Shown: piece by piece, positions 1 to 64,000 of the stretch
How the letters are laid out: each line of letters begins with the position of its first letter
Numbering within the stretch: the stretch's first letter is position 1
From: Fusobacteriota bacterium
GTDB taxonomy: Bacteria; Bacillota; TC1
Direction of reading: 5' to 3'
DNA: 64,000 bases
Assembly (NCBI GenBank): GCA_009773805.1
Contig: WTXA01000002.1
Coordinates: 124,001 to 188,000 of the forward strand
Program-made: the position numbers and the translations under genes
The notes under the pieces: model-generated
Databases searched by the model: none
Seen by the model: only the letters and a program-made list of their open reading frames with translations
What the model was told of the DNA's origin: nothing

Positions 1-26
1 CACAGCCCCAAGTGAAAGGAACAACC

Positions 27-2081
27 ATGAACCGATTCATAAAGGCAAGAAACAACTGCATAAAAGAATATAATTTGGAAGTTGACCAATCATTTAATGA
101 ATACTATCTGTTCCATTATGATAATACGGACATTTATGGCCAAAATGACCTAATACAACAACTAAACAAAATCAGAAAACAACTACAAAACCCTTCCACA
201 ACACAAATAGAACTACTCACCTGGCTTGAACAACTAGGACCAAATCCCTATTTGAACCGAGCAATCATAGACCTACTTATCAAAAACAAAAAACACCATC
301 GACTAGAGTCCCTAGATAAAAAAATATTAGAAAAACTACTCCAAAAGGATCAGGATTATATTATCCTATTTCACCTATTGGACTATCTAATCGAAACAAA
401 AACAAAACTCCTCAGTCTCCAACAATTACAAACACTAATACTAATACATCGCTATCATTACAATACTTTGAAACAATTGGTAGAATATATTAACTGCTTT
501 AAGCTAAAACAGCTAGAAAAGCTCCTAGAAGGCCTTTTAAATGAGCCCTACTATGAGAACTTAAAGCTCCTTATAATAGATACCCTAATTTCCTTCCAAG
601 AAACAGAGGATGATTTTACCTCCTTAATCGGTAGATTAAGAATCATAATAGCCAATGAACATAACCCACAAGTCTTTACCGACTATTTTGACTACAGGCT
701 ATCGAATACAACTTTACCAAAGAAAGCAGATTCTCTTACCATAGTCCAAACTATGTTCTATGGTGACCCCTATACAACTGGCTTAGGAAACAGTGGTGGT
801 CTTGGCATACTTTTAAAAAGCATCGGAAACCAATTAGCCAAAAATAAAAATGTAGACAAAATAATTACTCTCACTGTTAGTAAAAAATGGAACTTTGGTT
901 GGAAACTAATTGAAGCAGCAGCTCCCAACCACTATATATATAGAATGCCCTTAAATCTCGACCCTAATAATCCAGCCGATTTTGCCACTAAAGAATTAGT
1001 AATTAAACGGACAATTCTAAAATCAATGAGCTTCCTGGGAATATGTCCTGATATATTTCATATACGTTATCTAGACAATGCCTCCCTAGCAGTTGCAGAA
1101 GCAGCTCAGGAACTAAAGTCCACTTTGATATTTACCATCACCCCCGATCCTCACCGAAATCTAGTCGAAAAAACAGGAGCATTAAAAACCTTTACAACCA
1201 CTGAAGCCTTAACTCTTTCAAACAAAATCTATGTTGGAGATAAACTTCTTTGCCTAACCCAAGGGGTACTAGGAATTGGAGGTGCAAAAATCAAGAACGA
1301 ACTAATGCAATATTTCCCACAATTACGTTTTATACAGGAGCACTTTTTATTCCGTATGATTGGTGAAGGTATCGATACAGAACCCTCATATAGTCCAGTT
1401 GATTTAAAAGAAAGTCTTTGTAATCCAAATCTTTCTCATCAAATTACACAAGAGAACTTACAAAGACCTACTATTTTAAATGTAGGCAGACTTAGCCAAC
1501 TCAAAGGACAAGACCAACTACTAACAGCCTGGGGGAATTCTATACTACACCAAACTTACAACTTAATTTTAATTGGTGGAGATAGTAAAAAACCCACAGA
1601 GGAAGAACAGGACATGTTAGAATTCTTTGATAACTACATGGAAGACCATCCAAATTTAAAAGGCTACTTTGTCCGTTTAGATGCACAATGTAACGAAAAC
1701 ATCCGCTATCTGGAAAAAGCACTCCTAGAAAATAAAGGTAACTTGCCAAATATCTTTGTTTCTTCAAGTAAAAAGGAAGAGTTTGGACTATCAATCCTAG
1801 AGGCTTTATGTGGAGGTTGGTTAGTTTTTGCTCCAATCAAAGGTGGAGTCAGGACATATTTAAAACATGGTATTAATGGATTTTTCATTAATACTAGTAG
1901 TGCCAAAACTATGATACAAGATATTGAAAAGATTATATATGAAAGCGGATTAACTATAGAAGATTTTGAAGAAATCTGTAAAAAAGGACACTCTACAGTA
2001 ATCCATCGCTATTCTATAGAAAGAATTGCTTTAAGTATTCTTGATTTCTACAAAAAAGTGAAGGAGACTAGAACCCTATGA
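27..2081 (+). CDS. Family 4-type glycosyltransferase with long helical N-terminal region
   Basis: The C-terminal half looks like a GT-B retaining glycosyltransferase. It has a glycine-rich acceptor-domain loop (GNSGGLG, about residues 253-260), the nucleotide-sugar domain start GRLSQLKGQDQLL (about 486-498) and an E-x7-E type motif in EEFGLSILEALCGG (about 584-597). The first 230 residues are Leu/Lys/Asn-rich helices resembling helical repeats and may bind a partner or acceptor. The donor is probably a UDP- or GDP-sugar, but the product is unknown. I chose ATG at 27 over GTG at 12 because AAAGGA lies 6 bases upstream. The stop overlaps the next gene by 4 bases (ATGA), so the two glycosyltransferases are translationally coupled. 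The fold and class are well supported; the substrate is not. Confidence 0.75.
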   Translation: MNRFIKARNNCIKEYNLEVDQSFNEYYLFHYDNTDIYGQNDLIQQLNKIRKQLQNPSTTQIELLTWLEQLGPNPYLNRAIIDLLIKNKKHHRLESLDKKILEKLLQKDQDYIILFHLLDYLIETKTKLLSLQQLQTLILIHRYHYNTLKQLVEYINCFKLKQLEKLLEGLLNEPYYENLKLLIIDTLISFQETEDDFTSLIGRLRIIIANEHNPQVFTDYFDYRLSNTTLPKKADSLTIVQTMFYGDPYTTGLGNSGGLGILLKSIGNQLAKNKNVDKIITLTVSKKWNFGWKLIEAAAPNHYIYRMPLNLDPNNPADFATKELVIKRTILKSMSFLGICPDIFHIRYLDNASLAVAEAAQELKSTLIFTITPDPHRNLVEKTGALKTFTTTEALTLSNKIYVGDKLLCLTQGVLGIGGAKIKNELMQYFPQLRFIQEHFLFRMIGEGIDTEPSYSPVDLKESLCNPNLSHQITQENLQRPTILNVGRLSQLKGQDQLLTAWGNSILHQTYNLILIGGDSKKPTEEEQDMLEFFDNYMEDHPNLKGYFVRLDAQCNENIRYLEKALLENKGNLPNIFVSSSKKEEFGLSILEALCGGWLVFAPIKGGVRTYLKHGINGFFINTSSAKTMIQDIEKIIYESGLTIEDFEEICKKGHSTVIHRYSIERIALSILDFYKKVKETRTL

Positions 2082-3391
2082 TAAAACACATCATTATACT
2101 AAGCCCTCCTTTCTATTCACATTTTATGCCTCTTTTGGAATTTTCTATTGGCTTAAAGGCACAAGGACTAAAGGTTACTATGGCCTGTAGTCAAGATTTC
2201 AAAACTATTATTGAAGAAAATGGTTTGTTGTTCAGGGAGATTAATATCAATCGCAATCGTAATACTGGAATAGCTGAAGCGACCAACCAAGAGTCCGCTG
2301 AAAAAATACGTCTAGAAGAGTTTTTCACTGCTACAAGAAAAGGTCCTTTTTCTACTTTAATCACACAGCTTAATCATCGTAGGGCAGATACTTTTGCAGA
2401 TCCTGAAGAACTGCTTGAAGCTATTCAAATTACAAATGAGTTGATAAAACCAGATTGTTGGATTGTTGATCTTTTATCTTATGGTGCTACTTTAAGTTTG
2501 CATTGTTTGGGTCTTCCATATATTACCTTTTGCCCTCCACACCCAGCTAGTATTCCTACTATTGGATTGCCATATAATATTCCTCAGCACTGGCCATTGG
2601 GGCTAGAACCTGCACCAGATCAATTAGAAACCTTAAAAGAGGTTTCTAATTTAACTAGAGAAGCTTTTACTAGTGCCTTCAATAGCTTTATCAATAAGGT
2701 TGGGTCTTCAGCACCCTTAGTGGAGGATGCTTTTAGTCTGGTTTCCAATAGTGTAGTTATATATCTATATCCTGATTTAGAGGGTAGGGAAGATTTAATA
2801 GGTACCCCTAAGAGAGTATATTTGGGAAGTTGTTTTAAGGAAGAGGTGCCTGACAAGGAGTGGAAAGATATTTTAAACTGCGGACGCAGGAAGATTCTGG
2901 TCAGTTTTGGCACATTTTTATCTGAGCGTATTGATGTTTTGAAACAGCTTATTGATGGACTACTTTCTTATGATTCTGATGCTTTGGTAATTGTAGCGGC
3001 AGGTAGGCATAGTTTGGAATTGTCTGATTATAGAGATGATCAGGTTATTGTTCGTGATTTTGTACCCCAGAAGGCAATTATTAGTCAGATGGATTTGGTA
3101 GTACATCATGGTGGTTGTAATAGCTTTACAGAAAGTCTTTATTACAGTAAGCCGATGGTTATTCTCCCCTTCTCAAGTGATCAGTTTAATATAGCCTATG
3201 ATGCTGAAATATTTGGTTTAGGTGTTGTTATTGATCCTAATAACCTTGATCAGGAAAAAATCAGTATTGCTTTAGACAGGGCTTTTAATCATTTAGATCT
3301 GGAGGCCATTAAATATTGGAGTGATGTTCTCAAGTCTCGTGGAGCTAATTATGGAGTGGCAATATTAAAGTCCATTCTTGATGTAGATTAA
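2078..3391 (+). CDS. Family 1 (UGT/MGT-like) glycosyltransferase
   Basis: This 437-residue GT-B protein resembles the macrolide/UDP-glucuronosyl glycosyltransferase family. The N-terminus (IILSPPFYSHFMPLLEF) is the usual strand plus H-x-x-P-x-L start. The C-terminal donor-binding signature HHGGCNSFTESL, followed by KPMVILPFSSDQ, lies near residues 342-370. Such enzymes move a sugar from a nucleotide donor to a lipid or small-molecule acceptor. It starts inside the stop of the preceding glycosyltransferase (ATGA), so both probably act on the same glycoconjugate or glycolipid. The acceptor cannot be told from sequence. Confidence 0.8.
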   Translation: MIKHIIILSPPFYSHFMPLLEFSIGLKAQGLKVTMACSQDFKTIIEENGLLFREININRNRNTGIAEATNQESAEKIRLEEFFTATRKGPFSTLITQLNHRRADTFADPEELLEAIQITNELIKPDCWIVDLLSYGATLSLHCLGLPYITFCPPHPASIPTIGLPYNIPQHWPLGLEPAPDQLETLKEVSNLTREAFTSAFNSFINKVGSSAPLVEDAFSLVSNSVVIYLYPDLEGREDLIGTPKRVYLGSCFKEEVPDKEWKDILNCGRRKILVSFGTFLSERIDVLKQLIDGLLSYDSDALVIVAAGRHSLELSDYRDDQVIVRDFVPQKAIISQMDLVVHHGGCNSFTESLYYSKPMVILPFSSDQFNIAYDAEIFGLGVVIDPNNLDQEKISIALDRAFNHLDLEAIKYWSDVLKSRGANYGVAILKSILDVD

Positions 3392-3409
3392 GAGTAAAAG
3401 ATAAAACTA

Positions 3410-3448
3410 AAAAGCCTATAACAAGTCTTAACTTGATATAGGCTTTTC
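3410..3448. terminator. Bidirectional intrinsic terminator between converging genes
   Basis: The arms AAAGCCTATA and TATAGGCTTTT form a hairpin flanked by A and T tracts, between the converging glycosyltransferase operon (plus) and the GGDEF/HD-GYP gene (minus). Confidence 0.75.
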
Positions 3449-3471
3449 TAATTATATTTTAAATATGAATT

Positions 3472-6003
3472 TTAAACTGCTTTAAGTTTTTCTTTATTGA
3501 TAATATCCTTGTAATTACGCATTATCATTTCTGAGAAAACATGTACCAACATAGGATCGAACTGTTTACCAGATTCTTCATCTATTATTCTAAGAGCATC
3601 TTTTATAGACATTTCCGGCTTATAGCAACGTACTGATATCATAGCATCAAAGGAATCGGCAATACATAGAATCCTAGCAGTCAATGGAATATCCTCTCCC
3701 GCTATTCTTCTTGGATAACCTTTTCCATCATATCTTTCATGATGTCCTAAAACTGCAGGAATAACATAATCTAGAGAAGGTAAGTGTCTAATAATATTAA
3801 TAGAAGCCTCCACATGACCTTTCATGATTTCAAATTCTTCATTATTTAATCGTCCAGTTTTGTTTAAAACACTTTCAGCTATGCTGATTTTTCCTATATC
3901 GTGTAACAAGGCAGCTTGTCTAATATGCTCAACTGTTACTTGATTTAATTTTAATTCTTTTGCTAAATCAACAGCATACTTAGCTACATTATCAGAATGA
4001 TTAAAAGTATAATGATCCTTTGCATCAATGGCAGCCATCAATGACAAAACAGTAGATTTATAGTCATCATAAACTTGGGAGTAATCTACTTCCTCTTCAT
4101 GCTTATCAGAAGTGATATATGTGTCAAAAACACGTATAGCATTTTTACCTTTACGTTTAACTTGGAAGACCGCTTGGTCTGCATTATCAATAAGTTCTCT
4201 TACAGTTTTTGCTCCATAAGGTGCAACACTGATTCCAATACTAACAGTTACTCTCTTAAGCAGATCTCCTGTCTGGCTTGTGGTTATCTCACCGATTTGA
4301 TCTCTTATTGACTCTGCCAATCTTTTAGCATTATATACATCATAATTAGGTAAAAGTATAGAAAACTCTTTTCCACTATATCTAGCAATATAGCCTTGCT
4401 CCCCTATACTTGCTTTAATAGTTTCAGCAATTCTTCTAAGAGTCTCATCAGCTTGCTTCACACCATATAGTTGATTATATAGCTTAAAATCATCTAGGTT
4501 AACAGTAATTAAAGCCAAGGAACTTTTACTATATTTTTCAAAAACTTCTGCAACTATTTCAAAGAAATACTTTCTATTTAAAACACCAGTTAAATCATCA
4601 GTCCTGGCTTCTAGGTAGGCCTTTTCATAAGTATGAGCATTGTTAAGAGCAATAGATGCTACAGAACAAATGGATTCAATAATATTCAAATCTGTTTGTT
4701 TTAGTTTAGTTTTTCTTCCAAAGTCAGAAAATAGAACAATACCAATCAACTTGCCATTTTCTTTTAAGCCAATACAATACTTAGCCTCTAAACGGCTGAG
4801 TTGATATTTTTCTTCTTCCCAAAGGCTTTTATAGGCTACTGTATGTTCAAATTCATCTAAAAATAGAATCTGATCATTTTCTCTTAACCAACTTATAATT
4901 GGATTATCTTTCCTTAGGACATATGAAAGATCCGCTAAAGATTGATCACTATATCGGAGTTTAAAATCTTCAGAATTAAAGTCGTTTAAGCCTATAACTA
5001 GTTTCTTAATTCCACTGGCTTGTCTTATAGCTTCTACGGTCTTATGCAAAATATCATTTAGTTTTAAGGTTTTAGAAACTTCTGTAGAAAAAGTCTTAAC
5101 TATATCGTTTATTTCTTCGTCTTCTTTAATAAAAATATTAGCTATAACTTTTTTCCATATATAGAAAAGCAATGAAACAACTAAAGCAAAACTTAAAAGA
5201 TAAATTGGTAATTGAAAACTTTGTGCTCCAACAACCTTGTAAACTATATATGTGTCTAAAAATGGTGCTATTTTATAAAATACCGGAAAACCTAATAGAA
5301 CACAGAACAAATAACCAATGCTCTCTGTTGCCATAAATTTAAGTTTAAATATATGTCTTCTAATTAATGCATATAGTAGAAGAGCGGCATTTAATACACC
5401 TGCTACTATATCAATAGGGAAACCAGAAAATATTGGTAACATCAAAGCTAAATTCCCAATAAAAAGTGCTAAGATACCTAAAATAATTGGTGCAACTCGT
5501 TTTTTTAGTCTTGTATTTTTTCTGTAAGCTTTAACAAGCAGCCATATCATGTGGCTGATAATAGTTCCTGATATTAAGAATAAAATGGCAACTCCTAAGG
5601 TTATATCATCATAAATAAATTTAGTTATTCCGTTTTCAGTAACTAAGGATGGCCATTTTAGTAATATGCCATTAGGGATATTAATTATAAAGGAACCCAC
5701 AAGTAGGAATAAATATAATCTTGAAATACCTTTAACTTTCTCACCTGTAAAAGCAGCTATGAAATTAAAATAACTATATGCTACTAGTAAAATTCCTCCT
5801 AAGGAAACATGGTACCAAAAGACATAACTTGGCCAAAATAGAAGGCGCATTAAAAAGGAGCCCCCTGTCCACATGATCATGGAGACTAAAATCAATAGAA
5901 ATGATTTAACTATTTTGTTTCTCTCAGCATTTATAAAAACCATGAGGAGAAACACATAACATAGCATAGCTAAACTAGATATATAGCCAAAGATGCCGTC
6001 CAT
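3472..6003 (-). CDS. Membrane sensor with GAF, degenerate GGDEF and HD-GYP domains
   Basis: This 843-residue protein begins with about eight hydrophobic segments (residues 1-290, similar to the 7TM histidine-kinase sensor module). A GAF-like region (about 310-460), a GGDEF domain (about 475-640) and an HD-GYP phosphodiesterase domain (about 655-830) follow. HD-GYP hallmarks are intact: LLHDIGKI near 698 and HHERYDGKGYP near 751. The GGDEF signature reads SGKEF near 544, with lysine at the metal-binding acidic position, so cyclase activity is doubtful and the domain may be regulatory. Expected net activity is c-di-GMP breakdown at the membrane. AGGAGG precedes the ATG. Only 5 bases separate it from the upstream GH3-family gene, so it is the last gene of a three-gene operon ending at a terminator. 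Confidence 0.88.
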   Translation of the reverse strand: MDGIFGYISSLAMLCYVFLLMVFINAERNKIVKSFLLILVSMIMWTGGSFLMRLLFWPSYVFWYHVSLGGILLVAYSYFNFIAAFTGEKVKGISRLYLFLLVGSFIINIPNGILLKWPSLVTENGITKFIYDDITLGVAILFLISGTIISHMIWLLVKAYRKNTRLKKRVAPIILGILALFIGNLALMLPIFSGFPIDIVAGVLNAALLLYALIRRHIFKLKFMATESIGYLFCVLLGFPVFYKIAPFLDTYIVYKVVGAQSFQLPIYLLSFALVVSLLFYIWKKVIANIFIKEDEEINDIVKTFSTEVSKTLKLNDILHKTVEAIRQASGIKKLVIGLNDFNSEDFKLRYSDQSLADLSYVLRKDNPIISWLRENDQILFLDEFEHTVAYKSLWEEEKYQLSRLEAKYCIGLKENGKLIGIVLFSDFGRKTKLKQTDLNIIESICSVASIALNNAHTYEKAYLEARTDDLTGVLNRKYFFEIVAEVFEKYSKSSLALITVNLDDFKLYNQLYGVKQADETLRRIAETIKASIGEQGYIARYSGKEFSILLPNYDVYNAKRLAESIRDQIGEITTSQTGDLLKRVTVSIGISVAPYGAKTVRELIDNADQAVFQVKRKGKNAIRVFDTYITSDKHEEEVDYSQVYDDYKSTVLSLMAAIDAKDHYTFNHSDNVAKYAVDLAKELKLNQVTVEHIRQAALLHDIGKISIAESVLNKTGRLNNEEFEIMKGHVEASINIIRHLPSLDYVIPAVLGHHERYDGKGYPRRIAGEDIPLTARILCIADSFDAMISVRCYKPEMSIKDALRIIDEESGKQFDPMLVHVFSEMIMRNYKDIINKEKLKAV

Positions 6004-6008
6004 TAAGG

Positions 6009-7628
6009 TTACCTCCTGTTTATTACCTGCATGGTCTGGAGATCTAGTAAATCTCTCAAATCAGATGAAGGTGGGGTTATTCTAGAAATTGGTCTATCCT
6101 TTATTTTCTTAAAGGCCTCAAAGGTACCACATTTTAATATGGTCACTACAAGGGGATCCATTCCTAGTATTCTTTTTAGATCTTTATAATCTTGATCAAT
6201 GTATTTGAAATACGTTGATAAAATATCCTTAATAATTTCCTTGCTTACTGCATTTTCAGTGAATTTATTTTTATCTAATTCAATGTATAGATGCATAAAA
6301 GGTTTATTGTTTTCATTAAATTCCTTTAGTGCTGTCCATCCTGTTACTGGTAGTTTTGATAACTCAATCGCGTCCTTGATGCCATTTTCAGAAATCCTGG
6401 TAAATCCAGCTATATCAATAATGGTTGGGACTCTATCAATATATTCAAATCTTGGAATCTTTGTGTTGTCTTCTTGATTTGTTAAACCAGCACATCTATA
6501 GACATCCCCTACCCTGTACCTTGCAAAGGCACCGCCCTTAATGACTGTTAAAACAATTTCATATTTTTCTCCAGGTATAACTTCGTCCATCAGGTAAGTT
6601 TTCGGTCTATAGTTAGAGTCATTTTTAAGCTTTAGCATATCTTCTTCATGGAGAAATTCATAGAAACATGCATTTGGAAAAAAGTACATGCCATTTCTTG
6701 TCCAGGTTTCTGTCCCGATAATTGAGGGTTCAGTTCCTGCAAATAGTTCCATTGGTCGAATGCCCCATAGTTTTTCTAAGTCGTCTTTATAGCAGCGATT
6801 ATCTGTTCCTGCCACCATAAAGCCTTTTAATTTAAATAGATCCTTTGGCATAAGTTGTCTATTTTCTTTCTTCATTGCTCTTTTTGCCTTTAGAATACGA
6901 AATATCATTTTCGGATGGCATTTTAATAGTGATTTTAATCCCCCACCACTTCCATTGGACATTTGCGCTAGACTTTGGCTCACTGCATAGGCAACACTAC
7001 CTAGTCCAAAGAAGTAGTCTACTCCGTTTTTCATAGCTAGTTGAAAACCAAGTTTATTACGTTCTGAAAAGGTCATTTGTTCTGCATCTTTAACCTTTGG
7101 TAGAAATTGGATTTCAATTTCTTCTGATAGTGCCAAAGGAAATAGTCCTGTTGCATATGGTAATGGCGCTAGGCCATATAGGAACTTGTCTGTATTTTCT
7201 ACGTCAAATTTGCCTTTTTCTGAACTAGTGGACAGAATAAGGCAGGCTGTTACATTTTGGCGATAAACATCTAGCATACTTCTAGTATATGGGGCTACTT
7301 TTATAGGGTGTTTTCCACCTTCCCAGGTTGTTTGTATCCATATGATTGGGTTGCCTGGAAGTAGTTCTCCTCTTTTTTGTAGTAGCACGTCTGCATAGTC
7401 ATCATAAGTTGTAAGTGGCACCATGTTTCTGAAGTCATCGATTGTTTTTGGTTTTTTAGACTTTAGTATACCTTTACCAAGTGGACTTTTGCACCATAAG
7501 TCAATCTGCTCTTCCATTAAGCGGTTTTGAATCTCCATGTAGGATTCCATGCTTAAGTCAAGAAAGCCACAATATGACTGCCATATTTTATCAAATTGTC
7601 TTTCTTCTAGCATTTGGTTTAAATTCAT
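6009..7628 (-). CDS. GH3 family acyl-adenylate-forming protein
   Basis: This 539-residue protein matches the GH3 (auxin-responsive promoter) family, adenylate-forming enzymes that in plants join amino acids to jasmonate or indoleacetate. Visible family elements are the N-terminal helix with YMEIQNRL, the PLTTYDDY region, the FAGTEPSIIGTETW segment at the usual ATP/acyl site, the GGAFARYRVGDVYRC segment that precedes the C-terminal lid, and FEYIDRVPTIIDIAGFTRISE. Bacterial members are poorly characterised. It lies 9 bases downstream of a membrane methyltransferase and 5 bases upstream of a c-di-GMP-type regulator gene, all co-transcribed. An acid substrate activated here could be modified by the methyltransferase, but that is inference. 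Confidence 0.8.
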   Translation of the reverse strand: MNLNQMLEERQFDKIWQSYCGFLDLSMESYMEIQNRLMEEQIDLWCKSPLGKGILKSKKPKTIDDFRNMVPLTTYDDYADVLLQKRGELLPGNPIIWIQTTWEGGKHPIKVAPYTRSMLDVYRQNVTACLILSTSSEKGKFDVENTDKFLYGLAPLPYATGLFPLALSEEIEIQFLPKVKDAEQMTFSERNKLGFQLAMKNGVDYFFGLGSVAYAVSQSLAQMSNGSGGGLKSLLKCHPKMIFRILKAKRAMKKENRQLMPKDLFKLKGFMVAGTDNRCYKDDLEKLWGIRPMELFAGTEPSIIGTETWTRNGMYFFPNACFYEFLHEEDMLKLKNDSNYRPKTYLMDEVIPGEKYEIVLTVIKGGAFARYRVGDVYRCAGLTNQEDNTKIPRFEYIDRVPTIIDIAGFTRISENGIKDAIELSKLPVTGWTALKEFNENNKPFMHLYIELDKNKFTENAVSKEIIKDILSTYFKYIDQDYKDLKRILGMDPLVVTILKCGTFEAFKKIKDRPISRITPPSSDLRDLLDLQTMQVINRR

Positions 7629-7637
7629 AATTACCCC

Positions 7638-8186
7638 TTATATTATATCTATTGATGATTTAATGCTTTTTAATGTTGGTATTAAAAATGGTGTAGTTTG
7701 ACGATACTTTTGGTAATCATCAAAGGCCCTTGGAAATGTCCATAGGTCCTGAAATATTATATAGCTTAAATTTAGTAGGCTCCATATTATGTATGTACTA
7801 ATATTTGTAATAGTTGGTTGTAGTATTGCAAGTCCTATGTAGAATATTATGTAGAAGATGACACCTGGGTGTCTGGACATTGCGTATACTCCTTTTTTAT
7901 AGACTGTTCTTTTTTCACCTTGTTTAACGTAAGTTTCCTTAAAAGGTAGAGCGAAAAACAGTGAGTATATTAGGAAGGTTATTCCAAATATAGTGATTGC
8001 TATTCCCCATGCTGATATCTTTAAGTATTCAAGGTTGTCGTAAATTATTCCTATGGTTGCACCTATTTGTAGTATAAGTCCAAGGATAAATGCTCCCTTA
8101 ATTATCTTATTATTTTTTTTGATTTCGTTAATATCATATATATAGAAGAGTATATAGCTTATGGTGCCGATTATTGTATAATTCAT
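7638..8186 (-). CDS. Isoprenylcysteine carboxyl methyltransferase-like integral membrane protein
   Basis: A protein of about 182 residues with five or so hydrophobic helices and the ICMT/phospholipid-methyltransferase signature: SRHPGVIFYII in the SAM-binding region, then a C-terminal FPRAFDDYQKYRQTTPFLIPT segment like the F-x3-Y-x2-Y-x2-T of the family. I chose ATG at 8186, five codons inside the longest frame, because GGGGAG lies 7 bases upstream and the outer ATG has no ribosome binding site. It leads the operon with the GH3 and GGDEF/HD-GYP genes. A TATAAT box sits at 8219-8224. In this family the methyl acceptor may be a carboxylate, lipid or other membrane molecule; here it is unknown. 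Confidence 0.75.
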   Translation of the reverse strand: MNYTIIGTISYILFYIYDINEIKKNNKIIKGAFILGLILQIGATIGIIYDNLEYLKISAWGIAITIFGITFLIYSLFFALPFKETYVKQGEKRTVYKKGVYAMSRHPGVIFYIIFYIGLAILQPTITNISTYIIWSLLNLSYIIFQDLWTFPRAFDDYQKYRQTTPFLIPTLKSIKSSIDII

Positions 8187-8370
8187 TACAAAACTCCCCA
8201 TTTATATGATTACTGTTTATTATACCTTATTTCTATTAAACAGAATACAATTTTTTACATATAAGTAAATTTTATGTTAATTCATTTTTTTATAACTGTC
8301 AAGTTTTTTGCCCTGCAAACACTCTATTTGTATATGTTTGCAGATTTCTTTATTTAAAAGTTTATAATCA

Positions 8371-9639
8371 TTATAAAATCGTCTTGAATGATATATCATC
8401 ATTACTAGGCGCTCCACCATATTTCCCTAGTTTGTAATAGTGTTCTTTGTTCTCTCTTAGGTTAGTACCTTTAAGATCTCTTATTTGTGTATTGCCTAGT
8501 TTTTGATTTCTAATGATAATTTGTTTTTCTTCATTATCTAAGAAATTGTAGTTTAATATATTTAAGTTATGAGTAGTGATGAAGAATTGGTTTTCACTAA
8601 ATTCTCTTTTTAGTAAACTTAGGCTTTTTTCTACTAAGTTGTCATGAAAGTAGGCGTTGAATTCATCAAATATTGATAGATAGCCATTTTTCGCTTTATT
8701 AATTGAATTAAAGAAGGCTATAAATTTTTTTGTTCCATTTGATTCATGACTAAAAGGAATTTCTAGTTCTTCTCCATCTATTAGTTTCTTATGGTATAGC
8801 TCTATTATGGTGTTTCTTTCATCTGGCATGGTTTTTTTTACAACAGTCCCTCTACTGAAATCATCTAATTCTTGGATAAAGTAACTAAATCTTTCTGCAT
8901 TGTTTAAATATTTTCCTTCTTGTTCACTAATACCACTCAGTTTATTGAAAAATATTGCTTTAGTAGCTAAATTATCCTTGTCTGTTTTATCTTTATATTC
9001 TCCTTCGATGAAGATGTTTTTTAGTAATCCTTCTATTATATTTAGGACTGGTTCTTCTTCTTGGCTTTTTTCTTCATTTATGGTGCTGTATTCGTTTAGT
9101 TCATTATTGCTAAATCTAAATGAACTAATGAAGCTTATGTTGTTGTTTTTGGTTATTGATTTTTCGATTATGTTATTGTATTTTTTGTTCTTAAATAGTT
9201 TGATTTCTAACTGGCTTCCTTCTTTTAGGAATAGTTCTCTTGGTTTTCCTCTACTGTTTTCAAAGTATTTTAGGTATTCTTTTATGATGTAGTCATTTTC
9301 TTTTATGGATATGTAGTATTCGAAGTTTTTTCCTTGGTATTTTCCTTTGATGGTTACTTCTATTGGTTCGTTACTATTTAGTGTTGCGTATTTTTCGTAT
9401 AGGTTTTGGTTTTGTTCTTCTTGGTTGTATGGGTATTCATTGTATGTGGTTTTTTTCTGGTAGTTTATGGTTGCTTTAGCAAACACTTCATTTATGAATT
9501 TAAATACTTTTAATATATTTGTTTTTCCGGAACCATTTTCACCAAATATTATGTTTATGTTTGGTGCTGGTTTATATTCTAAATTTCTAAATGATAAAAA
9601 GTTTTTTAGTATCATTTCATTAATTATCATTTGCATCAT
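8371..9639 (-). CDS. AAA15/OLD-like ATP-binding protein
   Basis: This 422-residue ATPase of the SMC/OLD type has an N-terminal FLSFRNLEYKP strand and Walker A GENGSGKT (about residues 33-41). Near the C-terminus there is a Walker B-like FDEFNAYF, followed by FITTHNLNIL (H-loop/switch). No TOPRIM nuclease domain is present, which fits the AAA15-type proteins often found alone or with a small effector in abortive infection loci. No partner gene is adjacent. Start: AAGGA lies 5 bases before the first of three closely spaced ATGs (9639, 9636, 9630). The role could be defence or DNA maintenance; only the ATPase class is certain. Confidence 0.7.
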   Translation of the reverse strand: MMQMIINEMILKNFLSFRNLEYKPAPNINIIFGENGSGKTNILKVFKFINEVFAKATINYQKKTTYNEYPYNQEEQNQNLYEKYATLNSNEPIEVTIKGKYQGKNFEYYISIKENDYIIKEYLKYFENSRGKPRELFLKEGSQLEIKLFKNKKYNNIIEKSITKNNNISFISSFRFSNNELNEYSTINEEKSQEEEPVLNIIEGLLKNIFIEGEYKDKTDKDNLATKAIFFNKLSGISEQEGKYLNNAERFSYFIQELDDFSRGTVVKKTMPDERNTIIELYHKKLIDGEELEIPFSHESNGTKKFIAFFNSINKAKNGYLSIFDEFNAYFHDNLVEKSLSLLKREFSENQFFITTHNLNILNYNFLDNEEKQIIIRNQKLGNTQIRDLKGTNLRENKEHYYKLGKYGGAPSNDDISFKTIL

Positions 9640-9740
9640 CGGTTTCCTTATTTGGCTCGCTTTTACTCAATTATATGGCTATTATATATATTAATCAAGC
9701 ATTTCGTGAAATATTTCATGTTTTTGGCGAATTAAACGAA

Positions 9741-9770
9741 AAATGCGCTACTTTATGTGTAGCGCACTTA
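9741..9770 (-). terminator. Intrinsic terminator after the amidohydrolase operon
   Basis: A nine-base-pair stem (ATGCGCTAC with GTAGCGCAC) is followed on the minus strand by TTTTTCGTTT. It lies 16 bases past the end of the N-formylglutamate amidohydrolase gene. Confidence 0.75.
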
Positions 9771-9785
9771 AATTATCAACTCTAT

Positions 9786-10559
9786 TTATTTTTGCTTTTG
9801 CGTAATCCATTCATCTATTGCATCTAAAATTCTGTTAATATCTTTTTTAATGGTATCATATTTTTCATTACGACTCTGATTAACCTCATCCATATAAAGA
9901 CGTCTATTAACCTCTATCATCACAGACATAACACGCACTTCAATGCCATATAACTCCAATGGAACAATAGTCCCACTAAATGGCTTATTCATTTCAACCT
10001 TATAACCCATTCCCTCTATACAATTACAAATAACCTTCACTAGAGAGTTTGGAGTATGCATATCATCTGTACCAATACAAAAATCTGCTCTGTTAGGATT
10101 TTGATCCAACTCATACTTCACTGGCTTGGAAGGAAAAGAATGAGCATCAACTATCACACAACAGTTATTCTCATTAATAATACTCATAACTTCCTGAAAT
10201 AACTTATCATGATGAGGTCTATAATATTTCTCAATAATCTCAGCACGAAAGTTGCTATTATAAGGTCTAAGTACCTCTCCATTTACACCATGTGTATAAA
10301 CCACACCCATACCTACCTTAGCCATGATTTCATCTTCATCCTTTTCAAATCTTTCTACATCACACAACAATCGACTAACTGGAAAAATTAGTCTGTTTTG
10401 ATGTTTAGGATGATTAAAAAGATCATCAGTGGAAAAGTCAGTTAGGGTTATGAGGTTTTGTCTTACTGTATCTTTATCTGCAGAGAAACTTCCAATATAT
10501 TCTTCAGGAATATACACAGAGCTATGGGGAATATGAACTAGTATCTTATTATCACTCAT
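9786..10559 (-). CDS. N-formylglutamate amidohydrolase family protein
   Basis: A 257-residue protein of the N-formylglutamate amidohydrolase (FGase, HutG-type) family, zinc hydrolases that release formate and glutamate at the end of one histidine-degradation route. Recognisable elements are ILVHIPHSSVYIP at the N-terminus, DVERFEKDEDE, the YRPHHDKL segment, VDAHSFPS and EVNRRLYM near the C-terminus. No hut genes adjoin it, so the natural substrate may be another N-formyl or N-acyl amino acid. It is third in an operon behind a TM2 protein and a DUF697-like membrane protein. A decayed second copy of its 3' part occurs at 34696-34878. Confidence 0.85.
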   Translation of the reverse strand: MSDNKILVHIPHSSVYIPEEYIGSFSADKDTVRQNLITLTDFSTDDLFNHPKHQNRLIFPVSRLLCDVERFEKDEDEIMAKVGMGVVYTHGVNGEVLRPYNSNFRAEIIEKYYRPHHDKLFQEVMSIINENNCCVIVDAHSFPSKPVKYELDQNPNRADFCIGTDDMHTPNSLVKVICNCIEGMGYKVEMNKPFSGTIVPLELYGIEVRVMSVMIEVNRRLYMDEVNQSRNEKYDTIKKDINRILDAIDEWITQKQK

Positions 10560-10582
10560 TAGACATCTCCTTATGCTGTTAC

Positions 10583-10768
10583 TTATGGATAATACGGATT
10601 AGGTTTAAATAGAAGAATAACTAAATCAATTATCACACCAATCCCAAAAAGACCCATTGTGAAAAGATAAACTATCCCAAGAAGCATTCTGCCCTCATAA
10701 AATTTATGAATTCCAAATACCCCTAAAAACAAACACAAGAAAAAAGAAACCCATTTATTTTTAACCAT
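10583..10768 (-). CDS. TM2 domain protein
   Basis: This 61-residue protein has two transmembrane helices and the TM2 motif: an AFLLGLFGIHKFY-like segment (here FFLCLFLGVFGIHKFYEG), a turn, and a second helix ending in the ILLFKPNPY tail. Such small membrane proteins have no agreed biochemical function. It is sandwiched between the DUF697-like gene (16 bases upstream) and the amidohydrolase (23 bases downstream). The paralogous locus near 35 kb lacks this gene. Confidence 0.8.
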   Translation of the reverse strand: MVKNKWVSFFLCLFLGVFGIHKFYEGRMLLGIVYLFTMGLFGIGVIIDLVILLFKPNPYYP

Positions 10769-10784
10769 TTTAATCCTCCTTTCA

Positions 10785-11717
10785 CTATTTTTTAATAAAC
10801 TTTGTAACCTTCTCTTTAGAGAAGTCCTTAAGCAGCTCTACTCTTTGACCAATTTTTTTAGAATCAATTTTAACACCATAATTCATATTAAGAAAAACAG
10901 CCTCACCAATAGCAAAAGTAAAAGCAAAAGCTATAGCAGCCTTTAAAATATTACCAGCACCAGCAGGGACTTTACCTAAAGTCTGAGTAGCCAATATCTG
11001 AGCACCCTTAGCTCCACCTAACATAATCATCAATTCAGGAATAAGTTTTAAAGGCTCAATTTTCCTGCCACAAATACCTGCGGTAATAAAAACCATCCGC
11101 AACTCATTAGTAGTCAACACCGTAAAATCAGAAAAACCCTCCAAAGGAGCAGTAATAAGCTGCTGTGGTCCAGGTATTATATTAGCAACAGAAGTCCCAG
11201 CTGCCCAGATAGCATTCTGTTTAGCAATTTCTATTATTTTCTGCCTTCCAATACTTGTCCTAAATACTGGAAAATTAAAAGCTAAAGCAGGACCTAATTT
11301 ATCATTATCATTTAAAATATCTTCAACAATATTTTCCATTCCAGCTTTCTCGTAGTTATAGACTGGGACAATTCCAATCTGCTCTCTTATATCCTGCAAA
11401 TATACACTATCCACAATAATGATATCCGAACGAACAATTTGGGCCTTATAGTGACCAACCTTACTTATGTCCACAAATATTAACTTAGCTTTAGCACTTG
11501 AGGTTATTTTAATTTCTCTAGCAATTTTTAGACCAAGGAAATCATACCTACTTTGCTCTAAATCATTAATAAACCTAGTATAAGAATCATGATTACCAAT
11601 AAATACTATTCTAAAGCTTTGAAGAGAATCTTTATTTACTTGTTTCCAGTTGATTTTTTTAGCTTCCTGCCAAAAATCACCAATGAAATTAACCTTATTC
11701 TTAACTTTAAATTTCAT
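10785..11717 (-). CDS. DUF697/YcjF-like membrane protein, paralogue 1
   Basis: The first 170 residues of this 310-residue protein are soluble and read like a decayed P-loop or toprim-style alpha/beta fold (KLIFVDISKVGHY) with no clear Walker A. The C-terminal 130 residues are glycine/alanine-rich with several membrane-like helices (NIIPGPQQLITAPLEGFSD, GGAKGAQILATQTLGKVPAG, AIAFAFTFAIGEAVF). That C-terminal pattern resembles the DUF697 domain. The C-terminal half is very close to the product of 34984-35985, so the two genes are paralogues. It leads the operon with TM2 and the amidohydrolase. The function is unknown. Confidence 0.6.
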   Translation of the reverse strand: MKFKVKNKVNFIGDFWQEAKKINWKQVNKDSLQSFRIVFIGNHDSYTRFINDLEQSRYDFLGLKIAREIKITSSAKAKLIFVDISKVGHYKAQIVRSDIIIVDSVYLQDIREQIGIVPVYNYEKAGMENIVEDILNDNDKLGPALAFNFPVFRTSIGRQKIIEIAKQNAIWAAGTSVANIIPGPQQLITAPLEGFSDFTVLTTNELRMVFITAGICGRKIEPLKLIPELMIMLGGAKGAQILATQTLGKVPAGAGNILKAAIAFAFTFAIGEAVFLNMNYGVKIDSKKIGQRVELLKDFSKEKVTKFIKK

Positions 11718-11845
11718 GTTAATACCTCTTATCCTATTTGTTACACCTTAACACAGTGTCCAATATATATCCACTTTATTATTGTATACTACTAATAATT
11801 AATAAAAGAGATACATCATAATTAGAGGAATTTGAAGGTGACAAT

Positions 11846-12055
11846 ATGAATTTTGGATTTCGTACCCCTAGTCTTAAAAGAATGATCAAGGGAAGAACAA
11901 CAGCAAGAGTCAAAAGAGCAATGAAAAAAACAATCAACCCAATATATGCAAAAAAAGGTATAGGTTTTGTAACCAAGCCAAAGAAAGCAGTCTATAACAA
12001 GATTTATAAAAAGACCAGCTTTGGCCTTAGTGATTTATTTAAACTATTTAAATAA
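11846..12055 (+). CDS. Small basic conserved protein (FRTPSLK type)
   Basis: This 69-residue, very basic protein begins MNFGFRTPSLKRMIKGRTT and continues through KKTINPIYAKKGIGFVTKPKKAVYNK to KTSFGLSDLFKLFK. I recall this pattern in short uncharacterised proteins of many Firmicutes. GAAGGTGA sits 5-8 bases before the ATG. It is divergent from the DUF697-like operon and followed 19 bases later by a small membrane peptide. Basic charge suggests nucleic acid or membrane-surface binding; no function is known. Confidence 0.65.
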   Translation: MNFGFRTPSLKRMIKGRTTARVKRAMKKTINPIYAKKGIGFVTKPKKAVYNKIYKKTSFGLSDLFKLFK

Positions 12056-12074
12056 GGAAAGGTAATGATTTATC

Positions 12075-12194
12075 ATGAAACATATCGGACTACTCTTACT
12101 ATATATGTTTGGCCCAATTATTATTGCTGTCCTATTTACAGGAGCACTTTATGCCGTAATATATTTTATTAACAGCTTATTAGGTTACTATTAA
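12075..12194 (+). CDS. 39-residue membrane peptide
   Basis: A short frame encodes a 39-residue peptide that is nearly all one hydrophobic helix (KHIGLLLLYMFGPIIIAVLF, then a second half ending LLGYY). A GGAAAGG stretch lies a little far upstream, and an overlapping ATG at 12065 in another frame would give a less plausible product. The gene follows the small basic protein and ends just before a terminator, which supports a real cotranscribed gene. It is too short for family assignment. Confidence 0.45.
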   Translation: MKHIGLLLLYMFGPIIIAVLFTGALYAVIYFINSLLGYY

Positions 12195-12195
12195 T

Positions 12196-12241
12196 AAAAG
12201 CCTTGAACATGCTAAGTAGCACTTTCAAGGCTTAATTTTTT
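12196..12241. terminator. Bidirectional intrinsic terminator
   Basis: The arms AAGCCTTGAA and TTCAAGGCTT are followed by AATTTTTT, between the small membrane peptide gene (plus) and the hemerythrin gene (minus). Confidence 0.75.
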
Positions 12242-12259
12242 ATAGTATAGTTTTGCTTG

Positions 12260-12799
12260 TTATGAAAGAAGTTCCGATTCCCATCCTTTAATAATCATAT
12301 CTATTTTAGAAACTCCACCCTCACCTAATGTACGTTTTTCAACAGCCATAAAGTGCTCATAAATGACTTCTTCTTGATCTAGCGTAATTCTTTTTTCGAT
12401 AGCCGGAAATAACTCTTCATTTTCATTATGGATATGTTCTAAAAGAAGTTTACGATACTTAGCTGCTGCAGTGGCGGCTTCTGATAATCTTCCACTTTCT
12501 GCTGCTCTTCGTATTTGGTTATTTATAGTCTTGGCTTCTTCATGTTCTTTTATTAGATAGATGATCATATTTCTTTCCAGCTCATCTCCTAGTGGCGCTA
12601 AAGTGTGATATAAGTTATGTTCTTCTTTGCCATGATGGCATTTATCCGCATATATTTCAATAAAGTCAGCTAGTTCAGCATAAAATTTAATCAGAGCGTT
12701 TACTGAGATTTTATCATTGGCTTGAACTTTCCTTATTATATCCAAAACATGGAGTATTTTTTCATGTTCTTGTACTAAGTCATGTATAGCTTTTCCCAT
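12260..12799 (-). CDS. Hemerythrin HHE domain protein
   Basis: This 179-residue four-helix protein carries the hemerythrin HHE pattern: an early VQEHEKIL, CHHGKEEHNLY in the second helix, IKEHEEA in the third and LEHIHNENEELFP in the fourth, supplying the His/Glu ligands of a di-iron centre. Such proteins bind oxygen or protect against nitric oxide and oxidative stress. GGGAGG precedes the ATG. The gene is divergent from an FAD disulfide-reductase-like gene and their -35 boxes overlap. The 5' leader also contains two ACCGG repeats, a possible operator. Confidence 0.88.
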   Translation of the reverse strand: MGKAIHDLVQEHEKILHVLDIIRKVQANDKISVNALIKFYAELADFIEIYADKCHHGKEEHNLYHTLAPLGDELERNMIIYLIKEHEEAKTINNQIRRAAESGRLSEAATAAAKYRKLLLEHIHNENEELFPAIEKRITLDQEEVIYEHFMAVEKRTLGEGGVSKIDMIIKGWESELLS

Positions 12800-12855
12800 T
12801 TTGACCTCCCACCGGTCTATCCGGTTTATTATTTATTATTTCCCCTATTTCCTAT

Positions 12856-12909
12856 ATTATATCTTTGCACCTTAGTAATTGTCAAAGCATGTATCTTGAT
12901 TGTTATAAT
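12856..12909. promoter_or_regulatory. Overlapping divergent promoters for hemerythrin and FAD oxidoreductase
   Basis: Minus strand: a consensus TTGACA (12880-12885), 18-base spacer and TATAAT (12856-12861) drive the hemerythrin gene. Plus strand: TTGTCA (12879-12884), 19-base spacer and TATAAT (12904-12909) drive the oxidoreductase. The -35 boxes overlap, so the two polymerases should exclude each other or share one regulator. Confidence 0.65.
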
Positions 12910-12969
12910 ATCTCACATGGTTTATTATAGAAGAAAATACATAATTAGAATTGGGAGGAGGATATGATA

Positions 12970-14316
12970 ATGAAAAATTATGATTTGGTCGTTATAGGAA
13001 CTGGTGTAGGTGGTACAGCTGCCGCTTTTAAGTGTCGTAAAGCAGGACTAACTGTAGCAGTTATAGATAAAAGAATTTATGGAGGTACTTGTGCCTTATG
13101 TGGTTGTGACCCAAAAAAAGTCTTGGTTGGAGCTACCGAGATTATTGACAGAGCGAAAAGAATGAAAGGCCTTGGAATTGAAGGAGAAATTCTAATCAAT
13201 TGGAATGATCTTATGAAATACAAAAGAACTTTTACAAAAAATGTACCAAAAAACCGTGAAGAAGGCTATCGCAAGGCTGATATAGATATGTATCACGGAA
13301 TAGCCTCCTTTAAAAGTGAAAATGAGATTTTAGTAAATGATATAACTATAACCTTCAAAAATATTATACTAGCAGTTGGTTCTAAGTCTATGCCCCTTGG
13401 GGTAAAAGGTGAAGACCACATCTATACAAGTGATGATTTTCTTGAACTTGATAAATTACCGAAGAAAATCATATTTATTGGAGGAGGTTTTATCTCCTTT
13501 GAATTTGCACATATTGCAGCACTAAGTGGTTCAGAAGTACATATTTTAAACCGAAGTGATAGCGTACTTAAAATGTTTGATAATGAATTAGTTACCCTAT
13601 TACTAAAGCGTTCTGAAGAGCTTGGAATAAAAATTCATCTAAATAACAAACCTACAGAAATAGAAAAAACAAACGAGAAGTATCTTATACACGCCCAAGA
13701 AAATAATGAAAATATCATAATTGAATGCGATCAAGTATTTAATGGTGCTGGTAGAGTTCCTGACTTAGATGATTTAGATTTAGAAAAAGGAAATGTTAAG
13801 TTTAACAAGCATGGTATTACAGTTAATGAATACCTACAAAGTGTTAGTAATGAAAGGGTATATTCTGCAGGAGATGCTTCTGCAAGCTCAGGACTACCTT
13901 TAACTCCAATCGCTGGTAAGGAATCTGGTGCTGTAGCCACAAATATTTTAAAAGGAAACCTAAGAAAGGTTGACTACAAGATTATGCCCTCAGTACTATT
14001 TACCCATCCAAAATTAGCAGTACTAGGATTAACCGAAGAAAAGGCCATTGAAGATGGCTTTGAAATCAGTGTTAATAAAATAGATACGAAAGATTGGTAT
14101 ACCTATAAAAGAACCAATGAAGCCTATGCTATGATAAAAACCGTTGTAGATAAAAAAACTGATAAGCTTCTAGGCGTATGTATAATAGGTAGCAATGCAG
14201 ATGAGCTCATTAATTACTTCGCATTGATTATGAAATTCAATCTTTCCTATAAGGAAGTTAAGGATGTATTATATGCCTACCCAACCTCCGCTTCAGATTT
14301 AGGATATTTTATTTAA
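12970..14316 (+). CDS. FAD-dependent disulfide-reductase-like oxidoreductase
   Basis: The protein has about 448 residues. It has the FAD Rossmann start (VVIGTGVGGTAAAFKC), the redox-active disulfide segment GGTCALCGCDPKK (C-x4-C near residue 40), a second NAD(P)H Rossmann motif (IGGGFISFEFA, about 170) and the FAD motif YSAGDASASS. The C-terminal dimerisation domain has AYPTSASD near 436, where glutathione and mercuric reductases carry the catalytic His of HPT. That base is therefore replaced by tyrosine, so thiol chemistry may differ. ATG at 12970 is preferred because GGGAGGAG ends 9 bases upstream; the ATG at 12964 is too close. It is divergent from hemerythrin, suggesting a redox or nitrosative stress role. 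Confidence 0.82.
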   Translation: MKNYDLVVIGTGVGGTAAAFKCRKAGLTVAVIDKRIYGGTCALCGCDPKKVLVGATEIIDRAKRMKGLGIEGEILINWNDLMKYKRTFTKNVPKNREEGYRKADIDMYHGIASFKSENEILVNDITITFKNIILAVGSKSMPLGVKGEDHIYTSDDFLELDKLPKKIIFIGGGFISFEFAHIAALSGSEVHILNRSDSVLKMFDNELVTLLLKRSEELGIKIHLNNKPTEIEKTNEKYLIHAQENNENIIIECDQVFNGAGRVPDLDDLDLEKGNVKFNKHGITVNEYLQSVSNERVYSAGDASASSGLPLTPIAGKESGAVATNILKGNLRKVDYKIMPSVLFTHPKLAVLGLTEEKAIEDGFEISVNKIDTKDWYTYKRTNEAYAMIKTVVDKKTDKLLGVCIIGSNADELINYFALIMKFNLSYKEVKDVLYAYPTSASDLGYFI

Positions 14317-14413
14317 TAGAGTAAAAAGCTCTTATCTTGAATATTATTATATATAGGCGTATACTTGTTATAAGATAGGAATCCCTATTAGCAAAAAAAA
14401 GGAGGAATATATT

Positions 14414-14809
14414 ATGATTATTAAAGACTTAATAGAACAGAAAAAACGCAAACAAAGAGTTAAAGCAGCAAAGGTAGCTTCAATTGCAGCAGGTATTGGT
14501 ATTGCAGCCGGTGCAGCAGCTGGTGTATTGTTAGCTCCAAAATCTGGCAAAGAAACTAGAGAAGATATTGCTAAAGGTGCTGAAAAAGCAGCTGAAAAAG
14601 TAAAAGAAACTGTAACTCATACTATAGATGAAGTAGCAAAAGCTGCAGAAGACATTAAAGAAAAAGCTAAAGCTAAAGTTGCTGATACAGCTGAAGCTGT
14701 TGAAGAAAAAGCTGAAGAAATCAAAGAAAAAGCCAAAACTAAAGCTGCAGAAGTAGCCGAAGTTGTTGAAGAAAAAGCTAAAGAAGTGAAAAAGGATGCT
14801 AAGAAATAA
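14414..14809 (+). CDS. YtxH domain protein with Lys/Ala/Glu repeat tail
   Basis: This 131-residue protein starts with a short basic stretch, then the YtxH membrane helix (IAAGIGIAAGAAAGVLLAPKSG) and KETREDI. From residue 55 on it is built of imperfect 11-residue-like helical repeats rich in K, A and E (variants of EEKAKEIKEKAK), which resemble LEA-type or amphipathic coiled segments. YtxH proteins are small general-stress membrane proteins of Gram-positives. AGGAGG precedes the ATG. The next gene, a DUF948/YtxG-like protein, begins 32 bases later, as in the ytxGH pairing of bacilli. Confidence 0.8.
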   Translation: MIIKDLIEQKKRKQRVKAAKVASIAAGIGIAAGAAAGVLLAPKSGKETREDIAKGAEKAAEKVKETVTHTIDEVAKAAEDIKEKAKAKVADTAEAVEEKAEEIKEKAKTKAAEVAEVVEEKAKEVKKDAKK

Positions 14810-14841
14810 GCGTTTCAAACTAACAATGAAAGGGGTCACCT

Positions 14842-15192
14842 ATGTTTAGTATTAATGATATACTGATTTTTTTGGCCATATTTATTGGCGTTTCCTTGGG
14901 TCTTACAATTTTAGTACTATTGATTGTAGCTCAAGTTCGTTTGATAAAAACTATAGGTAAAGTCAATAAAATAATAGATGATAATGCAGTAAATATCGAA
15001 AGAACAATTGAAAGACTACCCCATCTTACTGAGAGTATTGATAGGACTTTGACTAGTGTAGATGGAACCATAAATGGAGTCAATGATGTGTTTTTCGAAA
15101 CTAAGTCAACTAATGATATGATAACAACTATCATCACCATTGTTGAAAGTGTCATAGATATAGTAGCTAGAGTATTTTCAAAGAATAAATAA
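14842..15192 (+). CDS. DUF948 (YtxG-like) membrane protein
   Basis: The protein is 116 residues. One N-terminal transmembrane helix (about 5-30) is followed by a helical region with regularly spaced hydrophobic residues (IDDNAVNIERTIERLPHLTE, VDGTINGVNDVF). This layout matches DUF948 proteins, found next to YtxH. A GGGG-type ribosome binding site (AAAGGGGTC) precedes the ATG and a strong terminator follows. Together with the YtxH gene it likely forms a two-gene stress or envelope unit. Confidence 0.7.
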   Translation: MFSINDILIFLAIFIGVSLGLTILVLLIVAQVRLIKTIGKVNKIIDDNAVNIERTIERLPHLTESIDRTLTSVDGTINGVNDVFFETKSTNDMITTIITIVESVIDIVARVFSKNK

Positions 15193-15215
15193 AACAAAAA
15201 CAATACTGAATAAAT

Positions 15216-15248
15216 AAAAACGTCCCGTTTAAAATGGGACGTTTTTTG
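15216..15248. terminator. Bidirectional intrinsic terminator
   Basis: The stem AAAAACGTCCC with GGGACGTTTTT, continuing into a T run, separates the converging DUF948 and YihY-family genes. Confidence 0.85.
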
Positions 15249-15254
15249 TTTAGT

Positions 15255-16127
15255 TTAGTTTAATTTATCATCATCAACTAGAAAGTTGATTTCAGCACCG
15301 ATTAATATGATCATACTGGTTAGATTAATCCATAATAGAAGAGCTACTATACTACCAAGGCTGCCATATATGAGTGTATAATTAGCAATATTGTTAATAT
15401 ATAAGGAGAATAGCATTGAAGTGCCTATCCAGCCAAAAGTGGTAAACAAAGCTCCAACAAAGATTCTTCTAAAAGAAAGACGCAAATTTGGAACAAATCT
15501 ATAAAAAAGGGTGAAATAAAAAAGCAACATCAAAGTAGGCACCAAATATCTTAATACTGCTAAAGTTGACAAGAAATCCATAGGTAAGTTGAACCAAATA
15601 TTAAACTGATTTATAATTAATTTCCCCATAGCTATAAGCAAAAAGCTAATTATTGCAAATAGGGGTATGCTAATGATAACAAATATATCAATTAAGAGCT
15701 TTACTATAAATGATCTATTCTCCTTGACCCCATAGGCTCTATTAACACCAATTATCAGTGAGGAGGCTCCCAGTTTCATACTCCAGATTGCACCTATTAT
15801 TGCAAAGGAGAAAAGTGTGGAGTTACTATTGTTTAATACTTCTCCCACTGTTTCTAAAATTAGATCAACAGTTTCCATAGGTAGTATAGTAGCTAGCACC
15901 TCTGAGACATTTGCAATAGTTAGTGCAGTAGTATATGAAAATATACCAATAATAAATATTAAAAAAGGAAATAGTGCTAGAAGAAGATAGTAGGTCATAA
16001 CAACTGCTTGATCCGGTAGTCGGTCTGCGGTTATATTATTAACTAAAGAAAACAAAAATCCCCCAACAGGATTTTTCTTAATCCTATTAAGAAGAGATTC
16101 CATTTTGTTTTTCAGGTAAACTAACAC
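15255..16127 (-). CDS. YihY/virulence factor BrkB family membrane protein
   Basis: This 290-residue protein has six predicted membrane helices and the YihY family landmarks: the YYLLLALFPFLIFI first helix region, the SMKLGASSLIIGVNRAYG segment, RYLVPTLMLLFYFTLFYRFVP, and the C-terminal YGSLGSIVALLLWINL with an AEIN motif. The family was once called ribonuclease BN, but it is an envelope protein of unknown activity. The start is GTG at 16127, with AGGAGGTGCTAA directly upstream. Confidence 0.85.
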   Translation of the reverse strand: MLVYLKNKMESLLNRIKKNPVGGFLFSLVNNITADRLPDQAVVMTYYLLLALFPFLIFIIGIFSYTTALTIANVSEVLATILPMETVDLILETVGEVLNNSNSTLFSFAIIGAIWSMKLGASSLIIGVNRAYGVKENRSFIVKLLIDIFVIISIPLFAIISFLLIAMGKLIINQFNIWFNLPMDFLSTLAVLRYLVPTLMLLFYFTLFYRFVPNLRLSFRRIFVGALFTTFGWIGTSMLFSLYINNIANYTLIYGSLGSIVALLLWINLTSMIILIGAEINFLVDDDKLN

Positions 16128-16201
16128 TTAGCACCTCCTCTAGATTATTCATATACCTAATTTTACCACTATATTATGTATATAACAATTTACAATATAA
16201 T

Positions 16202-16223
16202 AAGCACCTCATTAGAGGTGCTT
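16202..16223 (-). terminator. Hairpin after the SDR gene
   Basis: A perfect nine-base-pair stem (AAGCACCTC with GAGGTGCTT) with a four-base loop lies just past the SDR stop codon. It is followed on the minus strand by ATTATATTG, so the T run is weak. Confidence 0.6.
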
Positions 16224-16227
16224 TATT

Positions 16228-16950
16228 TTAACGACTAAGGTTAGAACGGCCGCCATCAATACCTATTACCTGTCCACTTATCCAGTCTGCTTCTTCTGAA
16301 ATGAGGAAGGCTGCCATGGAGGCAATATCTTCAGGATGTCCTAGTCTGCCTAGTGGGTGTTGTGCTGCCATTTTTTCTTTGGAATCATCATTGCCAATTA
16401 TGGTTGCTGACAGTTTACTATGGTCTAAAAGTGAGGGAGCAATAGCATTGACTCGGATATTTGGGGCAAGCTCTGCTCCAAGGGCAACTGTTAGTCCCTC
16501 TATAGCTCCTTTTGCCATAGAGATAGAAGCGTGCATCGGAAATCCTTTTTTTGCTGCAATGCTGGATATGAGTACTATAGAAGCTCCTGGACTTCCTTTT
16601 TTTAGTGCTGGAAGTGCTGCTTGGATTGCCATGGCTGCACCTAGTGCATTGAGGTTGAAATCTTGTAGGAAATCTTCTTTTGTTAGTCTACGTATTGATT
16701 TAAGGTTGATAGTTCCGATGGCATAGACCAAGCCACCTAGTTGATCTCCCGCTTCAGACATTACTAAACCAATAAAGGAGTCCTCCTGAATATTTCCCGG
16801 TGTATAGGTTGCGCCAGTTTCTTCAGCTAGGGCTTTGAGGCGTTCTTCACTACCTCCTGCTAGATGTAGTTGGTATCCTTGTGCAAAAAGTTTTTTGGCA
16901 AGTGCTCCCCCTACTGCTCCAGCTCCTCCGAATATTAATATCTTCTTCAT
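16228..16950 (-). CDS. Short-chain dehydrogenase/reductase family protein lacking the catalytic Tyr
   Basis: This 240-residue SDR has the cofactor motif FGGAGAVGGALAKKL, an NAG-like segment (YAIGTINLKS), VLISSIAAKKG carrying the catalytic serine region, and the C-terminal APSLLDHS and DWISGQVIGIDGG segments. In the usual Y-x3-K motif the segment reads HASISMAKGA (about residue 140), so lysine is kept but tyrosine is isoleucine. I have seen HASI-x-x-A-K variants in other SDRs, so this is a lineage feature rather than decay. Activity may be altered. It lies 9 bases downstream of a VOC protein gene. Confidence 0.8.
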   Translation of the reverse strand: MKKILIFGGAGAVGGALAKKLFAQGYQLHLAGGSEERLKALAEETGATYTPGNIQEDSFIGLVMSEAGDQLGGLVYAIGTINLKSIRRLTKEDFLQDFNLNALGAAMAIQAALPALKKGSPGASIVLISSIAAKKGFPMHASISMAKGAIEGLTVALGAELAPNIRVNAIAPSLLDHSKLSATIIGNDDSKEKMAAQHPLGRLGHPEDIASMAAFLISEEADWISGQVIGIDGGRSNLSR

Positions 16951-16959
16951 TTTGTCTCC

Positions 16960-17349
16960 TTATTTATACTCCATAAATTCAATAACTTCTCCACTTGGGC
17001 CTTCAATAAAGAAGGTAGATAAAGTTTCAGTGACTACATTTGGTTTTTCGTCTATAAATTTAATATTTGATATAAAACTTAAGTTTTCTGCCACCTTATT
17101 TATGTCAGAGACAGTAAAGGCTATATGTCCTACTTCCCAACGGTCTGTTCTTAGTCTTGGTGTATCTGATTTGTAGGTAAATTCTATAAATTGTCCATTT
17201 ATTTCCACATGGGCTAGTTCTACATTTACCCAGTCTAGTTGAAATCTATCAACTAATTTACAACCAAGCACATCAAGGTAAAATTGTAGTGTTTCGTCCA
17301 TATCGTTTACTGTAATACAAACGTGGGCTATTCCTTTTATTTCTTTCAT
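16960..17349 (-). CDS. VOC (glyoxalase/dioxygenase fold) family protein
   Basis: This 129-residue single-unit protein of two beta-alpha-beta modules begins IAHVCITVNDMDETLQFYLDVLG and has a second module GHIAFTVSDINKVAENL, ending SGEVIEFMEYK. The metal-ligand pattern (His near 9, Glu near 57, His near 75 and Glu near 125) is consistent with a glyoxalase I-like or isomerase-type metalloenzyme. It precedes the SDR gene by 9 bases, so the two probably act on one small metabolite, which cannot be identified here. Confidence 0.8.
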   Translation of the reverse strand: MKEIKGIAHVCITVNDMDETLQFYLDVLGCKLVDRFQLDWVNVELAHVEINGQFIEFTYKSDTPRLRTDRWEVGHIAFTVSDINKVAENLSFISNIKFIDEKPNVVTETLSTFFIEGPSGEVIEFMEYK

Positions 17350-17398
17350 TCTATTTTGCTCCTTTATTTTTTCAATATATTACGGCTATTCTCCGATT

Positions 17399-19732
17399 TT
17401 ACCGTATTTCATTTAAATTAAACTTAGGCAATACCTTATTTAAAAATAACTCAACCAGCACAGGATCAAACTGTGTTCCTGCGTTTTTTTGCAATTCTTC
17501 AATTGCATATTCATTTGACATAGCAGGACGATAACTTCTCTCACTAGTCATAGCATCATAGGCATCAGCTATGTTACAAATGCGAGAAACTAATGGGACA
17601 TCCTCTTTGCTCAAGCCTTTAGGATAACCTTTGCCATCCCATCTTTCATGGTGTGACAATACATAATTAGCAATCAAAGACATATCCTTCACAGTACTCA
17701 AAATACGGAAGCCTATTTCAGGGTGTCTTTTTATTTCATAAAATTCACTCTCTGTTAATCTTCCAGGTTTATTAAGGATGTCATTAGCTATAGCGATCTT
17801 TCCAATATCATGGAGTAAACCAAAGGTTTTTAATATTTCAAGTTCTTTTTTGTCAAACTTCAACTCTTTACCAACAGCTACACACAACTCAGAAACTCTT
17901 TTTGAATGAGCTTCTTCCCATGGGCTTTTTCTATTGATGGCTAAGATAATATTGTCAATCACTCGACTTCTAAATTCCTGTCCTTCTATTAACTTATTGG
18001 TGTACATACTATCTTCAGCCTTTTTTGTAATGAACCCTTTTGTCTGTTCCATATCAGTCTTAGTTGCCCATCCAAAAGAAACAGACACATCAATATCCTT
18101 TATTTTTTCATTCTTCATTAATCCCAAGATGCGATCAATTAATTTACCTGCCTGTATACTATCAGTTTTTGGTAATAAAATTATAAACTCGTCTCCTCCA
18201 ACTCTTGCTATAATATCATCTTCTCTACAAGATATTTTCATTATCTCAGCTACTTTTATTAGCAACTCGTCTCCTAAAGCATGTCCGAAAGTATCATTCA
18301 CCAATTTCAACCCATTAACATCACCCATAATTACAGTAAAAGGCAGGTTTCTTTTAGTATCAATACGTTCCATCTCTGCTTCAAAAAAACTTTGATTATA
18401 TAATCCTGTTAAATTATCATGAAAGCTTAGATAAATAATTTCATCTAAGCGTTTTTTCTTTTCTGTATAGTCTCTAAATACCAATACTACCCCAGTAATG
18501 TTATCTTGTTCATCTTTTATTGGCGCTGTACTATCTTCAATTGGTCTTTCAATTCCGTCTTTTGAAATTAATATATTTTGATTAGTCTGCTCTAGAGTAT
18601 CACCTGTCAAAATAACCTTTTGTACCGGATTGTCAGATCTTTCCCTTGTTGTTGCATCAATTATATGAAAAATTTCTTGTATGGATTTCCCCAAAGCTTC
18701 TTCATGATTCCAGCCAGTGAGTTCTTGTGCAACTTTATTTAGAATCAAAACCTTACCCTTTGCATCTACAGAAATAACCCCATCCCCAACTGATAAAAGA
18801 GTAGTTTTAAACAGTTCTTCACTCTTTGAGATTATAGCTTCTTCTCTCATACTAATTAGTGCTAACCCTACCTGGGTAGCATATATTTCTACAATACTAT
18901 CTTTATCAAATTTTTTACCTTTTGCCATTATTATAGTAAAGTCACCTAGCATAAGATTATTTTTCATTATTTTAACTACAACTATTTCTCCAAAACCAAA
19001 ACTTTTTGTCAATAGATCACAAAGAGCCTTCGGTATAACATCACCTGCTAGTTCTTTTAAGGTAGGAAAGTGAGTAACCATTTTTTCTTTTATTTTTTCA
19101 GCTCTTACAGTATCATGGGGCCATTTTTTCTTATCTACTTTCATGCCCATAATATTCATAGCCTTGTTGGCTATCCCTCTATCTCCTGCTATTACCTTTG
19201 TAGTATAGTATTTTCCGTCTTCTTCATATAGGTTGAAGATAGCGAATTTTGCCTCAGCTAGTTTTAGTAAATTGTCCGTAATTATTTGATAGTTATTTTC
19301 TTCTTTTAATCCTTCTAATAACTCTTCAGACATAGATGATAATTTATAGAGGTCATTTATTTTTTTGCGCTCATTTGTAATATCTATAAAAGTTGTAATA
19401 AAGGAACCTTTTTCTGGTGAATATACCTTAACTTTGTACCATCTTTTTAAAGGTTCAGAAAACTGTTCCAATTCTTCACTTCCGCCGTTTATTGCAACAT
19501 TTCCATAAAATTCTATCCAGTTGAATTCGCTTTTTTTTATATCTGGTAGGACTTCTGTTATCTTCTTACCTAAAACATCCGAACGTTTAAGTCCAGTTAG
19601 GTTTTCAAAGGCTGTATTTACTTCAATAAACTCATAATCAATAGGTTTATTGTTATCGTCTAATATTATTTTATGAAAAGCATATCCTAAATGTGATTCA
19701 TTTAAAATTTGCTTATAAAAGTTATCGTTCAT
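17399..19732 (-). CDS. Soluble PAS-GAF-PAS-GGDEF-HD-GYP c-di-GMP enzyme
   Basis: This 777-residue protein has no membrane helices. Order: a PAS domain (about 1-120), a GAF-like sensor region (about 130-295), a second PAS domain (about 300-425), then a diguanylate cyclase domain with intact GGDEF near 509. Last is an HD-GYP domain with LLHDIGKI near 638 and HHERWDGKGYP near 690. Both catalytic signatures are present, so it could both make and break c-di-GMP, switched by its sensor domains. GGGAGG is placed 9 bases before the ATG. It is monocistronic. Confidence 0.9.
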   Translation of the reverse strand: MNDNFYKQILNESHLGYAFHKIILDDNNKPIDYEFIEVNTAFENLTGLKRSDVLGKKITEVLPDIKKSEFNWIEFYGNVAINGGSEELEQFSEPLKRWYKVKVYSPEKGSFITTFIDITNERKKINDLYKLSSMSEELLEGLKEENNYQIITDNLLKLAEAKFAIFNLYEEDGKYYTTKVIAGDRGIANKAMNIMGMKVDKKKWPHDTVRAEKIKEKMVTHFPTLKELAGDVIPKALCDLLTKSFGFGEIVVVKIMKNNLMLGDFTIIMAKGKKFDKDSIVEIYATQVGLALISMREEAIISKSEELFKTTLLSVGDGVISVDAKGKVLILNKVAQELTGWNHEEALGKSIQEIFHIIDATTRERSDNPVQKVILTGDTLEQTNQNILISKDGIERPIEDSTAPIKDEQDNITGVVLVFRDYTEKKKRLDEIIYLSFHDNLTGLYNQSFFEAEMERIDTKRNLPFTVIMGDVNGLKLVNDTFGHALGDELLIKVAEIMKISCREDDIIARVGGDEFIILLPKTDSIQAGKLIDRILGLMKNEKIKDIDVSVSFGWATKTDMEQTKGFITKKAEDSMYTNKLIEGQEFRSRVIDNIILAINRKSPWEEAHSKRVSELCVAVGKELKFDKKELEILKTFGLLHDIGKIAIANDILNKPGRLTESEFYEIKRHPEIGFRILSTVKDMSLIANYVLSHHERWDGKGYPKGLSKEDVPLVSRICNIADAYDAMTSERSYRPAMSNEYAIEELQKNAGTQFDPVLVELFLNKVLPKFNLNEIR

Positions 19733-19848
19733 TTAATATTGCCTCCCATTTGACTTTCCTTTATTCATTTTTATTATGTTCTTTATATCCAGTAATTACA
19801 AGATATATTCAAATTTTTCAAACCTTAAACTTATTAGTTTATTAGTTA

Positions 19849-19877
19849 TTGAAATATTTGAAACTATGGGGTACAAT
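19849..19877 (+). promoter_or_regulatory. Sigma-A type promoter of the PnuC-family gene
   Basis: TTGAAA (19849-19854), exactly 17 bases, then TACAAT (19872-19877). The predicted transcript starts near 19884, giving a leader of about 100 bases that holds the structured element below. Confidence 0.7.
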
Positions 19878-19895
19878 AATGGAAGTTAATTTTGC

Positions 19896-19969
19896 CACCG
19901 GGCATGTGATGCATATAGCATCCGTTATACATCATTAGGTCATAGAAGATGTATGAACGGGTGTTTTTT
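19896..19969 (+). ncRNA. Structured leader RNA with terminator-like end (candidate riboswitch)
   Basis: A closing stem CACC (19896-19899) with GGTG (19960-19963) encloses two hairpins. One is GATGC-ATATA-GCATC (19908-19922). The other is a long arm CGTTATACATC (19923-19933) pairing with GATGTAT-G-AACG (19948-19959). TTTTTT follows directly (19964-19969), then AGGAGG and the ATG of the PnuC-family gene. The shape is a three-way junction whose closure would create an intrinsic terminator, as in off-type riboswitches. I could not match it to a known class; the NAD+-II (pnuC) motif I recall is reported from Lactobacillales and looks different. Confidence 0.5.
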
Positions 19970-19985
19970 CTTTAGGAGGTATTTT

Positions 19986-20672
19986 ATGGTTTTTCGTAAT
20001 CCTTTCAAGGGACTTAGTAGGTTTGAATGGCTTCTTTGGTCTTTTTCTATTGTTATAGTTTCTGGTTCGTTTATTCTTTCAGGTGGTTTTTTTCTTTTAT
20101 CACTTATTGCTTCTCTGGTTGGGGTGACTGCTTTGATTTTTGTAGCAAAGGGTGATGTTTGGGGTCAATTACTGACTGTTTTTTTTAGTCTGTTGTATGC
20201 TGTTGTCTCCTTCAAGTTTAGATACTATGGGGAGATGATTACCTATTTGGGTATGACAGCTCCAATTGCTGTCTTGTCTGTTATCTCTTGGCTTAAACAT
20301 CCCTATTCAGGTACAACTGAAGTTAAGGTTCATCATCTTGCCAAAGGTCAAAGAAAACAAATTGTTCTAATAACTTTAGTTGTTACTTTTGTTTTTTATT
20401 TTATTCTTGCTTATTTTAATACTGCTAATCTTCTTATTAGCACATTATCGGTTGCTACTAGTTTTTCTGCCTCATTTTTGATGCTTTATCGTAGTCCTAT
20501 TTATGCTTTGGCTTTTGGGGTTAATGATCTTGTTTTGATTGTTATGTGGATCCTGGCATCTATGGATGATTTGTCTTATCTTCCTATGGTTGCTTGTTTC
20601 ATTATGTTTCTACTAAACGATATTTATGGGTTCTTTAACTGGGTTAGAATGAAAAAAAGACAGCAGGCATAA
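19986..20672 (+). CDS. pnuC: PnuC family vitamin/nucleoside transporter
   Basis: This protein of about 228 residues has seven or so membrane helices. The C-terminal FLLNDIYGFFNWVRMKKRQ segment contains the N-x4-F-x-N-W substrate motif typical of PnuC transporters (nicotinamide riboside, with relatives for thiamine and riboflavin). A cytoplasmic loop lies near residue 110 (SGTTEVKVHHLAKGQ). ATG at 19986 was chosen because AGGAGG lies 6 bases upstream and the longer frame would start inside the leader hairpin. The leader appears to control expression by attenuation. Nicotinamide riboside is the default guess for substrate. Confidence 0.78.
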   Translation: MVFRNPFKGLSRFEWLLWSFSIVIVSGSFILSGGFFLLSLIASLVGVTALIFVAKGDVWGQLLTVFFSLLYAVVSFKFRYYGEMITYLGMTAPIAVLSVISWLKHPYSGTTEVKVHHLAKGQRKQIVLITLVVTFVFYFILAYFNTANLLISTLSVATSFSASFLMLYRSPIYALAFGVNDLVLIVMWILASMDDLSYLPMVACFIMFLLNDIYGFFNWVRMKKRQQA

Positions 20673-20677
20673 ATAAC

Positions 20678-20712
20678 AAAAAACCAACTCAATTATTATG
20701 AGTTGGTTTTTT
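20678..20712. terminator. Bidirectional intrinsic terminator
   Basis: AAACCAACTCA pairs with TGAGTTGGTTT and runs into a T tract. It separates the PnuC gene from the converging Fe-alcohol dehydrogenase gene. Confidence 0.85.
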
Positions 20713-20737
20713 GTTTTAATTATTTCTACTTATAAAT

Positions 20738-21889
20738 CTACTTCAACATAGCTTCAAATATCTCTTCAATATCCTTCACTTGAGGATTCCTTGGGTTATT
20801 CCTCATTAAGAACATCTTGCAAGACTCCTCAGCAAACTTCAAGATATCAGCCTCATCTGTACCATATTTAATAAAATAATCACAAAGATCAGTAGGAATC
20901 TGTAAATCATCAAGGAGCTCTTCCACCATTAAGACACTAGCCTCAGCAGCCTCACGGAAGGACAAATTACTAACATCAAGACCAAGAGCCTCAGCTATAC
21001 GAGCATACCTTTCAGGTACAGCAATCAAATTATAGGCCATACCATAAGGAAGCCCCACAGCATTAGACAAACCATGAGGAATGTCATAATAGCTAGATAA
21101 TGGACCACTCATAGCATGAACAACCCCAAGACCACTTTGATCCATAGCAAGACCAGCCATAGCAGCAGCAATAGCTACCTTCTCCCTGGCAACAAGATCA
21201 GTACCATTAGCAAAAGCCCTAGGTAAATATTCAGCCAGGATAGCAATAGCCTCTAAAGCAAGAGCATCAGTAAAAGCCTGATGGTTTTTTCCTACATAAG
21301 CTTCAATAGCATGGGTCAAGGCATCCACCCCAGTAGTAGCAGTTAGTGCTGGAGGAAGACTTACCATAAGTTCAGGATCCAGTAGGGCAGCCTTTGCAAA
21401 AAAGAAATCCCCACCAGTACCCTTCTTAGTATTACGGTCAATAATAACTGAAGTCTTAGTAACCTCAGAACCAGTACCAGCAGTAGTAGGAATAGCAATA
21501 TATGTTAGAGGTGGATTAGTTGGTTGTTTCATATTCCACTGGTAATCTTCCCATTCACCTTCGTTTGTAGCTAACATAGCTACTACCTTAGCAACATCCA
21601 TAGGACTACCACCACCAAGACAAACTACTACACTAGCACCCATGCCCTCTACAAAAGCACGACACTTATTAACCACCTCAGCATGAGGATTAGCTGGTAC
21701 TTCATCAAAGATCTCTGAAGTGGCTCCAATTCCTTCTAAGACCTTAACAACTATATCTGCAAGACCTAGCTTAACTAATGGGCCATCAGTTATTAGAGCA
21801 ACCTTATCCCCAGCTTTAACAAACCTTTTTAACTCCACTAAACAACCAGGACCTGATATAACCTCTGTTGGTAATAAAAATCTATTCAT
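20738..21889 (-). CDS. Iron-containing alcohol dehydrogenase
   Basis: This 383-residue member of the Fe-ADH (type III) family has a coenzyme-binding GGGSPMDVAK and the metal ligands D and H in GVDALTHAIEAY (about 186), H in VVHAMSGPL (about 257) and H in DIPHG (about 271). The histidine usually found four residues after the third ligand (HxxxH) is glycine here. That residue helps catalysis in FucO-type enzymes, so the substrate range may be unusual. It is the last gene of the LacI-controlled operon, 44 bases after the regulator, and likely reduces the aldehyde handled by the co-encoded aldehyde dehydrogenase. Confidence 0.85.
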   Translation of the reverse strand: MNRFLLPTEVISGPGCLVELKRFVKAGDKVALITDGPLVKLGLADIVVKVLEGIGATSEIFDEVPANPHAEVVNKCRAFVEGMGASVVVCLGGGSPMDVAKVVAMLATNEGEWEDYQWNMKQPTNPPLTYIAIPTTAGTGSEVTKTSVIIDRNTKKGTGGDFFFAKAALLDPELMVSLPPALTATTGVDALTHAIEAYVGKNHQAFTDALALEAIAILAEYLPRAFANGTDLVAREKVAIAAAMAGLAMDQSGLGVVHAMSGPLSSYYDIPHGLSNAVGLPYGMAYNLIAVPERYARIAEALGLDVSNLSFREAAEASVLMVEELLDDLQIPTDLCDYFIKYGTDEADILKFAEESCKMFLMRNNPRNPQVKDIEEIFEAMLK

Positions 21890-21933
21890 TACAATTTACC
21901 TCACTTTCTTTTACTTCATCATTTCTTCATTTC

Positions 21934-22941
21934 TTACTCTTTATTCCGTACACTCTCATTGATCAATAATTCTGTAGTTAGAATATCCATTTGAATTGGC
22001 AGCTCAGGATTTTTTAACCTATTTAAAATCTGCTTGGCTGCTGCAATTCCTAATTGTTCTGGCTTGTAGTCAAGAGTTGTTAGTGAGGGTTGATAAAAGG
22101 CACTAAACCTAGCATCATTAAAACCCACTACACTAATATCATCAGGTACTACAAGACCTAAATCATGAGCTGCTCGCATACCACCTAAAGCCATCACGTC
22201 AGATAAGTAGACAACCACCTTAGGTTTTCTTTTTCTACCTAGTAACAAATTCATAGACTCATAACCATCCTCAGCTCTCCAGTTACTATAGAGGACATTA
22301 GCAGGACTTAGTTCTAAGCCCATCTCCTCCAGTACCTGTTCACACTGACCAATACGAAGTCTGGAAAAACTATCCTCTTTACCATAAACTATAGCAATAT
22401 CCTCCATCATAAAATCAGAGTTTAGGAGGTAGGTGAATAACTTCCGATAAGCGTCAATACCATCTACTAGGACCTGATCTATGTCAGTTCTTTTAGCTCT
22501 GCTTTCTACAAAGACTACTGGCATTAGATCACGTAAAGCCTCCATCCGTTCTTTGGCACTACCATGACAAAAGATAACCCCATCAGTCATCCTCTCTTGC
22601 AAGAGATAGAAATAGTCCCTCTCATTAGCATAGTTCTCACTAGAATCTAAGACTAGAAGACTATAGTTCCTCTCTGTTAGGTACTGCATAGCTCCACGAA
22701 TGATTTCTGCCATGGTGGAAGATTCTACGTTAGGTACTACTAAGGAGATAGTTCTAGACTTAGTGTCATTTAAGGCTCTAGCAATAGGACTCGGCTTATA
22801 GCCCAGCTCTTTTGCTGCAGCCATGACTTTTTCTACAGTCTCAGCTCCAGCCTGTTCCGGCTTATTAAACACTCTAGAGACAGTAGTCTTACCTACCCCT
22901 GCTAGTCTAGCCACATCCATTATGGTAGCTTTTTTATTCAT
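21934..22941 (-). CDS. LacI family transcriptional regulator
   Basis: This protein of about 335 residues has an N-terminal LacI helix-turn-helix (TIMDVARLAGVGKTTVSRV) and hinge helix (SPIARALNDTKSRTISLVVP), then a periplasmic-binding-protein-like effector domain (FLLNSDFMMEDIAIVYGK, LSDVMALGGMRAAHDLG, DISVVGFNDARFSAFYQPSL). ATG at 22941 follows AGAGGAG by 5 bases; the longer frame upstream has no support. The gene is embedded in the catabolic operon between the aldehyde and alcohol dehydrogenases. The likely target is the 18-bp palindrome at 25734-25751. The effector is presumably the amidohydrolase substrate or product. Confidence 0.88.
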   Translation of the reverse strand: MNKKATIMDVARLAGVGKTTVSRVFNKPEQAGAETVEKVMAAAKELGYKPSPIARALNDTKSRTISLVVPNVESSTMAEIIRGAMQYLTERNYSLLVLDSSENYANERDYFYLLQERMTDGVIFCHGSAKERMEALRDLMPVVFVESRAKRTDIDQVLVDGIDAYRKLFTYLLNSDFMMEDIAIVYGKEDSFSRLRIGQCEQVLEEMGLELSPANVLYSNWRAEDGYESMNLLLGRKRKPKVVVYLSDVMALGGMRAAHDLGLVVPDDISVVGFNDARFSAFYQPSLTTLDYKPEQLGIAAAKQILNRLKNPELPIQMDILTTELLINESVRNKE

Positions 22942-22952
22942 CGAATCTCCTC

Positions 22953-24416
22953 TTAAACACCTGGAGCATAATCTATGCACACATGTTTAACTTCAGTAAA
23001 CTTATTTATTCCCTCAATACCACCGGCTCTGTCTATTCCGCTTTCCTTATAGCCTCCTGTTTCACACTCAGGCATTAGTCTGTTATAGCAATTGACCCAG
23101 GTAGTACCAGCTCTCATTTTTCTACTGACTCTCATAGCTCTATTGATATCTTTAGTCCAGACACCAGCAGCTAGACCAAAACGGGTTCCGTTAGCATAGT
23201 GAACAGCTTCTTCCTCAGTCTTAAAGGTCTGGATACAAAGTACTGGTCCAAAGATTTCTTCTTGTACTAAGGATGACTCAAAAGGTAAATTTAAGAAAAT
23301 GGTTGGGGCTATAAAGTAGCCTTTATCTAAACCACTCTCAAGTAAACGATAACCACCAGTTAGTAGTTCACCTTCCGCCTTACCTAGTTCAATGTATTTA
23401 AGTACTGTTTCCATTTGAACAGGTGTATTCATAGCTCCCATTTCTGTTGCTTGATCTAGTGGGTTACCCACTACTAGGGCTTCAGTCATAGTTTTCAACC
23501 TTGCAATAAAGTCCTCGGCAATAGACTCCTCAACCAGAATCCTTGATGCAGAGGTACAAAGTTGTCCTGCATTGGTGAAGATGCTTTTTAAAGCATATGG
23601 TAGGGCCTTCTCCAAATCAGCATCTGCAAAGATTATGCTGGCTGATTTGCCCCCTAACTCTAATGATAACTTCTTCATGGTATCTGCAGCTTGTCCCATT
23701 ATATCTTTACCTACTTCAACACTGCCGGTGAAGTCGATCATGTCTACATCTTGATGTTTAACTAAAGCATTGCCTATTAGGGAGCCTCTGCCACAAATGG
23801 CATTTACTACTCCAGCAGGAAACTCAGAAATACCCTCCAATAAAGCAATTACCTTCATGGTAATGCCTGAGGTTTGTTCAGCTGATTTAACTATGCAGGT
23901 GTTGCCAGCAGCTAGTGCTGGGGCCATGTCTCTCATTAGGAGGGTTATTGGATAGTTCCAAGGTACAATTACTCCGATAACACCTACTGGTTCTCTTACA
24001 AGTATGGAGGTGGTGTATTCATCTATTGAGGTGGTTGAGCCATAAAGTGTACGACAGGCTCCGGCATAGTATTCCAAATAGCCGATGGCTCCCATCATTT
24101 CTCCAAAAGATTCCTTGTATGGTTTCCCAACTTGCCAACTTAGGGCAGTGGCTAGTTCGTTGATGTTCTCTTTAATCTTAGCAGCCCAGTTTAGTAGGGC
24201 TTTGGAGCGTTTTCTTGGGTTATTGGCCCAGTCTGCAGTTTCAAAGGCTAACTTGGCCACTTCAACAGCAACTTCCACATCCTCTAACCCTGACATTGGG
24301 CATTTGGATACAGCTGAACCGTCGATGGTGGAGTATTGTTCTTTGTATTCACCACTTTTTGGTTCTACCCACTCTCCACCTACATAGTTTTGATAACTTC
24401 CGATTACATAGTTCAT
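22953..24416 (-). CDS. NAD(P)-dependent aldehyde dehydrogenase
   Basis: This 487-residue ALDH superfamily enzyme has WNYPITLLMRDMAPALAAGN near 150 and FTGSVEVGKDI near 230. The catalytic glutamate lies in LELGGKSAS (about 252), the catalytic cysteine in NAGQLCTSASR (about 288), and EEIFGPVL near 385. It is closest in style to betaine-aldehyde and aminobutyraldehyde dehydrogenases, so the substrate may be an amino-aldehyde; that is inference. AAAGGAG precedes the ATG, 30 bases after the amidohydrolase gene. Confidence 0.88.
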   Translation of the reverse strand: MNYVIGSYQNYVGGEWVEPKSGEYKEQYSTIDGSAVSKCPMSGLEDVEVAVEVAKLAFETADWANNPRKRSKALLNWAAKIKENINELATALSWQVGKPYKESFGEMMGAIGYLEYYAGACRTLYGSTTSIDEYTTSILVREPVGVIGVIVPWNYPITLLMRDMAPALAAGNTCIVKSAEQTSGITMKVIALLEGISEFPAGVVNAICGRGSLIGNALVKHQDVDMIDFTGSVEVGKDIMGQAADTMKKLSLELGGKSASIIFADADLEKALPYALKSIFTNAGQLCTSASRILVEESIAEDFIARLKTMTEALVVGNPLDQATEMGAMNTPVQMETVLKYIELGKAEGELLTGGYRLLESGLDKGYFIAPTIFLNLPFESSLVQEEIFGPVLCIQTFKTEEEAVHYANGTRFGLAAGVWTKDINRAMRVSRKMRAGTTWVNCYNRLMPECETGGYKESGIDRAGGIEGINKFTEVKHVCIDYAPGV

Positions 24417-24446
24417 TTCTTTAGCTCCTTTCGTTTATCATATTAA

Positions 24447-25694
24447 TTAAAAAACAATTTCTGATATTTTGGTATTTTTGGCTACTACTTTTCCTTTTTT
24501 GATTACGTAGTTTCTGGTTGCTTGGTTTGTTAATGCTTCTGCTACACTACATTCATCAAAGATTACTAGGTCTGCTTGTTTTCCTACTCCCATACCATAG
24601 TCTTCTAACAAGAGAGCCTTGGCAGGGTTGACTGTGCCCATTTTGAAGATGGTTTCTAGGTCTGTTTTGGTTACCATTTGGGCTACTTGGGCTGTTAGTA
24701 GTCCTTCTTCTAGCATGTCTCCATTGCCAATTGGGCGGAAGACGTCTCTTATGTTGTCTGAAGCGTAGGAGATGTTTACTCCTGCTTCTAGGAATTCTCT
24801 TATTCTGGTTGTTCCTCTTCTTATTGGTTGTTTGTCGATTCTTCCCATTAGGTAGAGGTTACAGGAGGGTAGGGTTATGATATTTAATTTAGCAACTCTA
24901 GCTTTTTCAATTACTCTTGTTGCTGTTTCTTCGTCTACTGCGTTTAGGGCTGTTACGTGTCCGCAGCTTACTTTTCCCTGGTACCCATACTTGATTGTCA
25001 GGTCGGCTATTTGTTCGAAGTTTCTAACATCAGGTTGGTCTGATTCGTTGACGTGGAAGTCTATTGGTAGATTGTACTTGACTGCCATGGCAAAGGTTTT
25101 TTCGGTTAGTTCTTCCCAGTTGTCGTGGAGGAATGGTGCTCCTCCTAGGAAGTCTAGCATGTTGTTCTTGCAGGCATAGTCCAGTAGTTCAAACCTCTTG
25201 TCCTGTTCAACCCTACCATCATAGAAGGAGGGTAGTGAGGTAATCTTGATGTCAACAAAATCCCTTAACTCCTCTTTTAGCTCGTTGAGGGCTTCTACTC
25301 CATAGAGGTCAGTGCCTGCTTCTATGTTGACGTGGGTTCTTAGTGTTGTGGTTCCTGCTTGGACTGATTGTCTGGCTGCAGCTTTTGCTCTTTTCTTGAT
25401 GTCTGCTTTCCATTCTTGTCCGTTCATTTTGGTGCTGTAGTTGATGAATTCTTCTATGGCTTCGTCTAGGGTTTTGGTTTCTTTATCTCCTAGCGTTAGG
25501 GTTTTGTCGTAGTGCATGTGGGAGTCTACGAAGCCTGGGGTTACCAGCCTTCCACCTGCCATTATTGTTTTTATTCCTGCTTCTGCAGGTATATCATCGC
25601 TTATTTCAGTTATTTTCCCATCTAAAATTCCTATGTCTTTGGTCATTCCTGTATCGTCTATTGTTGCGTTTTTGATTAGTAGGTCGTATGTCAT
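24447..25694 (-). CDS. Cytosine deaminase-like (CodA/AtzC) amidohydrolase
   Basis: This protein of about 415 residues belongs to the cytosine deaminase-like branch of the amidohydrolase superfamily. It has an N-terminal beta domain (LLIKNATIDD), metal ligands in VDSHMHYDK, FHVNESD and CGHVTAL, and a catalytic Asp region SYASDNIRDVFRPIGNG. The family includes enzymes for cytosine, isocytosine, creatinine and N-isopropylammelide. The dehydrogenases downstream suggest that the cleaved product yields an aldehyde or alcohol. ATG at 25694 is preferred because AAGGATG lies upstream and the longer frame would start within the terminator of the neighbouring gene. First gene of the LacI-controlled operon. 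Confidence 0.8.
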   Translation of the reverse strand: MTYDLLIKNATIDDTGMTKDIGILDGKITEISDDIPAEAGIKTIMAGGRLVTPGFVDSHMHYDKTLTLGDKETKTLDEAIEEFINYSTKMNGQEWKADIKKRAKAAARQSVQAGTTTLRTHVNIEAGTDLYGVEALNELKEELRDFVDIKITSLPSFYDGRVEQDKRFELLDYACKNNMLDFLGGAPFLHDNWEELTEKTFAMAVKYNLPIDFHVNESDQPDVRNFEQIADLTIKYGYQGKVSCGHVTALNAVDEETATRVIEKARVAKLNIITLPSCNLYLMGRIDKQPIRRGTTRIREFLEAGVNISYASDNIRDVFRPIGNGDMLEEGLLTAQVAQMVTKTDLETIFKMGTVNPAKALLLEDYGMGVGKQADLVIFDECSVAEALTNQATRNYVIKKGKVVAKNTKISEIVF

Positions 25695-25733
25695 ATTTTT
25701 ATCATCCTTCTTTTTGCATGTTATTGCATATTT

Positions 25734-25785
25734 TATGGAACCGGTTCCATAGTTTAATTTTAGCTTATGGGGATGTATATTGCAA
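25734..25785 (-). promoter_or_regulatory. Promoter with 18-bp palindromic LacI-type operator
   Basis: On the minus strand, TTGCAA (25780-25785), a 17-base spacer and TAAAAT (25757-25762) form a promoter. Four bases downstream lies the perfect palindrome TATGGAACCGGTTCCATA (25734-25751), with the central CG typical of LacI-family operators. It covers the expected transcription start, so binding would block initiation of the operon. Confidence 0.8.
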
Positions 25786-25800
25786 GGTGAATTTGATATA

Positions 25801-25839
25801 AAAAAACATGGAAGCGAGATTATTTCTTCCATGTTTTTT
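25801..25839 (-). terminator. Intrinsic terminator of the 25.8-28.9 kb operon
   Basis: A 14-base-pair stem (AAAAAACATGGAAG with CTTCCATGTTTTTT) lies just past the stop of the gene at 25850 and upstream of the LacI-controlled promoter. Confidence 0.85.
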
Positions 25840-25849
25840 ATAATGTAAT

Positions 25850-26689
25850 TTATTTTTTGAATGATAATTCATTCTTTTTAATGTATTTGTTATAGTCATC
25901 TATACATACATCACCTGTTAAGAATAATTCTCCTTCTATTATGTTTCCTATACCAAATCTCTTCATTCCATTTAGAAAATCTCTAGTAAAGAATATTGGT
26001 AATTTTCCAAAATCAGTATTAATTAAAGCACTATAGTATGTTGGAAAATCTGTATCAAACATGTTTAAATTATAGGAGTTTGAAGATTCAATAGTTCCTT
26101 TATATGCAAGTATATTATCTTTGAAGTGGTCTTTGTTTGCTATTTCTTCATCTGATAAGAATGCATTGTTATTAATTATCAGGTGAAGGGGCATTAGGCC
26201 TCCATCAGCAATCATGTTTCTTTTGCCTTCTTTAGACAAGGGAATAGATTTCTCATAATCATTTTCGGTTTCATGTATAGCACCATTTATGGCAAAGGCA
26301 CTTACTTGGGCTTCAAATATGTCACCTTCTTTTAGTTGTTTTCCTAAGACTGCTTCATTAACCAATCTTATTATGAAACCTCCTAATCCGTTTTCATCTG
26401 ATACCATGTATGTATTAGAAAAATCACTTAGTGCATTTATGATTTTCAATTTCCATACACTGCCTGAAGTATGATGGAAAAACATATTTTCTAAATTTAT
26501 TTTATTGTCTTCTTGGGTTGTTTCTATTATTAATTGTAGTGCCCTGTCTTCTTGAGGATAAAAGTTATAATATCCCTTGTTTCCTATTTCTACTTTTTCT
26601 TGAGCTTCGGTTAGTATGAATTTATATATGTTGTCTAGCATACTATCCTCTAGTTCTAATATGTATTCTCTAAACAAGTATCTATCCAT
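25850..26689 (-). CDS. Hypothetical protein, last gene of an uncharacterised four-gene cluster
   Basis: The protein has 279 residues and no recognised motif, no signal peptide and no membrane helix. It is acidic, with short beta-rich stretches (FEAQVSAFAINGAIHETE; GEGN-like IGNIIEGELFLTGDV) that recall an OB-like or SH3-like regulatory domain. The ribosome binding site AAAAGGGAGA is good. It lies 28 bases downstream of the alarmone-hydrolase-like gene, so it likely works with that gene and the 499-residue protein further upstream. I cannot assign a function. Confidence 0.6.
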   Translation of the reverse strand: MDRYLFREYILELEDSMLDNIYKFILTEAQEKVEIGNKGYYNFYPQEDRALQLIIETTQEDNKINLENMFFHHTSGSVWKLKIINALSDFSNTYMVSDENGLGGFIIRLVNEAVLGKQLKEGDIFEAQVSAFAINGAIHETENDYEKSIPLSKEGKRNMIADGGLMPLHLIINNNAFLSDEEIANKDHFKDNILAYKGTIESSNSYNLNMFDTDFPTYYSALINTDFGKLPIFFTRDFLNGMKRFGIGNIIEGELFLTGDVCIDDYNKYIKKNELSFKK

Positions 26690-26717
26690 TTCATTCTCCC
26701 TTTTAAAGAATATTATT

Positions 26718-27134
26718 CTAATAATCCAGATATTTTAGAGCCTTTTTGTATTTTTCTAGTCTCTTAATATCTTTTACATTCACATTGTCTAGTCTGTTTA
26801 AATCCATGTTATGCTTGAGGTCTTGTATCTTAACGTCTCTAGCTATCGGATTTTTCTTGATTCTTTCAATGTATTCCTGATATCCTATGTTAGTTCTGGT
26901 CAGTGCAATGATTGCTTCTAGTATGTTTTCATCAAAGCCTTCGTTTCTTAGGTCATCAAAGGTTATGTCAGAGTCTTCAACCACATCATGTAGCAGTGCT
27001 GTTATGTACCTTTGATCATCTTCAAAAGCCGAGGCTACATTGACGGGGTGTTCTATATATGGTTTTCCAGCCTTGTCTGTTTGTCCTACATGTGCCTTCA
27101 TTGCTATATTCATAGCTATTTTTCTAAAATTCAT
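26718..27134 (-). CDS. Small RelA/SpoT-like HD hydrolase (SAH/Mesh1-like)
   Basis: This protein of about 138 residues has only the hydrolase domain of the RelA/SpoT family. The HD-metal pattern is complete: HVGQTDKAGKPYIEHPVNVA, LLHDVVEDSDITFDDL (HD plus ED), and KIQDLKHNMDLNRL near the C-terminus. Single-domain enzymes of this type remove the 3' pyrophosphate from (p)ppGpp or cleave NADPH. I favour ATG at 27134, which has AAGGA upstream and fits the domain start. An ATG at 27161 overlaps the previous stop as ATGA and could also be used by coupling. Confidence 0.78.
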   Translation of the reverse strand: MNFRKIAMNIAMKAHVGQTDKAGKPYIEHPVNVASAFEDDQRYITALLHDVVEDSDITFDDLRNEGFDENILEAIIALTRTNIGYQEYIERIKKNPIARDVKIQDLKHNMDLNRLDNVNVKDIKRLEKYKKALKYLDY

Positions 27135-27157
27135 TTTACTCTTTTCCTTAAATAACC

Positions 27158-28657
27158 TCATGTCACATCATCGAATATATGATTCTTGCAGTTAAGACAG
27201 ATTTTTTCAAAATCTTTGATAAGAAGAACCTCGTCTAGTGCTTCACTAGGTGGACTTAGACCAGCTGCCACCGTGGCAATATCAAAACACTCCCTAATAT
27301 GATTAATCTCATATCCCATCAGAGGACAAAAAACCCTACCATAATTTGAACAGTCACACTTTACCTTCTTATGAAACCTTCCACTTATATACTTTATTTT
27401 ATCAAGAGAATAAGGAGCATCTTCAGGTTGATGATATTCAATACTAGCAATTTTCACAGCTACCTCATTATCGGACCAACCCACAGGAACAGCAACAACG
27501 TCCCCTACCCTTAATGTCTCATCTTCAGTTAGATAACAGTATTCCTTACCATCTTCCTGAAATACTACGTTACAGAAAATATATTCAGACTCTCTTTTTG
27601 GATACCTACCATAAACTCTACTGTCAAATATCTCACCAAGTCCATGAACCATCATAAAATCTCGAACATCAACAATGAACCTATCCCAGTACAATGGCAG
27701 TCCTGACTTGTCAAAAACTCCTGATATAATTCTGTCGTTACCCCGTCTAGTGGAAATCGATATGTTATAATCTCTTCTAGATATTATATCCTCAACAATA
27801 TCTAGCCTATTAGAAGATACTAAGGAAAATAGGTTGTATTCCAACCTATTAAGAAAGTATCTTACCTCTTCATCAAGCATAAGTTTAATTGAAAATTTAC
27901 AGACTCCGTTCAATTTTCTATAGTGCTCCAAGATACCTGATTTGCCGTCGATGATTAAAGACTCACTAACTTGTTCATTGATTTCTTTCTCCTGTATTAT
28001 ATTGGTTTCACAATTGTAGTTTATTTCAATTCTCTCTATTCGATCCGAATTGTTGTCAAAGACAAACAAATCATCTGTACCGGTATTTTCTCTAATGATA
28101 TCTGAAAGGTCATTGTCATCCAGAATGAAGCTGGAATTTAAGGACCCTGTGTAAATGAATACATTATCTTGATCATTTGTCAGGGTCAGGATAAAGACTC
28201 CTACGTCCTTGTCCATATATTCGTATCTATATTCTTTTTTGAAGAATCTGCTGACATAAAAAAATATCTTATCTGCTTTTGTCTGGTCTATCTTAAACAG
28301 CTTGATGCTGGTGTTTTCAATCTCACTCATATCATTATTTACTTTAAATCTTGATATTATTATTCTTCCGTCTATGGTTATTGTAAGTTGTTGTTCTACT
28401 TCAGTTTCGGGTTCATAATCATCTAAATAGTTTATGTTGTTTGATCTTATTGCAATTTTCTTCAACTTTCCATGGAAAAGTAATGGATCATATTCTTGAT
28501 CAGAGGTTATGTCAGCTAGTCTTGAGAGAGCTGTTATGAACCATTGTCTGTTGAAAGTATCAAATAGTGCTTCATTGTTTGAGTATTCTAAAAGATACCA
28601 ACTTGAATATATGATGGAGCCTAGAATCAAGGCATCGTCTATCTGATCTATTTTCAC
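27158..28657 (-). CDS. Hypothetical protein with Cys-rich C-terminus
   Basis: The protein has 499 residues. Most of it is unrecognised alpha/beta sequence. Near residue 400 there is a beta-barrel-like segment (GDVVAVPVGWSDNEVAVKIA) of the kind seen in nucleic-acid or regulatory domains. The last 80 residues carry clustered cysteines (CDCSNYGRVFC, then IRECF, then ICLNCKNH), a probable zinc site. The start is GTG at 28657, behind AAGGA, two bases after the preceding stop. It is coupled by ATGA overlap to the longer form of the HD hydrolase gene. Function unknown. Confidence 0.6.
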   Translation of the reverse strand: MKIDQIDDALILGSIIYSSWYLLEYSNNEALFDTFNRQWFITALSRLADITSDQEYDPLLFHGKLKKIAIRSNNINYLDDYEPETEVEQQLTITIDGRIIISRFKVNNDMSEIENTSIKLFKIDQTKADKIFFYVSRFFKKEYRYEYMDKDVGVFILTLTNDQDNVFIYTGSLNSSFILDDNDLSDIIRENTGTDDLFVFDNNSDRIERIEINYNCETNIIQEKEINEQVSESLIIDGKSGILEHYRKLNGVCKFSIKLMLDEEVRYFLNRLEYNLFSLVSSNRLDIVEDIISRRDYNISISTRRGNDRIISGVFDKSGLPLYWDRFIVDVRDFMMVHGLGEIFDSRVYGRYPKRESEYIFCNVVFQEDGKEYCYLTEDETLRVGDVVAVPVGWSDNEVAVKIASIEYHQPEDAPYSLDKIKYISGRFHKKVKCDCSNYGRVFCPLMGYEINHIRECFDIATVAAGLSPPSEALDEVLLIKDFEKICLNCKNHIFDDVT

Positions 28658-28659
28658 TT

Positions 28660-28854
28660 TTAGTTCCTTTTTAATATAGAAAGTGTCAGGATAGGTTCAT
28701 CTATAAAGGAAAAGTCTGCGTCCATTTTGAAGCCTAGCTCAAGGCATTCTTTTTTGAAGTTTTCCTTTATCTCTTCTACGCTGGCATATGGATTATTGTA
28801 TAGTTGTAGGTATTTGTTTGCGAATATGTTGACTCTCTGTCTATTATCGTTCAT
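28660..28854 (-). CDS. Small hypothetical protein
   Basis: This 64-residue, helix-rich soluble protein (NIFANKYLQLYNNPYASVEE, then FKKECLELGFKMDADFS) is the first gene of the four-gene cluster and sits two bases upstream of the 499-residue protein gene. Tight spacing and shared strand support expression. No family recognised. Confidence 0.5.
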   Translation of the reverse strand: MNDNRQRVNIFANKYLQLYNNPYASVEEIKENFKKECLELGFKMDADFSFIDEPILTLSILKRN

Positions 28855-28991
28855 TATTTACACCCTAGGTTATTCAAATTATTTCTTTTAGTATTATGTC
28901 TATAATACTATATCTGATAACCTCATACTATGATTTTCAAGAATTTATTATATTACAACGGCTCATAGTACAGGGTATTGGACTGCAATGG

Positions 28992-29034
28992 ATAAAAAAT
29001 CTAAGGAAGACACTAGATGTGTCTTCCTTAGATT
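28992..29034 (-). terminator. Strong intrinsic terminator after the quinone-reductase operon
   Basis: A perfect 16-base-pair stem (28998-29013 with 29019-29034, five-base loop) is followed on the minus strand by TTTTTTA. It lies about 110 bases past the NAD(P)H dehydrogenase gene. Confidence 0.85.
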
Positions 29035-29142
29035 CTTCATTTTATTCATAAAACTCGTATGTTTTCTTAAACTTGCTACTTTGTCCAATTTTTTGGGGTC
29101 AATTATTAACAGCCTTAATATAATATTCAGTTTTTAACACTT

Positions 29143-29718
29143 TTATAGCTTCTTGAAATACTCAACAATCTGATTGAATGAATCCTTCCGGTAATCATCT
29201 GTTCCGGAATTAATCTTGTCAATTTGAAAATGCTTTAGTGTCTGTATGCCACAAGTAGCAAGAGTAGCATTTATGAAGTGATTTTTCACAGGATTATTCA
29301 ACATTTCATTATAAACAGAATTAGGTGTTTCCATAGTAGTGATTACAACAGCCTGTTTACTGAACAAACCCTCCAGTGCTCCATTTTCTCCACTAATATA
29401 AGCATAACCATAAAGGAAAACCTTATCTAAAAAACCCTTTAATATTGCCGGCATTGTACTCCACCAAATTGGAAAAGCAAAGACCAGACAATCAGCTTCA
29501 TTAATTTTCTTCTGATATTCCTCCACCTTTAGATCAGCAGACTTACCAGTAGAAAAAAGCTTAAGACTAGCAGTATCCATCACAGGATTAAACCCATCAT
29601 CCACTAAATTCAACATTTCCACTTCATGTTTTTCTTTGACAACTTCTTCTATTTTCCTAGTTAGTTGTCTATTGAAGCTTTCACTATAAGGGTGGGAATC
29701 AATAATTAAAAATTTCAT
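29143..29718 (-). CDS. NAD(P)H dehydrogenase (quinone)-type flavodoxin-like protein
   Basis: This protein of about 191 residues has the flavodoxin-2 fold of NQO/MdaB/KefF proteins. The FMN phosphate-binding start is FLIIDSHPYSESFNRQL, followed by DCLVFAFPIWWSTMPAILKGFLDKVF (FMN isoalloxazine loop) and a VITTMETP segment. It probably reduces quinones or electrophiles by two electrons. ATG at 29718 was chosen because of the motif position and AAAGGTG upstream. It is third in the MarR-DsbA-reductase operon, which is likely induced by electrophiles or thiol stress. Confidence 0.82.
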   Translation of the reverse strand: MKFLIIDSHPYSESFNRQLTRKIEEVVKEKHEVEMLNLVDDGFNPVMDTASLKLFSTGKSADLKVEEYQKKINEADCLVFAFPIWWSTMPAILKGFLDKVFLYGYAYISGENGALEGLFSKQAVVITTMETPNSVYNEMLNNPVKNHFINATLATCGIQTLKHFQIDKINSGTDDYRKDSFNQIVEYFKKL

Positions 29719-29761
29719 AATATTACACCTTTCTTTCTTTTTATTTTTTAATAATCTAATT

Positions 29762-30667
29762 TTATACTTTGCAAAAACCACTCATCGGGTCACAGTCCAG
29801 GGGATTATGAATCAACTCGATGAATGATCCATTCCCAGCTACAATAATCCTACATTGATTTTCACTAACTAATTTATTGATGATTAATGCGACATCATTT
29901 TCACTCATGTCCAGGCTGACTTGTATTTCTACAGGAGCTACTCTACCATATTTCTTTATAAAGTCCAACACACTCTTGGATGATTTATCAGGAATATATT
30001 CTCTAATTTCACCACCTGCAAGTGAATCAATAATAGATTTAAAGGATTCAAAACTCTGAAAACTTCTCGTCATTACTTCCCTTTCACCATACCTTATAAG
30101 AAATGATGGAAATCCTCGAACACCATATTGTTGAGTAATATAAAGATCTTCCTTAAAGGCAGCTTCAGCTGAGCCATCATTTAATCGACCAATAAATTTA
30201 GAAATATCCAGACCGACTTCTGAAGCCAGTTCCACCAGAATATCTTGTTTGTTTGTTTGTTTAGCTTCTGACGCAGAGGCTTCTCTTACTCTTCTAAGGA
30301 ACTTATCAGCTAATTGCTGGTTTTCCATTTGAGCCGCCTTGTAGGCTATATTCTGTGGGTAAGTTGATAGATCCTGATTGCTAAACATCCTAAAACCTTC
30401 GGTTCTTACTGGCATGCCATGTCGTTGAGATGCCTCGAGCCAGTGTTTAGCAATTTGTTTGTTCGACAGTTCTGGATCTCTACCAATGTCATTGAAACTG
30501 TCATAAAACTCCCTGATGTCCTTTACCAAACCACCCATAATATATTTTATGATTATTTGGTCTCCATATCTGGTTTCTAGTTTCCTTAGTATGGGTTCGC
30601 TTCCCCAACACCATGTACATACTGGATCAGTGAATTCTATAATTTCTATTATTTTATCTTTCGCCAT
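29762..30667 (-). CDS. DsbA/FrnE-family thioredoxin-fold protein with winged-helix tail
   Basis: This protein of about 301 residues starts with a thioredoxin-like strand and the CxxC site CTWC in FTDPVCTWCWGSEP. A DsbA helical insertion and the cis-Pro strand GVRGFPSFLI (about 180) follow, as in FrnE/SpxH-type cytoplasmic DsbA proteins. The C-terminal 80 residues look like a small winged helix (LDFIKKYGRVAPVEIQVSLD, then VALIINKLV) ending in a Cys pair (CDPMSGFC). There is no signal peptide, so it acts in the cytoplasm. Start at 30667 follows AGAGGT. It may sense thiol stress or assist proteolysis of a regulator; the fused domain is the unusual part. Confidence 0.75.
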   Translation of the reverse strand: MAKDKIIEIIEFTDPVCTWCWGSEPILRKLETRYGDQIIIKYIMGGLVKDIREFYDSFNDIGRDPELSNKQIAKHWLEASQRHGMPVRTEGFRMFSNQDLSTYPQNIAYKAAQMENQQLADKFLRRVREASASEAKQTNKQDILVELASEVGLDISKFIGRLNDGSAEAAFKEDLYITQQYGVRGFPSFLIRYGEREVMTRSFQSFESFKSIIDSLAGGEIREYIPDKSSKSVLDFIKKYGRVAPVEIQVSLDMSENDVALIINKLVSENQCRIIVAGNGSFIELIHNPLDCDPMSGFCKV

Positions 30668-30707
30668 TATTATACCTCTTTTTTTTGAAAACTGCATGTT
30701 TTAAAAT

Positions 30708-31157
30708 CTATGGTTTTCTCGTTAGTTTTTTTAGTAGTTTGATTATGTTTTCTTTTTCCTCTGATGAAAGTGTACTGAAGCAATCTTCAAGATCTTTGAT
30801 GTGTTTTGGAAAGATATTTTCTATAAGCTTATTTCCTTTTTCTGTGATTCTTATTAGTGTTGCTCTTTTATCTTCTGGGTTTTCTTTTTTGGTAATATGT
30901 TTTTCCTTTTCTAGGTTTTTTATTACTACTGTCATGTTGCCTGGTGTTGATAGTATTGTCTTCATGATTTCGCTTATGGTCATTTCTCCTTTGTGGTATA
31001 GTGCTTCTAGGACAGAGAATTGTGCTGTTGTTAATCCTCCTTGTTCGAATATGTTGCCTGAGCGTTTATGTACAGCTTGGGTAGTTCTTGTTAAGGCTAT
31101 TAGTAGTTTTAGGTTTTGGTCGTTTTCTATCCCGTAGGATTTAATATTTTTTCTCAT
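30708..31157 (-). CDS. MarR family transcriptional regulator
   Basis: This 149-residue winged-helix protein has the MarR core LTTAQFSVLEALYHKGEMTI (helices 3-4), the recognition region STPGNMTVVIKNLEKEKHI and the wing with ENPEDKRATLIRITEKG (the conserved D-x-R). It leads the operon with DsbA and quinone reductase genes. Its ATG lies 7 bases downstream of a near-consensus -10 box and has no Shine-Dalgarno sequence, so the mRNA is probably leaderless. The 22-bp palindrome in the promoter is the obvious autoregulatory site. Confidence 0.88.
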   Translation of the reverse strand: MRKNIKSYGIENDQNLKLLIALTRTTQAVHKRSGNIFEQGGLTTAQFSVLEALYHKGEMTISEIMKTILSTPGNMTVVIKNLEKEKHITKKENPEDKRATLIRITEKGNKLIENIFPKHIKDLEDCFSTLSSEEKENIIKLLKKLTRKP

Positions 31158-31163
31158 GCTTTA

Positions 31164-31192
31164 ATATTACTACTAATTAGTAGTAATGTCAA
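31164..31192 (-). promoter_or_regulatory. marR promoter with 22-bp palindromic operator in the spacer
   Basis: On the minus strand, a consensus TTGACA (31187-31192), a 17-base spacer and TAATAT (31164-31169). A perfect 22-bp palindrome with half-site ATTACTACTAA (31166-31187) fills the spacer and overlaps the -10. The predicted start of transcription is the A of the ATG at 31157. Confidence 0.82.
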
Positions 31193-31270
31193 TTCCTTAA
31201 ATTAATTAGGTTAAGAAGTTATGCTTTTCCGTACTTTAACACCTTTTTAAATGCATCAAATTATAAATGC

Positions 31271-31319
31271 AATTGTAATTTCATAATATTAAATTACAAT
31301 TTTAGATATATGGTATAAT
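31271..31319 (+). promoter_or_regulatory. Inverted repeat upstream of the SHOCT gene with TATAAT box
   Basis: Perfect 11-base arms AATTGTAATTT (31271-31281) and AAATTACAATT (31291-31301) are separated by nine bases. TATAAT follows at 31314-31319. The right arm covers the -35 position, so a repressor is possible. Confidence 0.45.
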
Positions 31320-31370
31320 TAAGATGTACTAAATTTTAACAAAGATTAATTAAAGAAAGAGGTGTGTATT

Positions 31371-31625
31371 ATGATGTGGGACAATTATGGCTATGATATG
31401 ATGGGTGGAGGCTGGTCTTGGTTAATATTTATTTTGTGGATAATTGGTGTTTTCATTGTGATTGCTCTTGTTGTCTGGTTTATTGTGAAGCTTGTTAAAT
31501 CAAACTCTGTAAAAAGCCAGTTTGATAATGATAAATCCCTAACTATATTAAATGAGAGACTTGCCAAAGGTGAGATAACAATGGAAGAATATACCAAATT
31601 TAAAAATATTATCGCAAAGGGTTAA
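31371..31625 (+). CDS. Small membrane protein with SHOCT domain
   Basis: The protein is about 84 residues. The N-terminus is Met/Gly/Trp-rich (YGYDMMGGGWSW), then comes one membrane helix, then a SHOCT motif (LTILNERLAKGEITMEEYTK). This layout is common in small Firmicutes membrane proteins, often near metal or stress genes, but with no defined role. ATG at 31371 is 6 bases after AGGTG. It is monocistronic and ends at a strong terminator. Confidence 0.75.
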   Translation: MMWDNYGYDMMGGGWSWLIFILWIIGVFIVIALVVWFIVKLVKSNSVKSQFDNDKSLTILNERLAKGEITMEEYTKFKNIIAKG

Positions 31626-31651
31626 AAATATATTTAAATAAATTTTAATTT

Positions 31652-31684
31652 AAACTGGCTGACAAATATTGTCAGCCAGTTTTT
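31652..31684. terminator. Intrinsic terminator after the SHOCT gene
   Basis: A 13-base-pair stem (AACTGGCTGACAA with TTGTCAGCCAGTT, three-base loop) is followed by TTT on the plus strand, with A-rich sequence on the other side. Confidence 0.8.
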
Positions 31685-31741
31685 CAATTCCGTAATAAAA
31701 ATCAATTTTGGTATGTTCCTATAAATTACCAGATTCAGTCC

Positions 31742-32305
31742 CTAAGAGTCGTTAAGCTTAATTCTATTGTCAATGTAGTTTTCCAGATCAAGGCTTTTTA
31801 TGATACCTCGGTTTTCATTGAAGAAGTCCATTCTGTATTCAAAGGTGTATAGTACTTTGTCGTTGATTAGTAATGTATTGTAGGTTTTCTTGTCGCACTG
31901 GAATCTGATGTTTCTATCTTCTCTGCCAAGATAGAAGTAGTAGTTTCCGTCATTTATGGTTTTAGAGACAATCGGGCCAAATCCTGATATGTTATGATTC
32001 TTATTCATAGCTATGTTGTATTCATTAAAATGGAGTAATAGAATAACTGATATCAGCAGTATTGTAAATATAGCTCCAAGGAATTCTTTAGTTTTGTATA
32101 CTCCTCCTTTTCCTTTTAGTCTGCTTACTATCTTCGTTATCAGTATTATTCCAGCTAAGAGCATAGTGATAAATATTGGAAGTAAAGCTAAATTGACTAT
32201 GGTGTAGATATTGTCGTGAAAATTGTTCCAGGTCTGTCCTATTATTATCCAGTCTGTCCAGAATATGATAATCGACAACAAGAATATTAAGATTTTTCTT
32301 TTCAT
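31742..32305 (-). CDS. Membrane protein of the secreted-protein cluster
   Basis: This protein of about 187 residues has three hydrophobic helices (about residues 3-25, 35-60 and 75-95), then a soluble C-terminal domain of about 85 residues (YFYLGREDRNIRFQCDKKTY, then NDKVLYTFEYRMDFF). I chose ATG at 32305 because AAGGAG lies 9 bases upstream; the outer ATG at 32362 would overlap the S8 gene and has no such site. It is last in the operon after the secreted protein and the S8-like protein genes. Function unknown. Confidence 0.6.
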   Translation of the reverse strand: MKRKILIFLLSIIIFWTDWIIIGQTWNNFHDNIYTIVNLALLPIFITMLLAGIILITKIVSRLKGKGGVYKTKEFLGAIFTILLISVILLLHFNEYNIAMNKNHNISGFGPIVSKTINDGNYYFYLGREDRNIRFQCDKKTYNTLLINDKVLYTFEYRMDFFNENRGIIKSLDLENYIDNRIKLNDS

Positions 32306-32327
32306 TTTGTTTTTCTCCTTGAAGTAA

Positions 32328-33380
32328 TCATTTATTTGATTTTCCAACATTGAGTAGACCACCTGAGCTGCAATGGTTCCTTAACGTTTCTAATCTTGTA
32401 GCACTCTTTATTATTCTTTCCTTAACTTCCTTTGCTGATAGGTTTGGATATTTGCCAAGTATAAGAGATGACGCCCCTGATACATAAGCTGCAGCCACCG
32501 AGGTTCCATCAAGCAAGGCTACTTCATTATTTGGCAGAGTTACTTTGACATCAACACCAGGAGCACCAAGATCAACAGTTGAACTCCCATACCCGCTAGC
32601 TTCATATATTTCGCCCCTATTATCGATGGCCAGAACATTAATGATATTATCCAGACCATAGCTACAGGGATAAAGTAGATCCTTGTCGATATTTGAATTT
32701 CTGTTTCCTGTTGAGCATACAAAAAGAACATCCGGATTATCCCTTATAACCTCATAAAGTACATTGTTGTATTCGTTGAAGTTCCAGCTGCAGTTAATTA
32801 TTCTTGCACCTCTTTTGATAGCATAACTTATTGCCTCAACTGCATCATTGGAAGTGCCCATGGTAGATTTCAGAAACTTGACTGGTATTATTCTTGCTTT
32901 AGGATTAACTTTAGTGATAGTTGTTGCTATATATGTGCCATAATAATCATAAAGTTCGTTTTCATAGATGGTATTGTTATTATCATAGAAATTCCAACCG
33001 AGATGGTCATCTATAAGTCCATTATGGTCATCATCTATTTCATTAATCGTATCCTTTTTGTTTCTTTCTATATTGTTGGACATATTATTTGCGTAGATAT
33101 CAATACCAGTATCTACTACAGCAACTATAATATTTTCCTTTGGCAGAATTTTCTTCCAGGCTGGCAATATGTTAATGTCTATTCCTTTTGTGCCTTTTGT
33201 CCCTTCTATTGTCTGTCCGTAGTTATATATAGCCCAATCGTCAATGTAATTATTCTGTAAATTTCTCTTTTCGCTATTCAATTTCCATATGTATGTTGAA
33301 AGTATGCCTATTAATACCAAGAAAACTATACTGTAGAGTAATTTACTTTTAATTTTAACTTTTGCTTTGACATTATTCAT
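32328..33380 (-). CDS. S8 (subtilisin-like) peptidase homologue without the catalytic His
   Basis: This 350-residue protein has an N-terminal membrane anchor (about 13-30) and an extracellular subtilisin fold. The Asp box is VAVVDTGID (about 87), the oxyanion Asn box is FVCSTGN (about 223) and the Ser box is LDGTSVAAAYVSGA (about 291). The histidine box, normally HGTHVAG, reads YGTYIAT near 143, so both His are Tyr (TAT codons). This predicts a pseudoprotease or a very altered enzyme. It lies between a secreted protein and a membrane protein gene, with 22-base gaps, suggesting a binding or scaffold role toward them. Confidence 0.8.
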   Translation of the reverse strand: MNNVKAKVKIKSKLLYSIVFLVLIGILSTYIWKLNSEKRNLQNNYIDDWAIYNYGQTIEGTKGTKGIDINILPAWKKILPKENIIVAVVDTGIDIYANNMSNNIERNKKDTINEIDDDHNGLIDDHLGWNFYDNNNTIYENELYDYYGTYIATTITKVNPKARIIPVKFLKSTMGTSNDAVEAISYAIKRGARIINCSWNFNEYNNVLYEVIRDNPDVLFVCSTGNRNSNIDKDLLYPCSYGLDNIINVLAIDNRGEIYEASGYGSSTVDLGAPGVDVKVTLPNNEVALLDGTSVAAAYVSGASSLILGKYPNLSAKEVKERIIKSATRLETLRNHCSSGGLLNVGKSNK

Positions 33381-33402
33381 TAATTAAATTTCCTTGCTTC
33401 CA

Positions 33403-34428
33403 TCAATAGCTGATAGTAGATATTCGTTGAGCTGACGTATCCCAGGCTCCGCCAACGTTTATGCTTACTGTTGGTGACGTGCTGAAACTGATTGAAGTGC
33501 TTTCAAGTCGTATGCTTCTATGACAATATCTTGAAGCGACCTGGGTAGCATATCCTTGTTTCTGTAACTGGTATATTGTGAAGGTTGCTGATCCATTTCT
33601 TGTCTTAGAAGTAGGATATGCTGGATTTTTCGGCATTACAGCTTGTGGAAATCTGAATTTAATACCTGCTTGAATGGTTTCTTCTTTGGTCATGGAAATC
33701 GTCTTGTTGTATGAAGCAAAGCTACTGTTTGTTGAGTCATAATATGCTGCAGCTGATGAAATCCCACTGGTGACAAGCCCACCTCCCCAGCAAGCAGCTA
33801 TGGCATCAGAATATATAGAAAGAGCATAGACTGTATTCCATGTATAGGCTACATTCACCTTATATATTGGTCTGGTGGCAGTTGATAGATTGGTTACTGC
33901 CTGAGAATAAGTTAGTGTGGTTGATGATATTGATCCAGAGGCGTTAATGATTTCTTGTTCCTTTATCTCCTTTGGTTGATTATCATTCGACATATTCCTG
34001 CCTTGTTCAATGGCTCTTTTTATATATCTTGCCTCAGCGATACTTGTGTTTAATTCCTTTGCCAACTTTTCCTCACTTAAGGTACTGAATCTTTCAAGCT
34101 CCTTTCGAGTAGTGTCTACTTTATCAGAGTCGGCGCCACTTTCTATCAGTTCTTGTCTTGATCTGCTCATGAAAGCTTCTATTTCTGCAAGGTTATCTAT
34201 TTCCATTATTACAGAATTTATTTGAACCTTACTTTTGTCTTTCTTGAGATTTTCTATTAGTTGTTCCTTGTCTATGTTGGATAGTGCTTCTAGGTTTTCT
34301 TTAGCAAGTCCGTTTTGTATTAGTATTTTTTCGTCATTATCTCTAGGTGAAATTTGTATTGCTAGTAGGTTGCTGGTGAAAGTAGTGAAAATTACTAATA
34401 CTAATAAAAGTGTCATGACTTTTTTCAT
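33403..34428 (-). CDS. Secreted protein with signal peptide and Ser/Thr-rich C-terminal domain
   Basis: This 341-residue protein has a signal peptide (KKVMTLLLVLVIFTTFTSNLLA), a charged helical pro-region (about 25-165, with KEQEIINASG at its end) and a beta-type domain rich in S, T, Y and A to the end. The C-terminal domain holds two cysteines (ACWGGG and YCHRS) that could form a disulfide. A GGGGGG tract precedes the ATG. The helical region followed by a distinct mature-looking domain suggests a proprotein. First gene of an operon with the S8-like gene. No family recognised. Confidence 0.6.
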   Translation of the reverse strand: MKKVMTLLLVLVIFTTFTSNLLAIQISPRDNDEKILIQNGLAKENLEALSNIDKEQLIENLKKDKSKVQINSVIMEIDNLAEIEAFMSRSRQELIESGADSDKVDTTRKELERFSTLSEEKLAKELNTSIAEARYIKRAIEQGRNMSNDNQPKEIKEQEIINASGSISSTTLTYSQAVTNLSTATRPIYKVNVAYTWNTVYALSIYSDAIAACWGGGLVTSGISSAAAYYDSTNSSFASYNKTISMTKEETIQAGIKFRFPQAVMPKNPAYPTSKTRNGSATFTIYQLQKQGYATQVASRYCHRSIRLESTSISFSTSPTVSINVGGAWDTSAQRISTISY

Positions 34429-34460
34429 TAATTGTTCCCCCCCTATTTTTCTTGTGGATT

Positions 34461-34479
34461 TATCAATTTAAAATTGATA
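34461..34479 (-). promoter_or_regulatory. 19-bp palindrome upstream of the secreted-protein operon
   Basis: TATCAATTT-A-AAATTGATA, perfect nine-base arms around one base, 33 bases before the ATG of the secreted protein gene. It could be an operator or an mRNA hairpin; no T run follows on either strand. Confidence 0.4.
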
Positions 34480-34564
34480 TTAATAAAATACCATACATAT
34501 ATAATAAATACAATACTCCCTTGAATATTATCTTAAAATATTATTTTTATTTAAATTGACATAA

Positions 34565-34606
34565 AGAAAGTCCCGAACTGTCTAAATGACCAGTTCGGGA
34601 CTTTCT
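34565..34606 (-). terminator. Strong hairpin terminator
   Basis: A perfect 16-base-pair stem (34565-34580 with 34591-34606, ten-base loop). On the minus strand it ends the transcript of the DUF697-like paralogue and the hutG-like relic. Confidence 0.75.
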
Positions 34607-34695
34607 ATTTATTATTTTCTTCATAATTAGAAACACATTGTTATTATGATTTCAGTTTACTTATTTTTCATTGTAAAGTTTTTAAAATATATTTT

Positions 34696-34878
34696 TTATT
34701 TTTGTGACCATTTGTCTATTGCGTTAATGTATAGTCTTCTATTGACTTGTATCATCACTGATATTACTCTTTTATCTTACCATAGAGTTCTAGTGATACT
34801 ATGGTTCCCGCTTATGGTTTACTTAGTTCTATTGTATAGGCCATTTCCTTTATGCAAGTTACTAATACTATTAACTAG
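34696..34878 (-). pseudogene. Decayed N-formylglutamate amidohydrolase fragment
   Basis: Reading the minus strand in shifting frames gives stretches that align with the C-terminal part of the intact enzyme at 9786-10559. LVNSISNL matches LVKVICNC, GTIVSLELYG matches GTIVPLELYG, and VISVMIQVNRRLYI matches VMSVMIEVNRRLYM. The relic then ends AIDKWSQK, matching AIDEWITQK, after a loss of about 20 codons. In-frame stops and frame changes make it non-functional. It sits just downstream of the DUF697-like paralogue, as its counterpart does, so the whole locus was duplicated and then decayed; the TM2 gene is missing here. Confidence 0.8.
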
Positions 34879-34983
34879 TCTCAGGATGTTCATTGAACTG
34901 TTGGTATGTGTAGTTTTTATCAAAGTTAACATTATTTTGTCTCTAATATTTGTTCGAAAATACTTAATAAATGCAATTTATAT

Positions 34984-35985
34984 TTAATTATCATTCATTA
35001 CTTGTTCTGTTTCGACTGACTCTACATCAATTGATTCTTCACTATCTTGTTTTTTCTTTTTAATAAACTTAGAAATCTTTTCTTTAGAGAATTCTTCTAA
35101 TACTTTTACTCTTTCAGCTATTTTTTTAGAATCTATTTTTATCCCATAGTTAATATTAAGAAATACTGCTTCACCTATGGCAAATGTAAAGGCAAAGGCT
35201 ATTGCACCTTTTAGTATATTACCGGCACCAACAGGAATCTTGCCTATTGATTGAGTTGCAAGCATTTGTGCACCTTTGGCACCACTAATCATTATCACTA
35301 ATTCTGGGATAAGTTTTAATGGTTCTATTATTCTGCCACTGATTCCTGCTGTAATGAATATCATTCTTAGTTCATTGGCTGTCAATACTGTAAAGTCAGA
35401 TGCTCCCTCTAGAGGGGCGGTAACTATTTGATGAGGTCCAGGGATAATATTAGCAAAAGAGGATCCGGCAGCCCATACCCCATTTTGTATTGCTATTTCA
35501 GTTATCTTCTTCCTTGAAGCTATTGCTCTTAGTGCTGGATAATTAAAACCTAAAGCAGGAGTAAGTTCTTCATGATCATTTATTATTTCTTCAATATTTT
35601 CTTCAGTTAAGATAGAATTAAAAATATAGTATTTGCGTATTTTTGTTTTTTCTCTTACTTTATTTATATATTTATTGTCTACTATATTTATTTCAGAGTT
35701 GTTGTTATCTATTTTTATATTCTCAATTTTGTTTATATCGATAAATATTATTTTCTCTCTGGCTTTTGCTGTTAAGGCATTTTCCTTATCTAGTTTAACT
35801 CCAAAGAAGTCATATTTGCTTTTTTCTAGTTCAGTAATAAAAACTGTTAGGGACTCAATGTCACCTATATAATTGATCTTAAAATCCATCAATGAGTCTT
35901 TATTGACTTTTTTCCAGTTTATTTTCTTGATTTCGTTCCAGATATTTTCTTTCATTTCACCTTTGTTCTTATTGAAAATCCCCAT
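34984..35985 (-). CDS. DUF697/YcjF-like membrane protein, paralogue 2
   Basis: A protein of about 333 residues, paralogue of the 10785-11717 product. The N-terminal region (KKINWKKVNKDSLMDF) and the membrane-like C-terminal core (NIIPGPHQIVTAPLEGASDF, GAKGAQMLATQSIGKIPVG, AIAFAFTFAIGEAVF) match closely. It has an extra acidic C-terminal tail (EESIDVESVETEQVMNDN) absent from paralogue 1. ATG at 35985 follows GGAGA by 9 bases; an outer ATG at 36006 is possible. A hutG-like relic lies immediately downstream. Function unknown. Confidence 0.6.
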   Translation of the reverse strand: MGIFNKNKGEMKENIWNEIKKINWKKVNKDSLMDFKINYIGDIESLTVFITELEKSKYDFFGVKLDKENALTAKAREKIIFIDINKIENIKIDNNNSEINIVDNKYINKVREKTKIRKYYIFNSILTEENIEEIINDHEELTPALGFNYPALRAIASRKKITEIAIQNGVWAAGSSFANIIPGPHQIVTAPLEGASDFTVLTANELRMIFITAGISGRIIEPLKLIPELVIMISGAKGAQMLATQSIGKIPVGAGNILKGAIAFAFTFAIGEAVFLNINYGIKIDSKKIAERVKVLEEFSKEKISKFIKKKKQDSEESIDVESVETEQVMNDN

Positions 35986-36074
35986 TTTACGTATTCTCCA
36001 TTCCACTTATTTTGTTTTAACATTTTATTTAAAGTTTTTCAACTTATTGATGATGTACGTTTAATAATACAGTT

Positions 36075-37238
36075 TCATGTATTTAGATTTTTTTTATATT
36101 TGCAATATTCACTTATTAAGCAAATGTCGCATCTTGGATCAGCTGTACAAACCTGCCCATAGCCATCAGAACAGTAACTCCAAAGCGCTGCATCAATAAA
36201 AGCCTTGGTATACCCAGTTCTTTCTGACAATTCATCAATAATATGAATAGACTCCAATTCCCCAGCATTAATACTATTTGAATATGCTAGCCTTTCCCTA
36301 CCTAGAATTCTTCTTATGTGAACATCAGGTTTCGCTCCATCAATGCCAACATTTCTCAAGAATTCCCAAGCAAGTGCATAACCTATATATCTCAACTTAT
36401 ACTTGCCACTAGATAGTATTGTAGCAATTCTAGATGCTGAATATGATTCATAGAAATTATCTAGGCTACCATAGTCCTTCTCTATTAGTTCCAGCATATG
36501 GATATTATCCTTCAAACTAATCATTTGTTTTTTAGTAGCAATATTTCCGCATTTAAGTTTGAATATTCCATTATAGAAATAATCATCTGGTATATTTAAT
36601 ATTTTCACCCTATCGTAATCAAAGAATAGCTTATCTATTTCTTTAAGCTTAGATACTATTTTGCTCCATTTAGTTTGGTTGCTCAATTGGGCATAGACTA
36701 AACCTCTAATATTCTCACTAAAGCTAAATATCTTCCCTTCATTTCTTGCTTTAATATTTTCCAAATGAGACAAGTCATCAAAATATATGTTCTTATCTGA
36801 TAGGTATTTGCAGATAAGATTTATAATTGTTGCTTCTTTTCCATGATTGTTTGAACTTGTATTAAAGTATTCATCATTTTTAGTTGTCACTATATTGGTC
36901 GAGTTTCCAGGAGATAGCTCTTCATCCAAATATGAACTATATATACCATTAATCCATTCACCAACAGTTGCTCCTTTATTGCTAACTGTTCCCGTGTATT
37001 TATAGTTTTCGCCTACATATTCATATAGTCCTGTTCCTCGATTTATGAAAATGTGAAGATAGTTCTTATAGTTTTTTATTCCGTTATTGGTTATGTTATA
37101 GCAGTAGTCACTTGGTATTATATTATCTATCTTCTTACCATATTTTATATTAACAATATTTTTGATTTGTTTTGAATCAAATGTTTTTCCAAAATCTGCT
37201 TTATTAAAACAATTTTTTATTGCTTCAAGATCTGTCAT
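36075..37238 (-). CDS. HhH-GPD/endonuclease III-like protein with extra N-terminal domain
   Basis: The protein is 387 residues. The C-terminal half is an endonuclease III/MutY-type HhH-GPD domain with LRYIGYALAWEFLRNVGI before the catalytic-Asp segment AKPDVHIRRIL (about 301). A 4Fe-4S ligand set, C-x5-C-x2-C-x5-C, lies near 363-380. The N-terminal half carries the segment IIPSDYCYN and a GTGLYEYVGENYKY-like stretch, which I recall from wHTH-type domains in restriction-associated proteins. The fusion and its place next to the Qat genes suggest defence-related base excision or modified-base recognition. Glycosylase activity is not proven. Confidence 0.72.
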   Translation of the reverse strand: MTDLEAIKNCFNKADFGKTFDSKQIKNIVNIKYGKKIDNIIPSDYCYNITNNGIKNYKNYLHIFINRGTGLYEYVGENYKYTGTVSNKGATVGEWINGIYSSYLDEELSPGNSTNIVTTKNDEYFNTSSNNHGKEATIINLICKYLSDKNIYFDDLSHLENIKARNEGKIFSFSENIRGLVYAQLSNQTKWSKIVSKLKEIDKLFFDYDRVKILNIPDDYFYNGIFKLKCGNIATKKQMISLKDNIHMLELIEKDYGSLDNFYESYSASRIATILSSGKYKLRYIGYALAWEFLRNVGIDGAKPDVHIRRILGRERLAYSNSINAGELESIHIIDELSERTGYTKAFIDAALWSYCSDGYGQVCTADPRCDICLISEYCKYKKNLNT

Positions 37239-37497
37239 ACTATAAAAACCTTCTTCCCCTCAATTTAACAACTACAAAAAACTTTTTTAACCCCATTACT
37301 TAGATTTAAGCAACATTGCTATTTCATTTTCTTTTGAGTGGTACCTCTGGAAATAGTGAATTTGCATAATTATTTTTTCCCTTTTAATTCTTTATTCAGT
37401 TCTTAGATAAGTATAACTTTTAAATTTACCAAACATGCTGGTCGATTGTTTCAGATTATATTTGTAAAAATAAGAGATGAAGTAATGTACCTCCTCT

Positions 37498-38238
37498 TTA
37501 ATCGTTTATGTCCTGCTCCAGTAGTTTTTTTTGATTTGCTTGCAATTGCTCGAAAACATGTTCTTTAGATATTTCCCACAAATCACAAAGTTTATCAGAT
37601 ATTCTTATTGCCTCCCATGGCATAATTACGTTTGATCCAAAATTTGTAAATGGACCATCAGATTCTGGAATCAACTTATCTATTGGGATTTTTTTAATTA
37701 TCGAACGGCCTCTTGCACTATTAATCATAGTAGGATTAACACTAAACCAACAACCCAATTCATTTGCTTGTTCCAGTTCTTCCATTGTGCCTGAAAACCA
37801 ATGTAATATAGGTATGCAATTATTATTATATTTTCTTAATATTGAAAGAACTCTTGTTGCTGCATTTCTTGAATGAATGCTTAGAATTTTCCCTCCTGTT
37901 TCTTGACATGTAATTATAGTATCGGTAAAAATTGACTCTTGCAGAGAAAATGTTTGTTTATATTTTTCAGAACCATCAATACCTATCTCACCAACAAATC
38001 TCACTTTTGGAATGGCCTCTAGCAACAAAGAACGTTCTTTATATTTATATTCAACTACTTCGGGATGTAAACCTACAGCTGTTTGTATATTTTTATATCC
38101 AACAAATAATTGAGATGTTAATTGCCATGCTCTTGGGCTTGTTGTAACAACTAGTGTAAAGATATTTCTTTTTGCTACAACAGGAAGCATCTGTATTGAA
38201 TTTTTATATAAATCTAAATGACAATGAAAGTCCATCAT
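37498..38238 (-). CDS. qatD: QatD, TatD-family metal-dependent nuclease
   Basis: This 246-residue TatD-type hydrolase has metal ligands HCHLD (residues 4-8), a Glu in FVGEIGIDG (about 80), a His in ILSIHSRNA (about 117), HWFSG (about 146) and the Asp in PESDGPF (about 190). TatD enzymes are 3'-5' exonucleases or endonucleases. Its start overlaps the qatC stop by four bases (ATGA). As the last gene of the Qat operon it is the expected nuclease component, known to be needed for anti-phage defence. Confidence 0.88.
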   Translation of the reverse strand: MMDFHCHLDLYKNSIQMLPVVAKRNIFTLVVTTSPRAWQLTSQLFVGYKNIQTAVGLHPEVVEYKYKERSLLLEAIPKVRFVGEIGIDGSEKYKQTFSLQESIFTDTIITCQETGGKILSIHSRNAATRVLSILRKYNNNCIPILHWFSGTMEELEQANELGCWFSVNPTMINSARGRSIIKKIPIDKLIPESDGPFTNFGSNVIMPWEAIRISDKLCDLWEISKEHVFEQLQANQKKLLEQDIND

Positions 38239-39506
38239 ATTACACCTTGTAGTTTAATAAATTCTCCAAGCTCATCTAATCCTCTTGAAATAACATTCTC
38301 AAAGTGATTTCTTTCATTTATTTCTGAAAAAAATAAGTGTCCCGTAGTTAATTGTTTAATACCGTCATTTATATATTTTAGATATGTTGAGGCTACAGAA
38401 GAAACATCCTTTGAATCTACACTTGTAATCTGTGTATAAATATAACCTTTGAATGTTGAATCTGCTAACCCGGATTTATGAAAAGCAGCTCGTCTTACCA
38501 AACAAGGCACACATACTCCGCAATGAGTCAAATTATGGCGTTGATATTTCCCGCAACTTACAGAATCATTTATCAATTTTTCCAGCAACTCCTTGTCTGA
38601 ACATTCTTTTAACATTTCACCTTTTGTTTTAAATTGATACGGTAATACTAAATTAACATTTAACCCTAAATGCTTCCACATTAACTGTAGTCCACTCATA
38701 TATATTGGATGTGTTGTCTTTGTACTAAGACTTCCCAACCTCATTGGACCTAAAGGAATATTCAAACTAATAAATCCATTTTCAGGAACATATATATTTG
38801 TTGATCGATTCTCAGTCTGAGTTATTACAGAGGATGCTATTAAAGCAAATGCAAAGAAGATAATTGATCTAGCTCTAGTTGACTTTTCTGTATTTCCACG
38901 ATGTCTTATTTTTGCACTCCATTGGCAATGACGATCTCCACCATCTAATGCTAATGCATACTTCTTCTGTGTAATTCGATCACCACGTGCAATTCTAGAT
39001 ACGAAAATTGGAGTTTTGTTCATCGATTTTAAATCAATAGCTCCTACCAAACTATCAACCCCACCTGAAAGAAGACAAACACAATCCCCTTGCATTGGGT
39101 ATTTTAGTACTTTTGGTTTTAGGACAATAGGATCTGATTCATAAAAGTGAAGAGACCAAAAATCACCAGTCAGAAATCTCAACGTATTTTCAAGTTCATT
39201 ACGCTTTTCTACCCATAAAGAAGGTTTTTGAAGATAAACATGAAGTTCAATGTTTCTTGTCCATCCATCTGAGCTATCACTTCTTATAATAGCTTCATCA
39301 GCTGCAGAAACTGATAGTGCAAAAGTTGTAAAATCTATAATTTCGGTTGATGGATTTAATCCATTTTTCTCGATATCTTTTAGCAATCTTGGTGCTATAT
39401 GACCAATTAATGGATTTTTAGAAACTGAATACAACATAAAATATTTCGCTTCTTCTTCCAAAATATCTGGTATAGTTGATTCTGGACAACATATTACTTT
39501 TTTCAT
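38235..39506 (-). CDS. qatC: QatC, QueC-like ATP-pyrophosphatase
   Basis: This 423-residue protein has a PP-loop SGGVDS (about 145-150) and a C-terminal QueC-type zinc site (CGKYQRH, then HCGVCVPC, about 310-332). QueC makes preQ0, but in the Qat system a QueC-like protein is part of the defence module, and its product or target is not settled. ATGA overlaps join it to qatB upstream and qatD downstream. Confidence 0.9.
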   Translation of the reverse strand: MKKVICCPESTIPDILEEEAKYFMLYSVSKNPLIGHIAPRLLKDIEKNGLNPSTEIIDFTTFALSVSAADEAIIRSDSSDGWTRNIELHVYLQKPSLWVEKRNELENTLRFLTGDFWSLHFYESDPIVLKPKVLKYPMQGDCVCLLSGGVDSLVGAIDLKSMNKTPIFVSRIARGDRITQKKYALALDGGDRHCQWSAKIRHRGNTEKSTRARSIIFFAFALIASSVITQTENRSTNIYVPENGFISLNIPLGPMRLGSLSTKTTHPIYMSGLQLMWKHLGLNVNLVLPYQFKTKGEMLKECSDKELLEKLINDSVSCGKYQRHNLTHCGVCVPCLVRRAAFHKSGLADSTFKGYIYTQITSVDSKDVSSVASTYLKYINDGIKQLTTGHLFFSEINERNHFENVISRGLDELGEFIKLQGVI

Positions 39507-40342
39507 AGTGCCCCCTCATAAACATAAAAAGTGTTAGATAATGCATCTTGCAATATATCGTTAAGTTGATTTGGTGTAAAATTTTCACTGCTTTCTCGTA
39601 GTTTTTCAACTTGGATAAAAATCTCCGATTCCAAATAACTATGCATTTCATTCATCCTTGCAACCTTGATTTTTGGTGCAAGTGAAGACTTTTCAAAGGA
39701 TTGACCTATATCTAAACACAATCTATTAAATGCTTCATAACTTAAAAATGATTCAATTATGTTCCAAATATCATTATCTTTTAGGTTAAGCAAATCGATT
39801 TGCGGATTATTTATGATTAGATTTTCCAATGCTTGAGCCATTGATTCTCTACACGATATTTCATCAATGCTCCCTCCAAACGGAGTAACCATATTGATGA
39901 TTTCATCTAAAATTTCATCAGCACTTGCATTTCTTGAAGTTAATGTAGATACCCATTCATTTATCTCTGGGTCATTACCTTCTCTAGCTGATCTTAAGAC
40001 ACCAAATAATGCTGACGCTGATTTTGTCGAAGTGCGCATTCTATTTGCTACATTTCGAGCACCACCCATACCAGTGCGAGAGTAATGTCCCAAGGCTTTC
40101 CTTAGTGAATCACTATCCCCTGATTGTGCATAATTATTTAATGCACGTCGCGTAGCACTGAATCTTCTTGGCGGAGCGATGTTAATTTTAGTATTATCAA
40201 TATCCTCATCCTGTAAACCTAAATCATTTTCTTTTGATGCATCTGAAGATGTTGTACTCCCAGGCATTTCAATTTCATCCAACCACGGAGGATCAAAAGA
40301 AACTCCCCCATTTGGACCATTACTTGATGTTGATGTTCCCAT
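39503..40342 (-). CDS. qatB: QatB
   Basis: A 279-residue protein whose N-terminus, MGTSTSSNGPNGGVSFDPPW, is the recurring QatB pattern. It continues with a helical domain (ATRRALNNYAQSGDSDS, then GHYSRTGMGGARNVANRM). No enzymatic motif is visible. It overlaps the qatA stop by one base (TAATG) and qatC by four, so the four genes are one translational unit. It is required for Qat defence in published work, with unknown biochemistry. Confidence 0.88.
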   Translation of the reverse strand: MGTSTSSNGPNGGVSFDPPWLDEIEMPGSTTSSDASKENDLGLQDEDIDNTKINIAPPRRFSATRRALNNYAQSGDSDSLRKALGHYSRTGMGGARNVANRMRTSTKSASALFGVLRSAREGNDPEINEWVSTLTSRNASADEILDEIINMVTPFGGSIDEISCRESMAQALENLIINNPQIDLLNLKDNDIWNIIESFLSYEAFNRLCLDIGQSFEKSSLAPKIKVARMNEMHSYLESEIFIQVEKLRESSENFTPNQLNDILQDALSNTFYVYEGAL

Positions 40343-42210
40343 TATTTTTTCCTCTCTAATGCTTTTATTGCATTTTTTACTACTTGTGGTGTTTGACTAT
40401 CTTCAAACCATTGTTTTAGCATTCTTTCAGCCCATTCTTCTTCACGTAAATAGGGAATGATTAAAGCTGATCGTTTATTTGATGGTATTTCACTTAGAAA
40501 GCCTACAAAATTAACTCCTAGAACTGAATGAGCTTTAGTAATATGCAAAGCTTGTATTAATGTTTCTGGCTCCCACTGTGTTGCTCTTGCTTGTCGCATA
40601 ATTCTATTAAGTATTCGCTCTGCTTCTATTTCTCCAATTGCTTTTAATTGATCAATGAGAGGTTGAATAATATTCTTTGCCTCTAATAACGCATCTAGTA
40701 ACGCCCTAGCTTCTTGTGAAATTTCATCGTAGCCGGCTAATATAATAGCTTTATCACGACTTAAATAGAGCAATGGTCTAAGATCCTTCTCCCCTAATGT
40801 AGGACTTAACTTCAACCATTCTGAAACAAATGGACTTTTCCAACTTTCATCTAAAATCTCTGCCTGTTCTCCTTTTGATAAAGCGGTCTCAATATCTACT
40901 AATATATTACACCTTCCATCTTCATGGTTGATATTTTTGACTAAGTATTCAAACGCTGCTGGTATTGCACATCTCTCAAACAACTGTAACTTAATCAGCT
41001 GATCAAAAGCAATTGTTATACCTTGAGATTTTGCGATTGTATCTCGAATCAATAAATTATTTAAGAAACGTTTTATTAATCTAGGATTACCTCCAATTCT
41101 ATCAGATGACACCATTATCCCAGCAATCTGATCAGCTATATCAATCTCCATATTAAGTTTAGTAGCATCATCACCAAAAGCTCCTTCTATCGTTTTCCTA
41201 GTTAACCCTCCATCCCAAGATTGGCTAACAGCTTTTAATATGACTTTTTCAGCACGAAAGAGTGCTTCTTCACTAATTAATTGCTTTCTTGAGGCTAGCT
41301 CGGCTAATAATAACACTAAATAACCTTTTACTTCAGCCACTCCAAGTCTTGGAACTCTTAGAGGTATTTGTATCAATTTATCAAAATAGCTAGTAACATG
41401 TTCATCGGATATATCAACATTAATAAAATGTGAACGTACAGAATTTCTTATCATTTGTTCATCTGCAGCAATAATAAATGCTGTATTCGGAATAAACAAC
41501 AAAAGACGCATTGCTTCAAGTGTAGAAATAGCAGTTTCAGGTAGACATCGGTCAAGGTCATCAACTAAAACCACCAAAGTAATTTCAAGCTCTTTTAATA
41601 ATTCAGAAAAAGATAACCGTAAATTCTCAATTTCTTGTGGTAATGATTGAACTTTCCTTTCTTTTAGCAACCCTGGAAGTTCAGGTTTTAAAGCTAAATA
41701 AGCATCTTTTAATCTATCCAAATCCTCAGTTGATGGGTTTCCATCTGATTTAACCAAACCACCTACAGCGCCAATAATTGCTCCTAATGGTCCTCCAAGT
41801 GTTCCTCCAAGTAATGCGCCTGAAGCAACTGGTGTTGCAAGTTTAGCTAAGTGTAGCCAATTTACTCTCTTTGCAAAATCCATTGCTTTTTCAATCCCGC
41901 TTTTTTTTCTTTCGGCTTCCGCTAACAATTTGTCTGAAACAGCTTGTAGTAAAGCTATTCTAGCATCTTCATAACCTTGATAGAGCCAAGCATTAAATTC
42001 AAGAAATATATATTTATTATTTGGTTCTGGATTGGATTCTCTAAGCGATAGACCTATCATTTTTACTAAAGAAGATTTACCCGCACCCCAATTTCCAGAA
42101 ATTCCAATTGAAATTGGTTCACCCTTTGATTGATGAACTAACTGTGCAGCTGTTTTTGCTACGACTGTAAAGTTTAATAAATCTTTAGTTGTTTCGATAT
42201 CATTCCACAT
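40342..42210 (-). CDS. qatA: QatA, KAP-family P-loop NTPase
   Basis: This protein of about 622 residues has Walker A ISGNWGAGKSSLV (about 35-48), a glycine-rich hydrophobic insertion (LLGGTLGGPLGAIIGAVGGL, membrane-inserted in KAP NTPases) and Walker B LVVLVDDLDRCLPE (about 208-220). I chose ATG at 42210 because GAGGAG lies directly upstream; the longer frame starts at 42240. KAP NTPases are AAA-like ATPases often tied to membranes. It leads the Qat operon, 146 bases after hsdR on the same strand. Confidence 0.9.
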   Translation of the reverse strand: MWNDIETTKDLLNFTVVAKTAAQLVHQSKGEPISIGISGNWGAGKSSLVKMIGLSLRESNPEPNNKYIFLEFNAWLYQGYEDARIALLQAVSDKLLAEAERKKSGIEKAMDFAKRVNWLHLAKLATPVASGALLGGTLGGPLGAIIGAVGGLVKSDGNPSTEDLDRLKDAYLALKPELPGLLKERKVQSLPQEIENLRLSFSELLKELEITLVVLVDDLDRCLPETAISTLEAMRLLLFIPNTAFIIAADEQMIRNSVRSHFINVDISDEHVTSYFDKLIQIPLRVPRLGVAEVKGYLVLLLAELASRKQLISEEALFRAEKVILKAVSQSWDGGLTRKTIEGAFGDDATKLNMEIDIADQIAGIMVSSDRIGGNPRLIKRFLNNLLIRDTIAKSQGITIAFDQLIKLQLFERCAIPAAFEYLVKNINHEDGRCNILVDIETALSKGEQAEILDESWKSPFVSEWLKLSPTLGEKDLRPLLYLSRDKAIILAGYDEISQEARALLDALLEAKNIIQPLIDQLKAIGEIEAERILNRIMRQARATQWEPETLIQALHITKAHSVLGVNFVGFLSEIPSNKRSALIIPYLREEEWAERMLKQWFEDSQTPQVVKNAIKALERKK

Positions 42211-42356
42211 AAAACTCCTCTTTTCTACTACCATGAGCATATTTGTTAAATATTTAAGATTTGTAATACAATATTTATTTATTGATTTTAAAAATATTAT
42301 TTATATATATTTATAGAATAAATACTACAAGATGAATTGTAGTGTATTTGTAGTGG

Positions 42357-45300
42357 TCATAACTTAGACTCATTCTGACACATCAACTTAGTCTGCTCCA
42401 TAACAATATCAACAGCCTTAGCTGTCTTATCAGGCGGATAACCATACTTCTTTAGAAGACGCTTAATAGTCATCTTCATCTTAGCCTGAACACTATCACG
42501 AATAGCCCAGTCAACACTAATATTATTCTTAATTGACTGAGTCAAATCCCTGGCAATCTGCTTCAAAATTTCATCACCCATGATCTCCCTTGCTGACTCA
42601 TTGTCCGCTAGAGCATCATAAAAAGCCAACTCATCAGAAGTAAGCCCAGTATTCTCCCCTCGCTTTTCAGCCTCACTGATCTGCTTAGCAAGCTCAATCA
42701 ATTCCATTATGACCTGAGTAGTCTCAATAGCCCTATTCTGATATTTCCTGATAGCTGCTTCAAGTAACTCAGAAAACTTCTTAGACTGTACAAGATTACG
42801 TCTTGAGAATGACCTTATACTACCCTTAAGTAATCTATTAAGAAGTTCTACTGCGAGATTCTTCTGTTTCATACCTTTGACTTCTTCTAAGAATTCATCA
42901 GATAATATAGCAATATTAGGTTTTGAAAGTCCAACCGATTCTAAAATATCAACAACTTCATTTGAAGAGATTGATTTTGAGATTAACTGATTCAATTCAC
43001 TATCTAACTGCGAGGTAGTTTTCTTCTTATTATCCTCATTAATTATTTTAACAAGACTTGCTTTTACCGCTTTATGGAAGCCAATCTCTACATTTAATCT
43101 TTCAGCAACTTCAGTAGTAGCACATAGAGAATAAGCTCTCGCCATTTCAGTTACATGTTTGATATAGTCATTCTTTCTATCTTCTCTAAGTCCAATAATA
43201 TAGTCCATTGTCTCTACTATAGCTTTCATTTTCTCACTAGGTTTTCCTGTGAAGAACTTGCTGTAATCATGACCATGCAATATTTCCTTAATAAGATCAT
43301 ATTTTTCCAGCAAAACTTGGACTGCAACATCAGTATCAACTCCTGTAGTCTTTTTATCACTATCAGTATACTGCGACAATGCCGCTTTCAAGTTTTCAGC
43401 AATACCAATATAGTCAACAACAAGACCACCTTGTTTTTCTTTAAACACCCTATTAACTCTGGCAATTGCTTGCATCAGATTATGACCATTCATAGGTTTA
43501 TCAATATACATAGTATGCAAGCTAGGAACATCAAATCCTGTAAGCCACATATCTCGAACTATAACAATTTTTAATTCGTCATTCTTGTCTTTCATACGCT
43601 TTGCTAATGCTTCTCTGTTAGCTTTGGTTCCAATAAACTTCTGCCAGTCAGCTGGATCAGATGATGCACCAGTCATTACAATTTTTATTTTACCCTTCAA
43701 TAAATCATCACTATGCCAGTCTGGACGTATAGCTACAATTTCTTTATACAAATCTATGGCTATTCTTCTGCTCATGGCAACTATCATAGCCTTTCCGCCC
43801 TCGTTTTCCTGGGCATTGTCCCTCTTTTCGAAGTGTTCAACTATATCCTTGGCTATTTGTTTAACACGCTGATTTGCACCTACTATAGCCTCTAGTCTAG
43901 CCCATTTGCTCTTTAATTTTTCTTTTGGATTGTATTCTTGATATTCAGTTATCTCATCATATTCTGTATCTATATTTGGTTTAAGATTTTCTGGTAATTC
44001 AAGTTTTGCTATTCTGCTCTCATAGAATATCTTAACAGTTGTTCCATCTTCAACAGCTCTGGTCATATCGTATACATCAATATAGTCGCCAAAAACGGCA
44101 CGGGTATTCTTGTCAGTTAATTCAACTGGAGTACCTGTAAACCCAATATATGATGCATTAGGTAAACTATCTCTCATATACTTTGCATATCCGTACTTAA
44201 CATCAGCTTCATCATCAACTTTGACTATGTCAGCCCCAAATCCATACTGGCTTCTATGTGCTTCATCAGCTATAACAATTACATTCTTACGATCTGACAG
44301 AACTATACTCTTACCATATTCAACACCACTATCTGCTACTTTATCCATATTTTGATAAGATACCTCATCACCGATTAATTCATTGGTAAATGGAGCAAAC
44401 TTATGGATAGTGGTGAATATAATACCACCACTGGTACGATTGTTTAATAAATCTCTCAAATGAAGTCTATCCTCTGCTTGTACAGGAATACTTCTTAGAA
44501 TATCCTTACTCTTAAAGAAAGTGTTAAACAGCTGATCATCTAAATCGTTTCTATCCGTTATGACAACGATTGTTGGATTTTCTAGTTCTTCACTAATAAC
44601 AAGCTTTCCAGCATAGAATACCATTGATAAGCTTTTACCACTTCCTTGGGTATGCCAGACTACACCAATTCTTCTGTCTCCAGAATCCATTGTTGCTCGC
44701 TCTGTACTATCAACAGCTTTGTTTACAGCATGGTATTGGTGATAGCCAGCTAGTATTTTAGTTGTATCTTTACCATCACTTTGGAATAGTATAAAGTGCC
44801 TTATAATATCTAAAAACCTATCTCGTTGAAACATTCCCTTGATCAGCACTTCAAGTTGTGGGATAGACAAAGATGCTACATCATCTCCATCTATTGTCCT
44901 CCAGGCCATAAATCTATCTTCATCTGATGATAGTGTTCCTGCTCTTGCATTAACTCCATCACTTGTAACCATAAAAGAATTGTATGTGAATAATGATGGT
45001 ATTGTCATCTTATATGTCTGTAGTTGATTATATGCATCAGTTATATCAACATTTTCGTCACTAGCACTTTTAAGTTCAATAACAACAAGTGGTATACCAT
45101 TTGTAAAGGCTACAACATCTGGTCTTTTCTCTACTCCATGTTCAACGATTGTGAATTGGTTAGCTACCATGAAGTCATTATTCAAAGGTTTGTCAAAATC
45201 AAATACATATACCTTCTCGGTTCTGTAGCTTGCATCTGGTTGTCTGACTTGTACATCTATTCCATCTGTTATCATTTTATGGAATGCTTTATTGTTCATG

Positions 45301-45551
45301 ATCAGACTAGGACTTTTGGGTATGACAATTTGTTTGAAGGCGTCTTCAATTGCTTCTCCCAGCATATTGGGGTTTATTCTTACTAGTGCTTCTTTTAGTC
45401 TTTCATTTAGGATTACATCTCTATAATCCTTACGTTCCTGGTATTCACCATCTGGTGCTATATCAGGACCAAAGACTATCTCGTATCCTAGTTCTTCAAA
45501 CCATTCTAGTGTTGCTTCTTCTAAGTGGGATTCGCAGAAGTTATTTTTCAT
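42357..45551 (-). CDS. hsdR: Type I restriction endonuclease subunit R
   Basis: This protein of about 1064 residues has a PD-(D/E)xK nuclease region ([15 protein letters not shown], about 154) and a translocase motor with Walker [13 protein letters not shown] (about 299-306). DEAH in [12 protein letters not shown] (about 428) and GFTGTPVE follow, then helicase motif VI-like [14 protein letters not shown]. The long C-terminus contacts HsdM/HsdS. It cuts unmodified DNA after ATP-driven translocation. ATG at 45551 was chosen over GTG at 45566. An FRG-domain gene separates it from hsdS. Confidence 0.93.
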
Positions 45552-45568
45552 AATAAAACCTTTCACCT

Positions 45569-46498
45569 TTATTGATTAATCTTATCTTCAATATCATATT
45601 TATTATTTATGTATCTTTCTTTTACGTTATCAAAAATATCTTTGCAAATATTTTCTGTTTCAGGAAATAAATAGCTATTTATTATTCCCAATGATTCTAA
45701 ACTTTTTAATATTTTCTTTTTTTTATTAGAGGGTATTATCAACTCATAACTATTTTGATTATTCCATTCTGATAATTGATCAATTATTTGATATTGTTCA
45801 TAAACTTGAATAATTTCAATTTTATTAGGAAATATCATAAACATTCCTTGTTGTCTTTTTAATCTTTCATTATCCATTTCTGGTTTGAAAAAAATCGGCT
45901 TAGATAGTCTTTCAACTATTTCTTCTATTGGTATTTCTTCAGTTTTTATACCTTTCCAGTACTTTTTATTTTGAATATATTCTAAGTAATTTTTTAAAGG
46001 ATTTGTTGTAAACCATTGATAACTCATATCATAGATTGCATTTACAAATGGTGAATAGCTATTATAAATTTTGTTTTCATTTTCCAATATAACAATTACC
46101 TTACCATTAACTTTCACACCTTTTTCTTTCTTATCTTTACAAGCAAAAAACAAAGCAACTAGAGCATTAGTTGTAAAATCTAATAATCTTGTTGGAATGC
46201 CATAATGTTGAAAATTAACCATATTTTGTACAGGAAACCTATCATTATTAAATAGGTTAGGCATATTTAGTTTAGCTTCTTCCATCATTCTATTTTCAAA
46301 CATCAACCAACCATTATATTTATTTGCGCTTTCTTTTCTTCCAATAGCTGGCACTAATTCATATTTTTCATTAGAAAATCCTCTAAATATCTTTATATCT
46401 TTTCTTAGGACTGGATCTTTTCTTGGTGGAGTAATTCCTTCAATTTCGCGAATATAGTCTTCTAATGATTCTATTATTATTTCTTTTTTATTATCCAT
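45569..46498 (-). CDS. FRG domain protein inserted in the type I R-M operon
   Basis: This 309-residue protein has the FRG motif [20 protein letters not shown] (about 30-50) and a [13 protein letters not shown] segment (about 105-118), typical of FRG-domain proteins often found in mobile or defence loci. It lies 7 bases after hsdS and just before hsdR, so it is co-expressed with the restriction system. Whether it is a toxin, a guard or an auxiliary effector is unknown; nothing shows catalysis. Confidence 0.82.
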
Positions 46499-46505
46499 AC
46501 TGTTA

Positions 46506-47753
46506 TTACTCCTCTATTGGTATTCTTATTTCGCCAGACATTAGTTTTGGTAACAAAGTATCTCTAATACTTTCCAATTTTTGATTTTCAATTTCATTGT
46601 TCTTTATTTTTATCATTATTTTGGAAACTATGTAATGAAAATCATTTAAAACTTTATCTTCAGGTACTAATATCTTCATTCTTTTTATTACCTTTGAATT
46701 AACAGCTGTTGCTATTGATGATGTATTCCCCAGACTATCAAAATTAAAGTTTTTAAGAAAATAATATAAATACTCATTTATATTGTTTTTGTCATTTTTA
46801 AAATGTGCAATCGCTTCATTTGTTGTCACATCATCACTTGTTATAGAAATTCTTCCAATAGTTAATTTAAAACTTAATAAAACTGTTTCTGCTGGTATAA
46901 TTTTAATATTATGTTTACTAATGGCTTCTGACGTCAGTCTTTCATTGGTGTCAAAAATATATAAGCCAGACTTACCCATATCTGTAATTGATACCCATTT
47001 TACATCTTTTCGATCTTTTGAAAACCATATAGATTCTTTTCTAGGTGGTGTTTTACCAATTGATATTTCAAAGAAATTTTCTACGGGACCAACTTTCCAT
47101 CCTTTAGGAATCATACCTATTTCACTATCAAGAAATTCTCCTTCTTGAAAAGGTTCAAAATCTATAAACCAACTCTTATAAATTGCTTTTGCCATTTTCT
47201 CTAGATTTTTATTAATTTGATTATTAACTTCTATTTTTTCATCTAGGGAAGTTAGCATTTCGGATATTTTTTTTTGTACTGCAATAGCAGGTATTTTTAT
47301 TTTTATTGAATTTATCGCTCCTAAAAATAAGCACTTTTGTACAGACCCACTGCTATAACCCTCAACCTGACTTTTAAAATCATTGCTTAAAGTCATATAG
47401 TACAAAAATTCTGGCAAGATTTTACTTGTATCTGGCTTAATTATAGCTACACTTCTTTGGAATTCATAATTTAAGTTTCTATCTTTTATTAATGCACTTT
47501 CACCCAGTGTACCTACAGTTGTAATAAGTACATCACCAGTATCCATATTTGTTCGTTTATTCAATTTTGACATTGTATCCAAATCAATTTTTCTATCAGA
47601 TTCTTGGATTACAATTTGTCCATTTTTTATATTCTTTGCACTTAATAGATAACACTTTCCATTTATATTATTTTTAACAGTTGAATGAGTACCATCAGTT
47701 ATTTTAATTGCAACATCTTGTAAAGTTAATTCTTCCAAAATATTAAAACTCAT
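46506..47753 (-). CDS. hsdS: Type I restriction specificity subunit S
   Basis: The protein has 415 residues. Two target recognition domains are visible: LTLQDVAIKITDGTHSTV at the N-terminus and PKGWKVGPVENFFEISIGK in the middle. They are separated by the conserved coiled-coil spacer (LTSLDEKIEVNNQINKNLE, then MAKAIYKSWFIDFEPF), and a second spacer closes the C-terminus (SIRDTLLPKLMSGEI). It determines the bipartite DNA target. It starts 11 bases inside the end of hsdM. Confidence 0.92.
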   Translation of the reverse strand: MSFNILEELTLQDVAIKITDGTHSTVKNNINGKCYLLSAKNIKNGQIVIQESDRKIDLDTMSKLNKRTNMDTGDVLITTVGTLGESALIKDRNLNYEFQRSVAIIKPDTSKILPEFLYYMTLSNDFKSQVEGYSSGSVQKCLFLGAINSIKIKIPAIAVQKKISEMLTSLDEKIEVNNQINKNLEKMAKAIYKSWFIDFEPFQEGEFLDSEIGMIPKGWKVGPVENFFEISIGKTPPRKESIWFSKDRKDVKWVSITDMGKSGLYIFDTNERLTSEAISKHNIKIIPAETVLLSFKLTIGRISITSDDVTTNEAIAHFKNDKNNINEYLYYFLKNFNFDSLGNTSSIATAVNSKVIKRMKILVPEDKVLNDFHYIVSKIMIKIKNNEIENQKLESIRDTLLPKLMSGEIRIPIEE

Positions 47754-49224
47754 ACCCTATAGCCCCCAGTCTAAGCCTAATCTCATCCTCAAGATCATGA
47801 GATTTAAGGAATAACTCAGCCAACTCACCGGTTAACATAGACATCTTATCATCAAAAGGAATACCATCATCCACAACATCCTCAATACCAACATACCTAC
47901 CAGGAGTTAGAATATACTCATGACCCCTTATTTCTTCTAGTGATGCAGCCTTACAAAAACCCCGCTCATCCTCATAATCAGCATTACCATCTCTCCAATT
48001 ATGATAAGTACTATAAATCTTTTCTATATCCTCATCAGTTAACTCCCTGTGCTTACGAGTCTCCATATAACCCAACTTACGAGCATCAATGAACAAGATC
48101 TTATCCTTCCTATTCTCCTTGTTCTTAGACAAGAACCACAAACAAACAGGAATAGTCACATTATAGAAAAGATTAGGAGGCATACTAATAATACAATCAA
48201 CCAAACCAGCCTCAACAATATTCTTCCTAATCTCAGCCTCAGCCTTAGTAGAAGTTGACATAGAACCATTAGCCAATACAAAACCAGCCACTCCTTTAGG
48301 AGATAGCTTACTTATAATATGTTCAATCCAAGCATAATTGGCATTATTCTGTGGAGGTATACCATACTTCCAACGAACATCATCTTGACTCAATGAATAA
48401 TCACTAACATTAAAAGGAGGATTAGCCAAAACATAATCTGCCCTCAGATTCTTATGCAGATCATTACCAAAAGTATCAGCATCCCTTTCACCTAAGTTGC
48501 CGTCAATACCTCTAATAGCCAAATTCATCTTACACAATCTCCAAGTTGTAGCAGTATACTCCTGACCATAAATATGAATATTATCCTTCTTGCCTTGATG
48601 CTCTTCTACAAACTTTGCAGACTGAACAAACATACCACCAGAACCACAACATGGGTCATAGATTCTACCCTCAAAAGGTTCAATCATTCCAACAAGAAGT
48701 TTAACAATGCTAGGAGGAGTATAGAACTCACCTTCGCTAGAACCAAACTTACCTAAGAAATACTCATAAACTCTACCTAAAATATCCTGAGCTTTAGATT
48801 CCTTACTACCTAAGTTGAAAGAAAATAAGTCGATCAATTCACCAAGCTTTGTTTTATCAAGCTCTGGTCTAGCATAGTTTTTAGGTAATACGCCTTTCAA
48901 ATTTTTGTTTTCACGTTCAATTGCTATCATAGCTTCATCTATGATTTGACCTATGGTTGCTAATTTGGCACTTTTCTTAATAAAATCCCATCTGGCACTT
49001 GGTGGTACAAAGAAGATATTATCCTCTACATAAGCATCTCTATCCTCTTCAAAACCTTCTCCATCAGAAACTAGTTCTTCAAACTTTTCTTCAAAACTGT
49101 CAGATATGTATTTAAGGAATATAAGGCCTAATATAACATCCTTATAATCTGATGGTTGTAGATTGCCTCTTAGCTTATCTGCCATTTCCCATAGTTTATT
49201 TTCAAAGTCTAATTGTACTCCCAT
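47743..49224 (-). CDS. hsdM: Type I restriction adenine methyltransferase subunit M
   Basis: This protein of about 493 residues has an N-terminal LWEMADKLRGNLQPSDYKDV, motif I DPCCGSGGMF (about 188-197) and motif IV LANPPF (about 265), the N6-adenine methyltransferase set. ATG at 49224 was picked because GGAGG lies 5 bases upstream and MGVQLDFENKLWEMADKLRG is the usual start. It methylates the host copy of the hsdS target. First gene of hsdM-hsdS-FRG-hsdR. Confidence 0.93.
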   Translation of the reverse strand: MGVQLDFENKLWEMADKLRGNLQPSDYKDVILGLIFLKYISDSFEEKFEELVSDGEGFEEDRDAYVEDNIFFVPPSARWDFIKKSAKLATIGQIIDEAMIAIERENKNLKGVLPKNYARPELDKTKLGELIDLFSFNLGSKESKAQDILGRVYEYFLGKFGSSEGEFYTPPSIVKLLVGMIEPFEGRIYDPCCGSGGMFVQSAKFVEEHQGKKDNIHIYGQEYTATTWRLCKMNLAIRGIDGNLGERDADTFGNDLHKNLRADYVLANPPFNVSDYSLSQDDVRWKYGIPPQNNANYAWIEHIISKLSPKGVAGFVLANGSMSTSTKAEAEIRKNIVEAGLVDCIISMPPNLFYNVTIPVCLWFLSKNKENRKDKILFIDARKLGYMETRKHRELTDEDIEKIYSTYHNWRDGNADYEDERGFCKAASLEEIRGHEYILTPGRYVGIEDVVDDGIPFDDKMSMLTGELAELFLKSHDLEDEIRLRLGAIGYEF

Positions 49225-49248
49225 ATTGTCCTCCATATCAAATAACAT

Positions 49249-49687
49249 ATTACCTTGATTATATCATTTTTAATATATTAAGATAACTATTTATATAAAC
49301 ATATCTTATTCAAATATAATTTCTCTGAATATAAGTAATTTATTGGACATTAAAAGAATGTAATTATGACAAATAAATTTTCAATGTATGATAAAAACTT
49401 TATCTTACAAAAATATTTTAGAATTACTCAAAGAAAAAACATCCCAGAAAACTGAGATGTCTGCTATTTCAACTACCATTTCCTACATCATTACTGCTTC
49501 AAGGCATATTTTTAAATCATAGTACTGATATTACATTTATCTATCATTACTTTCTGAAATTTTCTATTAGATTATATATTTTTTTAAAGTTTATTGATAG
49601 TTAATTATTAGTACAAAAAAATAACTAACTAAAGATACACTCGCATACTTTCATTCAAAATATAATTCTTTACAGCAATCCTGATTA
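49249..49687. other. Intergenic region between hsdM and the PHP-ATPase pair
   Basis: No open reading frame of note. It holds the minus-strand terminator at 49433-49460, AT-rich sequence with a TATAAT box about 25-30 bases before hsdM, and nothing else I can name. Confidence 0.5.
49433..49460 (-). terminator. Intrinsic terminator of the PHP-ATPase pair
   Basis: On the minus strand, ACATCTCAG-TTTT-CTGGGATGT is followed by TTTTTTCTTT. The sequence closely resembles the terminator at 56111-56140 and a degenerate hairpin near 52541, so it may be a small dispersed repeat. Confidence 0.75.
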
Positions 49688-49924
49688 TTAAAAATCAGAT
49701 GAAACTGATTCTGTTAAAACAATTTTATCGGATATTTCTTTCACGAACTCATTAATATTATTAGTTTCTTCTTCTGAAAAATCACCTTCAAAATCAGCTG
49801 GTTCAATAACTTTTTCATTATAGAGAATATTGATCATTTTTATATAATCAAAATCATAATCTGTTTCTTCGTGATAAATTGAAACTTTTATATCCTCATT
49901 TTCTTTTTTGAATTTAAATTTCAC
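49688..49924 (-). CDS. Small acidic partner of the PHP-ATPase
   Basis: This 78-residue protein is strongly acidic, with a DYDFDYIKMINILYNEKVIE core and a charged tail (FEGDFSEEETNN). Its ATG overlaps the last base of the PHP-ATPase stop codon, so the two are translationally coupled. It precedes a terminator. No family recognised. The size and charge suggest a regulator or inhibitor of the ATPase-nuclease, but this is inference. Confidence 0.6.
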   Translation of the reverse strand: MKFKFKKENEDIKVSIYHEETDYDFDYIKMINILYNEKVIEPADFEGDFSEEETNNINEFVKEISDKIVLTESVSSDF

Positions 49925-52248
49925 TATAACTCCTCCCGAAAACTTTTTAAATTATATTTTTTTACTCTTTTCTTGATTGATGACTTTCCTCCATCTGTTA
50001 TTTCTGCAATATAATCAACCATAGTTTTTTCATCAATTTTCCCTTCCAAAGGACTAGACCTAATTATTATCTTATTATTATCATTTCTGCACAAAACAAC
50101 ATTTTGAGCATCACCTAGCATAGGTATCGTAGCATTATGTGAAACGAGTATAATCTGTTTTTCTGTTTTAATCTTCTTGATAGTTTTTATAAATCCTGTG
50201 TTTATATAATTGGTTGCTAAATTATCCTCAGGCTGATCAATGATGAGTGGTGCCATATCTTTTCGATATCCAAGTATAATATCAAGCAAAACTGCAGATT
50301 TCCATCCGGGACTAATGTCATTAAATTGTTTTCCTTCGCTTGTTTGAATCTTATAATCCTTTTTATTTATTTTTTCAAACTCAGTATAAACCTTTCTTTG
50401 GAAATCATCATAATCATCCACTTTGGGCTGTTTTTTAGAAAAGTTAGATTCAAATAGTGACTGTGGGGTTATATCTTCAAATACACTAATTGAATTTGAA
50501 CTTTTTAAATACTTATTAAAAGCTCTTAGAATTCCTTCTTTATTTAAAACAAATGAATTCTGTATACTTAGTTGATGTCCTGAAACCTCAATTTTGTTAG
50601 TTTCACAACTTATATCGTATTCAGAAATACGTGATAAAGCTTTATTGAAATTGCTCAAGCACGTTATATACTGAGCAAAATATTTTAAAAGGTTTTCTTT
50701 ATTTTGTTTTTTGCTTTGTGCTTCGTGATTCAAAGTAAACAATTCTTCATCAAGGTTGTCTTTATATTTTTCTAAGACACCTTTAATATTAAATTCAAAA
50801 TTTGATATTAAAAAAGCACTCTCTAATTTTTCTTTTATCTCATTGATGGCAACAGTTACATTATTAACAAAAGGATTTTTTGATATAAACGAGTCAATAG
50901 TATCAAGAACTTTAATATATTGGGTATACTGAGATTCAGACAAATAATAAGTTTCAATTGATTCATCTGAAGGTATAAACTGATTATACATATTTTCTTT
51001 AGTCTTTTGCTTTGTAATAAGTCTAGTAAACACAGGAATACGTATTAAGTTCCCTTCAAGAATATTGATTTGTTTTACCGATTTAATTAACTCAGATAAA
51101 TCAGTTTTTAATTGAACTAACCCCTGATTTATTTTTTCATCAATTGCATGATCAATAGGAAATACTTTTTGTATAATTTCAATATCATTAACATCTTTAT
51201 CATCACTTGAAAGTAAATTAATAATAAAATTCTGGTTAATATAGTGTGGTATAATTCCGGAAGGATTTATTACCGATAATTCATCAACATGGAAATATTT
51301 ATAGTTACTTTCTGAAAAGTCACCACTTATTTTTCGATAAATCGAATCAACAAAAAGTGTTTTTCCACTTGAAGATCCTCCTATTACAACATTTAGTCCA
51401 GGTGTTAAAGATGCATTAATACTTATTTTGTCATTATCTAAATTAGCATTACAAATATATTCGGCCCAATCTTTAGAGATTATGTCACAATATACAAATC
51501 TAGATGCTTCAGATAATGATAATCTTAATCCATCAAAAGTTGGTGTTGCATACATCCATGTTGGAAGAAATGGACCCGCATCCTTTGTTTTGGCATTCGG
51601 ATATTTTTTTGGATCATAGTTATCTGAGCAAGTAATAAGATTTACAAATTCATTTATTCCTAATCTTTTAAAATATTTCTGTGTTTCTTCAAGACCAATA
51701 TTACTTCTTGCTGTAAACCCATCAAATTGATTGTAGTAAATGCTACGTTCTAACGTTGAATCAAATTTCACTTCTCCGTTACGCGGAATGGATTTATCAA
51801 AAGTCTTATGTGATTGACCACCATGAGGCAGTAATATAAAATCAAATGAATCTAAGCTCTTAACAACTTCTTCTATAGTTGGTATTTTTGAAGTATCACC
51901 TGTTATTAATTTTTCGGGGTACAAAATATCTAATATTTTATTTACATTCGAAATCACTTCTTCGTCTATTGAGTTAACATTAAAAAAAATATGACAATGA
52001 TATGGAGATTCATTGGGGTAATTTCTGATATGTAACTCTGCACCCAATAGCACATGATTTGTTTTGGATATTAAATTCAAATATGCATCTTTATTAATCA
52101 TATTGTGATCTGTTAATGACAACATAAAAGGGGCATTTTGAGAAATTTTTTTCACTTTTAATAATAAAGTATCAACATCATAATTATTATTCGGCTCGTT
52201 GGGATTTTCAGACGTATGTATATGCAAATCAATATATATAGGGTTCAT
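49924..52248 (-). CDS. PHP domain-ABC/SMC-like ATPase fusion (TrlF-like)
   Basis: The protein has 774 residues. An N-terminal PHP phosphoesterase domain starts IYIDLHIHTSENPN, with further metal ligands in LLGAELHIR and CSDNYDP. It is followed by an ABC/SMC-type ATPase interrupted by a long coiled-coil region. Walker A is GGSSSGKTLFVD (about 288-295), Walker B is PLIIDQPEDNLA (about 664-672) and the H-loop is LVSHNATIP (about 701). Such PHP-ATPase fusions resemble TrlF-family proteins found in defence islands. A small coupled partner gene follows. I could not match the pair to a named defence system. Confidence 0.75.
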   Translation of the reverse strand: MNPIYIDLHIHTSENPNEPNNNYDVDTLLLKVKKISQNAPFMLSLTDHNMINKDAYLNLISKTNHVLLGAELHIRNYPNESPYHCHIFFNVNSIDEEVISNVNKILDILYPEKLITGDTSKIPTIEEVVKSLDSFDFILLPHGGQSHKTFDKSIPRNGEVKFDSTLERSIYYNQFDGFTARSNIGLEETQKYFKRLGINEFVNLITCSDNYDPKKYPNAKTKDAGPFLPTWMYATPTFDGLRLSLSEASRFVYCDIISKDWAEYICNANLDNDKISINASLTPGLNVVIGGSSSGKTLFVDSIYRKISGDFSESNYKYFHVDELSVINPSGIIPHYINQNFIINLLSSDDKDVNDIEIIQKVFPIDHAIDEKINQGLVQLKTDLSELIKSVKQINILEGNLIRIPVFTRLITKQKTKENMYNQFIPSDESIETYYLSESQYTQYIKVLDTIDSFISKNPFVNNVTVAINEIKEKLESAFLISNFEFNIKGVLEKYKDNLDEELFTLNHEAQSKKQNKENLLKYFAQYITCLSNFNKALSRISEYDISCETNKIEVSGHQLSIQNSFVLNKEGILRAFNKYLKSSNSISVFEDITPQSLFESNFSKKQPKVDDYDDFQRKVYTEFEKINKKDYKIQTSEGKQFNDISPGWKSAVLLDIILGYRKDMAPLIIDQPEDNLATNYINTGFIKTIKKIKTEKQIILVSHNATIPMLGDAQNVVLCRNDNNKIIIRSSPLEGKIDEKTMVDYIAEITDGGKSSIKKRVKKYNLKSFREEL

Positions 52249-52763
52249 TTTTGCCTCCTAAAACAATTAAATCATGTGTTGACCTGAGTATATAATTGAC
52301 ATATTTTTTCTCTTGCGCAAAGTCCACTTTAAACAGTGTATATGATTTAACATTTTCCCACTGTCATATGGTCCATTAAAATTATTTTTTGATAAATAAA
52401 TATTATATACATAATATATCGCAATAGAAAATAAAGCAATCAGATTCTTATAAAATATGTATAAAGAATTGATGATTTAGAAGTTTTGAGCTTGATAAAA
52501 TAGTTTTAGTTTCATTTTAAGTTTTATATGTATTAATAAAGACACCTCGGAAACTGATTGATTACAAAAATTAATTAAGGAATAATCTGGAATGAGTTCT
52601 GTAATAATTAGGTCTCATCCTTTTAATTCCCACTTTATTCTGCTCTTATAATATTTGCAAATATATTTTTATGTAGGTTAAACATAAAGTCTTCCATAGA
52701 ATCGAAAATTCTAATGTACAGCAACTCAGTCTTTTTATTCCAAAGAAGTTTTTCTTAACCATC
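52249..52763. other. Intergenic region upstream of the PHP-ATPase
   Basis: AT-rich with no clear gene. It contains GGAGGC just before the PHP-ATPase ATG, a degenerate hairpin near 52541-52560 related to the other two terminators, and a short minus-strand open frame (52633-52752) without a start or ribosome site that may be a gene relic. Confidence 0.4.
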
Positions 52764-53957
52764 TTATTCTACGTCCTCTTTCTTAAGTTCTTCAAACTTA
52801 GCCGCCATTGTTGGATTACCCCTGGTCAGCTTCTTGATAGTAACATCCTGGGCTTTATCATTTGCAAGACGGAGATTTCGGTCTGTGCCTTGCAATGCTT
52901 CCTTAGTCTTCTGTAAATGGTCAATAGACTTGTCAATTTCATCAATCGCTGTTTGGAACCTCTTCGAAGCTAGATCATAATTCTTACCAAAAGCATCCTT
53001 AAATATATTCAACTCATCCTCAAAATTAGAGATATCAATATTTTGCGCCTTCATTAGCGCAAGTTCAGTCTTGTATTTCAGAGTATTCTGGGCTGCATTA
53101 CGTAGTAGAGTAATCATCGGTATGAAGAACTGCGGACGGATAACATACATTTTAGGATAACGATGAGAAACATCAACGATACCACCATTATAAAGTTCAT
53201 TGCATGGTTCTAACAACGAAACAAGAATCGCGTACTCACATCCTTTTTCATTACGATCTTTATCAAGTTCCTTAAAAAAGTCTTCATTCTTCTTTTTAGT
53301 TGCAGTCTCATCGTTTTCATTTTTCATCTCAAACATAATTGAGATAAACTCTGTTCCATTATGGTCAGCCTCACGGAATATGAAGTCTCCTTTACTGCCC
53401 GTCTTCGAATCGTTATCCTTCTCGAAATATGCTATAGGAAATGCTGCAGAACGAATTCTAGAAAATTCAATTTCGCAATGTTGCTCAAGTGTTTCACCGA
53501 CCATTTTTGTCGACAATTTTGCTTTCATGTCCTTTAAACGTTCTATGGCATCATCACGATCTTTTATCTGAGTTTCATATTTTTCCTTAAGGGATGATTC
53601 TAGTAACTTCTTTTCAGTCTCCTTAGCTTCAAGGTCTCGTTTCAGATCATCACGTTCCTTCTCTATCGTACCCAGTGCCTCCTTGAGAGCCAACTGCTTA
53701 GCAATATCGACAGACTTCAACTCTTCCTTCAAGCGTTCAATCTCAACTTCTTTCATAGTAGCTTTTTTATCCATTTCGCTTATTATTTTTATCTCTGCGA
53801 GTTCAATGGCATTCCTTTTATCTTGCTCAGCAAGGACCAGTCTATCATTTAGAGCTTTATCAAAAGCCTCATTGCGAACTTGATTTAGTATGTCTGCATA
53901 ACCAGCCTCATCAAGATTAAATGTTTTGCCGCAATTCGGGCACTTTATTTCGTGCAT
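52764..53957 (-). CDS. DUF2130 domain protein with N-terminal zinc ribbon
   Basis: The protein has 397 residues. A zinc-ribbon-like start ([17 protein letters not shown]) is followed by a long coiled coil (about 30-170), then the DUF2130 domain. Its features include [22 protein letters not shown] and [10 protein letters not shown], an EL/E-x-K pattern like RmuC-type or restriction-fold nucleases, and [17 protein letters not shown]2130 proteins are widespread and uncharacterised; the nuclease fold is suggested, not shown. AGGAGG precedes the ATG. Monocistronic at the right end of the island. Confidence 0.75.
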
Positions 53958-54353
53958 ATCTATACCTCCTCAAATTTATTATTTATCTTATATACGAGAA
54001 TGAGCTTTTACTACTTATTAGTCTGATTAAGTATGAGACTCTAACAGCATATTATTATAGTTCATTTCACTAATAATACTATACCCTTTACTATAAAACC
54101 ATAAATTTAAACACATATACTATCTTAAAAAGGAAGGATTTTAGATCAGTCCAAGAATTGTTACAGTTATTACATATTTACCAATACAATAATCACAGAA
54201 TAAAGCGGAATTAAAAGGATTGAATCCCGTATAATACTGTATTCAGTCCCTATAGCAAGAAGTGGTACTTCAAAGAAAATAAAATATGTTAAATACATCA
54301 TCAAATTGATATAATAAAACTGTAAATAAACTAAGAAAAGAATGGTGATCAAT
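53958..54353. other. Intergenic region between DUF2130 and membrane protein genes
   Basis: Divergent control region with AT-rich sequence and no recognisable gene, RNA or repeat. It marks the right edge of the defence block. Confidence 0.4.
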
Positions 54354-54935
54354 ATGTTTCCAAGTCGATTTAAAGAACTTAAAGCCATATACTCAAGCAA
54401 CAGCAAAGATGTCATCATCATTGATATACAACTCGACGGTTACCGTGATGTCTACAGTGACTGGGACTATTCCCCATTTCAAAACCGAGACTTAGATGAT
54501 GACTTCGTAGAATACCTGCTGGAATGTTCCTATGAAATCGGATATAGATACAAAATGAAAGTCATATTCCATTTACCAAAACTAATCAAAGACCAAAACA
54601 AAGAAATAAAAAGCACAACAGGAATCCGCCATTTCTTTGCTTACCAATTTAACCGCAATAAAAAAAGTATGATCAGAGTACTACGAGATACTGTAATCTT
54701 TTTCCTATTCGGCAGTCTTATGATAACAATCAGCACAATCCTCAACAACGCCACTAATATAAGCATATTTAGCCAAGTACTAATTGAAGGACTATACATA
54801 GGAGGCTGGGTCATGATGTGGGAAATGTTTTCAACCTGGTTTTTCCAGGTAAACAAATACCGAAACAAAATAAAACACTTCAAAAGACTACAAAACATCG
54901 AATATGAATACTTCTACAATGACGATGAAATATAG
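54354..54935 (+). CDS. Uncharacterised membrane protein
   Basis: This protein of about 193 residues has a soluble N-terminal half (VIIIDIQLDGYRDVYSDWDY, then FVEYLLECSYEIGYRYK), two membrane helices (about 106-160) and a basic C-terminal tail (RNKIKHFKRLQNIEYEY). Start at 54354 follows GGTGATC; an upstream in-frame ATG at 54342 is possible. It is isolated, facing a converging questin-oxidase-like gene 14 bases away. The product is unknown. Confidence 0.6.
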   Translation: MFPSRFKELKAIYSSNSKDVIIIDIQLDGYRDVYSDWDYSPFQNRDLDDDFVEYLLECSYEIGYRYKMKVIFHLPKLIKDQNKEIKSTTGIRHFFAYQFNRNKKSMIRVLRDTVIFFLFGSLMITISTILNNATNISIFSQVLIEGLYIGGWVMMWEMFSTWFFQVNKYRNKIKHFKRLQNIEYEYFYNDDEI

Positions 54936-54949
54936 CATTCAGCTATATT

Positions 54950-55957
54950 TCACCTATTTAGTTCAAGCTCTATTCTCTTATTAATTATATATTTCAGATC
55001 CTTAACCTTGAATAAATCATACAGTTTCTTACAAGTATAGGCCAACTTGATTGTATGTATATTTTTTGATTCTGAGGCTTTTTTTAATATCTCATCCCAT
55101 GATCCCTCAATTCTCGTATTTTGTTTTCCGATACTTAAGTCTGTTTGTGTTAAAAGATGAGATAAGGCTGTAGTTGTAAAAATATCTAAAACAACATCAT
55201 AATCCTCAAAATAATCTTTCAAGGCAATGACAGCCTGAAGTCCAGTAATACAATGAAGCATCACAATATTATCACTATTATAGAAAGCCGGCATCAATAT
55301 TTCCAAAATACCCTTTACCTTATCTTCTTCCTTGCCTTCGATAATAAAACCTCGCCTTAGGTAATTTTCACTATTATATAGTTTGACTAACTTTTGTCCA
55401 AGACTCATATTGGAATTTCTTATTTCCTTAAATTCCTTATCTTCCATTAACTCATTCATTTCAGCTATTACTTCTTCTTTGTTAATCTTCCTGTTAAACA
55501 ATCTTCCCTCACGATAACCGGTTATATAATAGGTCAATGCCCTTTCCACTTCCGGTTTTAATTTCTTATCTAATTCATATCCTTCTATAGCATAGGCAAG
55601 TCTTATTATAGTATGAAATAGCCCAGAAGAAAGACCTAAGGGATATTTTCTTAAGGTTGATCTTACCAGTTCCTCGATAGTCTCTTCCCCAATATTATTT
55701 CTTATATAATCCAGGCAGGACTCATATAATTCTTTTTTTCCTAAACACTCCTCCAGGGAAACAACCTTTTCATAATTTGTTTTAACCTTATCTATATTAT
55801 AGTTGTTTAAATAATATTCCACATAATTCTCCACTTTACTAATATCATTGGTAATACTAAAAAGAGCAAATTTAACCATTGGCAGGTGGTTTATAAAACC
55901 TCCCATATATGGAGAGTTTTTTTCTGCATCTTTATTTATCAGTTGTTCAATATTCAT
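54950..55957 (-). CDS. Questin oxidase-like family protein
   Basis: This protein of about 335 residues is helical throughout. Segments INHLPMVKFALFSI, GLFHTIIRLAYAIEGYEL, HCITGLQAVIALKDY and HTIKLAYTCKKLY match the pattern of the questin oxidase (formerly DUF4243) family, which in fungi oxidises anthraquinones. The bacterial role is unknown. The ATG at 55957 was chosen; the outer GTG at 55969 has no ribosome site of its own. It is monocistronic. Confidence 0.65.
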   Translation of the reverse strand: MNIEQLINKDAEKNSPYMGGFINHLPMVKFALFSITNDISKVENYVEYYLNNYNIDKVKTNYEKVVSLEECLGKKELYESCLDYIRNNIGEETIEELVRSTLRKYPLGLSSGLFHTIIRLAYAIEGYELDKKLKPEVERALTYYITGYREGRLFNRKINKEEVIAEMNELMEDKEFKEIRNSNMSLGQKLVKLYNSENYLRRGFIIEGKEEDKVKGILEILMPAFYNSDNIVMLHCITGLQAVIALKDYFEDYDVVLDIFTTTALSHLLTQTDLSIGKQNTRIEGSWDEILKKASESKNIHTIKLAYTCKKLYDLFKVKDLKYIINKRIELELNR

Positions 55958-56110
55958 TTCATCACCCACATTTCTTTCAAATATAGCTTTAACTTTGTTA
56001 TCATAACTATACTCACATTATAGAAAATTAATAAGATGAATTCAATGATTCATATATCTTGTCATCAACCTAAAGAGCTTAGAATTATATCTCCTTTAAA
56101 AATATAAATA

Positions 56111-56140
56111 AAATAAAGAACACCTCAGAAACTGAGATGT
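56111..56140 (-). terminator. Intrinsic terminator of the glycerate/LrgAB operon
   Basis: On the minus strand, ACATCTCAG-TTT-CTGAGGTGT is followed by TCTTTATTTTATTT. It resembles the terminator at 49433-49460. Confidence 0.75.
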
Positions 56141-56181
56141 CCTACTGATAACAAAGGTAAAACAATTTAATATAAAAATAT

Positions 56182-56316
56182 TTAATCAGACTGTTGTTGA
56201 TCATCTGAATTCTTACCTTCCCTATCAGTAGAATCCATAATGGCATTCTTAACAATCTAACAAGCTTCCACCGATGATAAAGAACCCTTAAAACTATCAA
56301 TAGCAATAATTACCAT
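56182..56316 (-). pseudogene. Truncated glycerate kinase 5' fragment
   Basis: Reading the minus strand gives AIDSFKGSLSSVEAC, a TAG stop at the position of Glu 20 of the intact kinase, then IVKNAIMDSTD and a divergent tail. It matches the first 30 or so codons of the intact glycerate kinase at 57478-58590, almost base for base over the first 57 bases, and keeps a similar upstream G-rich site. It is a partial copy left beside the lrgB-like gene and cannot encode an enzyme. Confidence 0.85.
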
Positions 56317-56364
56317 ACTTATGATACCCCCTGTTCATTGATTATTCCCTATGTTATTAAACCA

Positions 56365-57063
56365 TCATAAAAAAAAGTAACCAACAATTCTCGTAAATAC
56401 TGGAAGATTAATAATAGTTAGGATACCAGTAACTGGAATACTAACAGCACTAAAGGAACCAGTAACTTCTCCTTCCTCAAGAGCCTGAGTAGTACCCATA
56501 ACATGAGAACTCATACCAAAGGCACAACCTCTCACAATAGGATCCCTGACACGAATAAGATCCAAGATAAACCTACCAATCATAGCACCAAGAATACCAG
56601 AAACCAAAACACCCAAAACTGCAACAGACTCACTACCACCAGTAATCCTGCTAGCCTCAATTGCCATAGGTGAAGTAATAGACTTAGGAATCAAGCTAAA
56701 AACAAAAGTCCCCGGAACAGAAAAAACCTTTGCAAACAACAACATAGAAAAAAAAGAACAATAAATACTAACCAGACTAGAACAAACAATCAGCCACAAA
56801 TTATCTTTCAAAATCCTAAGCTGCTGATACATGGGAACAGCAAGTACTACAATACAAACACCCAAAAAAGAAGTAATATACTCACCACCCGTATTATACA
56901 CCCCAAAAGAAATATCAGAAACATACAACATAATCACCAAAACTATACTAGTAGCAATATTAGGATGTAACAAGATGTGTTTCCTGACACCATAAATCTT
57001 GAAAAAAACAAAATATAAAATAATAGTCAAAAATATACTGATAAAAATATTCAGATTATTCAT
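56365..57063 (-). CDS. lrgB: LrgB family membrane protein
   Basis: This protein of about 232 residues has seven or so membrane helices and the LrgB landmarks LIPKSITSPMAIEASRITGG and GCAFGMSSHVMGTTQALEEG. LrgB/CidB proteins pair with LrgA/CidA; plant PLGG1, a fused LrgA-LrgB protein, transports glycolate and glycerate. ATG at 57063 follows GGGGGTGA. It overlaps the lrgA-like gene by 8 bases and lies in a block with glycerate kinase, which points to a small-acid transporter role. Confidence 0.88.
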   Translation of the reverse strand: MNNLNIFISIFLTIILYFVFFKIYGVRKHILLHPNIATSIVLVIMLYVSDISFGVYNTGGEYITSFLGVCIVVLAVPMYQQLRILKDNLWLIVCSSLVSIYCSFFSMLLFAKVFSVPGTFVFSLIPKSITSPMAIEASRITGGSESVAVLGVLVSGILGAMIGRFILDLIRVRDPIVRGCAFGMSSHVMGTTQALEEGEVTGSFSAVSIPVTGILTIINLPVFTRIVGYFFL

Positions 57064-57445
57064 TATTGTCACCCCCGGCTAGTACTCGTCTAAAAAAACC
57101 AGCAAAAGAAGCAGTAACAACAATAACACTAACCAAAGAAAAAACCAACATCAACATAACCCTGACAAAACTATCCCCTATTCTTGGCAAAATAACCATT
57201 AATGACAAATTAGTAGGAATAATAAAAAAACTAATATGCCTTACTAAAAACATGGAAAAACCCTCAATCAAACTATAGGGAATAATATTCAAGGACAAAG
57301 CAACCAAAAGCAACAACATCCCTATAACAGGACCAGGCATGAACTTAAATAAATACCTGTTAAGAACATTACCCAAAAACAAAAAACCAAAAAGAATTCC
57401 TAACGGCAAAAGAAAATTAAAAATCAATCTTCTAACAAAAGTCAT
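57056..57445 (-). CDS. lrgA: LrgA/CidA family membrane protein
   Basis: This 129-residue protein with four membrane helices shows the LrgA/CidA segments LFLGNVLNRYLFKFMPGPVIGMLLL and VRHISFFIIPTNLSLM. It probably works with LrgB as one transport unit. It lies 32 bases after glycerate kinase on the same strand, matching the biochemical pairing suggested by plant PLGG1. Confidence 0.85.
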   Translation of the reverse strand: MTFVRRLIFNFLLPLGILFGFLFLGNVLNRYLFKFMPGPVIGMLLLLVALSLNIIPYSLIEGFSMFLVRHISFFIIPTNLSLMVILPRIGDSFVRVMLMLVFSLVSVIVVTASFAGFFRRVLAGGDNNE

Positions 57446-57477
57446 ATCATACCCCTTTTATATATAATCTACCTTGC

Positions 57478-58590
57478 TTACATCGAATGCCATAATGCAG
57501 AAAAACTACTAGCCAGCTCAAACAAGTTATCCCTAACATCCCTCTTGGCCTCTTCAAGACTACAAGGCTTCCTATTAGTAGAAAACGCAGCTGTTATACC
57601 AGCTTTCATATAAACATCCCTATCAACCTGTACAGACCCTGCAAATACAATAACCGGAACATTGACTTCCCTGGCAAATCTAGAAATTCCAGAAACCACC
57701 TTACCTGTTAGACTCTGCTCGTCAAAAGAACCCTCCCCGGTAATAACCAGATTTGCTCCTTTAATCAGTTCACCAAAGCCAACGGTATCCAATAAAATAT
57801 CTATACCACTACGAAGCTTGCCTCCAGTAAAAGCCACCAGACCTCCTCCAAGACCACCGGCAGCCCCACTACCAGGTATATTTTGAAGATTGATACCAGT
57901 CTCCACCATAATCAGCTCAGCCAGCTTCTTAAGGTTATCATCTAGGACTTCAACAGTTTCTCTATCAGCACCCTTTTGAGGACCATATATAAAACTTGCA
58001 CCATTTGGACCATAGAATTCATTAGTCACATCACAAGCCACAATAATCTCTGTTTCCTTCAACCTTGAATCCATCAAGGACAAATCCATACTATCCAGTT
58101 CTGATAAACTACCACCAGTAGGATTAATCTCCTCCATGGAACTGTTATAGAACCTGCCACCAAGAGCAGCAGCCATGCCTACACCACCATCATTAGTAGC
58201 ACTACCCCCGATTCCGACAATCAAACGACTACAACCTGCATCCAAGGCACCAAGAATAAGTTCTCCCGTACCATAGGTTGTTGTATTTAGAGGATCAAGC
58301 TCCTTAACCAGTGTAATCCCCGAGGCCTGAGCCATTTCAATAACACCAGTACCATCAGGTAATATTAAAAAACCAGCCTTCCTTTTCACCCAGTCCGGTC
58401 CTGTCACTTCCTGAAAAACCCAGGAACCCCCCAGGGCCATATAAAAAGCTTCAGCAGTACCCTCACCACCATCGGCAATCGGTATAGTCAATACCTTATC
58501 AGTAGAGTCAATAATTGCGTTTTTTACTATCTCACAGGCTTCCACCGATGATAAAGAACCCTTAAAACTATCAATAGCAACAATTATCAT
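57478..58590 (-). CDS. Glycerate 2-kinase (GlxK/GarK family)
   Basis: This 370-residue glycerate kinase type 1 has the start VAIDSFKGSLSS, IPIADGGEGTAEAF, IVGIGGSATNDGGVGMAAALG and the C-terminal VITGEGSFDEQSLTGKVVSG. It phosphorylates glycerate to 2-phosphoglycerate, a link from glyoxylate or allantoin catabolism to glycolysis. AGGGAGG precedes the ATG, 15 bases after the amidohydrolase. A partial copy lies at 56182-56316. Confidence 0.92.
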   Translation of the reverse strand: MIIVAIDSFKGSLSSVEACEIVKNAIIDSTDKVLTIPIADGGEGTAEAFYMALGGSWVFQEVTGPDWVKRKAGFLILPDGTGVIEMAQASGITLVKELDPLNTTTYGTGELILGALDAGCSRLIVGIGGSATNDGGVGMAAALGGRFYNSSMEEINPTGGSLSELDSMDLSLMDSRLKETEIIVACDVTNEFYGPNGASFIYGPQKGADRETVEVLDDNLKKLAELIMVETGINLQNIPGSGAAGGLGGGLVAFTGGKLRSGIDILLDTVGFGELIKGANLVITGEGSFDEQSLTGKVVSGISRFAREVNVPVIVFAGSVQVDRDVYMKAGITAAFSTNRKPCSLEEAKRDVRDNLFELASSFSALWHSM

Positions 58591-58605
58591 ACTACCAAAA
58601 CCTCC

Positions 58606-59982
58606 CTATTCATTAACACCTGATTTCTGACGCAAAATACAAGCATACCCATGTAATTTTTCCAGGACCTCATTTTCATCTATGCCAGTAAATTTTTCCT
58701 CATACAGTATTATTCTACCATTTACTATGACAGTTTCAACATTTGCTTCACTACCTGTATAGACAAGTGATTCAACCGGCATGACCACAGGACATGATTT
58801 AAGCACTTGAGGATTGAAGACAAACAAATCAGCCTTCCTACCCACTGATAAACTACCGATATCATCACGACACAAAGCCCTGGCACCACCATTAGTAGCC
58901 AGCTCAAGAGTATCATGAGCAGAAAAGGCCATAGGATCCTTATGATGAACCTTTTGTAAGAGATTAGCAAACTTAAGAGTCTCAATCATATCGTTACTGT
59001 CATTACTCCCGGCTCCATCATTACCTAGACTTACTGGAATACCGGCTTTCTTGAATCTTCTTAAAGGAGCTATCCCTGATGCAAGTATCATATTAGAGAC
59101 AGGATTATGAGATACCTTGACTCCATATTTTTTAAATAAATCTATATCTTCCTTTTTCATTTTTATACAATGAGCCGCCACTAGTCTATCACTTAAAAAC
59201 CCTGATTTTTCCAGAAACGGGATACAACGCATCCCAGTCAAAGGGAATAGATATTTTTCATCATCATGAGTTTCTGCCATATGCATTGTGTAAGGTATTT
59301 CAAGATCCTGGGCAGCTTGTCTTAACTTGGATAGGTAGTCAGAATCATAATAATATTGTTCCAGCAAACCTGGAATACCAGGACATACAATAGCCAGATC
59401 AAGCATATCCTTGTCCTTGACCTTCTTTTTTAGTTCATACAGATTATTTATATATTCGTCCGTGGTTTCTTTTTTCTCTGTACCAAAGCCGTTATAGTCA
59501 TTGAAATGATGAGGTCTGCCAACATAGCCTCTAATCCCAAGATCCAAATATGCCTGCCAGACTGCTTCAAACATACCCGGTTGTCCATGGGCATAGTTAA
59601 AATCAAGTGTAGTTGTACAGCCACTTCTTATATTCTCCATCAACCCACCTAAAGCTGCATAATAGGCCATATCAGGATTGATGAATGGAACCATCTTCAA
59701 CACACTTGAATTCAGCCAGTCCCATAATAGTCTATCTTTCCCAAGACCTTTAGTCAAAACCTGAAACAAGTGACTATGAGTGTTGATCAATCCAGGAAAG
59801 ATATATTTACCTTCTACATCGATGACCTCAGATGTCTCATAGCTTAAAGAGATCTCCTGACTGTCTCCTATATCAAGAATCAAGCCATCCTTAATAACAA
59901 GAGATTTATTTTTTAGTATTTGTCTCTTTTCATCACAAGTGATTATCGTAGCATTTTTTAATATTAAATCAACTTTTTTCAT
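58606..59982 (-). CDS. TrzN/8-oxoguanine deaminase-like amidohydrolase
   Basis: This protein of about 458 residues is of the ATZ/TRZ branch of the amidohydrolase superfamily. It has the metal site NTHSHLFQVLTKGLG, the MHMAETHDDE His, an AAHCIKM His and a C-terminal SLGNDGAGSNDSNDM Asp. The HNPVSNMILASGIAP segment resembles 8-oxoguanine and guanine-type deaminases. The nearby nucleoside-type importer supports a purine substrate. ATG at 59982 follows GAGGGTGA; GTG at 59991 is an alternative. It leads the unit with glycerate kinase and LrgAB. Confidence 0.82.
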   Translation of the reverse strand: MKKVDLILKNATIITCDEKRQILKNKSLVIKDGLILDIGDSQEISLSYETSEVIDVEGKYIFPGLINTHSHLFQVLTKGLGKDRLLWDWLNSSVLKMVPFINPDMAYYAALGGLMENIRSGCTTTLDFNYAHGQPGMFEAVWQAYLDLGIRGYVGRPHHFNDYNGFGTEKKETTDEYINNLYELKKKVKDKDMLDLAIVCPGIPGLLEQYYYDSDYLSKLRQAAQDLEIPYTMHMAETHDDEKYLFPLTGMRCIPFLEKSGFLSDRLVAAHCIKMKKEDIDLFKKYGVKVSHNPVSNMILASGIAPLRRFKKAGIPVSLGNDGAGSNDSNDMIETLKFANLLQKVHHKDPMAFSAHDTLELATNGGARALCRDDIGSLSVGRKADLFVFNPQVLKSCPVVMPVESLVYTGSEANVETVIVNGRIILYEEKFTGIDENEVLEKLHGYACILRQKSGVNE

Positions 59983-60023
59983 ATACTTCACCCTCTGTCC
60001 AATTACTGTCTTTATTTTACTCC

Positions 60024-60062
60024 TTAAAATAAAGGCTGTGATAGGAATTTCCTAAAACAGCC
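60024..60062 (-). terminator. Intrinsic terminator after the TIGR04076 gene
   Basis: On the minus strand, the stem GGCTGT with ACAGCC encloses TAGGAA with TTCCTA, followed by TTTATTTTAA. It ends the importer-reductase transcript before the amidohydrolase gene. Confidence 0.8.
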
Positions 60063-60070
60063 ATTATTTT

Positions 60071-60373
60071 TTATTCGTCTATTGTTTCAATTCTGAAGAT
60101 GGTGGTCTTATTAGGGTCTGGACAGGCCACTCTGGTTACACCCTCGTCCCTATCCCAGGGATGACGTCCTCCAAGTTCTATAACTCTTAGTTGAGGCCAC
60201 AGATTATGAAAAGCAGCTGCACAGAAATTTGCCGGACATCGTTCAAAGTCAAATTCAAATTCTTCCCCTTCAACATGACTCTCACAAGTTCTCCCATCTT
60301 TATTAGGATTGCACTTCTCTACTATTATCTTTACTTTCTTTGGTTTGTTATATGACACACAAGTATTTTCCAT
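60071..60373 (-). CDS. TIGR04076 family protein
   Basis: This 100-residue protein matches TIGR04076: VKIIVEKCNPNK, the FEFDFERCPANFCAAAFHNLWPQLRVIELGG core, HPWDRDEGVTRVACPDPNKT, and FRIETID at the end. Conserved cysteines suggest a metal or redox site. Function unknown; members often lie near flavin or amidohydrolase genes, as here, 13 bases after the flavodoxin-like reductase. Confidence 0.8.
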   Translation of the reverse strand: MENTCVSYNKPKKVKIIVEKCNPNKDGRTCESHVEGEEFEFDFERCPANFCAAAFHNLWPQLRVIELGGRHPWDRDEGVTRVACPDPNKTTIFRIETIDE

Positions 60374-60386
60374 TATATTTCTCCTT

Positions 60387-61100
60387 TCAATAATCTAAAC
60401 CTCTGTTCAGATACCCTTGTTTTAAGTCTTCATCATTATGGAAACCTAAAAAATTGGCATCATTAATATCTTCTCCTAGTGTATCTATACCTGATTGAAC
60501 CACTTTGCACATGTAGGCTAGTTTTCTACCTAGAGCCTGTGTTTCTAGTATACCATTTTCATCATTCAACTCTTTTTGATTTTTAGACCAGACAGCAGCT
60601 CCATTATAGAATTGGACCCCACCTCCGATAATATTTACTCCTGAAGATTGCAACATATTGTTTAGCACCGTCAGGCAAAAATCTTGTCCTCCATTGCGCA
60701 TGCCCCCAACTGCTATACCTGCTCCCATACGACTGCCGAATTTACCTTGTCTGGCATATTGGCTTAATGGTTTCATCCTACTAAGGAAATTTTGAATTAA
60801 ACCAGTGGCCGTCATATGATAAATTGGCGTTGCCAGTATAATGCCATCACAATTTTTATACATTTCATAATATTCTTTTTTAAGATCATCTTTAAAGACA
60901 GGACAGAAATCCAAATTTTTATTTATACAAACATTACAGTTTTTACAATTACTTATGTCATGTCCCGCTAAATCAATTTTCATTGTTGTGATACCTGGTA
61001 CACTTTCAGCTGCCTTTAGAGCAGAATCTAAAGCCTTTGAAGTCACACTCACTCTTGGGCTTCCAGAAATACCTAGGATCAAGGATTTTTTTGCTACCAT
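60387..61100 (-). CDS. Flavodoxin-like NAD(P)H/FMN reductase
   Basis: This protein of about 237 residues has an FMN phosphate loop GISGSPRVSVTSKAL, a CxxCxxC-type cluster (NCKNCNVCINKNLDFCPVF) and LATPIYHMTATGLIQNFLSRM. The cysteine cluster suggests an iron-sulfur or metal site, as in the iron-sulfur flavoprotein family. It may supply electrons to a purine-modifying step. ATG at 61100 is favoured over GTG at 61109. It follows the importer permeases by 15 bases. Confidence 0.82.
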   Translation of the reverse strand: MVAKKSLILGISGSPRVSVTSKALDSALKAAESVPGITTMKIDLAGHDISNCKNCNVCINKNLDFCPVFKDDLKKEYYEMYKNCDGIILATPIYHMTATGLIQNFLSRMKPLSQYARQGKFGSRMGAGIAVGGMRNGGQDFCLTVLNNMLQSSGVNIIGGGVQFYNGAAVWSKNQKELNDENGILETQALGRKLAYMCKVVQSGIDTLGEDINDANFLGFHNDEDLKQGYLNRGLDY

Positions 61101-61115
61101 TTTATTCACCCACCT

Positions 61116-62060
61116 CTATGTTATCTGTAAGCCTTTCTTGAAAAATTTACTGTGTCCTTCAGGTTTTTCACCTTTGCCAGCTATAAACATCACTATTAGT
61201 GTAAATATATATGGCATCATCAACATAAATTGATAAGGAACATTAATTCCTATCGCTTGTAAATTTAGTTGTAGCGCATCAGCAAAGCCATATAACAAAC
61301 ATCCAAGGAATGCGCCAATCGGACTATATCTACCTAGAATTATTATTGCAAAAGCCGCATATCCTTTTTCTGCCGACATATTCTCTACAAAGGAACTTGA
61401 AGTTGCAATAGATAAATATGCCCCGGCAATTGCCGCTATTGAACCTGTTATCAATACATTTATCATTCTTAGTCTGACAACCGGCAAACCTAGAGTATCA
61501 GCTGCGAAAGGATTTTCTCCTACTGATCTACATTCAAGACCTAAGGCTGTTTTCTCAAAGAAATACCAGGTTGCAAAAACCAGTATAAATGATATATAAA
61601 CTAAGGCATTTTGTTGAAAGAATATTTTTCCGATAACCGGTATGTGACCAAGAATCGGAACAGTAAAATTCTTAAATGGTATGATTGAAGTATATTCTGA
61701 AGAAACTCCAAAAATACTTCTATAGTAGAAATTGGTTAAGCCACTTGCCAGTAACACAATCGCCGTACCAATTAAGGCTGATTTGCATCCTAGCATTACC
61801 ACCATAAAGGCATAGATACCAACTAGTAGTACACCTGATAACATCGCTACTAAAACAGCCAGCCAAAGACTATTTGTATAATAGACAGTCGCAAAACCTG
61901 TAAAGGCACCCATTAGTAATATACCTTCTAGTTCAATACTGCTGACTCCAGCCTTATCTGAATAAATACCTCCAATTGCGGCTAGTGTATATGGTGTAGC
62001 CATACGTATCGTAGCTTGTAGAAGAGGCAGAATAAATGCCCAAGTGAAGAAATTACTCAT
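61116..62060 (-). CDS. ABC importer permease 2 (nucleoside/BMP-associated)
   Basis: This protein of about 314 residues has eight to ten helices and the branched-chain/RbsC-like permease signatures TLAAIGGIYSDKAGVSSIELEG and ECRSVGENPFAADTLGLPV, typical of the second permease of BMP-type nucleoside importers (YufQ/NupQ type). ATG at 62060 follows AGGTGG; it overlaps the first permease gene by 8 bases. Confidence 0.85.
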   Translation of the reverse strand: MSNFFTWAFILPLLQATIRMATPYTLAAIGGIYSDKAGVSSIELEGILLMGAFTGFATVYYTNSLWLAVLVAMLSGVLLVGIYAFMVVMLGCKSALIGTAIVLLASGLTNFYYRSIFGVSSEYTSIIPFKNFTVPILGHIPVIGKIFFQQNALVYISFILVFATWYFFEKTALGLECRSVGENPFAADTLGLPVVRLRMINVLITGSIAAIAGAYLSIATSSSFVENMSAEKGYAAFAIIILGRYSPIGAFLGCLLYGFADALQLNLQAIGINVPYQFMLMMPYIFTLIVMFIAGKGEKPEGHSKFFKKGLQIT

Positions 62061-63138
62061 TATTTCCACCTCTCTTCCACTTTTTCAAAATGATTTCCTT
62101 GTTTTCTAAAACTGAAAAGCCTACTACAAACAGAAGAACCAAAGCTTGTAAAACAGCTGCTAGAGTACTAGGAATACCAATACTTCTAGCCATCTGGTTC
62201 GAGCCGGTGTTCAACATTCCAAAAAGTAGTGCGCTGAAAATTATACCTACAGGATTAAGTCTTCCAAGTAGGGCTACAGCTATTGCATTATAGCCGTATC
62301 CTGGACTAAGTCCCATGTATAGTTTCCAGGAGGTTCCAAGAACTTCTACCCCTCCTGCAAGACCAGCAATCGCTCCACTTAAAGCCATAGTAGTTACTGT
62401 AACCAACCCTATGTTGATTCCACCATATTCTGCTGATAAGGAATTTAAGCCTGTTGCTTTTATTTTATATCCCCAGGTAGTCTTTTCCATCAGAAGATAT
62501 ACAGCTAAAGCTACAAAAAGAGCAATTATAAAGCCTGCATGTAATCTTGTATTTTCCCATATATATGGTAATCTTGCACTCTCTACTATTTCTTGAGTTT
62601 CTGGGTAGAATCCTCTTGGTTCGGCAATAGGTCCCCCCTGGGTAACCAGATATCTTACAAAAAGAAGCATAACCGAAGTCAGCATTACAGAAGTTACTAC
62701 CTCTGATGCTCCTCTGGCAGATCTTAAATAGCCTGGTATTGCACCCCAGATACCACCAAAAACAAAAGCAGTAACCAGGCATAAAAATATAATAATAAAA
62801 CTTGGCAAAGCTGTTTCATGGAAGTACATTTCACTTAATGCTGCACCTAAGGCTCCTGCATAGAATTGTCCTTCAGCGCCTATATTGAAAGCCGAGCCCT
62901 TAAAAGCAACAGCGATTGCTAAACCAATTATCATCAATGGTGTAGCCTTCAGAAAAGTCTGAGCTATAGCATTGCGGCTTCCAAATGCTCCTGTAACTAT
63001 ACTTTGATACGCCTGTAAAGGATTATACCCAGCAAGTACCATTATGACAGAAGCAACTAAAAGAGCACAAATTAAGGCGATAAAAGTTAACATTAGAGAC
63101 TTCATGTTTTTTTTCAAAATTATTCTCATCTTTTTCAT
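62053..63138 (-). CDS. ABC importer permease 1 (nucleoside/BMP-associated)
   Basis: This 361-residue permease has about ten helices, GSAFNIGAEGQFYAGALGAALSE, and an EYGGINIGLVTVTTMALSGAIAGLAGG segment, as in the first permease of BMP-type nucleoside importers (YufP/NupP type). Its start overlaps the ATPase stop (ATGA), so the three importer genes are coupled. The lipoprotein-type binding protein expected with it is not in the window. Confidence 0.85.
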   Translation of the reverse strand: MKKMRIILKKNMKSLMLTFIALICALLVASVIMVLAGYNPLQAYQSIVTGAFGSRNAIAQTFLKATPLMIIGLAIAVAFKGSAFNIGAEGQFYAGALGAALSEMYFHETALPSFIIIFLCLVTAFVFGGIWGAIPGYLRSARGASEVVTSVMLTSVMLLFVRYLVTQGGPIAEPRGFYPETQEIVESARLPYIWENTRLHAGFIIALFVALAVYLLMEKTTWGYKIKATGLNSLSAEYGGINIGLVTVTTMALSGAIAGLAGGVEVLGTSWKLYMGLSPGYGYNAIAVALLGRLNPVGIIFSALLFGMLNTGSNQMARSIGIPSTLAAVLQALVLLFVVGFSVLENKEIILKKWKRGGNNE

Positions 63139-64000
63139 ACTATAACTCCTTCTTTCGGTAATTTTGCCATCTTTTCACGTTTGACTCCTGCCATCATTAG
63201 TCCTATTTCTTCAGTTGTAACTTCATCTGGATATACTATACCGGTTATTTCTCCACCGTGCATTACCATTATTCGATCACTTAATGTCATTATTTCTTCT
63301 AGTTCTGAGGAAAGAAGTAAAATACCTTTACCCTTATCACGTTCAGCAAGAAGACAACAGTGAATGTACTCAACTGCCCCAACATCTAAACCTCTTGTCG
63401 GCTTCATCGCTACGAGTAACTCAGGTTTTGATGAAATTTCTCTGGCAATTATTACTTTCTGTTGATTACCACCTGACAGACTTGAAGCTAAGGCATTCTC
63501 GCTTTCAGTTTTTATATTATATTTACATATATTATTTTTAGTAAATTCAACTGTTGCTTTTCTATTGATTATGATTCCATTCGAAAAGGGTTTATTGTCA
63601 TGATTTGTTAATATGCTGTTATCAACAAGGGAAAATCCTGTAATCAGACCTCTAACTCTTCGATCTTCCGGGATGTGAGCCAGTCCGCTTTTTCTTATAA
63701 ATTTCACACTCTTTCCTTTGATATTTCTATTTTTCAAAAGGATTCTACCATCTTCAGACTTACGTAATCCTGCAATAGCTTCTACTAGTTCCAGCTGACC
63801 ATTACCGTCTACACCGGCAACTCCTAATATTTCATTGGAATAAACTGTAAAATCAATACCTTTAACAACTGTTTTTTTACCGTCTTTAACAGTCAGATTC
63901 TTTACCTCTAGAACTTTTTCCCTTTTCAAATCAGGATCAAGTTCTTTTTTCTTCATCGCCACTAGATCACGACCAATCATCATTCGAGCCATTATTGCTT
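63135..64000 (-). CDS. ABC importer ATPase, C-terminal half (5' end beyond window)
   Basis: This is the C-terminal part of a double-ABC ATPase of the nucleoside/ribose type. The visible domain has a degenerate Walker A (GVDGNGQLELVEAIAG), PEDRRVRGLI, signature LSGGNQQKV, and PTRGLDVGA near the Walker B position. The frame stays open to the right edge, and families of this type are about 510 residues with two ATPase domains, so roughly the first half lies beyond position 64000. Confidence 0.85.
   Translation of the reverse strand, partial: AIMARMMIGRDLVAMKKKELDPDLKREKVLEVKNLTVKDGKKTVVKGIDFTVYSNEILGVAGVDGNGQLELVEAIAGLRKSEDGRILLKNRNIKGKSVKFIRKSGLAHIPEDRRVRGLITGFSLVDNSILTNHDNKPFSNGIIINRKATVEFTKNNICKYNIKTESENALASSLSGGNQQKVIIAREISSKPELLVAMKPTRGLDVGAVEYIHCCLLAERDKGKGILLLSSELEEIMTLSDRIMVMHGGEITGIVYPDEVTTEEIGLMMAGVKREKMAKLPKEGVIV

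Follow-up and report, generated by a model that had tools for sequence, protein, structure and literature searches.

A PHP-ABC ATPase with a strictly linked small protein: a candidate two-gene anti-phage cassette in a Fusobacteriota genome

Two overlapping genes in a Fusobacteriota bacterium, one for an ATPase with an N-terminal PHP phosphoesterase domain and one for a 78-residue acidic protein, probably form one operon and a mobile anti-phage cassette, in which a small regulatory subunit would be indispensable to a Ppl-like nuclease-ATPase. We hold this interpretation, drawn from sequence and from analogy, with moderate confidence because the two genes are strictly linked, the PHP and ABC-ATPase motifs are intact, the small partner evolves under purifying selection, the distribution of the pair is sporadic, and it occupies exchangeable defense slots. 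An earlier note on this DNA had already proposed a candidate two-gene defense system, and the proposal is supported by the linkage of the genes (38/38 relatives), the lack of a match to any named system, the PADLOC matches of the neighboring genes compared with controls, and the presence of a Pycsar-like system in place of the pair in a sister genome. What had been a vague "ATPase family protein" thereby becomes a defined two-gene module, with a partner family that is missing from standard libraries. Positions below are those of the window, i.e., the whole 64,000-nucleotide stretch that was analyzed.

Gene pair and expression signals

Both genes lie on the minus strand and, as first read, overlap by a single base: position 49924 is at once the G of the ATPase stop codon TAG and the first base of the partner's GTG. 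The pair and its signals are as follows.

49924-52248, minus strand: PHP-ABC ATPase gene, 774 aa, ATG start, stop TAG
49688-49924, minus strand: small acidic partner gene, 78 aa, GTG start
49930-49937, minus strand: Shine-Dalgarno-like GGGAGGAG for the small gene, within the ATPase 3' end, 5 nt before the GTG (read from the sequence)
49437-49462, minus strand: tentative intrinsic terminator, 11-pair stem plus T-run, 225 nt past the small gene (weak evidence)

Translation of the small gene is likely coupled to that of the ATPase because a strong Shine-Dalgarno-like site lies 5 nt upstream of its GTG, the stretch preceding which reads GGGAGGAGTTATA. The claim that the pair has its own terminator stood only in part: the hairpin at 49462-49437 exists and folds better than shuffled sequences (z -2.67, 3/200), but chance alone would produce about 1.3 terminator-like sites in the region scanned, which leaves it a candidate only.

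The ATPase and its PHP domain

The fusion of a PHP phosphoesterase to an SMC/ABC-type ATPase, also an element of the first reading, was borne out by motifs of both halves and by the fold of the protein, for which an AlphaFold2 single-chain model (mean pLDDT 82) retrieved SMC, RecN, and Rad50 heads in Foldseek.

51469-52248, minus strand: N-terminal PHP phosphoesterase domain, about aa 1-260 (30-member alignment, comparison with Ppl and TrlF, Pfam PHP in 10/30)
PHP residues: D7-x-H9-x-H11 (DLHIH), D47-H48-N49 (within TDHN), E71, H84/H86, H142, and D209, with Tyr211 in place of the usual last His
51358-51399, minus strand: Walker A GGSSSGKT, within about aa 284-297 (motif plus Rad50 Walker-A profile match)
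50221-50253, minus strand: Walker B PLIIDQPEDN, about aa 666-676, flanked by the ABC signature and the H-loop
About aa 646-649: ABC signature SPGW
About aa 703-705: H-loop SHN

An alignment of 30 full-length members, in which the relatives are 42 to 55% identical to the window protein, has invariant PHP positions at DxHxH, DHN, E71, H84, H86, H142, and D209. Its ATPase half carries the GxSSSGK Walker A, the S-x-G signature, the IDQPEDNL Walker B, and the H-loop His. Pfam PHP was matched by 10 of these members (best 4e-5), the window protein itself being unmatched, and Pfam SMC_N or AAA_21 by 22 to 23 of the 30; a profile of the ATPase family also found Rad50 Walker-A regions. Where Ppl and TrlF have the final His of the PHP "DxH" motif, the pair family has an invariant Tyr (Y211; 51616-51624 encode aa 209-211), and it also has an extra invariant His, H86 (51991-51993). 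The sister proteins L089 and L113 retain DNH where the pair family has Tyr211. Since the last metal-ligand His is an invariant Tyr, the PHP chemistry of the pair family may differ from the canonical one, and Y211 and H86 may represent a shifted metal site.

A conserved small partner directly behind the ATPase

The region after the ATPase gene was inspected in 41 loci, which represent about eight phyla. All 38 with a continuing contig (ATPase identity, 41 to 55%) have a small ORF of 69 to 91 aa directly 3' of the ATPase, starting between -17 and +9 nt from its stop codon except in one locus with a frameshifted ATPase, where the distance is +127 nt. The remaining three loci end at a contig edge, L040 among them after an apparent insertion element. 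The earlier note had made its proposal depend on conservation of the small gene next to PHP-ATPases elsewhere, and that conservation is what we found. Close pairs of small genes have dN/dS values of 0.04 to 0.18, i.e., the gene is under purifying selection, and these values together with the 38/38 conservation led us to reject a chance ORF. Each of the 18 genomes searched whole has one genuine copy, always adjoining the ATPase, and 396 Bacteroidota genomes contained no copies beyond the two known ones. Weak small-protein matches in two further genomes (G292 and G297) were rejected as other genes.

The small proteins align along their whole length, with M1 and Y27 invariant and K7, F25, L34, and E53 conserved in at least 90%; hydrophobic and aromatic residues (L3, F5, F25, Y27, and L34) predominate where conservation is strongest. 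The window protein is acidic, as originally described (78 aa, net charge -12, pI 4.3). Across members the net charge runs from -21 to +3, with 35 of 39 between -4 and -21, and in some the core has roughly no net charge. Because some partners are near neutral (L033, net -1) or basic (L031, net +3), the protein probably does not owe its function chiefly to acidity.

A single-chain model (mean pLDDT 85) predicts a beta-beta-beta-alpha-beta-alpha arrangement, for which a PDB fold search returned no match (best E, 1.4). No family for the small protein was found in Pfam, NCBIfam, PADLOC, or PHROG, and by sequence the partner appears to constitute a new family. None of the Pfam matches listed (25 of 31; 35 small proteins, E 0.1) was to an ABC-3C middle-component family. 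A match to DUF7806 (E 0.011) and the other weak ones among the matches listed were rejected as inconsistent between members.

Relationship to TrlF, Spaf_1101, and Ppl

All ATPases of the pair family match the TrlF, Spaf_1101, and Ppl profiles, and TrlF (NF045780) is the best NCBIfam match for all 30 members. The window protein, to which the following bit scores apply, falls below each curated cut-off: 159 bits against 350 for TrlF, 96 against 475 for Spaf_1101 (NF045781), and 76 against 1000 for Ppl (NF042955). The PADLOC Ppl model matched it at 2e-18, in the C-terminal part. In a tree of 44 proteins the pair family is a single clade (support 100/100), which a 92/83 branch groups with L089, L113, L093, and L104, all with a small gene behind, as opposed to TrlF, Spaf, and Ppl; L093 and L104 are long branches and their position is unsure. 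A further ATPase, from a Campylobacterota genome (L183), also has a small partner. By sequence, then, the window ATPase is distantly related to TrlF, Spaf_1101, and Ppl and lies on a branch of its own.

Comparison of the window small protein with the partners of the divergent ATPases as single sequences gave nothing above shuffles; with a three-sequence profile the match was collinear (P 0.004-0.006, 1/200 shuffles), which is no more than suggestive of homology.

Ppl has the same order of a PHP domain followed by an SMC-like ATPase, a DQPED Walker B, and a defense setting, but it is a single gene, the plasmid copy that was inspected having no small ORF immediately downstream, and it keeps the last PHP His where the pair family has Tyr211. 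The resemblance of the window protein to Ppl is weak and, in database matches, confined to the C terminus of the ATPase. TrlF proteins likewise combine PHP and an SMC/ABC-type ATPase in one chain, the trlR-trlF-trlG genes forming a temperature-restriction locus of Photorhabdus (PMC7554251). However, the 92/83 branch separates them from the pair family, and no small partner was found behind TrlF-type ATPases in three phylum samples at loci with readable downstream ends, many of which have an SLFN_AlbA_2-like or other large gene there. Spaf_1101 aligns with the window protein in the ATPase half, but the full-length copy examined (L055) has no small partner. SbcCD/Rad50-Mre11 and RecN resemble the pair in coupling an SMC/RecN-type ATPase head to a phosphoesterase; in the pair, in contrast, the putative nuclease is PHP rather than calcineurin-like and is fused to the ATPase, and SbcCD and RecN are housekeeping functions whereas the pair is sporadic and a probable defense cassette. 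A PDB sequence search with Ppl and a TrlF did not find a solved structure.

The pair had initially been described as matching no named system. Consistent with this, there was no NCBIfam (2026) or PHROG match over the cut-off, and PADLOC (2023) matches were weak, partial, and mainly to the ATPase C terminus, so that identity with an already named system was rejected. A named two-gene PHP-ATPase system was not found in the open-access literature and PADLOC 2023, sources in which a recent naming could be missed.

Distribution and defense context

Among 61 related genomes searched, the pair family is present only in the window genome. It spans about eight phyla, a count that may include misbinned sequence because many relatives are MAG contigs. 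Phages, plasmids, and viral contigs yielded no copy of the family, only distant relatives.

The neighbors of the pair are enriched in known defense genes. At a threshold of 1e-10, 352 PADLOC families were matched by neighbors of the pair from 27 relatives (140 genes) and 14, mostly generic ATPases, by 131 control genes from elsewhere on the same contigs; these are counts of families and not of independent genes, and their ratio is therefore not a fold enrichment. The flanking matches include Hachiman HamA/HamB, Septu PtuA, AbiLi, AriA-like ATPases, bSEFIR, and R-M systems of types I, II, and IIG.

In the window, the pair has a type I R-M operon on one side and a DUF2130 gene on the other, exactly as had been noted, and a complete Qat operon follows directly past the R-M operon in the same island.

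52764-53957, minus strand: DUF2130 gene, upstream neighbor of the ATPase after a 515-nt gap
42357-49248, minus strand: type I R-M operon hsdM-hsdS-FRG gene-hsdR, downstream neighbor
47743-49248, minus strand: hsdM of this operon
45569-46498, minus strand: FRG-domain gene (PADLOC candidate PDC-S15), between hsdS and hsdR
37498-42240, minus strand: complete Qat operon (QatA 40342-42240, QatB 39503-40342, QatC 38235-39506, QatD 37498-38238)

In the sister genome G001 (L233, contig 12, 8000-27000) the same R-M operon and DUF2130 gene (88% identity to the window for hsdR and hsdM, 81% for DUF2130) frame different content of about 10 kb, namely, two Pycsar-type cyclases, a two-TM Pycsar effector, other genes, and DUF2130-like remnants. 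The interval is an exchangeable defense slot that holds the pair here and a Pycsar-like system in G001, and the swap captures such a slot at work within one genus.

G001 also carries a homologue of the FRG gene at the same place in the R-M operon. In the window, an OGG/HhH-GPD-like protein (36075-37238, minus strand; OGG match weak, E 3.8e-6) is encoded next to the Qat operon. Short dispersed repeats (52564-52759 and 54174-54252; 48 nt, 81%, mutually inverted) flank the DUF2130 gene, with many copies elsewhere in the window genome and in related genomes; these are possibly recombination sites for cassette exchange.

Proposed mechanism and alternative explanations

If the pair is an anti-phage cassette, the SMC/RecN-like ATPase heads would dimerize on DNA, probably at ends or other phage-replication structures, ATP binding or hydrolysis would gate the PHP domain, and the PHP domain would degrade or nick DNA, as reported for Ppl. 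The latter is reported to be a single-stranded DNA 3'-5' exonuclease that NTPs hold inactive, its triggers being nucleotide depletion and 3'-OH ends (PMC12904381). Its mechanism is the best guide to the pair, although resemblance is the basis for carrying it over. The small protein, whose synthesis is probably coupled to that of the ATPase, would bind the ATPase as an obligatory regulatory or structural subunit, and it is plausible that it restrains or directs the enzyme. Small subunits of other SMC-like complexes set assembly or gating, and we consider such a role likelier for the small protein than that of an antitoxin or DNA mimic.

In a toxin-antitoxin-like arrangement, the PHP-ATPase would be autotoxic and the small protein a dedicated inhibitor, released or degraded on infection. 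Strict linkage, cotranslation, small size, and a mostly acidic partner (35/39) would all fit, as would the need to keep a Ppl-like enzyme off in healthy cells (PMC12904381). However, inhibitors are less commonly encoded by the second gene of an operon, and acidity is not universal, as L031 and L033 illustrate. The 18 whole genomes and the 396 Bacteroidota genomes contain no orphan small genes, and the TrlF, Spaf, and Ppl relatives do without any small partner. We consider an antitoxin unlikely and rank a bound subunit above it because partnerless relatives exist, orphan small genes were not seen, and charge is not conserved. The acidity of most small partners, the window's included (pI 4.3), might instead suggest a DNA mimic whose charge lets it occupy the surface with which the ATPase-nuclease binds DNA, an idea that is very unlikely given that hydrophobic and aromatic residues dominate the best conserved positions, that core charge is near zero in some members, and that L031 is positive overall.

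The fold neighbors of the ATPase, RecN, Rad50, and SMC, would also be expected of an SbcCD- or RecN-like module for DNA repair or genome maintenance that merely resides in genomic islands. We find this improbable: a repair gene with a housekeeping role would be inherited vertically, whereas the pair occurs in one genome among 61 relatives and, across about eight phyla, in defense-rich neighborhoods and an exchangeable slot. Nor does it seem at all likely that DUF2130 acts as a third partner in one functional unit with the PHP-ATPase and the small protein. The DUF2130 gene does lie upstream of the ATPase on the same strand, a 59% identical homologue adjoins the pair in a Spirochaetia contig (L032), and a 56% identical one is directly upstream of a TrlF-type ATPase on plasmid pNP40. 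However, the gene is absent from the fetched flanks of the other pair loci, G001 retains it without the pair, and in the window it stands 515 nt from the ATPase.

A bolder version of the cassette interpretation is conceivable, though we advance it only tentatively. The pair would belong to a deep branch of PHP-ABC ATPases with a gating subunit of new fold, which would hold the nuclease off and turn a phage DNA or nucleotide signal into cutting. Several divergent ATPases would each have their own version of the partner, and together they would make up an undescribed class of two-component immune nucleases, as opposed to the single-chain Ppl. If the two-gene module as such is confirmed, the TrlF/Ppl-type PHP-ATPases, which are widespread with few members studied, would split into a single-gene branch and a small-subunit branch, and the latter would offer a handle on how an always-present SMC-like nuclease spares its own genome.

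Other gene arrangements around PHP-ATPases

Inspection by eye pointed to a second conserved two-gene layout, in which an SLFN_AlbA_2-like gene of about 385 to 420 aa often overlaps or directly trails a TrlF-type ATPase (L058, L069, L187, L188, L205, L208, L214, L215, L217, and L220). On the Lactococcus plasmid pNP40 (L178, 514-4384), the DUF2130 gene lies 46 nt upstream of the TrlF-type PHP-ATPase. A viral contig (L145, 7974-10166) has a shortened PHP-ATPase frame a few kilobases downstream of a PglX-like methyltransferase gene, again as seen by eye. Finally, a genome of the same genus as the window (G003, L234:5731-8395) has a different version of the pair, in which the genes for a PHP-ATPase of 790 aa and for an acidic partner of its own, of 104 aa, overlap by 23 nt.
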